A stretch of 55,238 nucleotides of DNA from Candidatus Phocaeicola faecipullorum (GTDB lineage Bacteria > Bacteroidota > Bacteroidia > Bacteroidales > Bacteroidaceae), in the NCBI GenBank assembly GCA_018884025.1, contig JAHLFB010000188.1, forward strand, positions 1 to 55,238. Reading direction: 5' to 3'. The translations under genes and the position numbers were made by a program. Of the stretch, positions 1 to 55,238 are shown one piece after another (position 1 is the first letter of the stretch; every line of letters begins with the position of its first letter). Below the pieces are notes generated by a model. It saw only the letters and a program-made list of their open reading frames with translations, was not told the origin of the DNA and did not search any database.

Positions 1-197
1 CCTGTCCGAATCAACTCTTCCGGAATTCCTTCCACTTCTACAGGTACAACCTTCTTTTGTGTCTTCTTGAACCAGTCATAGAATGCCGTGTATGGAATAT
101 TGTTGCTAATGCAGAATGAGTTGATGGAAACTCCTTTGGGTTCACCTTCGGTCTTGTAGAGGAACCACAGTCTTTCAAAGTCTTTTTCGCTAAACAT
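1..197 (-). CDS. IS66-type element accessory protein, partial (N-terminus; runs off left edge)
   Basis: Read on the minus strand from an ATG at 197-195, this frame gives MFSEKDFERLWF and then some 53 more residues, open to the window edge. It contains segments such as YKTEGEPKGVSINSFC and PYTAFYDWFKK. This resembles, from memory, the short helix-turn-helix protein encoded ahead of tnpB in Bacteroides IS66-family elements. The rest of the element (tnpB, tnpC) would lie to the left of the window. I could not identify a terminal inverted repeat or target duplication, so the end of the element between 198 and about 250 is unplaced. The AT-rich stretch from there to 469 holds nothing I recognise. 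The partial element abuts the 3' end of a defence-type operon, a common site for insertion sequences. Confidence 0.6.
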   Translation of the reverse strand, partial: MFSEKDFERLWFLYKTEGEPKGVSINSFCISNNIPYTAFYDWFKKTQKKVVPVEVEGIPEELIRT

Positions 198-469
198 AAT
201 CTTTCAAGTTTTAAGTTTAGCACGAAGGTATGGGAAAGAGCCATGCTAGTCAATACGCCAATTTTGGAAGCTTACTACACTTTTTGTATCGTAGTTCGCT
301 TTATGAGAAATATAGTTAAAATTGTATCTAATAAAGATATAAATTTACTCAAATGTGTCACCTATTCTTGTAACATAAACATAAAACAAGTAATAAAGTT
401 TGATACAAAAATTTCCAACAAATTTACGATTACTAAAAATAAGTTCTTAAAAATATTTACGTTTCCTTT

Positions 470-1051
470 TTAGTCAAGAGAATCAGGCTTCTCATCATCA
501 AAACTTTCATCTTCTGCTTTTGACGATTTTTTAAGCATATCTGTTATCTCTGTCAAAAATGCTATATCCCTAAAATAATAGTTTGGATCATTAATTAACT
601 TATCTTCAATATAATCAAATCCATAGTTAGCATACTCTTCCATTTTTTCCATCATTTTATCAACAGCTGCTTTTAAAGTAACTTCACCTTTATCTAAAGC
701 AATGAAATCAATATCCGTTTTTGCTATTAATGCAGCAAAAATATAACGACGTAAATTCCCATATGAAGTTCTGCCAATGCGATTCTCTATGTTTCCCCAA
801 TATTGTATAGCCTGACCAAATACTTTTTTCTTATCTCTATCTTCAACCAATGGTTTTGTTCTATTATGATATAATCCAATAAAGAATGCTATAATAAAAA
901 TCTCATAACCAGCTCCAAAAATCTTCCCACGAGCTTCCAAGAAGCTACTTACACCTTTTCCATAATCGCAGAATACATCCACAACAGTAGATTGATAACG
1001 TTTCTCCCATGAAGGATTACGTTTTGCCCATGCTTCATATAATGATTCCAT
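470..1051 (-). CDS. Uncharacterised 193-aa protein, last gene of Dnd-like operon (DndE position)
   Basis: I do not recognise this family. The protein is 193 aa, begins MESLYEAWAKRNPSW, has a hydrophobic patch with FIIAFFIGLYHNRTKPL near residues 50-70, and ends in an acidic, charged tail. No signal peptide or clear membrane span is seen. It begins 2 bases after the stop of the SMC-like gene, so it is almost certainly co-translated with it. In canonical dnd loci the gene after dndD is dndE, a DNA-binding protein of roughly 110-130 aa. The position suggests a functional analogue, but I see no convincing DndE sequence match, and this protein is longer. A small subunit of the SMC complex or of the modification complex is an inference from context. 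Confidence 0.6.
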   Translation of the reverse strand: MESLYEAWAKRNPSWEKRYQSTVVDVFCDYGKGVSSFLEARGKIFGAGYEIFIIAFFIGLYHNRTKPLVEDRDKKKVFGQAIQYWGNIENRIGRTSYGNLRRYIFAALIAKTDIDFIALDKGEVTLKAAVDKMMEKMEEYANYGFDYIEDKLINDPNYYFRDIAFLTEITDMLKKSSKAEDESFDDEKPDSLD

Positions 1052-1053
1052 TC

Positions 1054-3222
1054 CTATTTGATTTTATTGATTATTGTACGTATAGTTGCCATATTTGTTT
1101 TATCAAAGCCATCAGCCTTATTTATACGATAGACAGAACATGTTAATTTATTTACATCCTCTTCCCTTACTTTACCACGTGTTATGTAGTCCTTGGTTAC
1201 AATTATGCACTGTTTGTCTATCTTATCTATTACATTATAGAATTCACTTTCCTTTGAATCACCGAATGACGATGTTGCAGCATCAAAAAATAAAGGATAA
1301 TCTTCATCTCTCTTTTCTTGAGTAAAATCCGAAATAGCAAAAAGAACAGAAATATACATCACTGTTTTTTGAGAGCCTGAAGGATTGACTATTTCCGTAC
1401 CATTAGAACTATAAAGATGAATTTCAGTTGAATCATTAGCAGTTTGCACCAAACGCACATTACCATGAAAATCATTTGCACTAAGTCTGCCCAAATATTC
1501 ATTAGCTCTTTTTTCCAACTCTGTAAGGAATCTGCGCAAATTATCTTTCTGAGCACGAGAAAAAGCATCATTGATTTCCTCTAAAACTTTATGAACTTTT
1601 TTCAGAATTTTAACCTGGGAATTTGCCGAATTTAGATTGTTCATCTGATCCTTTAGCTCATCCATTTTTGATATATTGTTCTTTAACTCATATTCTAACT
1701 CATTCAGTCTAATAGATGCTCGTTCTTTCTGCTCATACCATCCCCTAATATCATTAAACTGACTTTCAAGAAGGCTCTCAGACACATTACCAGCCTGAAT
1801 TAAAATACGAGCTTTTTCATCTTGTAAATCCTGAATTTCTTCTTCAATGTTTTTCAACTCATTTTTACGTATAGCAACAAGACTAAGCCAATCGTTGATG
1901 TCTCTTGAAAGACCCAATATCTTCGATTCTTCAGAACCACCAAGTGAAATACTAAGTGAATGTAATTCTGTGATATAATCGTTTTTAAATAAGGTTTCCT
2001 CCTCTATCGATTTCATCTCTGCTTCACGTTTACATTTAGCCTCAACATGCGCACGATATTCTTCAAGACGATGAACCATAAATTGATAAGCCTCAGACCC
2101 TTCAGGAGCTTCACGACCACATACTTTACATATATGATCATTAATCATATCCTCCATTGTTTCTTGGTCAGGAAGATACCAAGGTAATTCTGTTGCACCA
2201 TTAGATAGTGCCCCCTGAATCTCTTTAATAGTTTCTAACTTAGCTTTTGCTGCTGCTTGCTGTTTGTCAAAGTTTTTCTCCTGAATACGTTTTTCTTTAC
2301 TAAGTGAGGCACATTTCTGTTTAAATTCTGTCAGAACATCCCCAAATGGTGCTAATATCCAGTATTGATCAAGAAGACAATGATTATAATCCTTCTTCTT
2401 TATTACCGCCATAAGTTGAGTCTTCTTTGAAGACTTAGCTTTAAGTCGTTCTTGGATGTCACGATACTTCTCAGAAGTTTCTTGGTTTTGTTCTAGTTTA
2501 TTAAGATTAGACGAAAAAGTAGCTATTGCATCTTTTTTATCCTTAATATCCTCTTTGTTTTGTTGGATCTCGCTACTTAAACGTGTCATTTGCAATTCAA
2601 TAGCTTTTGTTTCTTTTGAAATCTTGTCATCAGACTTCATTTCCTGTAACAAAGCCTTATTAGCTTTTTGTTCAAACGATTCTGTATTTGAGACAAGTCC
2701 ATCAAACTTATGAATATCAGAAAATTTATCAACCAACATCTTCAATGAAGCAGCATTGTCGAATACACTCAAATCTGATTCACCTTTGAACATACTAAAT
2801 CTACGGATAAAAGAATCATAGCATCGTGTTATCAACTGTTTACCATCCACAGACTCACGTTCAATCCCATTGGATTCATATCCACGATAAGAAGCATTAC
2901 TTATACTATAAGTGTCATATCCTGTCCTAGTAATAGAAAAGGATTTTTCAACCATCTTCTCACCATCGTGGTCAAAAGTCATCGCCACATAAACCTCGTC
3001 CCGTTCACCAATTTCCAGTTTAGATTTTCTCATTTCTGATACATTAGAAATGTTAGCACGTTCCAATGTTGTATCAAACAGCCACTCTAAAGCCTCAAAA
3101 AATGTGGTTTTTCCATCCCCATTATCTCCTAGAATTAGTGTGAGCCCATCTGAAAATTCAAAATGGTTATTCTCACCATAATAACTTCTAAAGTTTTTGA
3201 TATCTATTGATTTGATTCTCAT
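1054..3222 (-). CDS. SMC/Rad50-like ATPase with CxxC hook, DndD-like
   Basis: A 722-aa ABC-type SMC protein. The N-terminus has a Walker A GDNGDGKTT at residues 32-40. Long charged coiled-coil segments follow, broken near the middle by CKVC (365-368), a zinc-hook-like motif. The C-terminus has a signature-like NPSGSQK (613-619) and a Walker B region PLFFDAATSS (about 643-652). The Walker B aspartate is followed by alanine, not the usual glutamate. DndD of phosphorothioation systems is an ATPase of this architecture, and the neighbouring DndC- and DndB-like genes support that reading. The start codon overlaps the stop of the upstream 76-aa gene (ATGA). A generic RecN/Rad50-like repair ATPase is less likely in this operon. 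The family match to DndD itself was judged by motif and context, not by alignment. Confidence 0.75.
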   Translation of the reverse strand: MRIKSIDIKNFRSYYGENNHFEFSDGLTLILGDNGDGKTTFFEALEWLFDTTLERANISNVSEMRKSKLEIGERDEVYVAMTFDHDGEKMVEKSFSITRTGYDTYSISNASYRGYESNGIERESVDGKQLITRCYDSFIRRFSMFKGESDLSVFDNAASLKMLVDKFSDIHKFDGLVSNTESFEQKANKALLQEMKSDDKISKETKAIELQMTRLSSEIQQNKEDIKDKKDAIATFSSNLNKLEQNQETSEKYRDIQERLKAKSSKKTQLMAVIKKKDYNHCLLDQYWILAPFGDVLTEFKQKCASLSKEKRIQEKNFDKQQAAAKAKLETIKEIQGALSNGATELPWYLPDQETMEDMINDHICKVCGREAPEGSEAYQFMVHRLEEYRAHVEAKCKREAEMKSIEEETLFKNDYITELHSLSISLGGSEESKILGLSRDINDWLSLVAIRKNELKNIEEEIQDLQDEKARILIQAGNVSESLLESQFNDIRGWYEQKERASIRLNELEYELKNNISKMDELKDQMNNLNSANSQVKILKKVHKVLEEINDAFSRAQKDNLRRFLTELEKRANEYLGRLSANDFHGNVRLVQTANDSTEIHLYSSNGTEIVNPSGSQKTVMYISVLFAISDFTQEKRDEDYPLFFDAATSSFGDSKESEFYNVIDKIDKQCIIVTKDYITRGKVREEDVNKLTCSVYRINKADGFDKTNMATIRTIINKIK

Positions 3223-3449
3223 ACATTACGTTTTAGATAATCGTTAATCTCTTTCCAAAGTTCTTTTTCAGTAGCCCCCTCACTTGTACGACTAATTATT
3301 TGTGCTACTGTACTGATAACATAATTTTCAGAATCTATTGCTTGGTATATATTTCCAATATCTTCCGCTGTGTAACCACCAAACTCCATAAGCTTTTCAT
3401 CTAATAAAACAGCATGGAGTATCTTTTCATTATTCATTACTGATGCCAT
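3219..3449 (-). CDS. Small 76-aa uncharacterised protein between helicase and SMC genes
   Basis: This 76-residue protein (start MASVMNNEKILHAVLL) has no cysteines, signal peptide or membrane segment, and looks helical throughout. It sits 4 bases after the helicase stop and overlaps the SMC start by 4 bases, so it is locked into the operon by translational coupling. That coupling is the main reason to accept it as real. I do not recognise the family. A small partner that binds the SMC ATPase or helicase is an inference. An internal ATG at residue 5 could also be the start. Confidence 0.6.
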   Translation of the reverse strand: MASVMNNEKILHAVLLDEKLMEFGGYTAEDIGNIYQAIDSENYVISTVAQIISRTSEGATEKELWKEINDYLKRNV

Positions 3450-3453
3450 TTTT

Positions 3454-5739
3454 TTAAAATATTGACAGGTTATAATAATTTGTTATTTCTTCTAATTCTG
3501 TATATGCATATGATGAATTTTCGGATAGCCCCGCAAAATCCCTTACCCTTTGCAATTCTCCTTTAAGCAAATTACGTTCCATGTTATAGTTTTCCTCGAT
3601 TGAATTTAGTTCAGGTACAACCACTAAATCATGAATAATTGCAATATGCTTGTCCGGATGTTTTCTCAATATACGCCCACGCCGCTGAATAAATTGCCTT
3701 GGATTACCTGTACTAGCACAGAATATTGCAAGTTCACTTCTTGGCACATCGACACCTTCATCCAAACATTTCATTGATGTAAGCACCTCAATATCACCGT
3801 TAGAAAATTTTCTCAGCACTTCATCTCTATTCTTAATGCCTGAAATAAATTTCTTTACTGTAGTTATTGGACTAATTTCTTGTATAATCTGTGTATATCT
3901 ATCAATCAATTTATCCTCATCTATATCATCTGTTGGATTGTCAGTAATAGCATATTGAGTAACATTATCAGGTTGTGTACCTTCAGGAACATAAACAAGC
4001 GTATATTTAAGATTTCCATATTCCTCGTATCGTTGTCTTACGATGTTACAGAATACAGCTTCTTTGTTCTTTGCTTTATGAATAATTCTCTTACGTTTAA
4101 GTAATAAACGCATAAGAATATCATCTGCACCTGAGAAGGAGCCCTCTTCTAAATTATAAAATTTGACAAGCTGCGAAGAAATTTTTTTATATTCACTCAT
4201 TTCCTCTTCATTTAATCGTACTATATGCGGAAAATATTTATACCGACAAAGAAATCCATTATCTATAGCGTCTTTCATTGAATACTCAAATGTATATTTA
4301 CCATCACATCCAAAAAATTGCATAACAGCTTTATTACCATTATCATCAAATTGACGCTCAGGTGTAGCAGACAAACCTATACGACGTAGAATCTTCACTC
4401 TATCCAACTTAGACATAATATTAGGAGCCCCTATATTGTGAGCTTCATCTGCGATTAGCAACATTTGTCGTAGTGTTTTCCTACTTAAAGACATAAGATA
4501 TTTAAACGTAGACTCTCTTGAAAAGGACGCATAGGTTGCAATAATGATAAATGAAGATGGTAATTCATCACTTTGTGCTAAACTTTCTTTTAGTTTTATA
4601 TCATCTATTTCTGACTTCCATCCTTGATTTTTTGAACTAACCTTAATTATGTTACTAAAATTAAAGCGTTTACATTCATCTTCCCATTGTTCTACAAGCG
4701 TAATCGTAGGTACAAGTATCAATGCTTGATAGAATTTGAATTTGTTGTATATCTGAAGCAAACAGTTTAAAGAAGTCAATGTCTTTCCTGTACCTGTAGC
4801 CATTACAAACAACCCCTTTTGCGAAATTTTCCAATTATTAAAAGCCTCTTTTTGATATGGTCTAGGTTCAGGATATGGGAATTTTGGAGTAAGTGATATT
4901 ACCTGTTCATCTATATAGCTATTCTTTTCTTTATTTAAGGAATCTATAATTAATGAAATTCTGGTTTTAGCACGTTTTAAGATTCTACTGATGGAATCAG
5001 AAGAACTATTTTCAATTCTATGATGAAGGATACTTTGTTCATCTTCCAAAAGTTCTTTAATATCCTTATACTTATATGTATTCGTGATATGAGTAATAAT
5101 TTGGTCAGCTTTTAGATAATTGACAGTATTATCAGCACCTGAGAAAGTTCGATTAAAATCATTTACAATATCATTTATCCGTTCCTTGTCTCTTTCTCCA
5201 TCCCAATCACAAAAGGCATTAATACTCTCAATATTATCTATAAGAGCCATCCTTGAAAAATTACATGAACCATCAAACGCTACTTTATTAATACCATCAG
5301 AAAATACGCCACACTTAGAGTGCGCTACACCATTCCCATTCTTTGGTGTAATTATCTTTATCTCAATACGTTCGTTACGAATGAGCCAAGACAAACATTC
5401 AAAAAAGTGCTTATCTCGTTTTGAAAGAGTATAAGATATGCGGTCTATTGCGTTAAGATCAAAATACGGCGTGATGATATCTGATTCTCCAACCACAATA
5501 GCATTACGATCTTCCTCAGATAGGACATCATTAATAATCATCCTCATTCTACCACCACCATAAAGAAATGCTGCAAAACCATCAGCTAACACATTTATAG
5601 CTGAAGAAGAAAAAAATCCAAGTTTTATGTCGAATGTAGTAGAATTACATAATGCTTCGGAGAAGAAACCTAGCGGTTCCCACTCTGTTCGAGACATAAA
5701 GCGTCTACTTATGGGCCATATTACATCAGTTTTCAGCAT
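3454..5739 (-). CDS. PLD-nuclease-like/DEAD helicase fusion, Dnd-associated restriction protein
   Basis: A 761-aa superfamily 2 helicase with an N-terminal phospholipase D-like domain. The PLD motif is visible as H140-x-K142 followed by G157-S158-C-N160. Helicase motifs are MATGTGKT (313-320), DEAH (431-434), SATP (457-460) and QRRGR (685-689). In NCBI naming, helicases of this kind next to dnd genes are called DNA phosphorothioation system restriction enzymes; I recall this from family knowledge and could not search. A single HKD motif usually needs dimerisation for nuclease activity. The start ATG lies inside the last codons of the DGQHR gene (14-nt overlap). The likely role is translocation and cleavage of unmodified invading DNA. 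A modification-side role cannot be excluded. Confidence 0.8.
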   Translation of the reverse strand: MLKTDVIWPISRRFMSRTEWEPLGFFSEALCNSTTFDIKLGFFSSSAINVLADGFAAFLYGGGRMRMIINDVLSEEDRNAIVVGESDIITPYFDLNAIDRISYTLSKRDKHFFECLSWLIRNERIEIKIITPKNGNGVAHSKCGVFSDGINKVAFDGSCNFSRMALIDNIESINAFCDWDGERDKERINDIVNDFNRTFSGADNTVNYLKADQIITHITNTYKYKDIKELLEDEQSILHHRIENSSSDSISRILKRAKTRISLIIDSLNKEKNSYIDEQVISLTPKFPYPEPRPYQKEAFNNWKISQKGLFVMATGTGKTLTSLNCLLQIYNKFKFYQALILVPTITLVEQWEDECKRFNFSNIIKVSSKNQGWKSEIDDIKLKESLAQSDELPSSFIIIATYASFSRESTFKYLMSLSRKTLRQMLLIADEAHNIGAPNIMSKLDRVKILRRIGLSATPERQFDDNGNKAVMQFFGCDGKYTFEYSMKDAIDNGFLCRYKYFPHIVRLNEEEMSEYKKISSQLVKFYNLEEGSFSGADDILMRLLLKRKRIIHKAKNKEAVFCNIVRQRYEEYGNLKYTLVYVPEGTQPDNVTQYAITDNPTDDIDEDKLIDRYTQIIQEISPITTVKKFISGIKNRDEVLRKFSNGDIEVLTSMKCLDEGVDVPRSELAIFCASTGNPRQFIQRRGRILRKHPDKHIAIIHDLVVVPELNSIEENYNMERNLLKGELQRVRDFAGLSENSSYAYTELEEITNYYNLSIF

Positions 5740-6991
5740 TTAAACTTAATTTATTAATTTGATTCATAGCTTCTTCTTCTGTATCTAAATCAAAAATTGC
5801 TGCATATTTAACTCTCATTTTTTTCATATCAGATTCAGAAAGGATTGTATTATCATATAGATATAGAAGAAGATATCTCACTAATGCTTGGTTTCTCATA
5901 ACCATTTTTTGTGTCATTGGATTCCACAAAATTTTATTCCAAGGACTATGAGATACTATACGTTCCATATGTTCAAAACGACTTAATATTTCAACAAACT
6001 CCGTACCCTTTTCTAATCTTATCTTGGACACAGCTTCTACAAAAGGCAGCAATCCTATAGGCCTAAAAAAGATATTTCCTCCTGATTCAGGCGAACGCAT
6101 TTCTGCAGCAGCAGTAGAAGGAGATGTACTATTGATAAACTCATTAAATTCAGGAAATACATTCCGCATCAAATTCCAAAACTCAATAAGAAAACACTCA
6201 AATGAATCAAGGACATCATCATTTGGTCTGAATTTTAGATATTCGCTCAGTTGAGTTTGTGTATATTTTCTACCATCTCTAATTGAAATAAATGTATTAA
6301 ATAAAGTTATATGACATGCATACAATGTCATTAGAGAAGTAAAAGCCATTCTATCATTAGTAGGTATTGCTTTATTATTGGTAGCCTTAATCCTATTACC
6401 TGTAAACAAAGGATAATTCTCTAGCATATTCCTAGTAACAATTGCAACGGTATCATCCTCATCTAATGCAATTATATCACCCAATCTTACAGGTTTCACA
6501 TACCTATTTAAAGTAGAAAAAATACGTCTGGAATGTTCTCTTCCTTCTGGCGTGTTTTTATGACCAATTAAAACAACGCTAATAGTTTCATCATATATTT
6601 CAGGTTTACATTCTAGGGCTTTCTTTATACCTTCTACACGATGTTGTCCATCAACTGGAAAAATTTTTTCCTTACCATTTAGTTCTAATAAACCTACATT
6701 GGGATAAGTAATACCCTCTATCTCGTATCTGATTTCTCTCCATTTTGGGTCTCCATCATAAACTGCTAAAACAAGACTATCAAAAAAATGATCTTCTCGT
6801 TTTATTATATAATCTTTAATTTTCATATAATTATCAGACAACGAACGTTGTATCTGTTCCTTTATAGAATTAGCAGTATGTAATTCATCATCAACTCTAC
6901 TTACCATTGTTGCTATCTGAGAAAAAGTCAAATTCGCTATGTAATAAATGGTATTACCAATTCGTCCTTTTATTGCTGGTATATTAATCAT
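5726..6991 (-). CDS. DGQHR-domain protein, DndB-like
   Basis: This 421-aa protein contains the diagnostic DGQHR pentapeptide at residues 114-118, counting from the ATG at 6991. DGQHR proteins include DndB, a transcriptional regulator and accessory factor of phosphorothioation systems, and ParB/Srx-like folds. The track-long frame starts four codons earlier at 7003. The ATG at 6991 is preferred because it follows the upstream stop by one base. The 3' end overlaps the helicase start by 14 nt. In dnd systems DndB represses the operon and modulates modification, so autoregulation of this locus is possible, but no operator was identified. Confidence 0.8.
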   Translation of the reverse strand: MINIPAIKGRIGNTIYYIANLTFSQIATMVSRVDDELHTANSIKEQIQRSLSDNYMKIKDYIIKREDHFFDSLVLAVYDGDPKWREIRYEIEGITYPNVGLLELNGKEKIFPVDGQHRVEGIKKALECKPEIYDETISVVLIGHKNTPEGREHSRRIFSTLNRYVKPVRLGDIIALDEDDTVAIVTRNMLENYPLFTGNRIKATNNKAIPTNDRMAFTSLMTLYACHITLFNTFISIRDGRKYTQTQLSEYLKFRPNDDVLDSFECFLIEFWNLMRNVFPEFNEFINSTSPSTAAAEMRSPESGGNIFFRPIGLLPFVEAVSKIRLEKGTEFVEILSRFEHMERIVSHSPWNKILWNPMTQKMVMRNQALVRYLLLYLYDNTILSESDMKKMRVKYAAIFDLDTEEEAMNQINKLSLNAEN

Positions 6992-6992
6992 A

Positions 6993-7514
6993 TTAAAATG
7001 CATTTATAATAGGTTGAGGTTCTAATTTATCAGGTATTTCTTCATTAAAATCTGGCTTAATAGCCCGAATTAACATTACTTCATTTTTATCAATCATTTC
7101 ATTGTTCGTATCGGGATAATATCTGTAATATACATATTGCCCCCAACGTTTAAACATATTTTTAATTTTTGGCCTTTCATCAGTAAAATATTCTTTAGCA
7201 CGTTTATTAATATTCTGTGAATTACTAAAATGACATCTCCCGATATAAACAATATGCTTTTCAAAAAAAGGCAATGTAATTCCTTTAATAAAAAATAAAT
7301 ATATACCACCTGTATCAGATGGAATATTCTTAATTTCATCTGAAATTCCATCATTAGTAGAATTTAAGTATTTTATTTCTGGCTGCCAATTATTTTCACA
7401 AAGGATTGGATTATCACTATCTGGACAATTTTCAATCCATCTTCGAGGATTCAAATTGAAAGATATTTCAAAGTTACGATCCTCATATTCTATATCAAAA
7501 GCATTTCTACGCAT
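6993..7514 (-). CDS. GIY-YIG family nuclease embedded in Dnd-like operon
   Basis: A 173-aa protein from the ATG at 7514 (a longer frame begins at 7541 inside the previous gene). It carries the GIY half-motif at residues 70-72 and YIG at 90-92, separated by 17 residues. Further on are RAKEYF (105-110), E145 in a NEVMLIRA context, and N157. These are the positions expected for the catalytic arginine/lysine, metal-binding glutamate and asparagine of GIY-YIG endonucleases, so the site looks intact. About 65 residues precede the nuclease domain. It starts 5 bases after the sulfurtransferase stop and is followed one base later by the DGQHR gene. A restriction effector is the simplest reading. A nicking role in modification is also possible. 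Confidence 0.8.
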   Translation of the reverse strand: MRRNAFDIEYEDRNFEISFNLNPRRWIENCPDSDNPILCENNWQPEIKYLNSTNDGISDEIKNIPSDTGGIYLFFIKGITLPFFEKHIVYIGRCHFSNSQNINKRAKEYFTDERPKIKNMFKRWGQYVYYRYYPDTNNEMIDKNEVMLIRAIKPDFNEEIPDKLEPQPIINAF

Positions 7515-7519
7515 ATCTT

Positions 7520-8620
7520 TTATATAAAACAATTTGCACAAAAATTATCTTCGTCAATATCACCAATATTATCAACTAAACGACATGATCCAGCTTGACG
7601 CTTTGCTTCCTGTTTTTTAATTGCATCCAACTTAATTTGACGAATACGTTCAGGCTTGATCAAATCTGCCAAACTTTCATTTTGATTCCAAGTATAACCA
7701 CCTTTTTCAAAATCCATCGCTTTCTGATATAAGTCTGGATGCTGCTCATAAAGCCATATCCATTCTATTTTTTGTTGAAAAAAACAGAAATAACAACCCG
7801 AACGACTACGATTATAAGTTCCAACTTTACCATCGACCTCAAATTTTATTGGTTTATAGTAGTCTGGTACACCTACACCACTCTCCTCAAGTATTCGGAA
7901 TATATCATCCCTAACAAGAACATCATCATTATCAACCAATGGGAACTCATCAAGCATACCTACTGGATAATCCGTTGTCTTTAGAAATTTGAATACTGCT
8001 TTATTAAATAGTTTTGTATCAAAATTTAATAAAGCATTTACCTTTTTACTGTAATAGAAATCTTTGGTGAGTGGTTTCTCTATAATCTCCTTTACTTCTG
8101 TCAAAATATCACCGCCACACAATGAAGAATATATTTCTAAAAGTTGAGCAATATTATTATTACTCAATACTTTATTTATAACATCAACACTCCATATATT
8201 TTTACGAAAAGGGAAAATAGCCTGAATATTTGGCTTAGTGGAAACATACCCTTCACGATCCTCATCCCCACGAATACCAACATAGGAAATTGTAGGTGAA
8301 TCTCCAACAAATTTCTCCATTTCAGCTAACTTCATTTTCTGAGTACACCAACGAGCTTGTGGGGATGGTAAATAATTACCTGATGCCTTCAAAAAATGTT
8401 CAAATGGTGTTGGCTCCGGACTCCCTGCCGCAGCTCTCAACATTGTTATACCTCCAAGATATGTATCAAGACGATTTATCAAAAGCTCTGTCTCTGCAAG
8501 TTCACAACCTGTGTCGGTGTTATAATACTCCAATTTCATTTGTGGATATTTATTTTTGAGGTATATGGCTAATGCTGCACTATCCTTACCTCCAGAAATA
8601 CCCAATATCTGTCGTACCAT
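7520..8620 (-). CDS. PP-loop/PAPS-reductase family sulfurtransferase, DndC-like
   Basis: A 366-aa protein from the ATG at 8620. The longer frame starting at 8662 would overlap the ATPase gene by 40 nt, whereas the chosen ATG puts SGGKDS at residues 9-14 and lies 2 bases after the upstream stop. SGGKDS is the PP-loop that adenylates substrates in ATP-sulfurylase, PAPS-reductase and DndC proteins. Cysteines at 92 (ARWC), 276 and 279 (CYFC) could hold the iron-sulfur cluster known in DndC. A C-terminal FCANC (C361, C364) adds another pair. DndC activates and transfers sulfur to the DNA backbone. The context with DGQHR and SMC proteins favours DNA over small-molecule sulfuration. Confidence 0.85.
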   Translation of the reverse strand: MVRQILGISGGKDSAALAIYLKNKYPQMKLEYYNTDTGCELAETELLINRLDTYLGGITMLRAAAGSPEPTPFEHFLKASGNYLPSPQARWCTQKMKLAEMEKFVGDSPTISYVGIRGDEDREGYVSTKPNIQAIFPFRKNIWSVDVINKVLSNNNIAQLLEIYSSLCGGDILTEVKEIIEKPLTKDFYYSKKVNALLNFDTKLFNKAVFKFLKTTDYPVGMLDEFPLVDNDDVLVRDDIFRILEESGVGVPDYYKPIKFEVDGKVGTYNRSRSGCYFCFFQQKIEWIWLYEQHPDLYQKAMDFEKGGYTWNQNESLADLIKPERIRQIKLDAIKKQEAKRQAGSCRLVDNIGDIDEDNFCANCFI

Positions 8621-8622
8621 AT

Positions 8623-11600
8623 TTATTGTAATCTTTCGTTTAACATTTTCAGCAATATACAAACATCTAATTCTTCGTTGCCAGACAAAAGTGTATGTAT
8701 CCTATTTTCTATTTTTTTAGCTTCAGCAATTTTAACTTTAGGAAGTCGATAAGTTCTATTTGGCTTAAAATCACCTTTACTAGTTGCCAATTCAAAGTTA
8801 AATGCGATCTCGTCTGTTTCATAATTAATTTCATTAAAAGCAGTGTATCGCTCTAATTCCCCAAATAAATGTGTAAGATTCGACAAGAACAAAGCTTCTT
8901 CCTTATCTTCTATCGTTTCAATCTTTCGATCAAATACCACTAGGCCAATCTTTTCATAAAATTCACGTTTATTATCAGATGGAGCCAAGATCCTATCCAA
9001 AAAAGATTTAGATTTAGCAGTCAGTAAACCTTTATTTATGTTTGAATAACGCTTAACCAATATCTCTTTATAATCTAAATAATTATGAGGCAATCCTAAA
9101 TATCCTACCACTGTTTCTTCAATACGATCAATAAACAGGTCATAGCAAACTACCAGTTCGTGAACGGCAGTTTTTATAAGTTGCAAATACTGAGCAATAA
9201 AATCTTCATTATGAAGATCGTTGTAACCTAAAGCAGCTGGAATATCTTCTAAGAATGCTTTACAAGGATCTTTTGCTGTTGCTAGTATATCTCTGAATTT
9301 AGCAGTAGCATCGTAATCAAATTTGCGAGTTGTTTGGGCATATTTATTCAAGCCTCTATAAAAATTAAAGAACGGACGAATAGTATCCATAAGGGATTTT
9401 GAGGTAATAGTTTCTCCACGTTCTTTATTCAAAAACTCTCTATATTTATTAAATAATTCCAGTTTTATTCCACTTACATCAAAAGCTTTTATTGTAAAAT
9501 CATTTAAATGTTTTTGCAGCAACTCAAAAAGTTCCTTATTAATATTCAAAACAAATGTTTCACCATTATACAGCGCATATTCCTGTTGCTTAATAAACAA
9601 GAATATAGGTAACCAAAAATCGATAACACCTTGTTTCAATTTATAGGGACGCTTTTTTAACATTTTCACCAAATCAGACAGTTTCATGGCTTTTTCTGTA
9701 CTTTTTGCCAGAAAATCAGAACAAACTGTCCATAAAGATTGAAGTTCCGGAGTAATTGGTTCACCTAAAATCCATAAGCCATCCTCATTTTGTCGATGAA
9801 TCCCTGAACTCTTTAGCAATGTATTATATATAGTACGTTCAGGAGGATATTGAGTAGAAGAAAATCCAAAATTTTCTTCTTGCCAATGCCCAATCATAGC
9901 ATCTAACAAATTCACTCTTGCAGAAGAAATAGCAGAACTAATTTTTTGCTTATTAAATAACTCATTTCTAATAATAGGTGTCTCATTATATACATAATCA
10001 CATACTGTCGATAGCAATTTATTAAAATCTTTTCGACTCTTTATAACCTGCTGTTTTCCATTGAAAAACCATTTAACTTGTCCATCTACCATTTCAACGC
10101 AATTATTGATAACTTCATTTAGTAATTGCGTTTCAAAAGCCTTTTGCTTAAGTATTTCTACTTTTGCAATACGATCTTCCAAAACCACATTATCAAGGAG
10201 ATATTGCAATTTCTTTATTTCATATAAATGTTTAACAATTTTTTCTGTATCATCAAAGTAAGCATAAACTATAGCTTTACCTGAAGTTCCAGATAACTCT
10301 ATCATGCGTTCTTTTACATCCTCCAACGGAAATATCAAATTTATAAAACCATCCTCGTCACCTGTTGGTTCTACATCGTACGGTTCATTAGATACAACAA
10401 ACTGAAAATATCGAGGAGTACCAGTTTTATAATATGAAGCAGACGCTACCACAACAGACTTCTTCACATATGGTGCAATTTCTGTTGCAACTAACTTAGG
10501 TACAGGTACAATAGTGGCTGCTTTATATAATTCATCCTCAATGTTTATATCTGTACCCTCAAATAAAATAAACTGAGATTTATATGCAGCGAAGCGAATA
10601 ATTTTATTTGATGTCAATTTTTCAATAATAGTTTTAGGACTTTTTATCCCCAAAGCCTTCGATGCGTAAGTTTCCAAAAAAGCAACGTCCACTATTACAC
10701 CACTATAAAACAAATTTAGCAGGCCAATAGTCTTAACAATTTTGAGTGCATCTTCAATATTGTTTTTGCTTATAACTCCACTTTCGACTCGCTCTATAGC
10801 AACACGAATTGCACGCCAATTTGTAGAGTCAATATTTGATTCTGCTAAAACTGTGTAAAAATTATATATGATATAATCATACACGACAGCCAAATTATAA
10901 GTAGTAGTTTCATTAGGAATAAAACTATTTATAGAATCAGATGTAGTATCATGTAAGAAAGAAAACAATGTTCTCTCATTTTGACCATACCTTTGAATTG
11001 CTAATGTCAAGCACGAAGCTGATACAGCATCCAATGGATAAAGCATCTTCGAAGTTCTTACAGTTAAAGATTCAGATATAATTTTGTTTTTCTTTGCTAA
11101 TGAGAATACCTCAAGGAAATTCTCTTTAGCATCATCCGTCATTAATTTTGATTTGGTTAAACTTTCTGCAGCCAAATATAAAAGTTGTTCTACGGGCTCA
11201 GCAAAAACTAATTCTTTAAAACGACCTTTTACCTTTAGCCACTCATTTCTCTGGGTCTCTGTAAGCTTATAAGCATAGGCTCCAAAATTCTGGTGAAGAG
11301 TGGCAATAAGTATTACATTTCTTGATGAAACATTCACAAATTCAGCAAATGTTTGTAAAAAATACAACTCTTTTTCAGGGTTATTGTTAGCTGCATGCTC
11401 AAGTATCTTTCCAAATTCATCAATAAAAATGAATAAAAATTTGTTTTGAGACTTGAGGTTTATCAAAAGCTTTGTCAATACATTAAAAATATTCTTGCTA
11501 TCCCCTGAAGAAATTATTGACAACTCATTAGCCAGCAATGTTGATAGTGGAGTATAATCCCCTACGATATTCATAAATTCAAAACCATCAGCACCGGCAA

Positions 11601-11832
11601 ACACTTGTCTTTCTGACACCAAATTTGATTTATTATTGAGTAGATCTTGCTCTAATGCCATTAAGAAACTAGACTTTCCAGTCCCGTATGTTCCAATCAT
11701 TAAAAAAGAATGAATTCCTGACTGGAAACTATCTACTATATTCCCATATACCTTTTGAGCATTCGGCGTTACAATGTAATTGAAGTTATCACTAACACCT
11801 TGGCTTATGTTTGTGGATAAATTAAAATTCAT
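8623..11832 (-). CDS. Large P-loop ATPase, BrxC/PglY-like
   Basis: A 1069-aa protein with Walker A GTYGTGKSS at residues 47-55 and Walker B FIFIDEF at about 134-140, followed by a sensor-like strand ILIATLHQNF. The rest is long, mostly helical and without further recognised motifs. The GxYGTGKS P-loop and size resemble BrxC/PglY ATPases of BREX and the large ATPases that accompany DUF4007 proteins in defence islands. It overlaps the DUF4007 gene by 11 nt and is followed 2 bases later by the DndC-like gene. A large AAA ATPase next to a sulfurtransferase suggests a loader or DNA-sensing engine for modification, but that role is inferred. No methyltransferase or PglZ phosphatase is present, so this is not a standard BREX locus. 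Confidence 0.75.
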   Translation of the reverse strand: MNFNLSTNISQGVSDNFNYIVTPNAQKVYGNIVDSFQSGIHSFLMIGTYGTGKSSFLMALEQDLLNNKSNLVSERQVFAGADGFEFMNIVGDYTPLSTLLANELSIISSGDSKNIFNVLTKLLINLKSQNKFLFIFIDEFGKILEHAANNNPEKELYFLQTFAEFVNVSSRNVILIATLHQNFGAYAYKLTETQRNEWLKVKGRFKELVFAEPVEQLLYLAAESLTKSKLMTDDAKENFLEVFSLAKKNKIISESLTVRTSKMLYPLDAVSASCLTLAIQRYGQNERTLFSFLHDTTSDSINSFIPNETTTYNLAVVYDYIIYNFYTVLAESNIDSTNWRAIRVAIERVESGVISKNNIEDALKIVKTIGLLNLFYSGVIVDVAFLETYASKALGIKSPKTIIEKLTSNKIIRFAAYKSQFILFEGTDINIEDELYKAATIVPVPKLVATEIAPYVKKSVVVASASYYKTGTPRYFQFVVSNEPYDVEPTGDEDGFINLIFPLEDVKERMIELSGTSGKAIVYAYFDDTEKIVKHLYEIKKLQYLLDNVVLEDRIAKVEILKQKAFETQLLNEVINNCVEMVDGQVKWFFNGKQQVIKSRKDFNKLLSTVCDYVYNETPIIRNELFNKQKISSAISSARVNLLDAMIGHWQEENFGFSSTQYPPERTIYNTLLKSSGIHRQNEDGLWILGEPITPELQSLWTVCSDFLAKSTEKAMKLSDLVKMLKKRPYKLKQGVIDFWLPIFLFIKQQEYALYNGETFVLNINKELFELLQKHLNDFTIKAFDVSGIKLELFNKYREFLNKERGETITSKSLMDTIRPFFNFYRGLNKYAQTTRKFDYDATAKFRDILATAKDPCKAFLEDIPAALGYNDLHNEDFIAQYLQLIKTAVHELVVCYDLFIDRIEETVVGYLGLPHNYLDYKEILVKRYSNINKGLLTAKSKSFLDRILAPSDNKREFYEKIGLVVFDRKIETIEDKEEALFLSNLTHLFGELERYTAFNEINYETDEIAFNFELATSKGDFKPNRTYRLPKVKIAEAKKIENRIHTLLSGNEELDVCILLKMLNERLQ

Positions 11833-12667
11833 CGTTATTGTAATATCTATTTAGAACTTCTATTGTGTTTATTTTTTTTAAAAATTGTACATTTCTAATA
11901 CCGCTATTATCCGTATAGCTAATTTCTTCCGGGTACTGTTCACTCAATGAGCGAACAATCATCAAGAAAAAAGATATAGGAATACAGAATGTCAATGATA
12001 ATACCTGTAACTTATCAAAAGAAACGGTTTTATCCTCCCCAGCAATATGAACCAATGCAAATAAAACGACCAAAGGATTAACTTGTTCCATAGAGATTTC
12101 GTTAAACGAATATTTTCCTTCATTCTCACGAAGAAGGCCTAATTCTAACAATAGACTTGTATATTCCTCATTAGTTTTTGGATTTGTCGGTGAAAGATAA
12201 GTTTGTAGAAGAACTCTGATATCTTTTTTGACAGTATTTTCATTAAATGTGTTTTTCTGATCAGGAACATTACACTTTCTCTTAATAAAAGCAAGAATTT
12301 GATCCTTATCAAACTCCTTCTTTTCACGTTGCAAATCAACGAATACCAGACGATAAATGCTTGAAAATTCAGTTATTACTAATAAATAGTGAAGAATCCA
12401 TAATGTAAAATTATCCTCTGCATATGGATCTTTACCACCATTATCATCAAAAAGATAACTGGCTATTTTTGTTACTTCATCATCACTCAAAAGCCCAAAT
12501 GCCCTAAGCCAAAATCGGATTGATTGAACCATATTCTTACCAACACCAAGTTTAACGACTGCATCAGGATCTGTAAATTTATTATGACCAACCAAATAAT
12601 CATATCCTTTCTTTAACCACATTGATTTACAAGGGAATGATTCATGACCAGAAAAACAATACCTCAT
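11822..12667 (-). CDS. DUF4007 family protein, first gene of Dnd-like operon
   Basis: A 281-aa protein that opens with MRYCFSGHESFPCKSMWLKK. The GHESFPCKSMWLKKGYD stretch is, from memory, the hallmark N-terminus of DUF4007 proteins, which are encoded beside DndC-like sulfurtransferases and large ATPases in defence islands. No catalytic motif or membrane segment is seen. Its function is unknown, and a DNA-binding or adaptor role is only a guess. It overlaps the ATPase gene by 11 nt. Upstream there are about 160 AT-rich bases to the next gene, where I see no TAnnTTTG element on the minus strand. Confidence 0.8.
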   Translation of the reverse strand: MRYCFSGHESFPCKSMWLKKGYDYLVGHNKFTDPDAVVKLGVGKNMVQSIRFWLRAFGLLSDDEVTKIASYLFDDNGGKDPYAEDNFTLWILHYLLVITEFSSIYRLVFVDLQREKKEFDKDQILAFIKRKCNVPDQKNTFNENTVKKDIRVLLQTYLSPTNPKTNEEYTSLLLELGLLRENEGKYSFNEISMEQVNPLVVLFALVHIAGEDKTVSFDKLQVLSLTFCIPISFFLMIVRSLSEQYPEEISYTDNSGIRNVQFLKKINTIEVLNRYYNNDEF

Positions 12668-12831
12668 TTTATATTATATTTTTAACATTTAAACTTATTA
12701 TACTTCATAAACTATTAAAGTTTAATCATAGAACTCATTTTAAGACAACTATTTAACGGTGTTACAAATAAACCATCCACAAAGACATTATCACCAAATA
12801 GCCTTACCATATTTTAATCTATTCTGTTCAG

Positions 12832-13605
12832 CTACTTCACCAACAAATCCTGAATAAAAACAATCTTGTCTTCCCAGCCATTGGCAAATATATTCGGAGA
12901 ATGTGTAGTAAGTATGAGCTGACAATTCTCATTAAGAGAACGTATCAGACTTATAAGACTGTCCTGCCAACTGATATGAAGAGATATCTCAGGTTCGTCC
13001 ATTAACAGGACATTCGGTTTTTCTTCTTGTAAAAAAACTGTTGTGAGTATCAGTAACAGCTGTTTCTCTCCAGAAGAAAGCTGATCTATCTGCAATATAT
13101 CATCGCTTCCTTCGATAGAGAATGCCAAGGTATTGTTCTTCGGATTAATAATGATTTTCTTTCCGGTTTCACTAAACATTGAATTTACCAAAGCAAAGAA
13201 TTTGTCGATACGCTGCTGTATTTCTACAGCCTTATCAGGAAAATTCAACATTTTCATTCTATAATCGAAAAACGACGTTCCTTCGCCATTTTGATTAATA
13301 ACATGCTTCAATTCCTGAAGCAACATACTTTCTGTCCTTTTCTTCGAATTGGCAGGAATATCAAACGAGCGTATATATGTAACGGGAATACTTATATCTG
13401 TACATTTTACAGCTTCTGCAGGAAGTTTCTTTGACTTTGATGGCTGATAATAATCTGATATAAGATTCAGCAAAGTTGTCTTGCCGGAACCGTTGATGCC
13501 TACAATTATATTAACATCCTCATTTATATTTTTCCAGTCAAAATCTAACCTTCCCCACAATCGGGTTACTTTTACATGTGATATATATTGTGAATTTTCT
13601 TTCAT
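12832..13605 (-). CDS. AAA/ABC-type ATP-binding protein (AAA_21-like)
   Basis: A 257-aa single-domain ATPase from the ATG at 13605. It has Walker A GINGSGKTT at residues 36-44, the ABC signature LSSGEKQ, Walker B VLLMDEPEISLH and an H-loop in LTTHSP. This is the pattern of the AAA_21/OLD-like group of stand-alone ATPases often found with defence nucleases. No TOPRIM or nuclease domain follows, so it lacks the effector part of OLD proteins. The frame can be extended to a GTG at 13623, but a promoter-like TAGTTTTG (13630-13623) overlaps that GTG, which favours the internal ATG. It is separated from the nine-gene operon by about 164 bases and may be an independent gene. Confidence 0.75.
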   Translation of the reverse strand: MKENSQYISHVKVTRLWGRLDFDWKNINEDVNIIVGINGSGKTTLLNLISDYYQPSKSKKLPAEAVKCTDISIPVTYIRSFDIPANSKKRTESMLLQELKHVINQNGEGTSFFDYRMKMLNFPDKAVEIQQRIDKFFALVNSMFSETGKKIIINPKNNTLAFSIEGSDDILQIDQLSSGEKQLLLILTTVFLQEEKPNVLLMDEPEISLHISWQDSLISLIRSLNENCQLILTTHSPNIFANGWEDKIVFIQDLLVK

Positions 13606-13622
13606 GCGATATTTTTTAGTCA

Positions 13623-13630
13623 CAAAACTA
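13623..13630 (-). promoter_or_regulatory. Bacteroidetes-type -7 element before AAA ATPase gene
   Basis: Minus-strand TAGTTTTG matches TAnnTTTG and lies 18 bases before the ATG at 13605. It overlaps the alternative GTG start at 13623, so it helps to decide the start. No convincing -33 TTTG was seen. Confidence 0.45.
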
Positions 13631-13707
13631 ACATTTTTTCAGATAACAAGCAACTTATTATAAAGCTAATGAAAAAATCTCTCAAAATGTCATCCTCAAA
13701 TAACGTA

Positions 13708-14052
13708 CTACACAGTACGACACAAGGATTTCAGCAGCTCCCTATCATCTGATATTATTTTGTCTATTTCTATATGAGTACATGCCTCGTCTTTCAGCAA
13801 CCTTACGGTAGAGGTGTTCTCGTCATCCGAAACATCCCAGGTAAGAAGTACGGTATGTATTTTCAGGGCCTTGAGTTTCTTTACAAGCATCTCGTGGTCG
13901 GCACCACCGGTTATAAGAACTACGAAATCAAACTTTCTTATTGTTGCAAGTTCGTAAGCTTCGAGGGCAAACCATACATCTACACCTTTCTCAATCACAG
14001 TGACATTACTGCCTTTTTGTACTTTCCTAAGATGCTTGTAGTGGATAACTTC
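13708..14052 (-). pseudogene. NYN-domain (LabA/DUF88-like) protein remnant
   Basis: The frame reads IEKGVDVWFALEAYELA, then a hydrophobic strand FDFVVLITGGADHEMLVKKLK, ending in ELLKSLCRTV and a stop at 13708. KGVDV followed by an acidic strand and a GG-D segment is typical of the C-terminal half of NYN (PIN-like) RNase domains. In frame upstream it stays open to 14052 (about EVIHYKHLRKVQKGSN) and is then closed by TAG at 14055-14053. The N-terminal half with the first catalytic aspartates is missing, so this is best read as a truncated remnant. A GTG at 13998 could in principle start a 96-aa product. It is next to the inverted repeat at 14085, which may mark the deletion or insertion boundary. 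Confidence 0.6.
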
Positions 14053-14084
14053 CTATTAAGATGTAAATAAATATTACCTCCAAT

Positions 14085-14120
14085 AATGCTCAAAGTGCTC
14101 AAATGCTCACTATGAGCATT
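14085..14120. repeat. Left copy of 34-36-nt inverted repeat flanking DUF1810 gene
   Basis: This copy contains AATGCTCA-CTA-TGAGCATT, itself a perfect 8-bp palindrome at its right end, preceded by a further AATGCTCA half-site. The reverse complement of 14945-14978 matches it over its whole length except for a 2-base (AA) indel. The pair brackets about 820 bases that contain the DUF1810 gene. Confidence 0.85.
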
Positions 14121-14199
14121 ATTTCGCCCTCATAACAAGGATAACAGACTGTATATCAGCATAATACTACAGTGCAGAAGTTAGCAAAAATCAGCTATT

Positions 14200-14625
14200 C
14201 TAGGAAGAGGTGAGCACTTTCAGCTCCAATGTTTTTGCGCACCTCTCCCCTCCGTAAAATTCATCGAGGACTTCGCCGAATATACTGCCGGGAAGCACGA
14301 TATCAAACAGTGTCATGCTTGATCTGAGTTTAAGTGCGTCAATGCCACCCATTATCCGTTCGATATCCTCTCCATTGTGCTGAAGAAGGGCTTCGGTTAT
14401 CTCAAACAGCCGTTTACGGAGAAGTTCGTTCTGAAGATAGTCTTTGGCTTCCTGGAGCGAGGAAATGCCATAGTATTGGGCGTTATAGCTGAAGCCGAGA
14501 CCTTTTATCTGGGGAAAGATGTACCATATCCAGTGGGTAACCTTACGCCCGTTTCTGATTTCCGCCAGAGCGGTATCATAACTGTCTGCCTGGGCATCGA
14601 TGAATCTTTGCAAAGTGTTATTCAT
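14200..14625 (-). CDS. DUF1810 family protein
   Basis: A 141-aa protein from the ATG at 14625, starting MNNTLQRFIDAQ. The open frame extends another 55 codons upstream to 14790, but that part is low-quality, hydrophobic sequence without a family match, so the internal ATG is chosen. Conserved DUF1810 features include the N-terminal RFIDAQ and the THWIWYIFPQ and GLG segments, followed by a helical domain. The function of the family is unknown; it occurs in many bacteria. The gene is isolated, bracketed by inverted repeats, and has remnants of mobile or toxin-like genes on both sides, so it may have been acquired as a unit. Confidence 0.85.
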   Translation of the reverse strand: MNNTLQRFIDAQADSYDTALAEIRNGRKVTHWIWYIFPQIKGLGFSYNAQYYGISSLQEAKDYLQNELLRKRLFEITEALLQHNGEDIERIMGGIDALKLRSSMTLFDIVLPGSIFGEVLDEFYGGERCAKTLELKVLTSS

Positions 14626-14944
14626 AATGGTAATGTTTTTATATATCAATCTTAATGAAGCTATGAAAATTAAATAAAAAACTGTATAATTGCAATAATA
14701 GTCGAAAATACCAAAACATTTCATACGGGCAAAACTTTCTTTGGGTATTTTTATATTTATCTTTTTTATCAGCTGCCTTTCAATATACATATAGTTAACA
14801 AATTATACACTTGACTTTTACTGTATAAAATAAAGAAAATCATATTCAAGAATGCTCAAATAAATATAAGTGCTCATTTTCAAGTCACAACAAAGCGGTA
14901 TATATAACTGATATTCAACACATACCAGAAAAACACGCAAAAAA

Positions 14945-14978
14945 AATGCTCATAGTGAGCATTTGAGCACTGAGCATT
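14945..14978. repeat. Right copy of 34-36-nt inverted repeat flanking DUF1810 gene
   Basis: This is the reverse complement of the copy at 14085-14120 apart from a 2-base indel. A looser relative (AATGCTCA, 12 bases of AT-rich sequence, then GTGCTCATT) lies nearby at about 14852-14880. The 650 bases from 14626 to 15275 otherwise contain no gene that I can support, apart from the hairpin at 15089 and the promoter at 15212. Confidence 0.85.
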
Positions 14979-15088
14979 GTCACAAAGACACCAAGAAGCA
15001 ATAGAGAATGTTAATATTTTAGTTAAAAGACAAACACATATCGGACAAAATTAGACATCGTAAGAGCAGCCGGAAAAGACACGAAAAA

Positions 15089-15148
15089 AAACACTTCGTC
15101 ATTTGACATAAAACGACGAAACGTTTTACTTCGAATGACGAGGCGTTT
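15089..15148. repeat. Nested palindrome upstream of Rpn remnant
   Basis: The outer arms AAACACTTCGTCATT (15089-15103) and AATGACGAGGCGTTT (15134-15148) pair over 15 bp with two G-T wobbles. Inside the loop, TAAAACG and CGTTTTA form a second perfect 7-bp stem. The sequence shares CGTCATTT and AAACGACGAA-CGTTTT pieces with the long palindrome at 41442-41489. It lies between two genes that diverge, so it is not placed as a terminator. Confidence 0.65.
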
Positions 15149-15211
15149 TGGGCATGAGAAATTCATGCCACTTGAACATCGGGAAACGACACTCAAAAAT
15201 TTCGTTTTTCG

Positions 15212-15243
15212 CTTGTTACTACGCTGACATTTTGCTATATTTG
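15212..15243 (+). promoter_or_regulatory. Bacteroidetes-type promoter before Rpn remnant
   Basis: The -7 element TATATTTG (15236-15243) matches TAnnTTTG, with CTTG at 15212-15215 as a 3-of-4 match to the -33 TTTG at a spacing of 20. The Rpn-like frame starts 33 bases further on. Confidence 0.5.
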
Positions 15244-15275
15244 CAAATGATGGTTTACTATATATTATAACAATT

Positions 15276-15719
15276 ATGACAGACAGGCTTACAGGAGACA
15301 GATACGTCAATCCATATACAGACTTCGGATTCAAGATGCTTTTCGGGACTGAGATGAACAAGGAACTACTGATAAGCTTCGTGAACAGCCTTTTCGACGG
15401 GAAAGAAGTCATTAAGGATCTTACATATCTTAATTCAGAACAACTTTTCACCAAACTTTTTGAGGCTGCTGAAATTGCTAAATTTTCAAAACAGCAGTAC
15501 GACGAATATGAAGAAAGCCTGAAAGCATACAGAGACTGGCAAAATACTATTGAAACGGCCAAGATGAAAAGTCGAGAAGAAGGACGAGTGGAAGGTATTG
15601 AAGTTGGGCGCAGGCTCGAACGTATTGAAATGGCACGAAAATTCAAGGCTTCAGGCATACCGGCAGATATTATTGCCCAAAACACAGGATTGAGCGAGAA
15701 TGAGATTTCTGAATTATAG
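15276..15719 (+). pseudogene. Rpn/PD-(D/E)XK transposase-like nuclease gene with internal deletion
   Basis: The 147-aa frame joins two ends of a familiar family. The N-terminus has YVNPYTDFGFKMLFG and DLTYLNSEQL. The C-terminus has FEAAEIAKFSKQQYDEYEESLKAYRD, a charged REEGRVEGIEVGR helix and a final helix-turn-helix-like segment. Full-length members are about 300 aa and carry the PD-(D/E)XK catalytic core between these parts; here the core is missing, at about residue 56. The reading frame is kept across the join, so a 147-aa product may be made, but it should lack nuclease activity. A promoter lies upstream. The frame on the opposite strand (15023-15685) is a shadow. Confidence 0.7.
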
Positions 15720-15734
15720 TTTTTTCCTGATTTA

Positions 15735-15766
15735 CTTGGAAATTATAATCAAACATCATACATTTG
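15735..15766 (+). promoter_or_regulatory. Bacteroidetes-type promoter upstream of AAA+ gene leader
   Basis: The -7 TACATTTG (15759-15766) and the -33-like CTTG (15735-15738), with spacing 20, lie right after the Rpn remnant stop. A transcript from here would have a leader of about 350 nt before the AAA+ gene. Confidence 0.5.
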
Positions 15767-16128
15767 CAGCGAACACATATGCCGATATCTAAGGCATCAA
15801 ATATAAATTCAAATCATAAACAACAAACTATTATGTCAAAGAAGCAAATCAAAAGGTTTATGGATTAGAAAAAATCATTTTTTATTAATCACAGAACTTT
15901 GATTATTCCAATGGCTACAAAACGATGTGGCAGGGATTGCTATGCTCTTTGACGTACGGGTTCATACCCGACTCTTCGACGGGGAAGAGGGGGTTCTATC
16001 TTTTGAAGGTAACAAGGATTCAGAAACAAGGGAACAAGGTTTTCATCAGAAGAACGACCCGGTTAACTTGTCAACTTGTTAACTCGTTTCTTAACTTAAA
16101 AAACTCAAAAACTTAAATCACGTTGTTT
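15767..16128 (+). other. Long leader with 11-codon ORF and hairpins before AAA+ gene
   Basis: No full gene is supported here. An 11-codon frame (MSKKQIKRFMD, stop TAG at 15866-15868) begins at 15833. Further down there is a short stem CTCTTC/GAAGAG near 15972-15989 and the tandem-unit hairpin listed separately. A 63-codon open frame at 15925 has no recognisable features and is not called. The short ORF plus hairpins could act as a leader-peptide control region, but this is speculation. Confidence 0.35.
16011..16096. repeat. Imperfect hairpin made of tandem AACAAG / CTTGTT units
   Basis: The left arm contains repeated ACAAG units (16011-16041). The right arm has the complementary AACTTGT, AACTTGTT and AACTCGTTTC units (16062-16090). 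The arms can pair imperfectly around an approximately 20-base loop. It ends about 30 bases before the AAA+ start codon. Confidence 0.5.
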
Positions 16129-18054
16129 ATGAAAAATTTATTCTTACGCGTAAAACGCAATTTCGATTCCAATTCAAATAATTTTGCTCCTGAATATGCT
16201 GACCTTCATCTGGATGTGGAGTTTTCCGCTCCAAAGGGACTGGAGGGCGTAAAGGAGGTATCTGTACGCATATATTCGGCCTCGTACAGGCTGATGGGTG
16301 TGGGATGTACGGAACATGACGCGGAGAGGACTTTCCGTAAGGCCTGTTTCGATATGGCAAACGACGACCTGTGGGATGCGGGGCTGTATCGGGCATATGT
16401 ATATATCAACGGCACTCCGAAATGGTTCTGCGAACTGGACTTGCCTGTATCGTCGGAATACTGGACCAGAAAGGGACTGGAGTCTATGGACGGACATCCG
16501 CTGGAGATGTTCTTCGCCGAGAAACTGGCTATGACGAACTGGTGGCCGAAACTGCACTGCGGACGCTTCAAGGAGCCGTTTATCCGACTGCTGACTGAGA
16601 AACTGATGATTTTCAGCAGCGAAATGGAGGAAAAGAAGACCGACAAGGTGCCCCACCTGCTTGTCACGGGCGAGGATGAAAATTCCGGGACAAAGGCTAT
16701 GGCCTCTATGATTCTTGGAGGATTTATCACCAATGACGACGTAACGAAAAAATACTATCTGTCGCTCTCTGAAATTACCACCGGGGCATACGGATGGAAA
16801 AACATGGAAAAGAAAGTGGCGAAATCGAAAGCGGCGATCATAGAGGTGCCGGATCTGGACTACAACGCCCATACAGTGAATATCGTGAACCTGATGGCGA
16901 GCATGATACGATACGACACTTTCAGCGGCACGACATTCGTGCTGCATGGAACGGACAGGAACATCGACATGATGATGGAGAAATGTATCCTGATGCAGGG
17001 CTTGTTCGACGACAGGACTACCCTACGGTTATCGTCGGACAGGTCGGTAGGTGTAAAATATGAGTATGACGAGGAGGAGGACGAATTCATGAAGGCTGTG
17101 GGAAAGCTGCTGGACAAGGAAAACAGACGCGGATTGGAAGAAACGGAAAACCGCACGGGATACTGCAAGGCCGAAAGGGAGCTTGAAGCCATGGTGGGAC
17201 TGCAAAGGCTGAAGGATGACATAAAGGAGGCAAGGATGATGGCTATGTTCAATAAGAAAAGAGCGGAAATGTGTCTGCAGACGGACGGTGAGCAGAGAAA
17301 CCACATGCTGTTTTTAGGTAATCCGGGTACGGGAAAGACTACTGTGGCAAAACTCGTCGGGCAGATGTATCACAGCATGGGACTGCTGAGCAAGGGGCAT
17401 ACGGTGGAAACTAACCGCTCTAAACTGGTGGGCGAATATATCGGAATGACGGAGAAAAAGACTCTGGATGCCATAGAGGAAGCTCGCGGAGGTGTATTGT
17501 TCATCGACGAGGCTTATACACTGGTTTCACACGAGAGCGACACTAAGGATTTCGGCAAGGAGGTGCTCAATGCGCTGCTCACCGTGCTGTCGGAACCTGA
17601 ACCGGACATGATAATTATACTGGCGGGTTATGAGGACAAGATGGCTGCGATGATGAAAACAAATCCTGGACTGAAAGACCGTTTTCCACTGACATTCCAT
17701 TTCGACGATTACTCTGCCGGGGAACTGATGGAGATGGCATGCCGCACTCTGGAAGCCGGAAACTACAGACTGACGGACGAGGCACACAGGTGTCTGGCTT
17801 CGCTGATTGAAAAGGCTGCGGCTCAGCGTGACGAGTATTTCGGAAACGGACGCTGGGTGCATAACCTGATTAACCAGGGTATCATAAAGAGTATGGCCCG
17901 AAGGGTTATGTCGGGCTCTGCTGCCGTAAAGAACATTGATATCAGCCTGCTGTGTGATATACAGGAGGCGGACATCATTGAGGCGGAACGTAACTTTCTG
18001 AATCTTAAGACTTCCAGAATTTCCTCTCCACGCCCTATAGGTTTCAGGGCGTGA
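16129..18054 (+). CDS. AAA+ ATPase (CbbX/SpoVK-like) with degenerate second P-loop domain
   Basis: A 641-aa protein from the ATG at 16129. The C-terminal half is a clear CbbX/SpoVK-type AAA+ module: Walker A GNPGTGKTT (397-405), Walker B VLFIDEAY (456-463), sensor I IIILAGYED, and an arginine-finger region GLKDRFP. The middle (about 175-310) repeats the order of an AAA domain but with a broken P-loop GEDENSGTK (181-189), a Walker-B-like IIEVPDLD and a sensor-like FVLHGTDR. The first 110 residues look like a separate beta-rich domain. CbbX-type proteins remodel protein partners; none is evident nearby. The codon usage looks richer in G+C than in the defence operon, closer to core genes. Substrate and role are unknown. 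Confidence 0.8.
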   Translation: MKNLFLRVKRNFDSNSNNFAPEYADLHLDVEFSAPKGLEGVKEVSVRIYSASYRLMGVGCTEHDAERTFRKACFDMANDDLWDAGLYRAYVYINGTPKWFCELDLPVSSEYWTRKGLESMDGHPLEMFFAEKLAMTNWWPKLHCGRFKEPFIRLLTEKLMIFSSEMEEKKTDKVPHLLVTGEDENSGTKAMASMILGGFITNDDVTKKYYLSLSEITTGAYGWKNMEKKVAKSKAAIIEVPDLDYNAHTVNIVNLMASMIRYDTFSGTTFVLHGTDRNIDMMMEKCILMQGLFDDRTTLRLSSDRSVGVKYEYDEEEDEFMKAVGKLLDKENRRGLEETENRTGYCKAERELEAMVGLQRLKDDIKEARMMAMFNKKRAEMCLQTDGEQRNHMLFLGNPGTGKTTVAKLVGQMYHSMGLLSKGHTVETNRSKLVGEYIGMTEKKTLDAIEEARGGVLFIDEAYTLVSHESDTKDFGKEVLNALLTVLSEPEPDMIIILAGYEDKMAAMMKTNPGLKDRFPLTFHFDDYSAGELMEMACRTLEAGNYRLTDEAHRCLASLIEKAAAQRDEYFGNGRWVHNLINQGIIKSMARRVMSGSAAVKNIDISLLCDIQEADIIEAERNFLNLKTSRISSPRPIGFRA

Positions 18055-18079
18055 GGGAAGGATGTATTGATTTTTTTCG

Positions 18080-18087
18080 TAACTTTG
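18080..18087 (+). promoter_or_regulatory. -7 element before inositol monophosphatase-family gene
   Basis: TAACTTTG matches TAnnTTTG and lies 24 bases before the ATG at 18112, in the short gap after the AAA+ gene. The gene therefore probably has its own promoter. Confidence 0.5.
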
Positions 18088-18111
18088 ATACATGATAAAC
18101 GATTAAAATAT

Positions 18112-18897
18112 ATGAATATGATATCATTGGAGAAACTTAAAGAGACTGTTCTTGAAGCTTCGGAACTTATGATTACCGAAGGATTCGACATTTCCAGCAA
18201 GGAGGGGTATTCAAACATAGTCACATCGTCCGACATTGCCGTGCAGGATTTCCTGTGCAAAAAACTGGCAGAGATATTGCCGGGAAGCGGTTTCCTGTGC
18301 GAGGAAGAGGACATGCAGGACACGAGCCACGAATATACCTGGATTATTGACCCGATAGACGGAACTGCCAACTACAGCCGCAGTATTGCGGAGTGTGCCA
18401 TCTGTGTGGGGTTGAAACATGGCAAGGACATTGTAATGGGTGTGGTATATCTGCCACGGGCAAAAGAGATGTTCTATGCGGAAAAGGGAAAGGGGGCTTT
18501 TCTCAACGGAAAGAGAATACACGTGTCCGATCGTTCTTTTGCCAACTCTATAATGTGTACGGCACTGCCTGTATATCATAAGGAATATGCCGAGGTCTGT
18601 TCGGGAATCATACGTGAAGTGTTTGCCAAATGTAATGACATCAGACGTTTCGGCGCATGTGCTCCGGAGTTATGCTATCTGGCTATGGGAAGGTGCGAAC
18701 TGTATTTTGAATATCTGCTTAGTCCGTGGGATTTTACGGCTGCATCGCTAATACTTACCGAAGCAGGTGGCGTGATAGCAGGGCTTAACGGGGAAACGCC
18801 TGACTTTGTCTCGCCAAGCGGTATCATTGCAGCAAACAATGAGGAAAACCTGAAAGCACTGCTGGAGATTGTAAAAAAACACACAGAACAACAATAA
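18112..18897 (+). CDS. Inositol monophosphatase family phosphatase
   Basis: A 261-aa protein from the ATG at 18112; the longer frame from 18067 overlaps the promoter. Family motifs are CEEED (metal-binding glutamates), WIIDPIDGTANY (motif A) and LSPWDFTAASLILTEAGG (motif B). These proteins are Mg-dependent, Li-sensitive phosphatases acting on inositol phosphates or on 3'-phosphoadenosine 5'-phosphate (CysQ). The two activities cannot be told apart from motifs alone. A CysQ role would link to sulfate assimilation, but no such genes are next to it. Length and active site look complete. Confidence 0.85.
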   Translation: MNMISLEKLKETVLEASELMITEGFDISSKEGYSNIVTSSDIAVQDFLCKKLAEILPGSGFLCEEEDMQDTSHEYTWIIDPIDGTANYSRSIAECAICVGLKHGKDIVMGVVYLPRAKEMFYAEKGKGAFLNGKRIHVSDRSFANSIMCTALPVYHKEYAEVCSGIIREVFAKCNDIRRFGACAPELCYLAMGRCELYFEYLLSPWDFTAASLILTEAGGVIAGLNGETPDFVSPSGIIAANNEENLKALLEIVKKHTEQQ

Positions 18898-18939
18898 AGT
18901 GTGACAAAAACTGCTCTGATTTATACCTTTATTTCTTTC

Positions 18940-19002
18940 ATGTACATCGCAAAAATCGTCAAATGTCTGATTATCTGTCTATTACAGCATGGCGATGTAC
19001 AT
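18940..19002. repeat. 11-bp inverted repeat after phosphatase gene
   Basis: ATGTACATCGC (18940-18950) and GCGATGTACAT (18992-19002) are perfect reverse complements separated by 41 bases. A run of T follows at once. It could be a long-loop terminator for the phosphatase gene, or an operator. The T-run also carries the -33 element of the next gene. Confidence 0.5.
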
Positions 19003-19010
19003 CTGTTTTT

Positions 19011-19041
19011 TTTGCCGCAAGACATGAACCGCATACCTTTG
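19011..19041 (+). promoter_or_regulatory. Near-consensus Bacteroidetes promoter before lipoprotein gene
   Basis: TTTG at 19011-19014 and TACCTTTG at 19034-19041 with a 19-base spacer give a full match to the Bacteroidetes -33/-7 pattern. The ATG follows 32 bases later. Confidence 0.7.
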
Positions 19042-19073
19042 CAAACGGAAATCTAAACACGACTTAAAGTATC

Positions 19074-19466
19074 ATGAAAAAAACATTGCTCATTATTACT
19101 ATAGCGACAGCACTTTCATCATGCTGTACTATTTTTACCACATCGAAACAGAACGTTACTTTCATGGCTCCTAACGGCACGAAAATATACGACGTGGAGA
19201 CTAACGTAAAGATAGCGGAAGTGGAAAAGGACAATATGGTAACAACAAAAATCAAGAAAAAACTCTCGGACAAACAGCTGATAGCACGTAAAGAGGGCTA
19301 CGCTCCTACTCCGTTTATCCTTGAAACAGAATTTAATGTATCAACACTGTGGAACATACTGTTCTGGCCAGGATTCCTGGTTGATTTGGGAACCGGAAAG
19401 ATGTTCAAATGGGACAACACGATAGTAAACGTGGAGCTGGAACCTGTAGAAGAATGCTGGGAATAA
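19074..19466 (+). CDS. Small PEGA-like lipoprotein
   Basis: A 130-aa protein with a type II signal: MKKTLLIITIATALSSC with lipobox LSSC and Cys17 as the lipidated residue (Cys18 follows). The mature part has a beta-rich stretch NVTFMAPNGTKIYDVE and a C-terminal segment LFWPGFLVDLGTGKMFKW. The latter resembles the VDxxTG-K motif in small envelope lipoproteins with PEGA-like domains; that match is from memory. It is probably exported to the outer membrane or periplasmic face. The function is unknown. The next gene, also a lipoprotein but interrupted, starts 41 bases later and may share the transcript. Confidence 0.7.
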   Translation: MKKTLLIITIATALSSCCTIFTTSKQNVTFMAPNGTKIYDVETNVKIAEVEKDNMVTTKIKKKLSDKQLIARKEGYAPTPFILETEFNVSTLWNILFWPGFLVDLGTGKMFKWDNTIVNVELEPVEECWE

Positions 19467-19507
19467 TATATTAAGACTAAACTATACTTAACTAAACTAT
19501 TTTTATT

Positions 19508-20230
19508 ATGATGAGAATTTTTACAAAAGGATTTTTCAAGCCTGTAGTGTTGTTTTGCGCACTGACGGTATCAGGACTGTGCATGACATCGTGCGAACAG
19601 TAGGACTCAAAAGATTTGGGAGATGCCGTACTGTATCAGAAATACATGCTCACGGTGAGCACTGACGGCGAGACTGTGGCATATGCGACATTCTCAAGGG
19701 AAAGAAACGATTTTCTGAAACCTGTGAAACTGACAGGCGAGCAGAAAATAAGCGTCAACGGAAAACCGATGAACTACAACAGACTGGACAGCCATCACAT
19801 GGTATCGTACATCTACTCGCTGAAGCTGGACAAGGGTACTCAGGAAGCTGAGTTTTCATTCGTGCGTTTCAAGGACAAGGACATCAAGAACAAACTGGCT
19901 AAGAACAATTCTCTGGCCATATCATTGCCTGCTGACCTGGAGACACTGGAAGCCGGAAAAGCTGTGAACTGGAACGGAGCTGTAAAGGCAAGTGACGAGA
20001 CTATAGAAGTAGTGATGGTGAAGGACGACAAAAAGCAATACAGCGAATATTTCGCCGAGGTAACACCGGACGGAAAGGGTTTCGTATTCGGAAAACTGCC
20101 GGAGGAGAAAGGAAAATTCAAACTTACTATAAGAAGATATAAAACCGTACCTACAACACAAAACGACCGTACCGCTGATGGCGACATGACATTATGCTAT
20201 CAGGACACAAAAACTATAAATCTGAAATAA
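19508..20230 (+). pseudogene. Lipoprotein gene interrupted by in-frame amber codon just after lipobox
   Basis: From the ATG at 19508 the frame encodes a signal peptide ending in a lipobox (LCMTSC), then E-Q and a TAG at 19601-19603, after which the same frame continues DSKDLGDAVLYQKYM and stays open to 20230. Restoring the codon (CAG, AAG or TGG) would give a 240-aa lipoprotein. The only later starts in frame (for example TTG at 19616) lack a signal peptide, so export would be lost. The downstream part is beta-rich and charged with no known family. It looks like a recent nonsense mutation because there are no other lesions. Readthrough or a sequencing error are alternatives. Confidence 0.75.
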
Positions 20231-20272
20231 GAAAAAAATCACGCTGCATATTAAAATTAAATGAATTAAAAA

Positions 20273-20313
20273 AATCCTGCTTCTCAGTCTGTGACAGATC
20301 CGGAAGCAGGATT
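20273..20313 (-). terminator. Intrinsic terminator for MFS gene
   Basis: AATCCTGCTTC and GAAGCAGGATT form an 11-bp stem around a 19-base loop. On the minus strand it is followed by seven T. It may also stop plus-strand transcription from the interrupted lipoprotein gene. Confidence 0.85.
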
Positions 20314-20354
20314 ACCATGTAAATCAATTTATTTTTAGAAATCTCTATTTAACT

Positions 20355-20398
20355 GGAGTTATAGGGAGTTATAATACCAAATAACTCCTGTAACTTCC
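20355..20398. repeat. Imperfect hairpin of GAGTTAT / ATAACTC units in MFS 3' region
   Basis: The left arm has two GAGTTAT units (20355-20372). The right arm has complementary ATAACTCC and TAACTTCC units (20381-20398). It lies between the MFS stop (20439) and the terminator (20273-20313), the same layout as the element 3' of rnfA. Confidence 0.6.
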
Positions 20399-20438
20399 AT
20401 AACTTTTTTAACTTCTAAAATTCATAAAACTCTATCCC

Positions 20439-21815
20439 CTACTTGATATTTGACTCCTCAAGTTTGTATCCGAACTTCTTGTCGGCAATTTTGAGCGCAA
20501 AAGCCACAAAGAGAGAAAGGACTGCAAAACCAGTGAAAATGCACATAGGCAGAGTATAATCGTATAGATTGGTACCTGCGGCTGTCTTACCAGTGATACA
20601 GTAATTGTCGAGTACGAAACCTATCAGTGTAGGCACTCCCCAAAGACCGATGTTCTGTATAAAGAAGATAAGGGCGTATGCTGTTCCGAGCTGGTGAGCA
20701 GGGAATATCTTCGCTACAGAAGGCCACATGGCAGAAGGTACCAACGAAAATGCTATACCGAGGATTATCATCATTGCTATAGCCACGTATGAACCGGTAA
20801 TGAAAGGCAGGGCATAAATAAAATGTACAAATATCAGCATTGCAGCACCGAACATCATGATGGACGCAGCCTTACCGCGCTTGTCAATCATTCCGCCGAA
20901 TACCGGAGTTAGTATCAATGCCCCCAATGCAGGAAGTCCGGCAAAGAATCCGGCTACATTTTCATCAATACCATACTTGGTTATCATAAGCTCGGAAGCG
21001 AATTTCTGGAACGGGAATACGCATGAATAGAACAATACGCAGAGCAGGGCTATGAGCCAGAAACCAGGATTGGAAAGGATTGTGGCTACATCCTTGAAGG
21101 AGAATTTCTCGTCGTCTGATGATTCGTCCTTTATTTCTTCCATCTGAGTATCGAGTTTCTTGTCGAGAACGGAGAATGAGAAGAAGGCTATCATACCGCC
21201 TACGAGGCAGACAAGACCGATAAGAACCGGTGTTGTAAGCTCGAAAGAACGTGCCACGGGGATGGCTACAGCATATGCAGCCTGAGAACCCACACGTGCC
21301 AAAGCTACCTGAACGCCCATGGCTGTTGCCATTTCCTTACCGCGGAACCACTTGGCAATCATCTTTGTAACGGTGATACCTGCCACCTCTGCTCCTACTC
21401 CGAATACAGAATAACCGGCAGAAGCGATGAATACATCGGCCTTATATCCTAATATCATGTCGGTAGTGCCAACCATGCTTGTCATGGCATAATATTCAAG
21501 CCATGTACCTGCCACCATAAGGATGGTCGCCAGTTTTCCGGTGAAACGGATGCCGAAACGGTCAAGGATGAGTCCGCCCCATATAAGCATAAGGCAGAAC
21601 ACATTCAAGAAACTGTAAGCTCCCGTATAGATACCGAAATCGCTGCTGGTCCATCCCAGACCATTCTCTGCAGGTAACGCTTCAAGCATACTTTTCAGCG
21701 GTGCCACCACATCGTTTACATAATATGCGGCCATCATAGTAAAGGCCACAATAGCCAGGGCACCCCATCGCATACCCCATGAATCGTTTAACTTTTTCTT
21801 AACCTGTTGTGTCAT
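20439..21815 (-). CDS. Major facilitator superfamily transporter, substrate unknown
   Basis: A 458-aa integral membrane protein with about 12 hydrophobic segments. It has the MFS loop motif GLILDRFGIRFTGK after the second to third helix, and a central cytoplasmic loop rich in acid residues (KKLDTQMEEIKDESSDDEK) between the two six-helix halves. A second GGMIDKRGK loop marks the C-terminal half. The motifs fix the superfamily but not the substrate; no sugar- or drug-specific signature was seen. It stands alone, with a promoter-like element upstream and a strong terminator downstream. Confidence 0.85.
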   Translation of the reverse strand: MTQQVKKKLNDSWGMRWGALAIVAFTMMAAYYVNDVVAPLKSMLEALPAENGLGWTSSDFGIYTGAYSFLNVFCLMLIWGGLILDRFGIRFTGKLATILMVAGTWLEYYAMTSMVGTTDMILGYKADVFIASAGYSVFGVGAEVAGITVTKMIAKWFRGKEMATAMGVQVALARVGSQAAYAVAIPVARSFELTTPVLIGLVCLVGGMIAFFSFSVLDKKLDTQMEEIKDESSDDEKFSFKDVATILSNPGFWLIALLCVLFYSCVFPFQKFASELMITKYGIDENVAGFFAGLPALGALILTPVFGGMIDKRGKAASIMMFGAAMLIFVHFIYALPFITGSYVAIAMMIILGIAFSLVPSAMWPSVAKIFPAHQLGTAYALIFFIQNIGLWGVPTLIGFVLDNYCITGKTAAGTNLYDYTLPMCIFTGFAVLSLFVAFALKIADKKFGYKLEESNIK

Positions 21816-21854
21816 TTTATGTATATTAATTTATTATTTCTCAAAAAAACGGTG

Positions 21855-21862
21855 CAAAGATA
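21855..21862 (-). promoter_or_regulatory. -7 element before MFS gene
   Basis: Minus-strand TATCTTTG matches TAnnTTTG and lies about 40 bases before the ATG. No -33 at the right spacing was found. Confidence 0.45.
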
Positions 21863-21896
21863 CACATTTTCTTGCATTTTTGAAACAAATATACAT

Positions 21897-23582
21897 TTAT
21901 GCCAACGATAAAATCAAAATCTGCGCCGTAAGGACACGAAGGAACATTGTAAGCGGATATACAGTGGCATAACCTACAGCAGGCGCGTCGCACGATGTCT
22001 GGTCGTTTGAATATGCAAGAGCAGGCGGATTGGTTGTAGCTCCGGACAGCACACCGATAAGAGTGTAATAGTTAAGCTTGAAGGCGTAGCGTCCCAAAAT
22101 TCCGGCTATAATAAGAGGCACAATCGTGATAATGACACCGTAGCCTATCCATACGTATCCACCGCGATTGACTATCGTATCGACAAATCCCGCTCCTGCA
22201 CCCAGACCTACACAGGCAAGGAACAACGAAAGACCTATCTCACGAACCATAAGATTGGCACTCATGGTGGTATATGTTATGAGTTTATACTGCGGACCGA
22301 AACGGCTTATCAATATTGAGACGATAAGCGGACCTCCTGCAAGACCCAGTTTGACAGGCTGAGGTATGCCCGGAAATACAAATGGAACACTACCGAGGAT
22401 ACATCCTAAAGCAATACCGAGGAATATAGGGATAAGATTAGGATGGTTAAGCTGTTTAAGAGAGTTACCAAGGACTTTCTCAGTCTGTCCTACGGCAAGT
22501 TCGGTACCTACTATAACCACACGGTCACCAATCTGAAGCTGGAGATTAGGCGACGCAACAAGATCGACTCCCGAACGGTTTACTCTGATAACGTTGGCTC
22601 CAAAACTGTTTCTTATCTTGAGCTGCGAAAGCATCTTGCCGTTTACCTCAGACCTGGTTATTACTACGCTTCGAGTAACGAGGTCTGTTTCTTCCTGTTC
22701 CCAGTCCATTTCTGCCTGACAACCGAGGAAGACTGTTATGGCGTCTATATCCACCGGAGCAGAGGTAAGAAGAATCTTGTCGTTGAGATTTAATACTGTA
22801 TCGGCATCAGCCATTTCCACCAGACCTGTATCAGCATGGTATATATGTGAAACGACGAAGTATCTCTTCACCAGCGGATGGATATCGCGAAGTTTCTTTC
22901 CTATTACGGATTCATTGTGTATCTCTATTGTAACAGGGCGAACAGTAAGTTCCTGCAGATGGCCGGAACCACGCTTTGCATCAGCCTCTTCAGTATCGAC
23001 CTTGATACGAAGGATGTATTTCAAAGCCCACAGAGACATGATACAACCAATCACACCAAGAGGGTATGCCACAGCGTAACCAAGTGCTATTTCAGGGGCA
23101 TCAACGCCATTGAGGTCGCTGTTTGCCTGCTGTGCAGCACCAAGTCCTGGGGTATTAGTTACGGCACCGGAAAGGATACCTACCATAGTGGTGATAGGCA
23201 CACCGGAAATAAAATGAAGGACTATAGCGAGTATAACTCCGGAAAATACTACGGTCATAGCCACCATATTGAGAGTAAGACCTCCTTTCTTGAACGCAGA
23301 AAAGAAACCGGGACCTACCTGAAGACCTATTGAATAGACAAACAGTATCAGTCCGAACTCTTTAAGGAAGTGAAGAAGATGTTCGTCGAGATTCATATTG
23401 AAATGTCCGAACACGATTCCCACAAAAAGTATCCACGTGATACCTAAAGAAACACCGGCAACCTTTATCTTGCCCAGCGCAATACCTATTGTTATAACAA
23501 GCGACAAAATAAGCACGGAGTGCGCTACTCCCCCTCCCCATAAATTGGGATAACCCATGAACAGGTTCTCAATCAATTCCAT
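21897..23582 (-). CDS. AspT/YidE-family transporter with two TrkA-C domains (copy 1)
   Basis: A 561-aa protein of the aspartate:alanine exchanger (YidE/YbjL) type. Two membrane halves of about five helices each, with matching GGLT and GATTNPPALAYS / GAVTNTPGLGAAQ motifs, flank a soluble centre. The centre holds two TrkA-C (RCK-C) regions, marked by IHNESVIGKKLRDI and ITRSEVNGKMLSQLKIR. The GA(V/T)TNTPGL repeats are the duplicated signature of the family. Known members swap amino or dicarboxylic acids, but the substrate here is unknown. A paralogue with the same layout is encoded at 37716-39377. Confidence 0.85.
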   Translation of the reverse strand: MELIENLFMGYPNLWGGGVAHSVLILSLVITIGIALGKIKVAGVSLGITWILFVGIVFGHFNMNLDEHLLHFLKEFGLILFVYSIGLQVGPGFFSAFKKGGLTLNMVAMTVVFSGVILAIVLHFISGVPITTMVGILSGAVTNTPGLGAAQQANSDLNGVDAPEIALGYAVAYPLGVIGCIMSLWALKYILRIKVDTEEADAKRGSGHLQELTVRPVTIEIHNESVIGKKLRDIHPLVKRYFVVSHIYHADTGLVEMADADTVLNLNDKILLTSAPVDIDAITVFLGCQAEMDWEQEETDLVTRSVVITRSEVNGKMLSQLKIRNSFGANVIRVNRSGVDLVASPNLQLQIGDRVVIVGTELAVGQTEKVLGNSLKQLNHPNLIPIFLGIALGCILGSVPFVFPGIPQPVKLGLAGGPLIVSILISRFGPQYKLITYTTMSANLMVREIGLSLFLACVGLGAGAGFVDTIVNRGGYVWIGYGVIITIVPLIIAGILGRYAFKLNYYTLIGVLSGATTNPPALAYSNDQTSCDAPAVGYATVYPLTMFLRVLTAQILILSLA

Positions 23583-23633
23583 AATTACAGTTTTTATTGT
23601 ATTAAATTTCTATAGTTTTAAAATTACGGAGGG

Positions 23634-23641
23634 CAAAGGTA
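23634..23641 (-). promoter_or_regulatory. -7 element before AspT-like gene (copy 1)
   Basis: Minus-strand TACCTTTG matches TAnnTTTG, about 52 bases before the ATG at 23582. Confidence 0.5.
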
Positions 23642-23770
23642 GTAACAATATCTATATAAAGATAATATTATAATCACAATATTTACCTGTATCAGCCTTG
23701 AAGGCATATGAAAAAGGGTGAGAGCAGTGTAATGGATTATTTCTGAGTATGTATTCAAAAGAAAAACGTA

Positions 23771-24292
23771 TCATATATCCTCGATTTCCCTCAAATACAA
23801 CCTGGCACACATTTCCGCATCATCGCCGGCACGATGATGGGTTCCAATAGGTATATCCAACTGTCGGCACAAATAATCAAGAGAATTACATGTAAAAGAA
23901 TAAACCTTGCGTGCTGTCTGCAAAGAACATATCCAGTTCAATTCAGGCAAATGAATACGGTAAAGTTCTGCAGAACGCAGCAAACAACTTCTATCGAATG
24001 GTACATTATGAGCTACTAATGTATCAAACTCGTCAAGATAGGTACGCTCTATTTCCTCCCATACCTGACGGAAATCAGGGGCATTCTCAGTATCCTGAGG
24101 ACGGATACCGTGGACTTTTATATTCCAATACTGATAATAGTTATCCTCAGGGCGTACAAGCCATGAACGGGTCTCGGCTATTTCTCCGTTCCGTACTACA
24201 CAAATGCCAACTTCACAAACCGAAGCATGCCTTGAAGTAGCAGTCTCAAAATCTATCGCTATAAAGTTTATATCTGATTTATCGAATATCAT
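23771..24292 (-). CDS. DEDDh 3'-5' exonuclease (DNA polymerase III epsilon-like)
   Basis: A 173-aa stand-alone exonuclease domain. Exo I is FIAIDFETAT (the D-x-E pair), Exo II has HNVPFDRSCL with its aspartate, and Exo III is HHRAGDDAEMCARLYL with the catalytic histidine and final aspartate. All four acidic positions and the histidine are present. Stand-alone proteins like this trim DNA or RNA ends; it is not fused to a polymerase or a UvrC-type domain. About 190 bases separate it from the ferritin gene, with a terminator between. Confidence 0.85.
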   Translation of the reverse strand: MIFDKSDINFIAIDFETATSRHASVCEVGICVVRNGEIAETRSWLVRPEDNYYQYWNIKVHGIRPQDTENAPDFRQVWEEIERTYLDEFDTLVAHNVPFDRSCLLRSAELYRIHLPELNWICSLQTARKVYSFTCNSLDYLCRQLDIPIGTHHRAGDDAEMCARLYLREIEDI

Positions 24293-24419
24293 ACAATTAT
24301 ATATTTACATCATGGAGTACCATTTTATATCAGTTTTTAAAATTATATATAAGGCATGAGATTTACAAGTATATGACATTAATTAAATAGAATTAATTGT
24401 TCTGAAAGTAATAAAAAAA

Positions 24420-24454
24420 TGCTGCAATTTTGTCACCATGACAATATTGCAGCA
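24420..24454 (-). terminator. Intrinsic terminator for ferritin gene
   Basis: TGCTGCAATTTTGTCA and TGACAATATTGCAGCA form a 16-bp stem with one mismatch and a 3-base loop. On the minus strand it is followed by seven T. Confidence 0.85.
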
Positions 24455-24482
24455 CTTAAATGATTATTTGTCTTGTTGCAGA

Positions 24483-24968
24483 TTACTTGCGCTGACCCAA
24501 TTTATCATCCAAATAGAGGATACCTGAGTGGTCGCCACAACGTTTCAACTTGTCAACAATACCCTGGGCAGTAGCTTCTTCTTCTACCTGTTCGCGGACA
24601 TAACCCCACAAGAAATCCTGTGATGCCTTGTCTTTAACTTCAGAAGCGATGTTTACCAGTTCGTCGATAAGCTGTGAAACATGGCATTCATGCTGATAAA
24701 CGTGTTCAAATACCTCAAGTGGGCTGCCCCAACCCTGTGGAACAACGTCTATCTTGTCAACCTTAGCCTCTCCACCACGTTTCATAAGATAGTCTGCAAG
24801 GCTATATGCATGATCCAGTTCTTCCTGTGACTGTTTTTTCATCCATGAAGCAAATCCGTCGTAACCTTCTTTCTGAAGATAGAAAGACATTGAAAGATAA
24901 AGATTAGCTGACCACATCTCGGCAGTAATCTGCTCGTTGATTGCGTTTTGTAGTTTTTCTGAAATCAT
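24483..24968 (-). CDS. ftnA: Ferritin, non-haem iron storage protein
   Basis: A 161-aa four-helix-bundle protein starting MISEKLQNAINEQITAEMWS. The di-iron ferroxidase ligands are visible in NEQITAEMW (Glu), SQEELDHAYSLADYL (Glu and His) and EEEATAQGIVD (Glu). The length matches bacterial ferritins, which are about 160-170 aa. It stores iron and protects against oxidants, forming a 24-mer in the cytoplasm. It begins 32 bases after the hppA stop with no terminator between them, so it may be read through from hppA. Confidence 0.9.
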   Translation of the reverse strand: MISEKLQNAINEQITAEMWSANLYLSMSFYLQKEGYDGFASWMKKQSQEELDHAYSLADYLMKRGGEAKVDKIDVVPQGWGSPLEVFEHVYQHECHVSQLIDELVNIASEVKDKASQDFLWGYVREQVEEEATAQGIVDKLKRCGDHSGILYLDDKLGQRK

Positions 24969-25000
24969 AACTCTAAAATTTTATATTAACGTTGTTATCC

Positions 25001-27205
25001 TTACAGCAAACTCCATGCCACTGTAAGACCTGCCATTACTATCGCTACCATGCTCATTAACTTAATGAGGATGTTAAGGCTAGGACCGGATGTATCCTTG
25101 AAAGGATCGCCGACTGTATCGCCAACTACCGTTGCACGGTGTACCTCTCCGCCTTTACCTCCGAAATTGCCTTCTTCGACGAATTTCTTGGCATTGTCCC
25201 ACGCTCCTCCGGCATTTGCCATGAACACCGCAAGAACGAAACCTGACGACAATCCGCCGATAAGAAGACCTATCACTCCGGATACTCCGAACAACAATCC
25301 CGTTACCACAGGAGCTATTATGGCCAGAACTGAAGGGAAGACCATTTCTCGCTGTGCGCCTTTGGTAGATATCTGGACGCAACGGGCATAATCAGGTTCG
25401 GCTTTTCCTTCAAGTATTCCTTTTATCTCACGGAACTGACGGCGTACTTCTTCTACCATATGAGCTGCCGCACGACCTACAGCATTCATCGTAAGGCCAC
25501 AGAAGAGAAATGCCATCATACCGCCTATAAATATTCCGGAAAGGACTTTCGGATTCATCAGAGTGACATCATAATATATCATGAAATCGGTAAAACTTGC
25601 CTCGTGTATGGCTACACTCAAACCGTTGGGAAGTTCAAGAACTGTATTTCCGATACGTTCAAGGCCAATACGTATTTCCTCGATATATGAGGCAAGGAGG
25701 GCTAACCCCGTAAGAGCCGCAGAACCTATGGCGAAGCCTTTACCTGTAGCGGCTGTAGTGTTGCCCAAAGAATCAAGCGCATCTGTACGTTTACGCACTT
25801 CTGCTCCCAGACCACTCATCTCTGCATTTCCTCCGGCATTGTCTGCTATAGGACCGTAAGCATCAGTGGCAAGGGTTATACCAAGTGTGGAGAGCATACC
25901 AACGGCCGCTATACCGATACCGTATAGTCCCATACCTATATTTGACAAATCAAATCCTGAGGCGAGCCAATATGAGAGTATGATACCTGCCACAACGGCT
26001 ATGACCGGTATTGTGGTGGAGACCATACCGAGACCTATACCGGAGATAATGACTGTTGCCGGACCAGTCTTTCCACTTTCGGAAAGCTTCTGTGTAGGTC
26101 TATAAGACTGGGAGGTGTAATATTCTGTGGAACGTCCGATAATTACTCCAACTATCAGACCTACAACCACTGCAAAGGAAATATTAACCCAATTCTTCAT
26201 GTTGAGGAGCCACATTATAATGAATGTAGCTATAACAATAAGTATGGAACTGAGATTGGTACCTACGGAAAGTGATTTCAGCAAGTCTTTCATTCCTGCA
26301 TCCTCACGTGTACGTACCGCAAATATACCTATGATAGAAAGGATTATTCCCACTGCTGCTATAAGCATAGGAGCAATGACGGCTTTAAGCTGCATGTCTG
26401 TATCGCCTGTGCCGATGAAAGCTGCGGCGCCTAAAGCTGCTGTGGCAAGAATAGAACCGCAATAAGACTCATAAAGGTCGGCTCCCATACCTGCTACGTC
26501 GCCAACGTTGTCGCCTACATTATCGGCAATGGTTGCCGGATTACGAGGGTCATCTTCAGGAATACCAACCTCTACCTTTCCTACAAGGTCGGCTCCTACA
26601 TCGGCAGCCTTAGTATAGATACCTCCTCCTACTCTTGCAAAAAGAGCCTGCGTAGAAGCTCCCATACCGAAAGTAAGCATTGTGGTGGTAATCATACATA
26701 GTTTCGCCGTAGGATTGGCAGAATCGGCATCTATTACCTTATCAAGAAGTATGTACCAGAAGGATATGTCGAACAGACCGAGACCTACTACCACAAGTCC
26801 CATTACCGCTCCACTTCGGAATGCTACCCTAAGACCTTTATTGAGGGATGTACGTGCAGCATTGGCAGTACGGGCAGAGGCATATGTGGCTGTCTTCATG
26901 CCTAAATAGCCTGACAATCCTGAGAAAAATCCACCTGTGAGAAATGCTATCGGGACCCAATGGTTCTGAAGATTGAAACCATAGGCCATAATGGAGAATA
27001 ATATTACCAGTGCAATGAATACTATGGTGACCACCTTGTACTGCTGTTTGAGGTACGACATCGCTCCCTGACGGACATGCAACGCGATTTTCTGCATCTG
27101 GGGTGTGCCTTCACTTTCTTTCATCATTTGCCGGTAGAAATACCATGCCAGTACCAAAGCCAGGACTGAGACCACAGGTACTATCCAAAATAAGACTGTT
27201 TCCAT
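25001..27205 (-). CDS. hppA: Membrane-bound pyrophosphatase, ion-pumping, K+-dependent type
   Basis: A 734-aa membrane protein with about 16 helices. Pyrophosphate-binding signatures are [12 protein letters not shown] (201-212), [20 protein letters not shown], and the C-terminal [15 protein letters not shown]. The segment [10 protein letters not shown] (481-490) has alanine at the position where K+-independent enzymes have lysine and glycine three residues on, so it belongs to the K+-dependent class. E246 in DLYES is in the gate region. These pumps move Na+ and/or H+ out on pyrophosphate hydrolysis; which ion is used here cannot be fixed by eye, though Na+-type is common in this class. It complements the Rnf complex encoded downstream. 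Confidence 0.93.
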
Positions 27206-27237
27206 AAAAAATTGATTTTAAGTTTGTTCGCTTTTCC

Positions 27238-27268
27238 CAAATATAACGATTATTTTTGATTTTCCGAA
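27238..27268 (-). promoter_or_regulatory. Promoter before hppA
   Basis: Minus-strand TATATTTG (27245-27238) matches TAnnTTTG. A TTCG at 27268-27265 is a 3-of-4 match to the -33 element at a spacing of 19. The ATG lies 33 bases downstream. Confidence 0.55.
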
Positions 27269-27391
27269 ATATCAATGAAAAATGAATGGAAATATCCATT
27301 TTAAGAAGCGTATTTCCGACATAAAGGACAATGAAAAGTAAGGACACAAAAAAGGCGCCATCCAATTATCAATGAATGCCGCCGGCCACCT

Positions 27392-27418
27392 AAAGAACCC
27401 TCATTTTAAGGGTTCTTT
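27392..27418. terminator. Stem-loop between hppA and DUF456 gene
   Basis: AAAGAACCC and GGGTTCTTT form a 9-bp stem with a 9-base loop. T-rich sequence follows on the plus strand but not on the minus strand, where the DUF456 gene would need it, so its role as terminator is uncertain. Confidence 0.5.
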
Positions 27419-27419
27419 T

Positions 27420-27640
27420 CATCTCTTTTGTTTTTCAAGTCTTACGTTATCCTTCTTTAAACGTCTTTTTACCTAAAACCTTTTCCTAAAACCTATTAAA
27501 ACCTAAATCCTGAAAACTAATAATCCCTCTCTTAACCTTAATCCAAAATTACTAATCCCTTGAAAAACCTTTTACCTTTAAACTAATAACCTAATACCTT
27601 AAATAATTACCTTAAGTCTAATCTAATACCTTATTTGTGT
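27420..27640. repeat. G-poor low-complexity tract of CCTAAAACC / TAATACCTT-like units
   Basis: This stretch, between hppA and the DUF456 gene, holds no gene. It is made of degenerate CCTAAAACC, CCTTAATCC, AACTAATAACC and CCTAATACC units and has almost no G on the plus strand from about 27470. The rest of 27206-27811 has only the hppA promoter and an AT-rich spacer. Confidence 0.6.
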
Positions 27641-27811
27641 TATTTTATCTCTTTATATCCTATTGGTTTCACAACCACGATGCAAAGGTATAGGTTATTT
27701 CGATAATAACAATGTTTTAAAACATGTTTTTAACTAAAATGCCGTTTTTCTTGATTTATATCATTTTTTGGATATAAAACCATCGTGTACGATAACGAAA
27801 CGCGCAACAGA

Positions 27812-28285
27812 TTATATCAACGCCTGTATCAGAAGAACTATAAAATACATACATAGTGCCACCTTAAGCACTGTGCCCAAAATAAATCCCAACAAGGCTC
27901 CCGTACCAGACTTTAAGGCTGATTTCATATCGGCATCGCCAAGCAATTCACCGACCACGGCACCCAGAAACGGCCCTAACAGCAATCCCCACGGAAGGAA
28001 GAACAAACCTACCACAGAACCAATAAATGCTCCCCAGCTACCCCACTTGGTGCCACCACTGTATTTACTGCCAAGAACGGGAATAAAATAATCTATCACC
28101 TGCGCTATGACAACCAGGGCCAGCAATGCCCATATCTTGGTGGTGGAGAACTGAACTTTATCTGTAAAGTGCAATAAAAGAAATCCCACATACGAAAGTG
28201 GAGGACCTGGCAAAGCGGGAAGAATACATCCCAACAAACCTACCACCATAAACAAGACTGAAAGAATAATCAGAAATATATCCAT
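27812..28285 (-). CDS. DUF456 family membrane protein
   Basis: A 157-aa protein from the ATG at 28285; the longer frame from 28309 adds eight unlikely residues. It has four to five hydrophobic segments, the first beginning MDIFLIILSVLFMVVGLLGC, and a GILP-like CILPALPGPPLSY turn and glycine-rich helices (GAFIGSVVGLFFLP) that are typical of DUF456. The family has no known function. It lies behind the galE terminator and so probably has its own promoter, which I could not identify. Confidence 0.8.
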   Translation of the reverse strand: MDIFLIILSVLFMVVGLLGCILPALPGPPLSYVGFLLLHFTDKVQFSTTKIWALLALVVIAQVIDYFIPVLGSKYSGGTKWGSWGAFIGSVVGLFFLPWGLLLGPFLGAVVGELLGDADMKSALKSGTGALLGFILGTVLKVALCMYFIVLLIQALI

Positions 28286-28317
28286 ACTAAGTTTAATTTT
28301 AATATTCAACTAAAAAA

Positions 28318-28347
28318 GCTGTCCCCCGACTCACGTCGAAGAACAGC
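28318..28347 (-). terminator. Intrinsic terminator for galE
   Basis: On the minus strand GCTGTTCTTCGAC pairs with GTCGGGGGACAGC over 13 bp with several G-U wobbles and a GTGA loop. Six T follow. Confidence 0.75.
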
Positions 28348-28393
28348 CACAACACAAACACAAAATAAAACACGATAAAACTACTATTTATAT

Positions 28394-28446
28394 CTGTTTC
28401 ATAAGGAAACAGACTTACATGAGCATATTCACATACACTCATGTAA
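28394..28446. other. Two hairpins between galE stop and its terminator
   Basis: CTGTTTC/GAAACAG (28394-28400, 28406-28412) is a perfect 7-bp hairpin. TTACATGAG/CTCATGTAA (28415-28423, 28438-28446) is a perfect 9-bp hairpin. With the terminator they give galE an approximately 140-nt structured 3' region, which could be a stability element or a 3'-derived small RNA. Confidence 0.45.
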
Positions 28447-28486
28447 TTAAATAGTTTTATTACATTATTTGAAAATCTGAGTTTTA

Positions 28487-29521
28487 TTACATAATTCCTT
28501 TTTCACGCAAATGAACCTGCCAGTTCCATGCAGAACGGAGAGTGTCTTCGATAGAAGTATCAGCCTTCCATCCAAGTTCATTGTTTGCGTATGACGGGTC
28601 TGCCCAAACCTTAACGATATCACCTGCACGACGAGGAGCAATCTGATAGTTCAACTTAACTCCTGTAGAAGATTCAAATGCATGGATAAGTTCAAGAACT
28701 GACAAACCACGGCCTGTACCTACGTTGAATACCTCAGAAGCCTGTTTCTGCTTGCCTTCAAGGATACGGTTCATAGCTATAACGTGAGCCTTAGCCAAGT
28801 CAACTACATAGATATAGTCGCGGATACATGAGCCGTCAGGAGTATCATAATCATCGCCGAATACGCTCAGTTTCTCGCGGATACCCATAGCTGTCTGAGT
28901 AAGGAACGGAACAAGATTCTGTGGAACACCGTTTGGCAACTCACCGATAAGTGCAGACGGATGAGCGCCTATAGGGTTGAAATAACGAAGCTTAATAGCC
29001 TTGATAGGAGAACCTGAAGCTATTGTATCGTCAATGATTTCTTCGTTAATCTGTTTTGTATTACCGTATGGAGACTCTGCCTTCTTGATAGGAGCAGCTT
29101 CTGTAACAGGCAATACATCAGGCTGGCCATATACTGTACATGATGAAGAGAAAATAATTCCCTGAACACCATGTTTAGGCATAAGTTCAAGAATATTTAT
29201 CAATGAAACAAGATTATTGCGATAGTAGAGCAATGGTTTCTGTACTGACTCACCTACAGCCTTACTAGCCGCAAAATGGATAATACCCTGAATACCCGGA
29301 TATTTTGTGAAAACAGCATCCATACCTTCATAATCAAGGCAGTCAACCTTTTCAAAGGCAGGACGGATTCCTGTAATCTGTTCTATGCTGTCAACTACGT
29401 CTGCTCGTGAATTTGAAAGATTATCTACAATGATTACTTCATAACCGCTGTTCTGCAATTCAACCACTGTGTGAGAGCCAATGTATCCTGTACCACCGGC
29501 TACAAGAATTCTTTTTTTCAT
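28487..29521 (-). CDS. galE: UDP-glucose 4-epimerase
   Basis: A 344-aa short-chain dehydrogenase-fold protein. The NAD-binding GGTGYIGSH motif is at residues 9-17. The catalytic SSSCTVYG serine region is followed by YGNTK, the YxxxK pair. Further family landmarks are DGSCIRDYIYVVDLA and VFNVGTGRGLSVLEL. It interconverts UDP-glucose and UDP-galactose (possibly the N-acetyl forms) for sugar use and envelope polysaccharides. Length is normal for the family. It stands as a single transcription unit with its own promoter element and terminator. Confidence 0.93.
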   Translation of the reverse strand: MKKRILVAGGTGYIGSHTVVELQNSGYEVIIVDNLSNSRADVVDSIEQITGIRPAFEKVDCLDYEGMDAVFTKYPGIQGIIHFAASKAVGESVQKPLLYYRNNLVSLINILELMPKHGVQGIIFSSSCTVYGQPDVLPVTEAAPIKKAESPYGNTKQINEEIIDDTIASGSPIKAIKLRYFNPIGAHPSALIGELPNGVPQNLVPFLTQTAMGIREKLSVFGDDYDTPDGSCIRDYIYVVDLAKAHVIAMNRILEGKQKQASEVFNVGTGRGLSVLELIHAFESSTGVKLNYQIAPRRAGDIVKVWADPSYANNELGWKADTSIEDTLRSAWNWQVHLREKGIM

Positions 29522-29574
29522 AATTAAAGGTTTTATATTTATTCTGTATAATAAAGTTTTAGAATTAATTTGAG

Positions 29575-29582
29575 CAAATATA
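29575..29582 (-). promoter_or_regulatory. -7 element before galE
   Basis: Minus-strand TATATTTG matches TAnnTTTG, about 54 bases before the ATG. Confidence 0.5.
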
Positions 29583-29628
29583 ATAAATATAATTCAAAAC
29601 TCAATCAATTTAGCAGAAATAATAAAAA

Positions 29629-29659
29629 AAAATCCGGTATCGCCATGATACCGGATTTT
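29629..29659 (-). terminator. Intrinsic terminator for the rnf operon
   Basis: AAAATCCGGTATC and GATACCGGATTTT form a 13-bp perfect stem with a 5-base loop. On the minus strand it is followed by a long T run. It lies downstream of rnfA. Confidence 0.9.
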
Positions 29660-29678
29660 CTGAAATTTATTTTATGCT

Positions 29679-29763
29679 GAAGTTAAAGAAGTTACTAAAG
29701 AAGAAGTTAAAGGAGTTAGTGACTAAGCTTAACTTCTATAACTACTATAACTTCTATAACTTC
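29679..29763. repeat. Long imperfect hairpin of GAAGTTA / TAACTTC units 3' of rnfA
   Basis: The left half (29679-29727) is built from GAAGTTA-like units. The right half (29728-29763) is ATAACTTCT, ATAACTACT, ATAACTTCT, ATAACTTC, a 9-base tandem repeat. The halves meet at an AAGCTT centre and are partly complementary. The whole lies between the rnfA stop (29773) and the terminator. Confidence 0.65.
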
Positions 29764-29772
29764 AAAAATCAA

Positions 29773-30372
29773 TTATATTCCGAACAGTGCAGCCAGGCCT
29801 TTGTCAACTCCAGAGAATCCCATAAATGCCATAGCAAGCAAACCTGCTGTTACAAGGGCGATAGACATTCCCTGCATACCTTTAGGGATATTAACCAGAC
29901 TGAGCTGTTCGCGGATTCCTGCAAACACGATAAGCGCAAGCGCAAAACCAAGAGCAGTGGCAAAAGCATAAACAACACCTGTAAGCAAATCAAAGTCGTT
30001 CTGGATTACAAGGATTGTAACACCAAGGATACAGCAGTTGGTTGTGATAAGAGGAAGGAACACTCCAAGTGCCTGATAGAGCGATGGAGAAACCTTCTTG
30101 AGAATAATCTCTACCATCTGTACCAATGCAGCGATGACAAGGATGAACGCTATAGTCTGAAGATATCCCAATCCGAAAGCATCGAGGACAAACTTCTGAA
30201 TGACGTAAGTAACGATAGTAGCAAGAACCAATACAAACGCTACTGCCGCACCCATACCCATAGCAGTTTCAACTTTCTTTGATACTCCCAGGAACGGGCA
30301 GATACCAAGGAACTGTGACAACACGATGTTGTTCACAAATATAGCTGTAATAAATATCAATATATATTCCAT
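29773..30372 (-). CDS. rnfA: Rnf electron transport complex subunit A
   Basis: A 199-aa protein with six predicted helices and the RnfA/NqrE start MEYILIFITAIFVNNIVLSQ. Landmark GICPFLGVSKKVETAMGMG is near residue 25. RnfA and RnfE are homologous membrane subunits with opposite topology that hold a shared iron-sulfur centre, through their VLSQFLGICPF-type cysteine turns. The Rnf complex couples ferredoxin oxidation to NAD+ reduction while moving Na+ or H+ across the membrane. It is the last gene of the operon, 19 bases after rnfE. Confidence 0.95.
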   Translation of the reverse strand: MEYILIFITAIFVNNIVLSQFLGICPFLGVSKKVETAMGMGAAVAFVLVLATIVTYVIQKFVLDAFGLGYLQTIAFILVIAALVQMVEIILKKVSPSLYQALGVFLPLITTNCCILGVTILVIQNDFDLLTGVVYAFATALGFALALIVFAGIREQLSLVNIPKGMQGMSIALVTAGLLAMAFMGFSGVDKGLAALFGI

Positions 30373-30391
30373 ATCAAAAGTCTTTTAAGGG

Positions 30392-30976
30392 TTATGCTTT
30401 CTTCAAACGGTTTACAATAGCAATCAAATATCCAAGAACGATGAATGCACCCGGAGCGAGGACGAATATCAGCATACCATACTGTTCCGGCATTATTGTG
30501 ATATTGAATATCTTTCCTGTTCCAAGGAATTCACGTACACCGCCCAGCAATGTCAAAGCGATTGTAAATCCAAGTCCCATACCAAGACCGTCGAAGAATG
30601 AAGCTATAGGATTATTCTTTGCGGCAAAAGCCTCTGCACGGCCAAGAAGGATACAGTTCACCACGATAAGTGGGATGAACAGACCCAAAGTAGCGTAAAG
30701 AGCAGGAACATATGCCTGCATTACCATCTGCAGAACTGTCACAAACGATGCTATGACAACGATGAAGATAGGAATACGTACCATGTCAGGAACAAGCTTC
30801 TTGATAGAAGAGATTACAATGTTTGAACAGATAAGCACGAACATTGTAGCAAGTCCCATACCCATACCGTTGATGGCAGAAGATGTTGTACCCAAAGTAG
30901 GACACATACCCAAAAGGAGAACGAAAGTAGGATTTTCCTTAACGATTCCGTTCATCAATACTTTAAAATTATTCAT
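30392..30976 (-). CDS. rnfE: Rnf electron transport complex subunit E
   Basis: A 194-aa membrane protein with about six helices, homologous to RnfA. The N-terminal NPTFVLLLGMCPTLGTTSSAINGMGMG holds the conserved cysteine turn, and FDGLGMGLGFTIALTLLGGVREFLG is the typical C-terminal half. It forms the membrane core of the Rnf complex with RnfA and RnfD. It lies 20 bases after rnfG and 19 before rnfA. Confidence 0.95.
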   Translation of the reverse strand: MNNFKVLMNGIVKENPTFVLLLGMCPTLGTTSSAINGMGMGLATMFVLICSNIVISSIKKLVPDMVRIPIFIVVIASFVTVLQMVMQAYVPALYATLGLFIPLIVVNCILLGRAEAFAAKNNPIASFFDGLGMGLGFTIALTLLGGVREFLGTGKIFNITIMPEQYGMLIFVLAPGAFIVLGYLIAIVNRLKKA

Positions 30977-30996
30977 AATCTTACTCCTCTCCTGTT

Positions 30997-31617
30997 TTAT
31001 TTGTTATTATCTGAAGCCTGCTGAGTAGCACCACTTGTGCCGTCAACATGCTGGTTCTTGTATGCGCCGTATGCGCTGTTCACTGCTGCAAGGAAAGCAC
31101 GGCTTGTAATGGTAGAAGCAGTAATGGCGTCTATCTCGCCACCATCCTTGGATACTGTCAAAGGAGCATTTCCAGGATTTTTACCTGTAATATCACCTTT
31201 GGCACCTTTCTTGAACCAGTCGGCAGCCTTAGAACCCAATCCAGGAGTTTCTGCGTGGCTCAACAATGAATAGTCAATTATGTTGCCTTCAACATCGAAA
31301 CCAACAAGGACCTTCAGTTCGCCACCGAATCCCATAGAAGAAGATTCAACGGCAGCACCGATAAACTCGCCACCTTTTGTAGCCTTATAGATTTTATATG
31401 ATACACCGTCAACATCTATTGTTTCCGGAGCTTCTGCAGGGTTATTGTCGAAACCGGGAACCACCACTGCTATAGCATCACTCAATGTCTTTGCATTGGC
31501 CTGTGCTATAGGTTCTGCGGTAACCTTGTTCACCCAGCCCAATATTGCTCCTGCCACTACAGAGAAACCTGTAAGCGCAAGTGCCATATTCTTCAAAGAT
31601 GATTCTAGCTTTTTCAT
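30997..31617 (-). CDS. rnfG: Rnf electron transport complex subunit G, FMN-binding
   Basis: A 206-aa protein with one N-terminal membrane helix (about 9-28) and a periplasmic FMN-binding domain. The covalent flavin site is DAITASTITS, a variant of the usual D-x-x-(S/T)-(G/A)-(A/S)-T motif; ApbE-type transferase would attach FMN through the threonine. The start ATG overlaps the rnfD stop by 4 bases. A GlnThr-rich C-terminus (SGATQQASDNNK) ends the protein. Confidence 0.93.
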   Translation of the reverse strand: MKKLESSLKNMALALTGFSVVAGAILGWVNKVTAEPIAQANAKTLSDAIAVVVPGFDNNPAEAPETIDVDGVSYKIYKATKGGEFIGAAVESSSMGFGGELKVLVGFDVEGNIIDYSLLSHAETPGLGSKAADWFKKGAKGDITGKNPGNAPLTVSKDGGEIDAITASTITSRAFLAAVNSAYGAYKNQHVDGTSGATQQASDNNK

Positions 31618-32603
31618 TTCTTTACTACCTCCCCAAATCTTTTAGGTTTGCAATATGTATTGATAAGCGGAGTGAATGCGTTCATAATGAATATCGCGAA
31701 CGACATACCTTCCGGATATGCGCCGAATGTACGGATTAGCACTGTAAGGAAACCTATGGCAATACCGTAGATTATCATGCCTTTATGATTCATTGGCGAT
31801 GTCACATAGTCTGTAGCCATGAAGATGGCACCAAGCATAAGACCACCAGTAAACAGATGTGTCAATCCATCGGCATATTTAACAGGGTCAACCAGATTCA
31901 ACAGTGTAGCGAATACAAACACTGTAGCGATGATTGATACCGGGATATGCCATGTGATGATTTTCTTCCACAACATATATACCAGACCGAGCAACAATGC
32001 CAAAGCACTGATTTCACCGATACATCCATGATTGTTTCCTATGAACAAATCAAATGTAGAAGGAAGCTGTTCAAGCGCTGTAACGTCACCCTTTACAGCC
32101 ATTTTCATAAGCGCAAGCGGAGTAGCTGCTGTTTCAGCGTCTGTATAAGATGCCCACTGACCAGCTACAGGCCATGAAGTCATCTGTACAGGGAAAGATA
32201 TAAGCAGGAAGATACGGCCAACCAGAGCAGGGTTGAAAGGGTTACATCCCAGACCGCCGAATGTCATCTTACCGATACCTATCGCAACCAAAGCGCCTAT
32301 GATGATTATCCACAAAGGAAGATTTGACGGAAGGTTGAAAGCGAGAAGCAAGCCTGTAAGAGCTGCCGATCCGTCAAGTATAGTTGTACGTTCGCGTTTA
32401 AGAATGAACTTTGTTATAGCCCATTCAAAGAACAAGCACGCTGCCACTGAAGTGAGCGTAACGATAACTGCCCCAAGGCCGAACATATAGAATGATACCA
32501 GCAAGGCAGGTATCAGGGCGATAATCACACCGTACATGTTCTTCTGTACGCTGTCGCCGCTGTGTACATGGGGTGATAAAGATACTATTAATTTATTAGC
32601 CAT
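31614..32603 (-). CDS. rnfD: Rnf electron transport complex subunit D
   Basis: A 329-aa protein of about nine to ten helices. The start MANKLIVSLSPHVHSGDSVQ and GCNPFNPALVGR are RnfD/NqrB landmarks. DAETAATPLA is the likely covalent FMN site (threonine in the D-x-x-T-A-A-T motif). MATDYVTSPMNHKG is the conserved C-terminal loop. With RnfG it carries the flavin part of the membrane electron path. It follows rnfC by 24 bases and overlaps rnfG by 4. Confidence 0.94.
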   Translation of the reverse strand: MANKLIVSLSPHVHSGDSVQKNMYGVIIALIPALLVSFYMFGLGAVIVTLTSVAACLFFEWAITKFILKRERTTILDGSAALTGLLLAFNLPSNLPLWIIIIGALVAIGIGKMTFGGLGCNPFNPALVGRIFLLISFPVQMTSWPVAGQWASYTDAETAATPLALMKMAVKGDVTALEQLPSTFDLFIGNNHGCIGEISALALLLGLVYMLWKKIITWHIPVSIIATVFVFATLLNLVDPVKYADGLTHLFTGGLMLGAIFMATDYVTSPMNHKGMIIYGIAIGFLTVLIRTFGAYPEGMSFAIFIMNAFTPLINTYCKPKRFGEVVKK

Positions 32604-32627
32604 AGTTATTCGATAAATTTCGATTGA

Positions 32628-33965
32628 TTATTTTTTAGCATTGCGTGCACGGATAATCGCACCTACTTTGCCTTTACCTAAACGGATATAGTCAAGCATT
32701 GGACGGCGTGAAGGACATGTGAACTGACATGAACCACACTCTATACATGACATAATCATTTCTTTCTCTACGCGTTCCCAGTCGCCATGAGCAGAGCATG
32801 TAGCCAGAAGGAACGGTTCAAGTCCCATAGGACATGCGCTTACACATTTTGCACAACGGATACATGGCATAGCCTCTGCACGTGAAGCTTCCTTATCGTT
32901 CATGATAAGAACACCTGAACTACCCTTGCAGATAGGAACTTCAGTATTGGCAAGTGCCTTACCCATCATAGGACCACCACCGATTACCTTTCCTGTATCT
33001 TCAGGCAGACCTCCGGCAGCTTCGATAAGCTGGCTCATCGGTGTACCCATACGTGTCAGGAAGTTTGAAGGGTTCTTCAGTGATTTACCTGTCACTGTAA
33101 CCACGCGTTCAAACAACGGTTTGTTCTTCTGAACAGCTTCGTAAACAGCATATGCAGTACCTACGTTCTGAACGACTGCACCTACGTTGATAGGAATTGC
33201 AGGAGGAGCAGGAACCTGACGGCCGATAACAGCGTCGATAAGCTGTTTTTCACCTCCCTGTGGGTATTTCACTTTCAGAGGAACTACCTCAATACCTTTG
33301 TACTGAGCAGCCTTTTCTGTCATCAGTTTGATAGCATCAGGCTTGTTGTTCTCTATACCGATGTAAGCTTTATCGACTTTTACGGCTTTCATAAGAATCT
33401 GTACACCTACCATGATTTCGTCAGCTTTTTCAAGCATCAGACGGTGGTCGGCAGTAAGATAAGGCTCACACTCTACTGCGTTGATGATAACACATTCAGC
33501 CTTGCATCCCGGAGGAGGAGTAAGTTTCACATGAGTAGGGAAACATGCACCACCCATACCTACTACACCTGCATTCTTGATTTTAGCTACTATTTCTTCC
33601 GGAGTAAGGTTACATTCCTTAACCAGTTCTGTACTGCGGTCGATTGATTCTTCCCATTCGTCACCTTCCACGTCGATGAAGATAGCCGGTTTGCGGTAAC
33701 CGCTGGCATCGATAACGCTATCAACCTTGTTTACCTTACCGGATACAGACGAATAAATAGCTGCCGAAACGAAACCTCCGGCTTCTGCTATCTTGGTACC
33801 TACCTTCACTACATCACCTTTCTTTACAATGGCTGTAGCCGGGGCACCTATATGCTGAGACAAAGGGAAAACAGCCTGTTTGGGGAGAGCAAGTGTTTCT
33901 ATTGCCTTGCCTGCCGACAACTTGTTTTCTGCCGGATGAACTCCACCTATTCTAAATGTTTTCAC
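32628..33965 (-). CDS. rnfC: Rnf electron transport complex subunit C
   Basis: A 445-aa soluble subunit with an NADH/FMN-binding domain (GMGGACFPTHVKL, CEPYLTADHRLM) and two 4Fe-4S motifs, CIRCAKCVSACPMGLEP and CIECGSCQFTCPSRRP. It is the NAD-interacting subunit. The N-terminus, FRIGGVHPAENK, is the usual RnfC barrel-sandwich start. The compact length is close to the short bacterial form without the long charged tail of proteobacterial RnfC. It is 37 bases after rnfB. Confidence 0.95.
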   Translation of the reverse strand: MKTFRIGGVHPAENKLSAGKAIETLALPKQAVFPLSQHIGAPATAIVKKGDVVKVGTKIAEAGGFVSAAIYSSVSGKVNKVDSVIDASGYRKPAIFIDVEGDEWEESIDRSTELVKECNLTPEEIVAKIKNAGVVGMGGACFPTHVKLTPPPGCKAECVIINAVECEPYLTADHRLMLEKADEIMVGVQILMKAVKVDKAYIGIENNKPDAIKLMTEKAAQYKGIEVVPLKVKYPQGGEKQLIDAVIGRQVPAPPAIPINVGAVVQNVGTAYAVYEAVQKNKPLFERVVTVTGKSLKNPSNFLTRMGTPMSQLIEAAGGLPEDTGKVIGGGPMMGKALANTEVPICKGSSGVLIMNDKEASRAEAMPCIRCAKCVSACPMGLEPFLLATCSAHGDWERVEKEMIMSCIECGSCQFTCPSRRPMLDYIRLGKGKVGAIIRARNAKK

Positions 33966-34002
33966 GTTTATATCGTTTAAATATTGTTACTAATCTGATT
34001 AA

Positions 34003-34965
34003 TTATGCTTCTGCCTTTGGAGCGTCCTGTGCAGGAGTTTCTGCTTTTGGCTGTTCAACTACCGGCTCTGCTTTTGGAGCAACAGTTTCAGCTTTTGGAG
34101 CTGTAGCTTCAGCCTTTGGAGCTGCTTCTTCAGCAGGTTTTGCCTTTCTTGGAGGGAAGTTCACAGCGATGATTGCATTCTGAGGACATTCCATCTCACA
34201 CTTACGGCATGACTTACATTTCGCAGGATCGATGTAAGCAAGATTGTTTTCAAGAGTGATAGCCTCGAACGGACAAACCTTGACACACTTGCCGCAACCG
34301 ATACATGCAGCAGCACAAGCCTTACGGGCAACGGCACCCTTATCCTTGTTGACGCACTGAACGTAAACACGGCGGTTGTTCTTACCTTTAGGACGGATTT
34401 CGATGATTGAACGAGGACAAGCCTTGGCACAGGCACCGCAGGCAGTACATTTGCTTTCATCTACTTCAGGAAGTCCTGTTTCAGGATTCATCTTGATGGC
34501 ACCGAATGTACAAGCCGACACACAGTCTCCACAGCCAAGACATCCGAATGTACATCCTGTCTCACCACCGTAGGTAGAGTTAGCCACTACACATGAGCGT
34601 ACACCGTCGTACTGAGTAAGTTTAGGACGGTTGGCACATGTACCATTACATCTCACTACAGCTACCTTAGGTTCTGAAGCTGCAACTTCAAGACCAAGAA
34701 TGGCAGCTACTTTCTCCATCGTAGGCTGTCCGCCTACAGGACACAGTTTACCTTCGAGTGAACCGGCTTTTACGCAAGCAGCAGCAAAACCCGAACATCC
34801 AGGATAACCACATCCACCGCAGTTTGCCTGAGGAAGCACTTCGCTAACCTGAGCAATTCGCGGATCTTCGTAAACAGCGAATTTCTTTGAAGCAGCATAC
34901 AATATTACTGCCGCAATCAAGCCAATGGCTCCCAATGAAATTACTGCAATTAAAATTAAATCCAT
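34003..34965 (-). CDS. rnfB: Rnf electron transport complex subunit B, ferredoxin-interacting
   Basis: A 320-aa protein with one N-terminal helix, then the iron-sulfur motif CGGCGYPGCSGFAAAC and four ferredoxin-like clusters: CLGCGDCVSACTFGA, CTACGACAKACPRS, CIGCGKCVKVCPFEA and CKSCRKCEMECPQNA. It accepts electrons from ferredoxin. The tail (about 274-320) is a low-complexity Pro/Ala/Lys/Glu repeat (PKAEATAPKAE and similar) not seen in short RnfB proteins; it is probably flexible. It is 17 bases after the RseC-like gene and starts the rnf run. Confidence 0.95.
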   Translation of the reverse strand: MDLILIAVISLGAIGLIAAVILYAASKKFAVYEDPRIAQVSEVLPQANCGGCGYPGCSGFAAACVKAGSLEGKLCPVGGQPTMEKVAAILGLEVAASEPKVAVVRCNGTCANRPKLTQYDGVRSCVVANSTYGGETGCTFGCLGCGDCVSACTFGAIKMNPETGLPEVDESKCTACGACAKACPRSIIEIRPKGKNNRRVYVQCVNKDKGAVARKACAAACIGCGKCVKVCPFEAITLENNLAYIDPAKCKSCRKCEMECPQNAIIAVNFPPRKAKPAEEAAPKAEATAPKAETVAPKAEPVVEQPKAETPAQDAPKAEA

Positions 34966-34982
34966 AAATTAAAGTTAGTTTA

Positions 34983-35411
34983 TTAATTATTTATTGTTTC
35001 CAATGTAAACGAAAATGTACGGCTTATCTTATTTCTAAACAGATATATCAATATATAATAAGGTATAAGAGTACATAATGAGACTAATGCAGATATGGCT
35101 TCATCGCCATCTGTGACTCTCATAGTAACGAACAAGGCTGCCAAAAGCACCAGAAAGGGAAGCACAAATGCCAGAAACACGGCTTTCATTCCCATAGAGG
35201 TGGTACCGCAAACCATTACCTGCTGTCCGATAGTACAGCATCCGGCTTTTTCTCCATCAAATATGTCGATTATTTTTTCCTTAGTCTCGGAAATATTGCA
35301 ATGGCCTTTCACACTGCATGACGAGCAGGCGGAACTTTGAAGAATCTTAACCCTGACGTGAGGGCCATCTATGCTTTCCACAATACCAATGTGTTTTATA
35401 TTATTATTCAT
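34983..35411 (-). CDS. RseC/SoxR-reducing family protein, first gene of rnf operon
   Basis: A 142-aa protein with an N-terminal cysteine-rich OB-like part (SSACSSCSVKGHC) and two hydrophobic segments (about 75-95 and 107-125). This is the RseC_MucC family, which in Proteobacteria helps reduce SoxR together with the Rsx/Rnf proteins. Placement 17 bases before rnfB supports a link to Rnf. Its exact role in Bacteroidetes is unknown. No SoxR gene is visible nearby. Confidence 0.85.
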   Translation of the reverse strand: MNNNIKHIGIVESIDGPHVRVKILQSSACSSCSVKGHCNISETKEKIIDIFDGEKAGCCTIGQQVMVCGTTSMGMKAVFLAFVLPFLVLLAALFVTMRVTDGDEAISALVSLCTLIPYYILIYLFRNKISRTFSFTLETINN

Positions 35412-35440
35412 TTTGCAAACTACACATTACAAATATGCGG

Positions 35441-35448
35441 CAAATGTA
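35441..35448 (-). promoter_or_regulatory. -7 element for the rseC-rnfBCDGEA operon
   Basis: Minus-strand TACATTTG matches TAnnTTTG, 30 bases before the rseC-like ATG. Eighteen bases upstream is a CCGTTA-TCGT-TAACGG palindrome at 35466-35481 that could be an operator. Confidence 0.5.
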
Positions 35449-35544
35449 CAACATTTTTTCTATACCCGTTATCGTTAACGGAATTTTTTTTGTGAAAAAA
35501 AGCCAATAGAACACAGCCTATGGACGTTTACCGATAAAAAATAT

Positions 35545-35612
35545 AAAAAAGAGCCTCATCCTCCGAACAAACCGGCCTGTAGCGGTCTGTACAAAGCAGA
35601 AAGCCCTTTTTT
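35545..35612. terminator. Two-stem terminator-like element 3' of NahK-like gene
   Basis: On the minus strand AAAAAGGGC pairs with GCTCTTTTT (one wobble) around an inner stem ACAGACC/GGTTTGT. T-rich sequence follows on both strands. It likely ends the sugar-kinase transcript. Confidence 0.55.
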
Positions 35613-35645
35613 ATTTTTCATATGAAATTATATGTCTTACCAATA

Positions 35646-36725
35646 TCAGATTAATGAATTGATATAGTCTCTCATCTCGCCTACCGCAGCTTTAGTTTCC
35701 TTATAAAGCTTATACTGAGCCAGAGTTCTCACATAGTTATGTTCTGGATATTTTATCTGATAATAAGTATCACCGTTTATATAGTCTGTAAGGAAGCGTA
35801 CAGCCTGCATATAAGGGAACAATGTCACAGCATATGGCAGCAGCTCTATCTCAAGCGGAGTAAGGAAACATTTTGCCGATTCGATGTACCCCTTTGTGAA
35901 AGACTTGAATATCTCGAAATTGAACTTTACATTATCAAGGTTTTCATCGTCTTCCTGACCGGTATTTGCGGCCGAACGAAGGAAATCGCCGAAATCAGAG
36001 AATACAAAACTTGACATCACTGTATCAAGGTCAATGATGCAAAGAACGTTTCCCTCTTTGTCAAAAAGCATATTGCTCACCTTTGTGTCACAATGGCATA
36101 TACGTTTAGGAAGTTTACCTTCTCTGTAATACCTTTCTGCACAGCACATGTCGTATGCATCCTTGCGGATTTCTGTCACCAGGTCACGAACCTTTTCCAT
36201 ACGTCCTGCCGCATCTGCCTCAACGGCTTCGTCCAGCTGCTTAAGTCTGAACTCCATGTTGTGGAAATCAGGAATTGTCTCTTCAAGCTGACAAGGAAGA
36301 TCGGCCAGCATAGCTTCAAACTCACCGAACTTTAGACCTACCAGATATGACGATTCTGGAGTTACCGCATCAAGTGTCAGAGAGCCTTCTACAAACACAC
36401 ATGCCCTCCAATACTTCTCACCGTCGAAATAATAAGTCTTTCCGTTATCTGCCACAGCAAAACGAAGGACCTTTCTGTCGAGGTCTTTTTCTCCAGCAGC
36501 TTCAAGTTTCTTGCGTATATGACTTGTTACGCACTCTATATTGTTCTGCAGCAAATCTACATTTTTAAATATGTTATGGTTGATGCACTGAAGGATAAAA
36601 TTTGGAGTACCGTCTTGGGTAGTCACCAGATAAGTTTGATTTATCAACCCTGCTGTAAGAGGTTTTACAGACTCTACATTTTTAATCTCCGGAAATTTTT
36701 CAATGATTTGATTTAATGAATTCAT
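35646..36725 (-). CDS. Aminoglycoside-phosphotransferase-fold kinase, NahK-like (N-acetylhexosamine 1-kinase)
   Basis: A 359-aa protein, the same length as Bifidobacterium NahK. The APH/choline-kinase catalytic loop is HCDTKVSNMLFD and the metal-binding motif IIDLDTVMSSFVFSDFGDFLR. An N-terminal substrate/nucleotide strand FILQCINHNIFKN is also present. NahK phosphorylates GlcNAc/GalNAc at C1 in the salvage of mucin and milk glycans. The gene lies alone between the rnf operon and a TPR gene, so the substrate is inferred from similarity; a related small-molecule kinase is possible. Confidence 0.7.
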   Translation of the reverse strand: MNSLNQIIEKFPEIKNVESVKPLTAGLINQTYLVTTQDGTPNFILQCINHNIFKNVDLLQNNIECVTSHIRKKLEAAGEKDLDRKVLRFAVADNGKTYYFDGEKYWRACVFVEGSLTLDAVTPESSYLVGLKFGEFEAMLADLPCQLEETIPDFHNMEFRLKQLDEAVEADAAGRMEKVRDLVTEIRKDAYDMCCAERYYREGKLPKRICHCDTKVSNMLFDKEGNVLCIIDLDTVMSSFVFSDFGDFLRSAANTGQEDDENLDNVKFNFEIFKSFTKGYIESAKCFLTPLEIELLPYAVTLFPYMQAVRFLTDYINGDTYYQIKYPEHNYVRTLAQYKLYKETKAAVGEMRDYINSLI

Positions 36726-36821
36726 GGTTATAACAAGTTTAAAATTTCATTCTATACCAAATTGCTATGACTGGATAGCAAATAAGGATTAATTTTCAGT
36801 GTTAGATTTATTTGTTTGCGA

Positions 36822-36829
36822 CAAAGATA
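36822..36829 (-). promoter_or_regulatory. -7 element before NahK-like gene
   Basis: Minus-strand TATCTTTG matches TAnnTTTG, about 97 bases before the ATG, leaving a fairly long leader. Confidence 0.4.
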
Positions 36830-36869
36830 TAAGTTTTTTATTTATTATTACATTTTTTGTCCGCTTTTC

Positions 36870-36900
36870 TTTGATGGTATGATAAAACTTTATAGTTTTG
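36870..36900 (+). promoter_or_regulatory. Full-match Bacteroidetes promoter before TPR gene
   Basis: TTTG at 36870-36873 and TAGTTTTG at 36893-36900 with a 19-base spacer. The ATG is 30 bases downstream. Confidence 0.7.
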
Positions 36901-36929
36901 CGCTCAAACTTTAAAATTACAGACACAAC

Positions 36930-37538
36930 ATGAAAACCACTGGAAAATTCATTATTACATTATCTATCATGATGTTTATCTGCGGAATTTCATACGCAGG
37001 AAATCTAGTACGCCCAGAATCTGAAAACTATGTAAACGGAGTAACAGCGTTAAACAACGGAGACATAGAAACAGCCTACACACTGCTTAATGCCGAGATA
37101 GAAAGCAATCCGGAGAACGGATATGCACATTGCTATATGTCGCTAATATGCAACGCATGCAATGACATTGTGCTGGCCATGAAAGCTGCCAATTCAAGCA
37201 TTGAGTTAATCCCTGAGGCAGATAAAGAATACCGTTCGTTTGCATATTATACAAGAAGTATCCTATGGGGTAACCTTGGTAAATGGGAAAATGCCATAAA
37301 AGACATTACAGAATCAATCTCCCTCAATCCGCAAGATGCAGACAGTTTCAAGACAAGAGCGGAAATGTATGTCAACACAAAGCAGTACGAAGAAGCGATA
37401 GACGATTTGAACCACGCATTAAGCATCGACAAGAATACAGACGTTACGGAGCTAATGATGAAACTGATAGAATCTGTTCCTACAGAAGAACTGGCAGCGA
37501 AAGTAACCAATGTAATGGGACTTATGTCACTAAAATAA
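36930..37538 (+). CDS. Secreted TPR-repeat protein
   Basis: A 202-aa protein with a signal peptide of about 23 residues (hydrophobic core ITLSIMMFICGISYA) without a lipobox, so it is probably periplasmic. The mature part contains three to four tetratricopeptide repeats, seen as ALNNGDIETAYTLLNAEIESNPENGYAH, AIKDITESISLNPQDADS and AIDDLNHALSIDKNTD. TPR proteins mediate protein-protein contacts; the partner is unknown. It has its own promoter and a strong terminator, so it is a single-gene unit. Confidence 0.8.
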   Translation: MKTTGKFIITLSIMMFICGISYAGNLVRPESENYVNGVTALNNGDIETAYTLLNAEIESNPENGYAHCYMSLICNACNDIVLAMKAANSSIELIPEADKEYRSFAYYTRSILWGNLGKWENAIKDITESISLNPQDADSFKTRAEMYVNTKQYEEAIDDLNHALSIDKNTDVTELMMKLIESVPTEELAAKVTNVMGLMSLK

Positions 37539-37566
37539 ATAAGACACATAATATATAATATACCAT

Positions 37567-37619
37567 AATCCGTCCATCGGTTGTACTTCCATATAGGCAA
37601 CCGATGGACGGATTGTTTT
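37567..37619 (+). terminator. Intrinsic terminator for TPR gene
   Basis: AATCCGTCCATCGGTTG and CAACCGATGGACGGATT form a 17-bp perfect stem with a 14-base loop, followed by G and five or more T. Confidence 0.92.
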
Positions 37620-37703
37620 TGTTACATAGCCTTGAAATGTAAAAGGCATCCACTTTTGTCAAAATAATATAACATAATATAAGCATTCCTCAAAAAAAGT
37701 GTG

Positions 37704-37711
37704 TAAATTTG
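37704..37711 (+). promoter_or_regulatory. -7 element very close to the AspT-like start codon
   Basis: TAAATTTG (TAnnTTTG) ends 4 bases before the ATG at 37716. If used, the transcript would start at or near the ATG. No TTTG at the right -33 spacing is seen. Confidence 0.4.
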
Positions 37712-37715
37712 CGGC

Positions 37716-39377
37716 ATGGAATGGTTTACAGATTTATTTTTTGAGCATTCAGCCTTACAGGCTGTCATTATATTGTCACTAATTACCGCTATAGGTCTAG
37801 GTTTCGGGAAACTTCATCTGTTTGGAGTTTCACTGGGAGTGACATTCGTTTTTTTCATCGGCATTCTGGCCGGACATCTAGGTTTCTCTATTGACCCTCA
37901 GATGCTTATCTATGCAGAAAGTTTCGGACTGGTATTATTCGTTTATTCGCTGGGCTTACAGGTAGGTCCGGGCTTTTTCAGTTCCTTCCATCGGGGAGGA
38001 TACAGGCTCAACATGCTTGGTTTGGGAGTAATACTCATAGGTACCGCCATGGCTGTAATAATAAGCAAGACAGCCTCAATACCTCTTTCGGACATGGCTG
38101 GCATACTGTGCGGAGCTACTACCAACACACCGGCACTAGGTGCGGCACAACAGACTCTGAAACAAATGGGCGAACCTACCAGTGGAGCAGCCTTGAGTTG
38201 CGCCATAACATATCCGTTAGGAGTGGTGGGAGTAATATTGGCTATAATAGTATTGAAAAAACTAGTTGTAAGGCCTAAGGACATGATAAACCATGAACAC
38301 GACGACACAAACCACACTTACATCGCAACATTTCAGATTCACAACCCTGCCATATTCAACATGAGCATACAGGACATAGCTAAACTGAGCTATCCAAAGT
38401 TCGTGATATCAAGACTGTGGAGAGACGGCAATGTATGTATCCCTACATCTGAAAAAATCCTGAAAGAGAACGACCGCATACTGGTCATAACCACAGAGAA
38501 AGATGCCCCTACCCTGACAATCCTTTTCGGAGAGCAGGAAAACAGAGACTGGAACAAGGAGGATATTGACTGGAATGCAATAGACAGCCAACTCATTTCA
38601 AAACACGTGGTAATATCACGTCCGGAAATAAACGGTAAAAAGCTGGGCAGTCTGAGACTGAGAAATTCATATGGCATAAACATCAGCCGCGTGACAAGAA
38701 GCGGTGTGCAACTGCTGGCCACTCCAGGACTTGTACTGCAATTAGGCGACAGGCTGACTGTTGTGGGCGAAGCGGCTGCCATACAAAATGTGGAGAAAGT
38801 CCTCGGCAACACGGTAAAGACACTTAAAGACCCTAACATGGCGTCCATATTCATAGGTATAGTATTGGGATTAATCATCGGCGCGATACCTATAAGTATT
38901 CCGGGCATCAGTTCGCCTGTAAAACTGGGACTGGCTGGAGGACCTATTATAATAGGAATACTGATAGGCGCATACGGTCCGAGACTGCATCTGGTGACAT
39001 ATACCACACGAAGCGCAAACCTTATGCTGAGAGGTATAGGTCTTTCACTGTATCTCGCATGCCTGGGACTTGATGCCGGAGCTCATTTCTTCGAGACAGT
39101 GATGCGTCCAGAAGGAGCATTATGGATAGCCGTAGGATTTGCCATAACATTCATACCTGTGGTGATAATGGCTATAGTGGCATTGAGAATATTCCATCTG
39201 GATTTCGGAAGTACATGCGGAATGTTGTGCGGTAGTATGGCAAACCCTATGGCACTGAATTATGCCAACGACATAATCCCAAATGACAATCCTGCCGTAA
39301 GCTACGCTACGGTATATCCGCTGGGGATGTTCACCAGGGTTATCATGATACAAATAATCCTCATGCTTTTCATGTAG
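37716..39377 (+). CDS. AspT/YidE-family transporter with two TrkA-C domains (copy 2)
   Basis: A 553-aa paralogue of the protein at 21897-23582. It has the same ten-helix layout, the duplicated CGATTNTPALGAAQQ and CGSMANPMALNYA motifs (the second copy degenerate: GSMAN instead of GATTN), and two central TrkA-C domains around IHNPAIFNMSIQDI and ISRPEINGKKLGSLRLR. It probably exchanges an amino or organic acid; the substrate is unknown. It has an uncertain promoter right at the start codon. The fbp gene follows after 38 bases and may be co-transcribed. Confidence 0.85.
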   Translation: MEWFTDLFFEHSALQAVIILSLITAIGLGFGKLHLFGVSLGVTFVFFIGILAGHLGFSIDPQMLIYAESFGLVLFVYSLGLQVGPGFFSSFHRGGYRLNMLGLGVILIGTAMAVIISKTASIPLSDMAGILCGATTNTPALGAAQQTLKQMGEPTSGAALSCAITYPLGVVGVILAIIVLKKLVVRPKDMINHEHDDTNHTYIATFQIHNPAIFNMSIQDIAKLSYPKFVISRLWRDGNVCIPTSEKILKENDRILVITTEKDAPTLTILFGEQENRDWNKEDIDWNAIDSQLISKHVVISRPEINGKKLGSLRLRNSYGINISRVTRSGVQLLATPGLVLQLGDRLTVVGEAAAIQNVEKVLGNTVKTLKDPNMASIFIGIVLGLIIGAIPISIPGISSPVKLGLAGGPIIIGILIGAYGPRLHLVTYTTRSANLMLRGIGLSLYLACLGLDAGAHFFETVMRPEGALWIAVGFAITFIPVVIMAIVALRIFHLDFGSTCGMLCGSMANPMALNYANDIIPNDNPAVSYATVYPLGMFTRVIMIQIILMLFM

Positions 39378-39415
39378 AAAACAAAACTTATTTAAATATA
39401 TAAATCTAAAAAGCC

Positions 39416-41413
39416 ATGACAGTTACTAGTAAGTCGAAAATTGAAGAAATAAAGAATGACTTGAGGTATTTGGAGCTGCTGTCGCAGAGCTTCCCTACCA
39501 TAGCGGCAGCAAGCACGGAGATAATAAACCTTGAGGCCATACTTAATCTTCCAAAAGGCACCGAACATTTCCTTGCAGACCTGCACGGGGAATACGAAGC
39601 ATTCAACCACGTATTGAGAAACGCGTCAGGAGCCATAAAAAGAAAGGTAAACGAAATTTTCGGCAACACACTGAGGGAAGCTGAGAAAAAAGAGCTATGC
39701 ACTCTGATATACTACCCGGAGCAGAAACTCATCAGGGTAAAGGAAACGGAAGAAGACATGAACGACTGGTACGTCATCACACTTAACCAACTGGTAAGCG
39801 TCTGCCAGAACGTATCATCAAAATATACACGCTCAAAAGTGAGAAAGGCACTGCCTGAAGAATTTTCATACATCATACAGGAACTTCTTCACGAGAGCAG
39901 CACCACACAGAACAAGCAGGCATACATCAACGTCATCATAAGTACAATCATAGAAACGGACAGGGCTGATGATTTCATAGTGGCACTGTGCAATCTGATA
40001 CAGAGACTTACGATAGACTCACTGCATATTCTTGGTGACATATTCGACCGTGGTCCAGGCCCACACATCATCATGGATACTCTCTGCAACTACCACAACT
40101 TCGACATACAATGGGGTAATCACGACATTCTGTGGATGGGAGCTGCGGCAGGGAACAAATGCAGCATAGCCAACGTATTGCGACTGGCCATGAGATACGG
40201 TAACCTGCCTGCACTGGAAGACGGATACGGAATAAACCTGCTACCGCTTGCCACATTCGCCATGGAGGCTTATGCTGACGACCCATGCACACAGTTCTAC
40301 CCCAAAGCCGAGCAGTTTGAAGCTCAATACAGCGACAAGACACTGCGCATGATAGCCCAGATGCACAAGGCGATATGTATAATCCAGTTCAAACTGGAGG
40401 CCGAGATAATAAGAAGAAGGCCGGAATTTGAGATGGAAGACAGAATGTTGCTGCATCACATAGACTTCGAGAAGAAAGTGTTAAGGCTCAACGGCAAGGA
40501 ATACGAAATGAAGGATTACCTTATGCCTACTGTTGACCCTAACGACCCGTACAGACTGACTGATGAGGAAGCAGACGTAGTGAACAAACTGTACGACTCG
40601 TTCACCAGAAGCGAGAAACTGCGCAAACACATGAAATGTCTGTTCAGATACGGATGTATGTACAACGTATGCAATTCAAACCTTCTGTTCCACGCTTCAA
40701 TGCCACTTAACGAAGACGGAAGCCTGAAAGACGTTAAGATAGGCGACAAGAAATACAAGGGCAAGGAACTGCTCAACAAGGTGGGACAACTGATACGTAC
40801 AGCATATTTCGGCGAGAAAGACAACGAAGAGAAAGATTTCGCCATGGACTACGTATGGTATCTGTGGTGCGGAAAAGACTCCCCTGCTTTCGACAAGATC
40901 AAGATGGCGACATTTGAAAGATATTTCCTGACCGACAAAGAAACGCACAAGGAAATAAAAGGACATTATTATTCAAAGAGAGACGATGAAAGCGTATGCG
41001 ACATGATTCTCGATGAATTCAATGTGACCGGCGAACATCGCCACATAATAAACGGACATGTACCTGTAAAAGCGGTAAAAGGCGAAAAACCTATCAAGGC
41101 AAACGGAAAGCTGATGGTCATTGACGGAGGATTTTCAAAAGCCTATCAGCCGGAGACCGGTATAGCAGGCTACACACTGGTATATCACTCACGAGGCTTC
41201 CAGTTGGTACAGCACGAACCGTTTACATCTACACAGGCTGCAATTGACGAAGGAAAAGACATCAAATCAACAACTCAGATTGTGGAACTGAGTACGAAAC
41301 GTATGATGGTGAAAGATACCGACAAAGGAGCGGAACTGAAAATACAGATTGAGGACTTGAAGAAACTCCTTATCGCATACCGTACGGGCATACTTAAGGA
41401 AAAGGCCATTTAA
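39416..41413 (+). CDS. fbp: Fructose-1,6-bisphosphatase class III
   Basis: A 665-aa protein of the class III type known from Firmicutes and Bacteroidetes (about 640-670 aa). It carries metallophosphatase motifs: LADLHGEYEAF, ILGDIFDRGPGPH (GDxxDRGP), WGNHDILWMG (GNHE-like) and NGHVPVKA (GH). It turns fructose 1,6-bisphosphate into fructose 6-phosphate in gluconeogenesis, using a metal ion. No class I or II enzyme is seen in the window. A 48-nt palindrome follows as terminator. Confidence 0.95.
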   Translation: MTVTSKSKIEEIKNDLRYLELLSQSFPTIAAASTEIINLEAILNLPKGTEHFLADLHGEYEAFNHVLRNASGAIKRKVNEIFGNTLREAEKKELCTLIYYPEQKLIRVKETEEDMNDWYVITLNQLVSVCQNVSSKYTRSKVRKALPEEFSYIIQELLHESSTTQNKQAYINVIISTIIETDRADDFIVALCNLIQRLTIDSLHILGDIFDRGPGPHIIMDTLCNYHNFDIQWGNHDILWMGAAAGNKCSIANVLRLAMRYGNLPALEDGYGINLLPLATFAMEAYADDPCTQFYPKAEQFEAQYSDKTLRMIAQMHKAICIIQFKLEAEIIRRRPEFEMEDRMLLHHIDFEKKVLRLNGKEYEMKDYLMPTVDPNDPYRLTDEEADVVNKLYDSFTRSEKLRKHMKCLFRYGCMYNVCNSNLLFHASMPLNEDGSLKDVKIGDKKYKGKELLNKVGQLIRTAYFGEKDNEEKDFAMDYVWYLWCGKDSPAFDKIKMATFERYFLTDKETHKEIKGHYYSKRDDESVCDMILDEFNVTGEHRHIINGHVPVKAVKGEKPIKANGKLMVIDGGFSKAYQPETGIAGYTLVYHSRGFQLVQHEPFTSTQAAIDEGKDIKSTTQIVELSTKRMMVKDTDKGAELKIQIEDLKKLLIAYRTGILKEKAI

Positions 41414-41441
41414 AGGCGTCCGGAAAACGCCCCGTCATTTA

Positions 41442-41489
41442 AAGCAAAACGCTTCGTCGTTTCAGTTGAAACGACGAAGCGTTTTGCTT
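41442..41489. terminator. 48-nt perfect palindrome, bidirectional terminator between fbp and panD
   Basis: Two 23-base arms (41442-41464 and 41467-41489) are perfect reverse complements. They read AAGCAAAACGCTTCGTCGTT... inward, with a 2-base centre. A smaller GGCGT/ACGCC stem lies just before it. The convergent ends of fbp (+) and panD (-) lie on either side. It shares pieces with the palindrome at 15089-15148. Confidence 0.85.
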
Positions 41490-41511
41490 ATATCATTTTT
41501 TGGCCGTTCTG

Positions 41512-41862
41512 TCACACCAGTTTGTTGGTGCAAGTATCAGGGAACACTACAGAAGGCTTGAAAGTCTTTGCCTCCTCAAAGTCCATCATGGCATACGATA
41601 TTATTATTACTATATCTCCCACCTGGACTTTACGTGCAGCGGCCCCGTTCAGACATACGCATCCGGAACCACGTTCCCCCTTTATAACGTAAGTCTCAAA
41701 CCTCTCACCGTTGTTATTGTCAACGATATGAACCTTTTCGCCGGCAATGATATTCGCAGCATCCAGCAAATCCTCGTCAATAGTGATACTGCCAACGTAA
41801 TTAAGGTTAGACTGGGTTACAGTGACACGGTGTATCTTCGATTTCAAAACTTCTATCATCAT
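41512..41862 (-). CDS. panD: Aspartate 1-decarboxylase
   Basis: A 116-aa protein starting [17 protein letters not shown]. The pyruvoyl precursor cleavage site YVGSITID places Gly-Ser at about residues 24-25, so the enzyme should process itself into alpha and beta chains. [16 protein letters not shown] is the second landmark. It makes beta-alanine for pantothenate and CoA. It follows panC by 14 bases, forming a panCD pair. Confidence 0.94.
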
Positions 41863-41876
41863 AACTTCTACTCGGT

Positions 41877-42722
41877 TTATTCTTTATATTTTATATTATC
41901 AATCAGTCTGACTTCGCCGCAGAACACTGTTATACATCCCACAATATAGCTGCTGTCGTCCCATGAAGAGACAGTCTGCAATGTATTTCCGTCAACCACC
42001 TCAAAGTATTCCAATCGCAAACCTTCCGATGCCGCAATTCTGTCTTCCACATACTGTTTTGTTTCGGCAAGTGTATGCGACTTGGCAAACTCGACGCTGT
42101 CGAACAGTGTCTTTGAAATCTGCAATGCCTGAACTCTCTGTTCTGGTGTAAGACGAGCGTTTCTGCTGCTCAACGCAAGACCGTCGGCTTCGCGTACAAT
42201 AGGACAGCCTACTATCTGAAGATTGAAAGGATACTTGCGTACCATTTCGCGTATTATGGCCAACTGCTGGAAATCCTTCTCGCCGAAATAAGCCCTGTCA
42301 GGCTCAACGATAAGGAACAGCTTGCTCACGATCTGGCATACTCCATTGAAATGTCCCGGACGGTATTTACCTTCCATAACAGTGTCAAGAGGAGCATAAC
42401 TGAACTGGCGTGTATCAGGTTCGGGATAAATTTCCTCTACCGAAGGCGCGAAAACATATGCCGCACCGTGCTTTTCAAGCAATTCGCAGTCGGCATCCAA
42501 AGTTCTGGGATATTTCAACAAATCGTTCTTGTCGTTAAACTGTGTCGGATTGACGAAATCACTAACCACTACCACGTCGTTCTCCTTTACGGCACGCTTT
42601 ACCAGAGAAGCATGTCCATCGTGCAATGCACCCATGGTAGGAACCAAACCTATCGACTTACCTTGTTTACGAACCGCCTGTAACTCACTACGCAGTTCAC
42701 TGATTGTCTGAATTAACTTCAT
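41877..42722 (-). CDS. panC: Pantothenate synthetase
   Basis: A 281-aa protein with the ATP-binding [15 protein letters not shown] (HxGH variant), [12 protein letters not shown] and [16 protein letters not shown]. The C-terminal domain includes [16 protein letters not shown]. It joins pantoate and beta-alanine, using ATP, to give pantothenate. It pairs with panD directly downstream, which supplies beta-alanine. The length is typical. Confidence 0.95.
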
Positions 42723-42954
42723 TTTTTCTTTATAGTTTATACTATTTTCTATATTAAGTCTATGTTACAGAGCTATTATATAGTTCCTTGAAATCCGGTG
42801 CAAAGTAAACCATTATTTGCCACATAATGAAAGATAAACATAAAAAAGTGCTGTTTTTAACTCATAATTAGCCTAAGAGTTGGATATAAAATGAATAAAT
42901 TCCCATAAAACCAAAGTCTGTTAACATACTATAAGGATTTATTTGAAACTGCAT

Positions 42955-42985
42955 TTTCATATCTGCCTATTTTTTTGTACTTTTG
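42955..42985 (+). promoter_or_regulatory. Promoter before glycogen-synthase-like gene
   Basis: TACTTTTG (42978-42985) matches TAnnTTTG. TTTC at 42955-42958 is a 3-of-4 -33 element at spacing 19. The ATG is 29 bases on. Confidence 0.5.
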
Positions 42986-43013
42986 CAAAACATTTTGAGC
43001 ATTAAATAATAAC

Positions 43014-43835
43014 ATGAGCGCTAAAAAAGTTTTATTCATTACACAAGAAATTACTCCTTACGTACCGGAAAGCGAATTGTCACTAATCGGCCAGAACTTG
43101 CCACAGGCAATTCAGGACAAAGGTCGTGAGATACGAACATTTATGCCTAAGTGGGGTATAATAAATGAACGCAGAAATCAGTTGCACGAAGTAATCCGCC
43201 TGTCTGGAATGAACTTGATTATTGACGATACGGATCATCCGCTTATCATCAAGGTGGCTTCTGTACAAGCTGCACGCCGACAGATATACTTCATTGACAA
43301 CGACGACTATTTCCAGCACAGACTGATGACAACCGACGAAAACGGAAATGAATATGAAGACAATGGAGAAAGAGCTATCTTCTATGCAAGGGGCGTACTT
43401 GAAACAGTAAAAAAACTGCGCTGGTGTCCTGATGTAATACACTGCCACGGATGGATGAGTGCCGTAGTGCCGCTGTATATCAAAAAGGCATACTACGACG
43501 AGCCTTCATTCCGCGACTCGAAGGTGGTGTTCTCAATCTACGATAACGGATTTAAATCGAATTTCGTGGAAAACTTCAACGAACAGTTGAAATTCAAGGA
43601 TGTAACATCCGACGATTTGAAGATGATGAACAGTCCCGTAAACTACAACGAACTTTGTAAGCTGGCAATGGCATATTCAGACGGAGTTGTAATGAACAGC
43701 GAAAACATAGACACAGAATTAATAGAATACGCGAAAAGCCTCAACATACCGGTAGTAGAAAACCAACAAGGTTTCGACGCCTATGCCGACGCTTGCAATT
43801 CGCTATACGACAAGGTTCTGGGTGACAACGAATAA
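43014..43835 (+). CDS. Single-domain GT5 glycogen/starch synthase-like protein
   Basis: A 273-aa protein that matches only the N-terminal catalytic domain of GT5 synthases: VLFITQEITPYVPE, an internal DVIHCHGWMSAVVPLYIK, and a C-terminal helical part. The usual KTGGL ADP-glucose motif after the first strand is replaced by PESELSLIG, and the whole second (GT1) domain is absent. The complete reading frame ends normally, so this is not a truncation by mutation that I can see. It may be non-catalytic, or it may act with a separate partner. Bacteroides genomes commonly annotate short proteins like this as glycogen synthase. A DUF4270 gene follows. Confidence 0.75.
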   Translation: MSAKKVLFITQEITPYVPESELSLIGQNLPQAIQDKGREIRTFMPKWGIINERRNQLHEVIRLSGMNLIIDDTDHPLIIKVASVQAARRQIYFIDNDDYFQHRLMTTDENGNEYEDNGERAIFYARGVLETVKKLRWCPDVIHCHGWMSAVVPLYIKKAYYDEPSFRDSKVVFSIYDNGFKSNFVENFNEQLKFKDVTSDDLKMMNSPVNYNELCKLAMAYSDGVVMNSENIDTELIEYAKSLNIPVVENQQGFDAYADACNSLYDKVLGDNE

Positions 43836-43913
43836 TTTAACCAAAAGCAAACCAATGCAGGTATATTCCGGCACTGGTTTGTATCCATAACCATATACAA
43901 TACAAATTATAGT

Positions 43914-45287
43914 ATGAAATTCAAGTTAATGGCTGTAATAGCCCTTACAGCCGCACTCTACAGCTGCGACGACTCCACCACCGGAGTTGGTGATTTCGTT
44001 TCAAATATCGACAAGATAAAAGCGTCGTCCGATACATACAAAGTTACTTCGAGAACAATTAGATTAAAAGAAGTATATTCACGCACTAACAGAGCCTATC
44101 TGGGAAGATTTACCGACCCTGATTTCGGACAATATTCTGCCGACTTCATAACACAGATAAACTGCCCTGAAGGATTTGAATTACCGGAGCGCCTTGAAAA
44201 GATAACCGGAACATCACTTGAATTGTACTATACAGGATTTTACGGTGACTCACTGGCTACGATGACAGTGCAAGTAGATGAACTGAGCAAAGCAATAGAA
44301 GAAGACGATAAAGATTTGTATTACACATCATACAACCCTACTAAATATTGCAATTGCGATGATAAAACATGTATTGCCCAAAAAACTTATACTGCGGTTG
44401 ACTTGTCAGTAAGCGATTCTCTAAGAAATACGAGCGGCTATTATCCTGGAATAAAAATAGATTTGAGAGAAAAGTTCAGCAATAAAATACAAAGCTTATA
44501 TGAAAGTAATCCTGAATATTTCAAAGACGCAAACTCTTTCATAAATAATGTACTTAAAGGATTCTACGTTCACACCATACAAGGAGACGGCTCTGTAGTA
44601 TATATACAGGATATATGGTTGAGAATAAATATGGAATACACAGTTACAGGTTCACAAGGACAGGACTCTACAGCTATAGGTAGCTCTGTTCTGGCAGCAA
44701 GCAAGGAAGTGCTTATGTCAACAAAAATGATGAATGACGATAAACTGGACGAGCTGGTCAGTGATAACGAACATACTTACCTGAAAACTCCTGCCGGACT
44801 TTGTACAGAAATAGAATTGCCGGTTGACGAAATATATGACAATCATGAGAATGATACACTAAATTCCATAACACTATCTATAAAGAAATATAAAGATGCC
44901 GGAATTTCAGGTGAAAGTTCTTACAAAATGGGAATACCGCAAACCCTGCTGATGATAAGAAAAGAAGAAATGAATACATTCTTCGAGCAGAATAAGACTT
45001 ACGACAACGAGACTTCATTCCTGGGCACTTACGACAGCAGTTCTAACTCTTATACATTCTCTAAATTAAATCGTCTGATAAGCCATATTTTCTCTGAAAA
45101 GAGGTCAGAAACAGGCGAAACTGACAGCGACAGAGACAAAGTTGTATTAATCCCTGTAACTACAGAAACAGATACGGAAGGAAACGTAATAGGAGTTTCG
45201 CACGACATGGAAGTTAATGCAGCAAGACTCTTTGGAGGAGAACAGGGAGAAGAGTTGAAAATAGAAGTAATATATACAAAACCATAA
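43914..45287 (+). CDS. DUF4270 family lipoprotein
   Basis: A 457-aa protein with a lipoprotein signal, lipobox LYSC, and acidic DDS right after the cysteine (compatible with the Bacteroidetes surface-export pattern). The body has the DUF4270 landmarks GRFTDPDFGQYSADFITQ near residue 65 and a beta-rich C-terminal half. It is probably an outer-membrane or surface lipoprotein. Function is unknown. It follows the GT5-like gene by 78 bases, with a weak inverted repeat between (AAACCAATGC/GCACTGGTTT), so co-transcription is uncertain. Confidence 0.8.
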   Translation: MKFKLMAVIALTAALYSCDDSTTGVGDFVSNIDKIKASSDTYKVTSRTIRLKEVYSRTNRAYLGRFTDPDFGQYSADFITQINCPEGFELPERLEKITGTSLELYYTGFYGDSLATMTVQVDELSKAIEEDDKDLYYTSYNPTKYCNCDDKTCIAQKTYTAVDLSVSDSLRNTSGYYPGIKIDLREKFSNKIQSLYESNPEYFKDANSFINNVLKGFYVHTIQGDGSVVYIQDIWLRINMEYTVTGSQGQDSTAIGSSVLAASKEVLMSTKMMNDDKLDELVSDNEHTYLKTPAGLCTEIELPVDEIYDNHENDTLNSITLSIKKYKDAGISGESSYKMGIPQTLLMIRKEEMNTFFEQNKTYDNETSFLGTYDSSSNSYTFSKLNRLISHIFSEKRSETGETDSDRDKVVLIPVTTETDTEGNVIGVSHDMEVNAARLFGGEQGEELKIEVIYTKP

Positions 45288-45394
45288 CAGCCTGACAGGC
45301 TAAAACAGATAAAGCATCTGATGTTGGAATACGTCCACTTCAGATGCTTTATTTTTTTCTATAACTACTATACGGCTTTCATGGATAACCTAAA

Positions 45395-45425
45395 AAAGGG
45401 GAACATCCATCGGACATTCCCCTTT
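45395..45425 (-). terminator. Intrinsic terminator for glycogen operon
   Basis: AAAGGGGAA and TTCCCCTTT form a 9-bp stem. Seven T follow on the minus strand. It lies downstream of the GH57-like gene. Confidence 0.8.
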
Positions 45426-45466
45426 CTTAAAAGTCTTATCGAAGAACTCTACTTCATACAGTTTTA

Positions 45467-46870
45467 TTATTCTGCACTTGCAGTTTTCTTTGTTGTCTTT
45501 GTGGTTTTAGCAGTTGTTTTCTTTGCTGCTGTAGTTTTCTTGGCAGCTGTTTTTTCTTCCTTTGCCAGTTTCTTTTCTGCGTCTGCGAGCTTCTTTTGCA
45601 ACTTGGCAACCTCAGCATTCAACTGTACCAGTTCTTCGCCCTGATTCTTAATTGTAGTAAGCAGAGAGCCTAATTCTTCATTATCCATATCTACCGGATA
45701 AAGAGAATTGACACGCTTGATAAAGTCAGCAAGGATATTCATATAGTTTGTAAACGCGTCAAACGGCGAATCATAGATACCACGGTTGAATGATACTCCG
45801 GAATCCTTAGTTGTCATGAAACGGAAATTATTGCTTGCCTGCAGATAATCCCAATCCTGCTTGATTCTCTTGTCATCGCACAAATAAACACGTTCTGCAA
45901 CGCTATAAAGTTTATTGAACGCCTCACGCTGCATAATGTTACCTAACCATGGACTGATATCTCTTTCTTCGTCAACCCATGACATAGGATATGGAACATC
46001 CATTGCATCGACTGATTTCAGTTTGGTTACGATTTCAGATGGAGTAGAGAACGTAATACCTTTCTGTTTTGCACATGCAGGAAGAGCTTTCAGGAATTCA
46101 AGGATATTCGATGACAATGGCTGGAAGTATCCCAAAGCACACAATTCCATGAAAATATTGATTACCTGTTCGTTTTCAGGCATAGAATCTATCCAACCGA
46201 TGTATTTATCTGCAAACAAAGGATATTCACTCCATTCGCTGTTGGAAAAACGAAGACTTATGTCATCCGAAAGTTTGAAATCTCTCATGAGGAGTTTCAA
46301 ATTAGGGTTCTCAGCACAATGATACAAATAATGAGGACTCTTCCATCCAAGAACGTGTTTTGCGCCCTCAATCAACATTCCTTTAAATCCCATTCCGGCA
46401 ACAATTCCACCAATCTCGTTATCGTAAATCAAGCTTGAGTTACGGAACACCTTAGGTTCCTGTCCGAAATAGTCTTTAATCTTACGACGCATACGGCCTA
46501 CTTCTTCCTTGAAGCAATCTTCGTTGGCCAGCGATGACAAACCGTGCGAATACGGTTCGCACAAGAATTCGCAACATCCTGTACTATTCAGTTCCTGCAA
46601 CAATTCGATAACTGAAGGAGCATAAATTTCCAACTGTTCCAAAGCTACTCCCGATATTGACAGAGCCACCTTAAATGCGCCTTCGTTTTCCTTAGCCATA
46701 TGGATAAGGGTGTTGAGTGCCGGTATATATGAACGTTCTGCTATTTCATTAATACCCTGCTCGTTGGCAAAATCATCATAGTAATAATGATCAGAACCTA
46801 TTTCAAAGAAACGGTAACGTTTCAAATGTATTATTTGATGAATCTCAAAATATAAACAGATTGTTTTCAT
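45467..46870 (-). CDS. GH57 alpha-amylase-like protein with substituted catalytic residues
   Basis: A 467-aa protein with a GH57 barrel: EIHQIIHLKRYRFF near residue 9, EPYSHGLSSL at 105-114, and GFKGMLIEG at 161-169. In active alpha-amylases of this group the nucleophile lies in an RNTELIY motif. Here it reads RNSSLIY (143-149), so glutamate is serine (S146). The acid/base segment FMDYETFG reads FMELCALG (about 240-247), so aspartate is glutamate. The C-terminus is a coiled coil (about 405-440) and a Lys/Thr/Ala-rich, histone-H1-like tail. Such amylase-like homologues are known in Bacteroidetes. A binding or scaffold role in glycogen metabolism is inferred. It follows the GT4 gene by 20 bases. 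Confidence 0.8.
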   Translation of the reverse strand: MKTICLYFEIHQIIHLKRYRFFEIGSDHYYYDDFANEQGINEIAERSYIPALNTLIHMAKENEGAFKVALSISGVALEQLEIYAPSVIELLQELNSTGCCEFLCEPYSHGLSSLANEDCFKEEVGRMRRKIKDYFGQEPKVFRNSSLIYDNEIGGIVAGMGFKGMLIEGAKHVLGWKSPHYLYHCAENPNLKLLMRDFKLSDDISLRFSNSEWSEYPLFADKYIGWIDSMPENEQVINIFMELCALGYFQPLSSNILEFLKALPACAKQKGITFSTPSEIVTKLKSVDAMDVPYPMSWVDEERDISPWLGNIMQREAFNKLYSVAERVYLCDDKRIKQDWDYLQASNNFRFMTTKDSGVSFNRGIYDSPFDAFTNYMNILADFIKRVNSLYPVDMDNEELGSLLTTIKNQGEELVQLNAEVAKLQKKLADAEKKLAKEEKTAAKKTTAAKKTTAKTTKTTKKTASAE

Positions 46871-46890
46871 ATCAACTTAAGACTAATATT

Positions 46891-48159
46891 TTACTTATTA
46901 TAATTTCTCAGGACATCTTCGTACAAAGAACGGACTTTCAGACCAACTTTTTCCCAGGTGATTCCGTCAACTTCCTCCTTTCCCTCTTTCTGAAGATAAT
47001 CAAACAGCGACTGATTGGTACATATTGAATGTATGGCGTCTGCCATGGCATGAATATCCCAATAGTCTGTCTTTATGACCTTATTAAGAATTTCACCGCA
47101 TCCTGACTGCTTGGAAATAATAGAAGGAGTTCCGCACTGCATAGCTTCCAATGGAGCAATACCGAATGGCTCGGATACAGAAGGCATGACAAATACATCG
47201 CTGTTCTTATAAACCTCATATACCTGTTTACCTTTCATAAATCCAGGGAAGTGGAAACGGTCGGCAATACCACGTTCTGCGACCAGATTAATCATGGCAT
47301 TTAACATATCGCCAGAACCTGCCATTACGAAACGGATGTTACGTGTACGTTTCAAGACCATAGCTGCCGCTTCAACAAAATATTCCGGTCCTTTCTGCAT
47401 CGTAATACGTCCAAGGAAAGTAACAATCTTCTCTTTAGAATGGTCCGGACGTGGTATATCCTGATATTCCTGCGACAGCGGATAAACAGCATTATGTACT
47501 GCAAATACCTTTCGTGGGTCCTGATGATATTCGTTAATCACTGTACGACGAGTCAGCTCAGATACACACATGATACAGTCCGCATAGTCCATACCGTTCT
47601 TTTCAATGGAATATACCGTAGGATTAACTTTTCCGCGGGAACGGTCAAAGTCTGTAGCATGGACATGGATACAGAGAGGTTTTCCACTCACCATTTTCGC
47701 ATGCACACCGGCCGGATAAGTCAGCCAGTCGTGAGCATGGATAATGTCGAACTGCTGCTGACGTGCCACTACACCTGCAATAATAGAGAAATTATTAATT
47801 TCATCATGCAAATTTCCAGGATATCCTCCCGCAAACTCCATACATCCCAAGTCGTTGACATTCATGTATGAGAAATCAGCATAAATCTTATCACGGTAAG
47901 CATAATATTCTTCAGGTGTCATCTGGGCATGTAAACGAGACTTGAGATAATCATAGTTTACGTCACGCCATACAATAGGCACTTGATTCATACCAACAAT
48001 CTTAAGGAATCCTTCCTCCTCGCCTGTCGGCTTAGGCATACAGAATACTGTTTCTACATCACCTTGCAGACTCAAACCTTTCGTTATACCGTATGAAGCT
48101 ACCGCAAGACCACCGTATATTTTTGGAGGAAATTCCCAACCAAACATTAAAACTTTCAT
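46891..48159 (-). CDS. GT4 family glycosyltransferase (glycogen operon)
   Basis: A 422-aa GT-B enzyme. The N-terminal MKVLMFGWEFPPKIYGGLA has the GGLA donor-side loop. IIHAHDWLTYPAGVHAK and HVHATDFDRSRG follow, and the C-terminal half carries GRITMQKGPEYFVEAA and the EX7E motif in SVSEPFGIAPLEAMQCGTPSI. It probably transfers glucose, possibly as the true glucan synthase, given that the short GT5 protein nearby lacks its second domain. It sits between the GH133 and GH57-like genes, with 15- and 20-base spacers, so it is in one transcript. Confidence 0.85.
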   Translation of the reverse strand: MKVLMFGWEFPPKIYGGLAVASYGITKGLSLQGDVETVFCMPKPTGEEEGFLKIVGMNQVPIVWRDVNYDYLKSRLHAQMTPEEYYAYRDKIYADFSYMNVNDLGCMEFAGGYPGNLHDEINNFSIIAGVVARQQQFDIIHAHDWLTYPAGVHAKMVSGKPLCIHVHATDFDRSRGKVNPTVYSIEKNGMDYADCIMCVSELTRRTVINEYHQDPRKVFAVHNAVYPLSQEYQDIPRPDHSKEKIVTFLGRITMQKGPEYFVEAAAMVLKRTRNIRFVMAGSGDMLNAMINLVAERGIADRFHFPGFMKGKQVYEVYKNSDVFVMPSVSEPFGIAPLEAMQCGTPSIISKQSGCGEILNKVIKTDYWDIHAMADAIHSICTNQSLFDYLQKEGKEEVDGITWEKVGLKVRSLYEDVLRNYNK

Positions 48160-48174
48160 AAAACTCCTCCTTCT

Positions 48175-50118
48175 TTATTGATTCTCAAATTTATTCAACA
48201 AATACAAGCCACGAAGAATTTCCGCAACGTTCATAGCGAACGATACAGCTCCCCTACCTTTGAAAGGTGGATTACCATCAAACAACTCTGGAAGTGTTCC
48301 CAGACAATGGCATGTCATTTCGTCCTCATAGCTAACAAATTGTCTCCACAAGAAAGAGATAGCGCTTCTCTTGTAAATCTTCAGATAAGCTTCCATATAG
48401 AAACCTTCAAGCCAAGGCCATGCAGTACCCTGATGATATGCATAATCTCTCTGCATCTGAGGTCCTACATAGTTAGGATTGTAGCCTCCACTCTTAGGAC
48501 TCAAAGAACGAAGTCCCTTAGGAGTAAGCAGTTCCTTGGTAACGATATCAATCACACCCTTCTTCTGTTTTGCATCAAGTGGGGAGTAATCGAATGCAGC
48601 GGCAAAAATCATATTAGGACGAACACTCCAATCCATCATGTCTCCGTCAACGAAATCAAGCAGATAGCCATATTCATTGAGGAAAGTATCAATAAATGAT
48701 TTTCCGGCCTTTTCAGCTGTCTGTTTCAAGCGCCATGCAAAGTCATTGTCGCCTACCTCAGACATCATGTCGGCTGTGAAGCACAAAGCATTATACCACA
48801 AAGAATTGAATTCTACGATATAACCTGTTCTACCAACTACCGGACGACCGTTAACCGTTGAGTTCATCCATGTGATTGCATTATCCCTGCCATCTGAATA
48901 TACAAGACCATTTTCCCTTACTTCAAGATTAGGATGCTTGCCGTCAAGCAGGAATGACATTATATCTTTCAGCAATACAAGATATTTTTCTTTTGCTACA
49001 TCGCGTGAAACCATCTTTGCATATTGCTGGATTGTCCATACAGCCCAAAGCAACACATCCGGATGATATATCTCGTAAACTTTCAATGTGGATTTTTCGC
49101 CATTCATAAATGCATAGATTGCTTTTATGGCTGTATCCATTATCATCTCGAATTTACCAGTCTCGCCTACTGACAGTGTAAGTCCAGGCAACGAAACGAA
49201 CATATCCCTGGCACGGCATTTAAACCATGGATAACCAGCCAAGATATATGATTCACCACCCTGCTTGTTAAGGAACTGGTGCGCCGCATTGATAAGGCAA
49301 TTTTTGAAATCTTTTCTCGGCGTTCTCTGTTCTGCCTCATCAGCAAAGAGCTGGTTAAGTTTGGAAGTGTCAACCGGAGAAATACCTCCTGAGAATGTGA
49401 CACTTTCGCCTTTATTGATTTTGAACTCGAAATATCCCGGAACATAAAGGTCCTCATTGAAGTCATAGCCACGCTCCTGTTCTTTCGGATACTCAATTCC
49501 CCTATACCAGTCAGGAGTGAAATGGAACTCGTTTTCCTTGCTGAACTGCATATGCAATTCCGGATAACCGGGATACATACAAGTCTTTATTCCATTGTCG
49601 ATGATGTCATATTTACGGCTTGCCTGAGAATTTTCATGAGTATATTCCCTCACACTTCTGAAAGCCAAATAAGGACGCAAACGGAGAATTGTTTCAGAGT
49701 GGGCATCAACCAAAGTATATCTTATCAGGATACGGTGTTCGTGATGAACAAAAACCTTTTCCTTCTTCAATATTACACCACCAACACGATACCATGTTGT
49801 AGGTACTTTTTCACACTCATACTCACGTATATATTTATGACCACGCGGACTGAAATTATCTCCATGATACTTATGGAGACCAAGATTAAATTCAGCTCCA
49901 TGCTGAATTACGGTCTCATCCATTGCAGACAACAGCACATGGTTTTCATCATCCAGTTCAGGGACAGGGATGACCAATAATCCATGATACTTGCGAGTAT
50001 TACAATCTACGATAGTAGAACAATGGTAAGCCCCGGAACGATTTGTACGAAGAATCTCGCGTGGTAACGATTCTTCCAAATTCGTCATAAGAGTTTTATC
50101 AAAACGTAAATAACTCAT
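48175..50118 (-). CDS. Glycogen debranching enzyme (GH133-type amylo-alpha-1,6-glucosidase)
   Basis: A 647-aa two-domain protein. The N-terminal beta-rich domain (GDE_N) has NRSGAYHCSTIVDCNTRKYHG (residues about 27-47), and the C-terminal alpha/alpha barrel (GDE_C) has AGYPWFKCRARDMFVSLPGL. The usual WGRD motif reads CRARD, keeping the aspartate. The barrel also has GRDNAITWMNSTVNGRPVVGR and GTAWPWLEGFYMEAYL. It removes alpha-1,6 branch stubs from glycogen. It is the first gene of the operon with the GT4 and GH57-like genes, with a good promoter upstream. Confidence 0.88.
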   Translation of the reverse strand: MSYLRFDKTLMTNLEESLPREILRTNRSGAYHCSTIVDCNTRKYHGLLVIPVPELDDENHVLLSAMDETVIQHGAEFNLGLHKYHGDNFSPRGHKYIREYECEKVPTTWYRVGGVILKKEKVFVHHEHRILIRYTLVDAHSETILRLRPYLAFRSVREYTHENSQASRKYDIIDNGIKTCMYPGYPELHMQFSKENEFHFTPDWYRGIEYPKEQERGYDFNEDLYVPGYFEFKINKGESVTFSGGISPVDTSKLNQLFADEAEQRTPRKDFKNCLINAAHQFLNKQGGESYILAGYPWFKCRARDMFVSLPGLTLSVGETGKFEMIMDTAIKAIYAFMNGEKSTLKVYEIYHPDVLLWAVWTIQQYAKMVSRDVAKEKYLVLLKDIMSFLLDGKHPNLEVRENGLVYSDGRDNAITWMNSTVNGRPVVGRTGYIVEFNSLWYNALCFTADMMSEVGDNDFAWRLKQTAEKAGKSFIDTFLNEYGYLLDFVDGDMMDWSVRPNMIFAAAFDYSPLDAKQKKGVIDIVTKELLTPKGLRSLSPKSGGYNPNYVGPQMQRDYAYHQGTAWPWLEGFYMEAYLKIYKRSAISFLWRQFVSYEDEMTCHCLGTLPELFDGNPPFKGRGAVSFAMNVAEILRGLYLLNKFENQ

Positions 50119-50173
50119 AGATGTTATATTAAGGTTATTAAATAGTTCAATAAATATGTTATATTTCTCACCC

Positions 50174-50203
50174 CAAAATTAGTAATTAAAAAATCAAATC
50201 AAA
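50174..50203 (-). promoter_or_regulatory. Promoter for glycogen operon
   Basis: Minus-strand TAATTTTG (50181-50174) matches TAnnTTTG and TTTG at 50203-50200 gives the -33 element with an 18-base spacer. The ATG is 56 bases downstream. Confidence 0.65.
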
Positions 50204-50317
50204 GCGTAAAACACGTTTTTTTTCAAAAATATTCATTTTTGAGGATGAAATATTGTTTTTTACTTAAAATACTGCTGTAATTACGCTACAGCTTATTACA
50301 AAAGTTGACAAATGAAA

Positions 50318-50347
50318 AAAATCCCAGGTTTTAAAGCCTGGGATTTT
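50318..50347 (-). terminator. Intrinsic terminator for serS
   Basis: AAATCCCAGG and CCTGGGATTT (extended by flanking bases to about 11 bp) with an 8-base loop. Seven T follow on the minus strand. Confidence 0.88.
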
Positions 50348-50365
50348 CTATATTTAATAAGTATT

Positions 50366-51640
50366 TTAGTCTATAATATCAAAACCACAATAAGGTACAA
50401 GAGCCTTAGGTATTCTTATGCCTTCAGGTGTCTGATTGTTCTCCAACAAAGCGGCTACTATTCTTGGCAATGCCAAAGCCGAACCGTTCAGAGTATGACA
50501 TAATTCTGTTTTCTTGTCAGCGTTTCTGTATCTGCACTTCAAGCGATTTGCCTGATAGGTATCGAAATTGGAAACAGAACTTACTTCAAGCCATCTCTGC
50601 TGTGCCTCTGAATAAACTTCGAAGTCATAGCATATGGCAGCTGTAAAACTCATATCGCCACCGCACAAACGCAATATTCTGTAAGGGAGTTCCAGTTTCT
50701 TCAACAAACCTTCTACATGGTCCAACATTTCCTGATGAGACTGTTTTGAGTGTTCAGGCTTGTCAATTCTAACAAGTTCCACTTTTGAGAATTCGTGCAG
50801 ACGGTTCAGTCCACGAACGTCCTTACCATATGAACCTGCCTCACGACGGAAACACTGTGTATATGCACAATTCTTAATAGGCAACTGCTTTTCGTCAAGA
50901 ATTACATCACGATAAATGTTTGTTACAGGCACTTCGGCAGTTGGAATCAAGTATAAATCGTCAAGATTGCAATGATACATCTGACCTTCTTTATCAGGCA
51001 ACTGTCCTGTACCATAACCTGATGCTGCATTCACTACAGTAGGAGGCATTATTTCCTCGTAACCTGAAGCACGAGCCTCGTCAAGGAAGAAATTAATCAA
51101 GGCTCTCTGCAGACGGGCGCCTTTACCCTTATATACAGGGAATCCGGCACCTGTAATCTTCACTCCGAGGTCGAAATCAATCAAATCGTACTTTTTAGCC
51201 AATTCCCAGTGAGGCAAAGCATTCTTTGGAAGTTCAGTTTCCATACCTCCATGCTTAACTACCACGTTGTCTTCCGCACAAGAGCCTTCAGGAACTTCAT
51301 CGTATGGTACGTTAGGAATTGTATATAAGATTTGCTGCATTTCTTCAGAAGCCTTGTCCATCTCAGCCTGAAGTGACTTACTAGCTTCCTTACATTCAGC
51401 AACCTTCTGTTTTGCAGCTTCAGCTTCTTCCTTCTTTCCTTCCTTCATCAGCATACCGATGCTCTTGGAAAGAGAATTAACCTCCGCAAGATTCTTATCT
51501 AATTGGTTCTGAGCATTACGTCTCCTGTCATTGCATTCCAACACTTTTGCTATCGCTTCCTTGGCATTTGCAAAGTGTTTCTTTTCAAGTCCACGAATTA
51601 CCTTGTCGGTATCGTCTGTAATTTGTTTAATAGTGAGCAT
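50366..51640 (-). CDS. serS: Seryl-tRNA synthetase
   Basis: A 424-aa class II synthetase. The N-terminal coiled-coil arm (about residues 25-105) binds the long variable arm of tRNA-Ser. Motif 2 is FRREAGSYGKDVRGLNRLHEF, and motif 3 is LNGSALALPRIVAALLENNQ. The length is typical. It charges tRNA-Ser and tRNA-Sec with serine. It forms a single unit with its own promoter element and terminator. Confidence 0.96.
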   Translation of the reverse strand: MLTIKQITDDTDKVIRGLEKKHFANAKEAIAKVLECNDRRRNAQNQLDKNLAEVNSLSKSIGMLMKEGKKEEAEAAKQKVAECKEASKSLQAEMDKASEEMQQILYTIPNVPYDEVPEGSCAEDNVVVKHGGMETELPKNALPHWELAKKYDLIDFDLGVKITGAGFPVYKGKGARLQRALINFFLDEARASGYEEIMPPTVVNAASGYGTGQLPDKEGQMYHCNLDDLYLIPTAEVPVTNIYRDVILDEKQLPIKNCAYTQCFRREAGSYGKDVRGLNRLHEFSKVELVRIDKPEHSKQSHQEMLDHVEGLLKKLELPYRILRLCGGDMSFTAAICYDFEVYSEAQQRWLEVSSVSNFDTYQANRLKCRYRNADKKTELCHTLNGSALALPRIVAALLENNQTPEGIRIPKALVPYCGFDIID

Positions 51641-51680
51641 ATTTTTCTACTTTTATAAACGTTCGAATTAAAAAGTCATG

Positions 51681-51688
51681 CAAAGATA
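51681..51688 (-). promoter_or_regulatory. -7 element before serS
   Basis: Minus-strand TATCTTTG matches TAnnTTTG, 41 bases before the ATG. Confidence 0.45.
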
Positions 51689-51729
51689 TATTTTTTTTAT
51701 CAATTAAACAGTGAGACTATATTTTTTAA

Positions 51730-52932
51730 TCAGAAAACAGGCAAAGTATATACTAATCCCAGCGAAATACGCTGTAAATTATAGCCATTTGCCCCATAAA
51801 GTCTTGCTTTTTCTGTCAGATGGATATTTTTATGCAGCAGATGCAAATACACTATCAGTTCACTGTCTGCCATAGGATAATATTCGGCGCAGAACTGTAC
51901 ATTCCATGTTCTCCTGTAATTTCCGGCCTCGAATTGTCCCGACGACTTGTAAATGTTCCCAATCTCATATGCTCCCTTCACATAAAGGTTCAGATGCGGC
52001 AACACACGATAATCGAGATTGGCTATTGTGGTAAAATATTCTACATTCTTTGCTGTTACTACATTATTTCCGTCAACATCATATACTGAAGTTATCAGCC
52101 CCTTGGAGTCAAGTCCCTCGCGCGAGTACATGAAATCAATATATCCCAGGAAAGGTTTCCTGTCCCAGACGTTTCCGCATGTAAAATAAAAAATATTCTT
52201 ACCCTTTGCCAGCTGTCCGTAAGACAGGGAATATCTCAATTGCATGGCACGGTCAACAAAATATCCGTCCCAGTTCATTGTTCCCAGAACTGGTATCTTT
52301 GAATCTTCAATACCCTCAGGCAAAGGATACATAAACTGGTCGTCAATGGTTGAATTTCTGTTGTTTGTAACCTGAAAATTCAACATTTGATTTTCATTGA
52401 TATTATAAGCCATATTCACCCCAACCTGATAAGCCGGTATGGTATTGTTGAAATCGGAGTAATGTCTTACCTTTATTGCGTTAACCCAGCACTCATACCC
52501 GCTGAACTGCACCGGCTGTTTTCCGGCTGTAAGATGCCACCTTCTGTTTAGCTGCCACCCTACCATAGCCAGTTCCACGGAACCGGCAAGATTGTCCAAC
52601 GGAATGTTCGGATTTGTGTATTTGTTAAACGATTGTCTGAAATGATACGAAAACTTGTCTCTGAAAGCTCCCAGAACTTCCAGGCGGACACGATGGACCT
52701 TAAAAGCCATTTCGTCGAAAGTTCCGTCTGTAAAAGCCGCATCGGCAGCCGTACAGAACTGTATGTTCATATTCGCCCAATCAATATCACGCTTACCGTC
52801 GGTTACACGCTGTAACAAAGTTTTCTCATCGGACGGCACCAATGCCATATCCTGCGCACTTACTTCCAGGCCACCCGCAGACAATGTGGCAGCCAATAAT
52901 AATTTGTTTACTGATAATATTTTTTTCAACAT
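51730..52932 (-). CDS. Outer-membrane porin, phosphate-selective porin O/P-like
   Basis: A 400-aa protein from the ATG at 52932 (an upstream start at 52959 gives a poorer signal). It has a signal peptide ending ...GGLEVSAQ. It has many alternating beta strands with aromatic ends, a feature of outer-membrane barrels, and closes with LGLVYTLPVF, a terminal aromatic. RHYSDFNNT and the KVHRVRLEVLGAFRDKFSYHFRQ stretch resemble the porin O/P family. It probably forms a general or phosphate channel. It follows a lipid-kinase gene by 62 bases, possibly in the miaA transcript. Confidence 0.75.
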   Translation of the reverse strand: MLKKILSVNKLLLAATLSAGGLEVSAQDMALVPSDEKTLLQRVTDGKRDIDWANMNIQFCTAADAAFTDGTFDEMAFKVHRVRLEVLGAFRDKFSYHFRQSFNKYTNPNIPLDNLAGSVELAMVGWQLNRRWHLTAGKQPVQFSGYECWVNAIKVRHYSDFNNTIPAYQVGVNMAYNINENQMLNFQVTNNRNSTIDDQFMYPLPEGIEDSKIPVLGTMNWDGYFVDRAMQLRYSLSYGQLAKGKNIFYFTCGNVWDRKPFLGYIDFMYSREGLDSKGLITSVYDVDGNNVVTAKNVEYFTTIANLDYRVLPHLNLYVKGAYEIGNIYKSSGQFEAGNYRRTWNVQFCAEYYPMADSELIVYLHLLHKNIHLTEKARLYGANGYNLQRISLGLVYTLPVF

Positions 52933-52994
52933 AGAAAGACAATTACAAAATATCAACAACAGTATGGCACAAAGAGTTCGGTACCGCGTCAGTA

Positions 52995-53927
52995 TCAGCG
53001 TGGAATAATCAGAGTCAGAGCCTCAGGAGCTATTGTCACTTCAAAAGGATAATTCTTATCTGTCCATAAACGTCCGTCTATGCTTATCTCGGCATTTCTT
53101 GCCCTCAACACCTTTACAGATTTTGTTCTATATGGTTTTACCGTCTTATGATTTAACAGTCTTCCCTGCTGCAACATCCACAGACCGGAAATAAGTTCTC
53201 TTAACTGCGGCCTGTATATCACAGAAACATCAAGCCATCCATTGTAAGGAACAGCGCTAGGCGTCAGGCCGTAACCTCTGCAACTGCCTATACCTACAGC
53301 CATTATACGCCCTCTGATATGCTCATTATTGAGTTTCAGATGCATTCTGTGCAATTTACGCTCGAATGCCACAAGAACCAGCGACGAAAGATACGATATA
53401 AACGGTATTCCCCAGAAACGTTTTGTCTCATTTGTTATCATTACAATCTTCGCTCCCAGTCCCATATATACCGCATTAAGGAAATACCTGTTTATATGCT
53501 CGTCGCCGTTATAATATTCAAACACTCCAAGGTCAACTTTCCTCAAGCGTCTGTTTATAAGGACATCTACAGCCCCTTTATAATCGTCGGAGTCAAGCCC
53601 CCAGTATTTCGCGAAATCATTGCCTATACCATTCGGAATAATGCCAAACGCTATTTCATGCACGTCCTCCACATCGGAATGCATTATGCCGTTAACAGCG
53701 TCGTTGATGGCTCCGTCTCCCCCTACCACGACTATGGTCTTGTATCCATTGTTAGCCAAAGTTCTGGCAAGACGTTCCACCGAGCCAAAACCTTCGGACT
53801 GGACATAATCATACATCACATTCTGACTGTCCATGTATTCACGGATTTTAGCCCATCTTTTTTGTGCTTTTCTACTTCCGGCCTTGGGGTTGTAGATTAT
53901 ACCCCATCTGTTAGGTTCAACTGCCAT
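52995..53927 (-). CDS. Diacylglycerol/lipid kinase family protein (YegS-like)
   Basis: A 310-aa protein with the lipid-kinase core: WGIIYNPKAGSRKAQKRW at the start, VVVGGDGAINDAVNGI (the GGDG motif, with T replaced by A and the following NE by ND), and GIIPNGIGNDFAKYWGL. The C-terminal part binds lipid substrate, as in YegS and bacterial DgkB. Such kinases phosphorylate diacylglycerol or related lipids, feeding phosphatidic acid into membranes. It lies 70 bases after miaA and before a porin gene. Confidence 0.88.
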   Translation of the reverse strand: MAVEPNRWGIIYNPKAGSRKAQKRWAKIREYMDSQNVMYDYVQSEGFGSVERLARTLANNGYKTIVVVGGDGAINDAVNGIMHSDVEDVHEIAFGIIPNGIGNDFAKYWGLDSDDYKGAVDVLINRRLRKVDLGVFEYYNGDEHINRYFLNAVYMGLGAKIVMITNETKRFWGIPFISYLSSLVLVAFERKLHRMHLKLNNEHIRGRIMAVGIGSCRGYGLTPSAVPYNGWLDVSVIYRPQLRELISGLWMLQQGRLLNHKTVKPYRTKSVKVLRARNAEISIDGRLWTDKNYPFEVTIAPEALTLIIPR

Positions 53928-53997
53928 AATATATAAACATTTAGATTATACAGCAAATTTCAAATATCAGACTCTCAGCTTTAAAACAATCGGATTT

Positions 53998-54909
53998 TCA
54001 TTCCATCATAGAGAGAATAGCGTCAACTTTCTGTTGCAATCCCCACTCCGCATTTATCCACGATATGGAAAATCCTCGTCTCTCCATACCTCTGAACCAT
54101 GTCATCTGGCGTTTTGCAAACTGATGGATAGCTATTTCAAGCTGAGAACACATTTCCTCGTATTTTAAAGCACCAGTCACATAAAGTGTGAGATACTTGT
54201 ATTCCAAGCCATAGTAAATAAGGTCTTCTGCCGTAAGTCCGGACTCAAGAAGTGACTTCACCTCATCCACCATACCTTCGTCAAGCCTTTGCTTCAAGCG
54301 TTGCGAAATCTTTTCTCTTCTTAATTCACGGCTTATGTCAACACCTATAATCAGACTGTTGAAAGAAGGAAACGGACGTGCGTCAACCTCATTCTTCTGA
54401 TAGTAATCTTCTATCTCGATTGCCCTGATGGCACGTTTGGCGGTGTCAACATCTGTAGAATTGTGCAGTTTCTTGTATTTTGACAATATATCAGTCAGCT
54501 CCTCCAAAGACTTGCCGGACAGACTCTCCCTCAGTTCTTTGTTTTCAGGAACCGGTATTAGCCTGTAGCCTTTCAGTACGGATTCTATATACAGGCCTGT
54601 ACCGCCACATAAAATAACTTCTTTGTTCCTTGACTTTATATCCTCAAAAGCTTTGAGAAAATCTCTCTGAAATTCAAACACATTATATTTGTAACCTGGG
54701 TCAACAATATCTATAAGATGGTACGGTATTTTATGTCCGTCAACTTCATAGTCTTTCAGGTCTTTTCCTGTACCAATATCCATACCTCGATACACCTGCC
54801 TGCTGTCGGCACTTATTATCTCGGCATCAATCTTTCTTGCCAGCGATGCCGCCAAAGTTGTTTTGCCAGATGCTGTCGGTCCCAATATAGTTATAAAATC
54901 ATATTTCAT
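53998..54909 (-). CDS. miaA: tRNA dimethylallyltransferase
   Basis: A 303-aa protein from the ATG at 54909. The P-loop ITILGPTASGKTTLA begins at residue 6, and ISADSRQVYRGMDIGTGK follows. The middle has VILCGGTGLYIESVL, and the C-terminal region the MTWFRGMERRG segment. Two further ATG codons upstream (54930, 54945) are in frame, but a -7 element overlaps the outermost one, so it cannot be used from that promoter. It adds the isopentenyl group to A37 of tRNAs that read U-starting codons. Confidence 0.92.
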   Translation of the reverse strand: MKYDFITILGPTASGKTTLAASLARKIDAEIISADSRQVYRGMDIGTGKDLKDYEVDGHKIPYHLIDIVDPGYKYNVFEFQRDFLKAFEDIKSRNKEVILCGGTGLYIESVLKGYRLIPVPENKELRESLSGKSLEELTDILSKYKKLHNSTDVDTAKRAIRAIEIEDYYQKNEVDARPFPSFNSLIIGVDISRELRREKISQRLKQRLDEGMVDEVKSLLESGLTAEDLIYYGLEYKYLTLYVTGALKYEEMCSQLEIAIHQFAKRQMTWFRGMERRGFSISWINAEWGLQQKVDAILSMME

Positions 54910-54944
54910 ATAATCAATAACATAACGCATGAATAATCTGTTCA

Positions 54945-54952
54945 CAAAGATA
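54945..54952 (-). promoter_or_regulatory. -7 element before miaA
   Basis: Minus-strand TATCTTTG matches TAnnTTTG. It overlaps the outermost candidate start of miaA, which favours the ATG at 54909. Confidence 0.5.
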
Positions 54953-55057
54953 GTTTATTTTACATTAAAGCAGCACACTACTATATAAAATCATTAGAAA
55001 AAATAAAATTCTTTTAAAATAAGTCCTTTATCAATAATGCTGCACGAAAATAAAAAA

Positions 55058-55082
55058 AGCCGCCCTGAAAATCAAGGCGGCT
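55058..55082 (-). terminator. Intrinsic terminator for GAPDH gene
   Basis: AGCCGCC and GGCGGCT form a 7-bp GC-rich stem with an 11-base loop. Seven T follow on the minus strand. Confidence 0.85.
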
Positions 55083-55108
55083 CTCGCTATTATATGGATA
55101 TGTACTGA

Positions 55109-55238
<130 letters not shown>

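Follow-up and report, generated by a model that had tools for sequence, protein, structure and literature searches.

In the window analysed here, the 55,238-nucleotide contig JAHLFB010000188.1 of Candidatus Phocaeicola faecipullorum, a nine-gene locus joins the SspB, SspC and SspD proteins of a phosphorothioate (PT) modification core to the four-gene PbeABCD module and to a small GIY-YIG nuclease partnered by a DGQHR protein. The locus is probably a PT defence system with two effectors, in which the GIY-YIG/DGQHR pair would be a two-subunit, PT-gated counterpart of SspE. The original prediction of a DNA sulfur modification-restriction locus is in keeping with the family matches, which make this its likely function. 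The suggestion that the system was undescribed holds for the whole, as no description of the nine-gene combination or of the pairing of an Ssp core with PbeABCD was found in the literature searched, but not for the parts, which belong to named systems (Ssp and Pbe). What looks new is the GIY-YIG/DGQHR pair together with the exchangeable slot that it occupies.

Nine minus-strand ORFs fill positions 470-12667, and all frames are open in the ORF list and translations; the compact operon and its gene order are as had been predicted, and the motifs then named (SGGKDS, the cysteine pairs, DGQHR, the CxxC ATPase, the PLD-helicase, GTYGTGKS, GIY and YIG) are real. Neighbouring ORFs either overlap by at most 40 bases or are separated by at most 4 bases, the ninth and easily missed ORF being one of 76 aa at 3219-3449. 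The TTG starts listed for sspD and for the GIY-YIG gene are, from the translations, probably too far upstream; with the likely true starts at ATG 8620 and ATG 7514, respectively, the longer overlaps vanish.

The Ssp core is encoded by three minus-strand genes. The product of sspB (11822-12667) is a DUF4007 protein of 281 aa, the DNA-binding or nickase subunit of the core, which matches PF13182 (2.5e-72), the PADLOC SspB model (8e-91) and PDB entry 6juf, 'SspB protein' (3.9e-12). The sspC gene (8623-11832) encodes an AAA+ ATPase of 1069 aa with Walker motifs and the sequence GTYGTGKS, for which the E-value is close to 0 with PADLOC SspC and 3.3e-71 with BrxC. The third gene, sspD (7520-8662), specifies a PP-loop, PAPS-reductase-like sulfurtransferase that carries SGGKDS and two CxxC pairs, CYFC and CANC, and scores 3.8e-83 with PADLOC SspD against 1e-4 with DndC; SGGKDS and the cysteines are invariant across an alignment of 12 SspD proteins. 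A Dnd-like core joined to BREX-like components had been proposed, but family scans identify an SspBCD core, present in the window as one operon. The supposed DndC-like PP-loop protein is SspD, the supposed BREX-like large ATPase is SspC, a homologue of BrxC, and the DUF4007 protein, whose domain had been recognised correctly, is SspB.

No sspA lies within the nine-gene locus. Eight aminotransferase-V matches were found in the genome assembly, the three strongest being two SufS-like proteins and one SerC and the other five being weak; at an assembly completeness of 86%, an sspA far from the locus may have escaped notice. Given the lack of an adjacent sspA, the sulfur donor is perhaps SufS, and SspB, SspC and SspD would act with such a housekeeping cysteine desulfurase to insert sulfur into the host DNA backbone at some sites. 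Elsewhere, a gene of a cysteine-desulfurase cluster lies directly before pbeA in 12 of 80 named SspD loci (the best 80 of at least 398 relatives, mostly Bacteroidota; the same sample is meant below), and the one member of this cluster tested, from Hyunsoonleella flava (L077), is IscS-like.

The PbeABCD module occupies the other end of the locus, again on the minus strand. PbeA (pbeA, 3454-5739) is an HKD/PLD nuclease fused to an SF2 helicase, 761 aa in length, that matches PADLOC PbeA (PDLC02706) with an E-value close to 0 and 1089 bits, as well as TIGR04095 dnd_restrict_1 at 5.9e-118, under the cut-off of that model; the motifs HSK, ATGTGKT, DEAH and QRRGRILR are present. PbeC (pbeC, 1054-3222) is a CxC-type ABC ATPase of 722 aa with the Walker A motif GDNGDGKT and a CKVC hook at residue 365; it matches PADLOC PbeC models at up to 9.3e-21, and one LmuB model scores above these (5.6e-26), with its best stretch at residues 1-95. 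The two small proteins that had been called unrecognised do exist and find their place beside the PLD-helicase and the CxxC ATPase in this module. The 76-aa pbeB-like product (3219-3449) is encoded between pbeA and pbeC, as are its homologues in other loci, and its iterated HMM recovered 40 ORFs in 93 stretches, duplicates included; its place and its conservation across loci mark it as the probable PbeB. The pbeD-like product (470-1051) has 193 aa and is a DndE cognate by position. It has no match in Pfam or NCBIfam, PADLOC gave just PprPIWI (0.0079), and its family HMM matches a Ruegeria ORF annotated 'DNA phosphorothioation-associated protein 4' at 6.8e-4; it may be regarded as a putative PbeD mainly from its position.

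PbeABCD as such is already in print (PMC6459918, PMC10853773). As first described, it is paired with Dnd modification genes, in the DndCDEA-PbeABCD systems of archaea, which belong to the CxC ATPase systems; the window has PbeA, PbeB, PbeC and PbeD in identical order, but joined to SspBCD and not to DndCDEA. If the module works here by reading the sulfur mark, the CxC ATPase and the DndE-like partner would scan DNA and recruit PbeA to invader DNA that lacks the mark, so that this DNA is not replicated. Cleavage of virus DNA was not seen by the authors of PMC6459918, which speaks against a cutting role of PbeA; such a role is argued for in PMC10853773.

The second candidate effector lies between sspD and pbeA, likewise on the minus strand. 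GIY-YIG nucleases are marked by the GIY and YIG elements, an arginine, a catalytic glutamate and an asparagine. The small product of the GIY-YIG gene (6993-7541; 173-182 aa) matches the Pfam GIY-YIG family weakly, below the cut-off (0.046, and 0.028 in a second scan), and at E-values up to 1 PF01541 was matched by 5 of 12 family members (best 7e-06) and GIY_YIG_2 by 6 of 12 (best 0.0056). Residues G79, Y81, Y99, G101, R114 and E154 are nevertheless invariant in 15/15 members, and N166 is found in 14/15; the predicted nuclease conforms to the residue pattern of the family and keeps the catalytic residues. Its partner (5726-7003), a DndB-related protein of 425 aa with the DGQHR motif at residue 118, matches TIGR03187 above cut-off (7.6e-31).

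A role in regulating transcription is reported for DndB, and the DGQHR protein could likewise tune transcription or PT density, with the GIY-YIG protein as an unrelated passenger or a backup suicide nuclease. The DGQHR protein shows homology to DndB over its length (hhalign 99.7%), DGQHR and LN motifs being common to both; no separate DndB was seen in the stretches read of three of the four Dnd loci that carry the pair; and GIY-YIG (URI) nucleases are listed by Rakesh et al. as standalone backup effectors at the boundaries of Dnd loci (PMC10853773). Several observations nevertheless make this reading unlikely. The protein reaches 79.4 bits with the DndB equivalog model, far under its cut-off of 328, and in a tree a branch with full support separates the GIY-linked DGQHR proteins from 11 DndB-type rows (support 100/100 without one very long row, 75/68 with it). 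A GIY-YIG gene adjoins the DGQHR gene in 15/15 GIY-linked members found, a set obtained within E-value limits of 1e-10 and 1e-20 and in part from loci whose GIY-YIG gene had been found beforehand, and none was found beside DndB-type genes in 10 control stretches. The two proteins diverge in step (Mantel rho 0.714, with 0/4999 permutations as high), Rhizobium NXC14 has the pair and an annotated dndB, and the pair takes the slot that holds SspE in other loci.

A PT-gated effector pair is the preferred reading, in which the DGQHR protein would bind DNA and nucleotide, sense PT, and, in complex with the GIY-YIG nuclease, license or restrain it, the pair nicking or cutting DNA that lacks the sulfur mark. 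It stands beside Ssp genes in 11 loci and beside Dnd modification genes in four, which fits the expectation for a PT-dependent effector. In SspE and in DndI, one chain carries both the DGQQR sensor and the HNH nuclease. The analogy of the pair to SspE draws on position, on the DGQ[HQ]R motif and on the statement, in PMC11662687, that DUF262, SspE and DndB belong to a ParB-like superfamily. A test for homology of the DGQHR protein to SspE found no more than this motif region, as a profile comparison of the DGQHR family with SspE aligned just ten residues around DGQ[HQ]R at a probability of 3%. A viral origin of the cassette found no support either: when viral contigs were scanned once with the DGQHR alignment, none of the 49 stretches matched was a relative.

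Purifying selection acts on the parts of the locus that were compared. Against L153, a same-family relative, dN/dS was 0.04-0.08 for SspB, SspD, the GIY-YIG protein, the DGQHR protein and the first 333 codons of PbeA, ratios that are rough at a dS of 0.75-1.7; together with E-values down to about 0 against curated families, these values show that the locus is not a product of chance. A decaying island without present function would suit its low GC content (32.5%, against 42.2% from 16001 to the end of the window), its position near the contig end and the split sspC and truncated pbeA of L153, but is highly unlikely in view of the nine open frames, motifs intact where tested, the low dN/dS and the occurrence of the sspBCD-pbeABCD block in many named genomes. 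Within the window, an Rfam scan gave nothing at gathering scores and a tRNA search found none.

Ssp cores and Pbe modules occur together well beyond this genome. PbeA and PbeC are both present in 39 of the 80 sampled loci, 33 in tandem and six convergent, and a contiguous tandem pbeABCD is found in 30. Across 295 Bacteroidales genomes, SspD occurs in 13 and PbeA in 10 (each at E<=1e-40), with six genomes in common where 0.44 would be expected (Fisher p 3.8e-7); with the genome of the window excluded, five are common against 0.37 expected (p 5.2e-6). SspC and PbeA distances are correlated over all loci (rho 0.667, n=41, 0/999 permutations as high), but core and Pbe as one co-evolving unit was rejected, as the correlation is about zero when the loci are limited to near relatives of that in the window (SspD identity >=62%): -0.007 for SspC-PbeA (n=27, 494/999), -0.061 for SspC-PbeC (n=25) and 0.065 for SspB-PbeD (n=25), against 0.892 for SspC-SspB and 0.52 for PbeA-PbeC. 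Within this close group, the core and Pbe modules seem to reshuffle, though a narrower range by itself depresses correlations. A quick tree of SspB and SspD covered 73 rows with both proteins.

The place after sspD is an exchangeable slot. Besides SspE, six recurrent gene sets are found there in the 80 loci, GIY-YIG/DGQHR among them, the classes being BLAST clusters, each represented by one to a few members in tests against family libraries. An SspE-cluster protein follows sspD in six loci, once also with an AAA-PIN set, and the member tested (L050) matches PADLOC SspE at 3e-266; a GIY-YIG gene follows in four, and others hold DUF262 with a kinase or Sir2, GHKL sets, AAA-PIN sets or nothing. 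In loci L047, L079, L106 and L111 the sequence stops within 1 kb downstream of sspD. These loci were kept in the denominators, which makes counts of absent modules upper bounds; L079 and L111 are among the slots counted as empty. The pair could also belong to the modification machinery, for example as a nickase and an NTPase making sites accessible to sulfur insertion, given that it adjoins sspD in most Ssp loci that carry it and that nicking by SspB is reported as needed for PT formation (PMC8092258). Occurrence after sspD in just four of the 80 loci makes this very improbable, since a component of the modification core would not be expected to be replaceable by other gene sets. Whether the pair represents a class of PT-gated restriction effector that is both new and mobile, moving between Ssp and Dnd cores as one of the cartridges swapped after sspD (with SspE, DUF262 with kinase or Sir2, GHKL and AAA-PIN), often followed by pbeABCD, with Bacteroidota running two stacked effectors off one mark, we consider an evenly balanced question.

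Several known systems resemble the locus in part. SspABCD-SspE shares the SspB/SspC/SspD core and, after sspD, the presence of both a nuclease and a DGQ[HQ]R protein; in the window, however, separate genes, DGQHR and GIY-YIG, encode the putative sensor and the nuclease, whereas SspE is a single DUF262-HNH chain, the DGQHR protein matches SspE in nothing beyond the motif, and PbeABCD is added. IscS-DndBCDE-DndI also ties a DGQxR NTPase to a nickase, PT-regulated in print, but DndI is linked to Dnd and holds DUF262 and HNH in one chain. Without PT, SspE and PbeABCD are harmless and DndI, DndFGH and SspFGH are damaging; as published PT effectors differ in this respect, the sign of gating here is not predictable. 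SspABCD-SspFGH and its combinations with SspE likewise place more than one effector on one Ssp core, with effectors other than those of the window, and SspE plus SspFGH is an experimental precedent for two effectors on one PT core (PMC8092258). No FtsK/HerA-type DndH or SspH appears among the matches listed for the window proteins scanned, and no PglZ, BrxX or BrxL among the best 25 listed per protein (PADLOC, ten proteins), in line with the predicted lack of PglZ and DndFGH. A BREX type 4-like or Dnd-BREX locus is scarcely credible and was rejected on the family scans: the DUF4007 protein, the BrxC-like ATPase and the PAPS-reductase of BREX type 4 do share ancestry with SspB, SspC and SspD (BrxC 3.3e-71; PMC12839542), but these three score far better with Ssp than with BREX models, and PglZ and BrxL are missing from the matches just described.

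In a survey of 2,678 sspBCD loci, 2,211 were without SspE and SspFGH, and its authors asked about further restriction partners (PMC8092258). For Bacteroidota, PbeA with PbeC and the gene sets in the slot after sspD are candidates for such partners in defence against phage. If the GIY-YIG/DGQHR pair is PT-gated, PT defence would gain a nuclease class, and a simple system of two proteins would allow the reading of PT to be studied separately from the cutting. The search with family HMMs and for loci of the same order gave names to the parts and found the gene order of the window again in Hyunsoonleella flava, where sspA is also present.

Nine minus-strand genes, packed nearly without spacing at positions 470-12667 of the window, bear out in the ORF list the compact operon of the original prediction. 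Read 5' to 3', they encode SspB (DUF4007), SspC, SspD, a small GIY-YIG protein, a DGQHR protein, PbeA, a 76-aa protein, PbeC and a 193-aa protein. The HMM search proposed with that prediction gave named PADLOC families for SspB (8e-91), SspC (E about 0), SspD (3.8e-83), PbeA (E about 0) and PbeC (9.3e-21); the GIY-YIG gene has no PADLOC match at E up to 0.1. One LmuB model outscores PbeC on the ATPase (5.6e-26 vs 9.3e-21 in PADLOC), its best stretch being residues 1-95. Pfam and NCBIfam are concordant with PADLOC wherever models exist, the NCBIfam match of PbeA to TIGR04095 (PbeA-type) lying below its cut-off, and the solved SspB structure 6juf matches the window SspB at 3.9e-12. The 193-aa protein is assigned as PbeD mainly by its place.

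The window is one contig of a 3.82 Mb assembly that is 86% complete. A GC content of 32.5% in the locus against 42.2% from position 16001 to the window end, together with a flank that is mostly ordinary chromosomal among ten proteins tested (proton pyrophosphatase, Rnf/Nuo-like subunit, fructose bisphosphatase, seryl-tRNA synthetase and others), makes the locus look acquired. Immediately upstream of sspB, a 263-aa ATPase encoded in the same orientation (12832-13623) matches a PADLOC AriA model (PARIS) at 3.7e-113, and beside the locus are a short NYN-domain ORF, possibly a fragment (13708-13998, minus strand, 8.3e-6), and a DUF1810 protein (14200-14790, minus strand, 8.8e-54). At the other edge, an ORF at 3-197 (minus strand) runs off the contig start; its apparent resemblance to a transposase N-terminus, judged from sequence, hints at a mobile boundary.

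PbeABCD was first described as a partner of DndCDEA in archaea (PMC6459918) and later recast as a CxC ABC ATPase-DndE system (PMC10853773). Its association with an Ssp core was read from the neighbourhoods of 80 named SspD loci, the best 80 of 398 relatives. Among these, PbeA and PbeC stand in tandem in 33 and are convergent in 6, and pbeA-pbeB-pbeC-pbeD is unbroken in 30; PbeA occurs alone in 7 (3 cut by contig ends, 4 beside a MORC-like and PLD-type set), PbeC alone in 1, and neither in 33. Across 295 Bacteroidales genomes SspD and PbeA co-occur in 6 against 0.44 expected, and still in 5 against 0.37 (p 5.2e-6) when the window's own genome is left out; the 5 PbeA matches above 1000 bits in these genomes all lie on sspBCD-bearing contigs. 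In L044-L123, distances of SspBCD and of PbeABCD do not correlate among the loci close to the window, although gene order in the operon is preserved, as though the modules recombined at the sspD/pbeA junction. One same-family relative (L153) has the same cassette order with sspC split and pbeA truncated, and its island looks to be decaying.

In the open-access literature, so far as the accessible text of each source extends, sspBCD and pbeABCD are named only apart, and a pairing of PbeA with SspC is not described. Ssp-Pbe cases may lie unnamed in the data of PMC7464106, because its accessible text counts pbeA-D in strains carrying phosphorothioate (PT) genes without separating dnd from ssp (about 10% in Mycobacterium and Vibrio). 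GIY-YIG nucleases near Dnd loci are mentioned in the available part of PMC10853773 without pairing to a DGQHR protein. Priority for the Ssp-Pbe pairing and the GIY-YIG/DGQHR pair is not certain, since subscription papers, the ABC ATPase survey and supplementary tables fall outside this literature.

The GIY-YIG/DGQHR pair, situated between the Ssp core and the Pbe module, is uncommon in the genomes sampled. DGQHR profiles matched 5 of 395 genomes of a phylum sample (own included, one of the 5 being a DndB), 6 of 395 of a class sample (own included) and 1 of 197 of another class, that one already known. Among plasmid records, coverage of at least 80% was reached by the window DGQHR protein in 6 and by the Roseobacter one in 5 (three alike); those 5 records also encode the GIY-YIG protein, and the sixth match to the window protein is annotated dndB and 23.6% identical. 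The two genes are adjacent in all 15 distinct loci with the pair, beside Ssp genes in 11 and Dnd genes in 4 (L131, L134, L155, L156), and the nuclease catalytic positions are conserved in the GIY-YIG proteins. Arrangements vary: Hyunsoonleella flava (L077) has the window's gene order plus sspA; L133 has the window's gene complement, but its sspBCD runs convergently toward Pbe and the pair; the pair directly follows an sspABCD set in L130, adjoins an FtsK-type set and SspD in L129, and lies upstream of a dndBCDE with its own DndB in L131. None of the ten DndB-type control stretches matched the GIY-YIG protein at E up to 1. On the tree, GIY-linked DGQHR proteins are cleanly split from DndB-type rows (support 100/100 without one very long row; 75/68 for the GIY group with it), and partner type, Ssp or Dnd, changes at least 3 times, the deep branches being weak.

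What the analysis establishes is which genes are present, that the pair is conserved across loci, and that selection is purifying; the mechanism beyond this is proposed. SspBCD makes single-stranded PT (PMC8092258), and the window core would do likewise. In SspE and DndI a DGQQR NTPase is linked to a nickase, and both respond to PT (PMC11662687); by analogy, the DGQHR protein would read PT and form one enzyme with the GIY-YIG protein, which might be activated like SspE or released like DndI. The Pbe module, for which a PT-dependent block of virus replication is reported with no virus DNA cleavage seen (PMC6459918), and the pair would both act on phage. By sequence, however, the window DGQHR protein has no detectable similarity to SspE outside the motif and is homologous to DndB throughout, and a role as regulator is therefore the main rival to PT reading by an effector.

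The place directly after sspD is an exchangeable slot. In the same best 80 of 398, it is empty in 30 (no same-strand gene precedes PbeA, SspA, an oppositely oriented gene or the contig end) and holds DUF262 with a protein kinase in 12, GHKL ATPase sets in 7, an AAA-PIN trio in 5, SspE in 5 (plus 1 with both SspE and the trio), GIY-YIG/DGQHR in 4 (one, L106, ending after the GIY-YIG gene), DUF262 with Sir2 in 3, a MORC-like ATPase with another GIY-YIG in 2 and other content in 11. These assignments are based on testing one to a few proteins of each cluster; the kinase member tested, L062, is situated after pbeD, outside the slot, and the PIN, Sir2 and MORC labels are read from sequence, MORC also having a weak MzaB match. 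On a quick tree of SspB and SspD (73 rows), slot type requires 36 changes (minimum possible 9), against a mean of 42.7 with shuffled labels, none of 200 shuffles being as low. Slot type thus tracks core ancestry only faintly: cassettes have been swapped many times.

DUF262 paired with a kinase-cluster gene occupies the slot in, for example, L051, L052, L064, L082, L114 and L121, and the DUF262-kinase and DUF262-Sir2-like pairs may be PT-dependent as well. The AAA-PIN trio (L042, L046, L065, L072, L087, L096, L110) comprises a 549-aa unknown protein, an AAA ATPase resembling BrxC/D and TniB, and a PIN-like protein; its L042 members have no PADLOC match. A second, distinct GIY-YIG protein (~150 aa; Pfam 0.0038 for one member) adjoins the MORC-like GHKL ATPase after sspD in three distinct loci (L036/L081, L037, L101), a possible further two-gene effector. 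Lastly, an ATPase of ~820 aa, read from sequence as GHKL-type, is found repeatedly around PT loci, in both orientations (L033, L034/L107, L099 and others), in a cluster of 15 loci with one duplicate and, by eye, also in L132 and L154.
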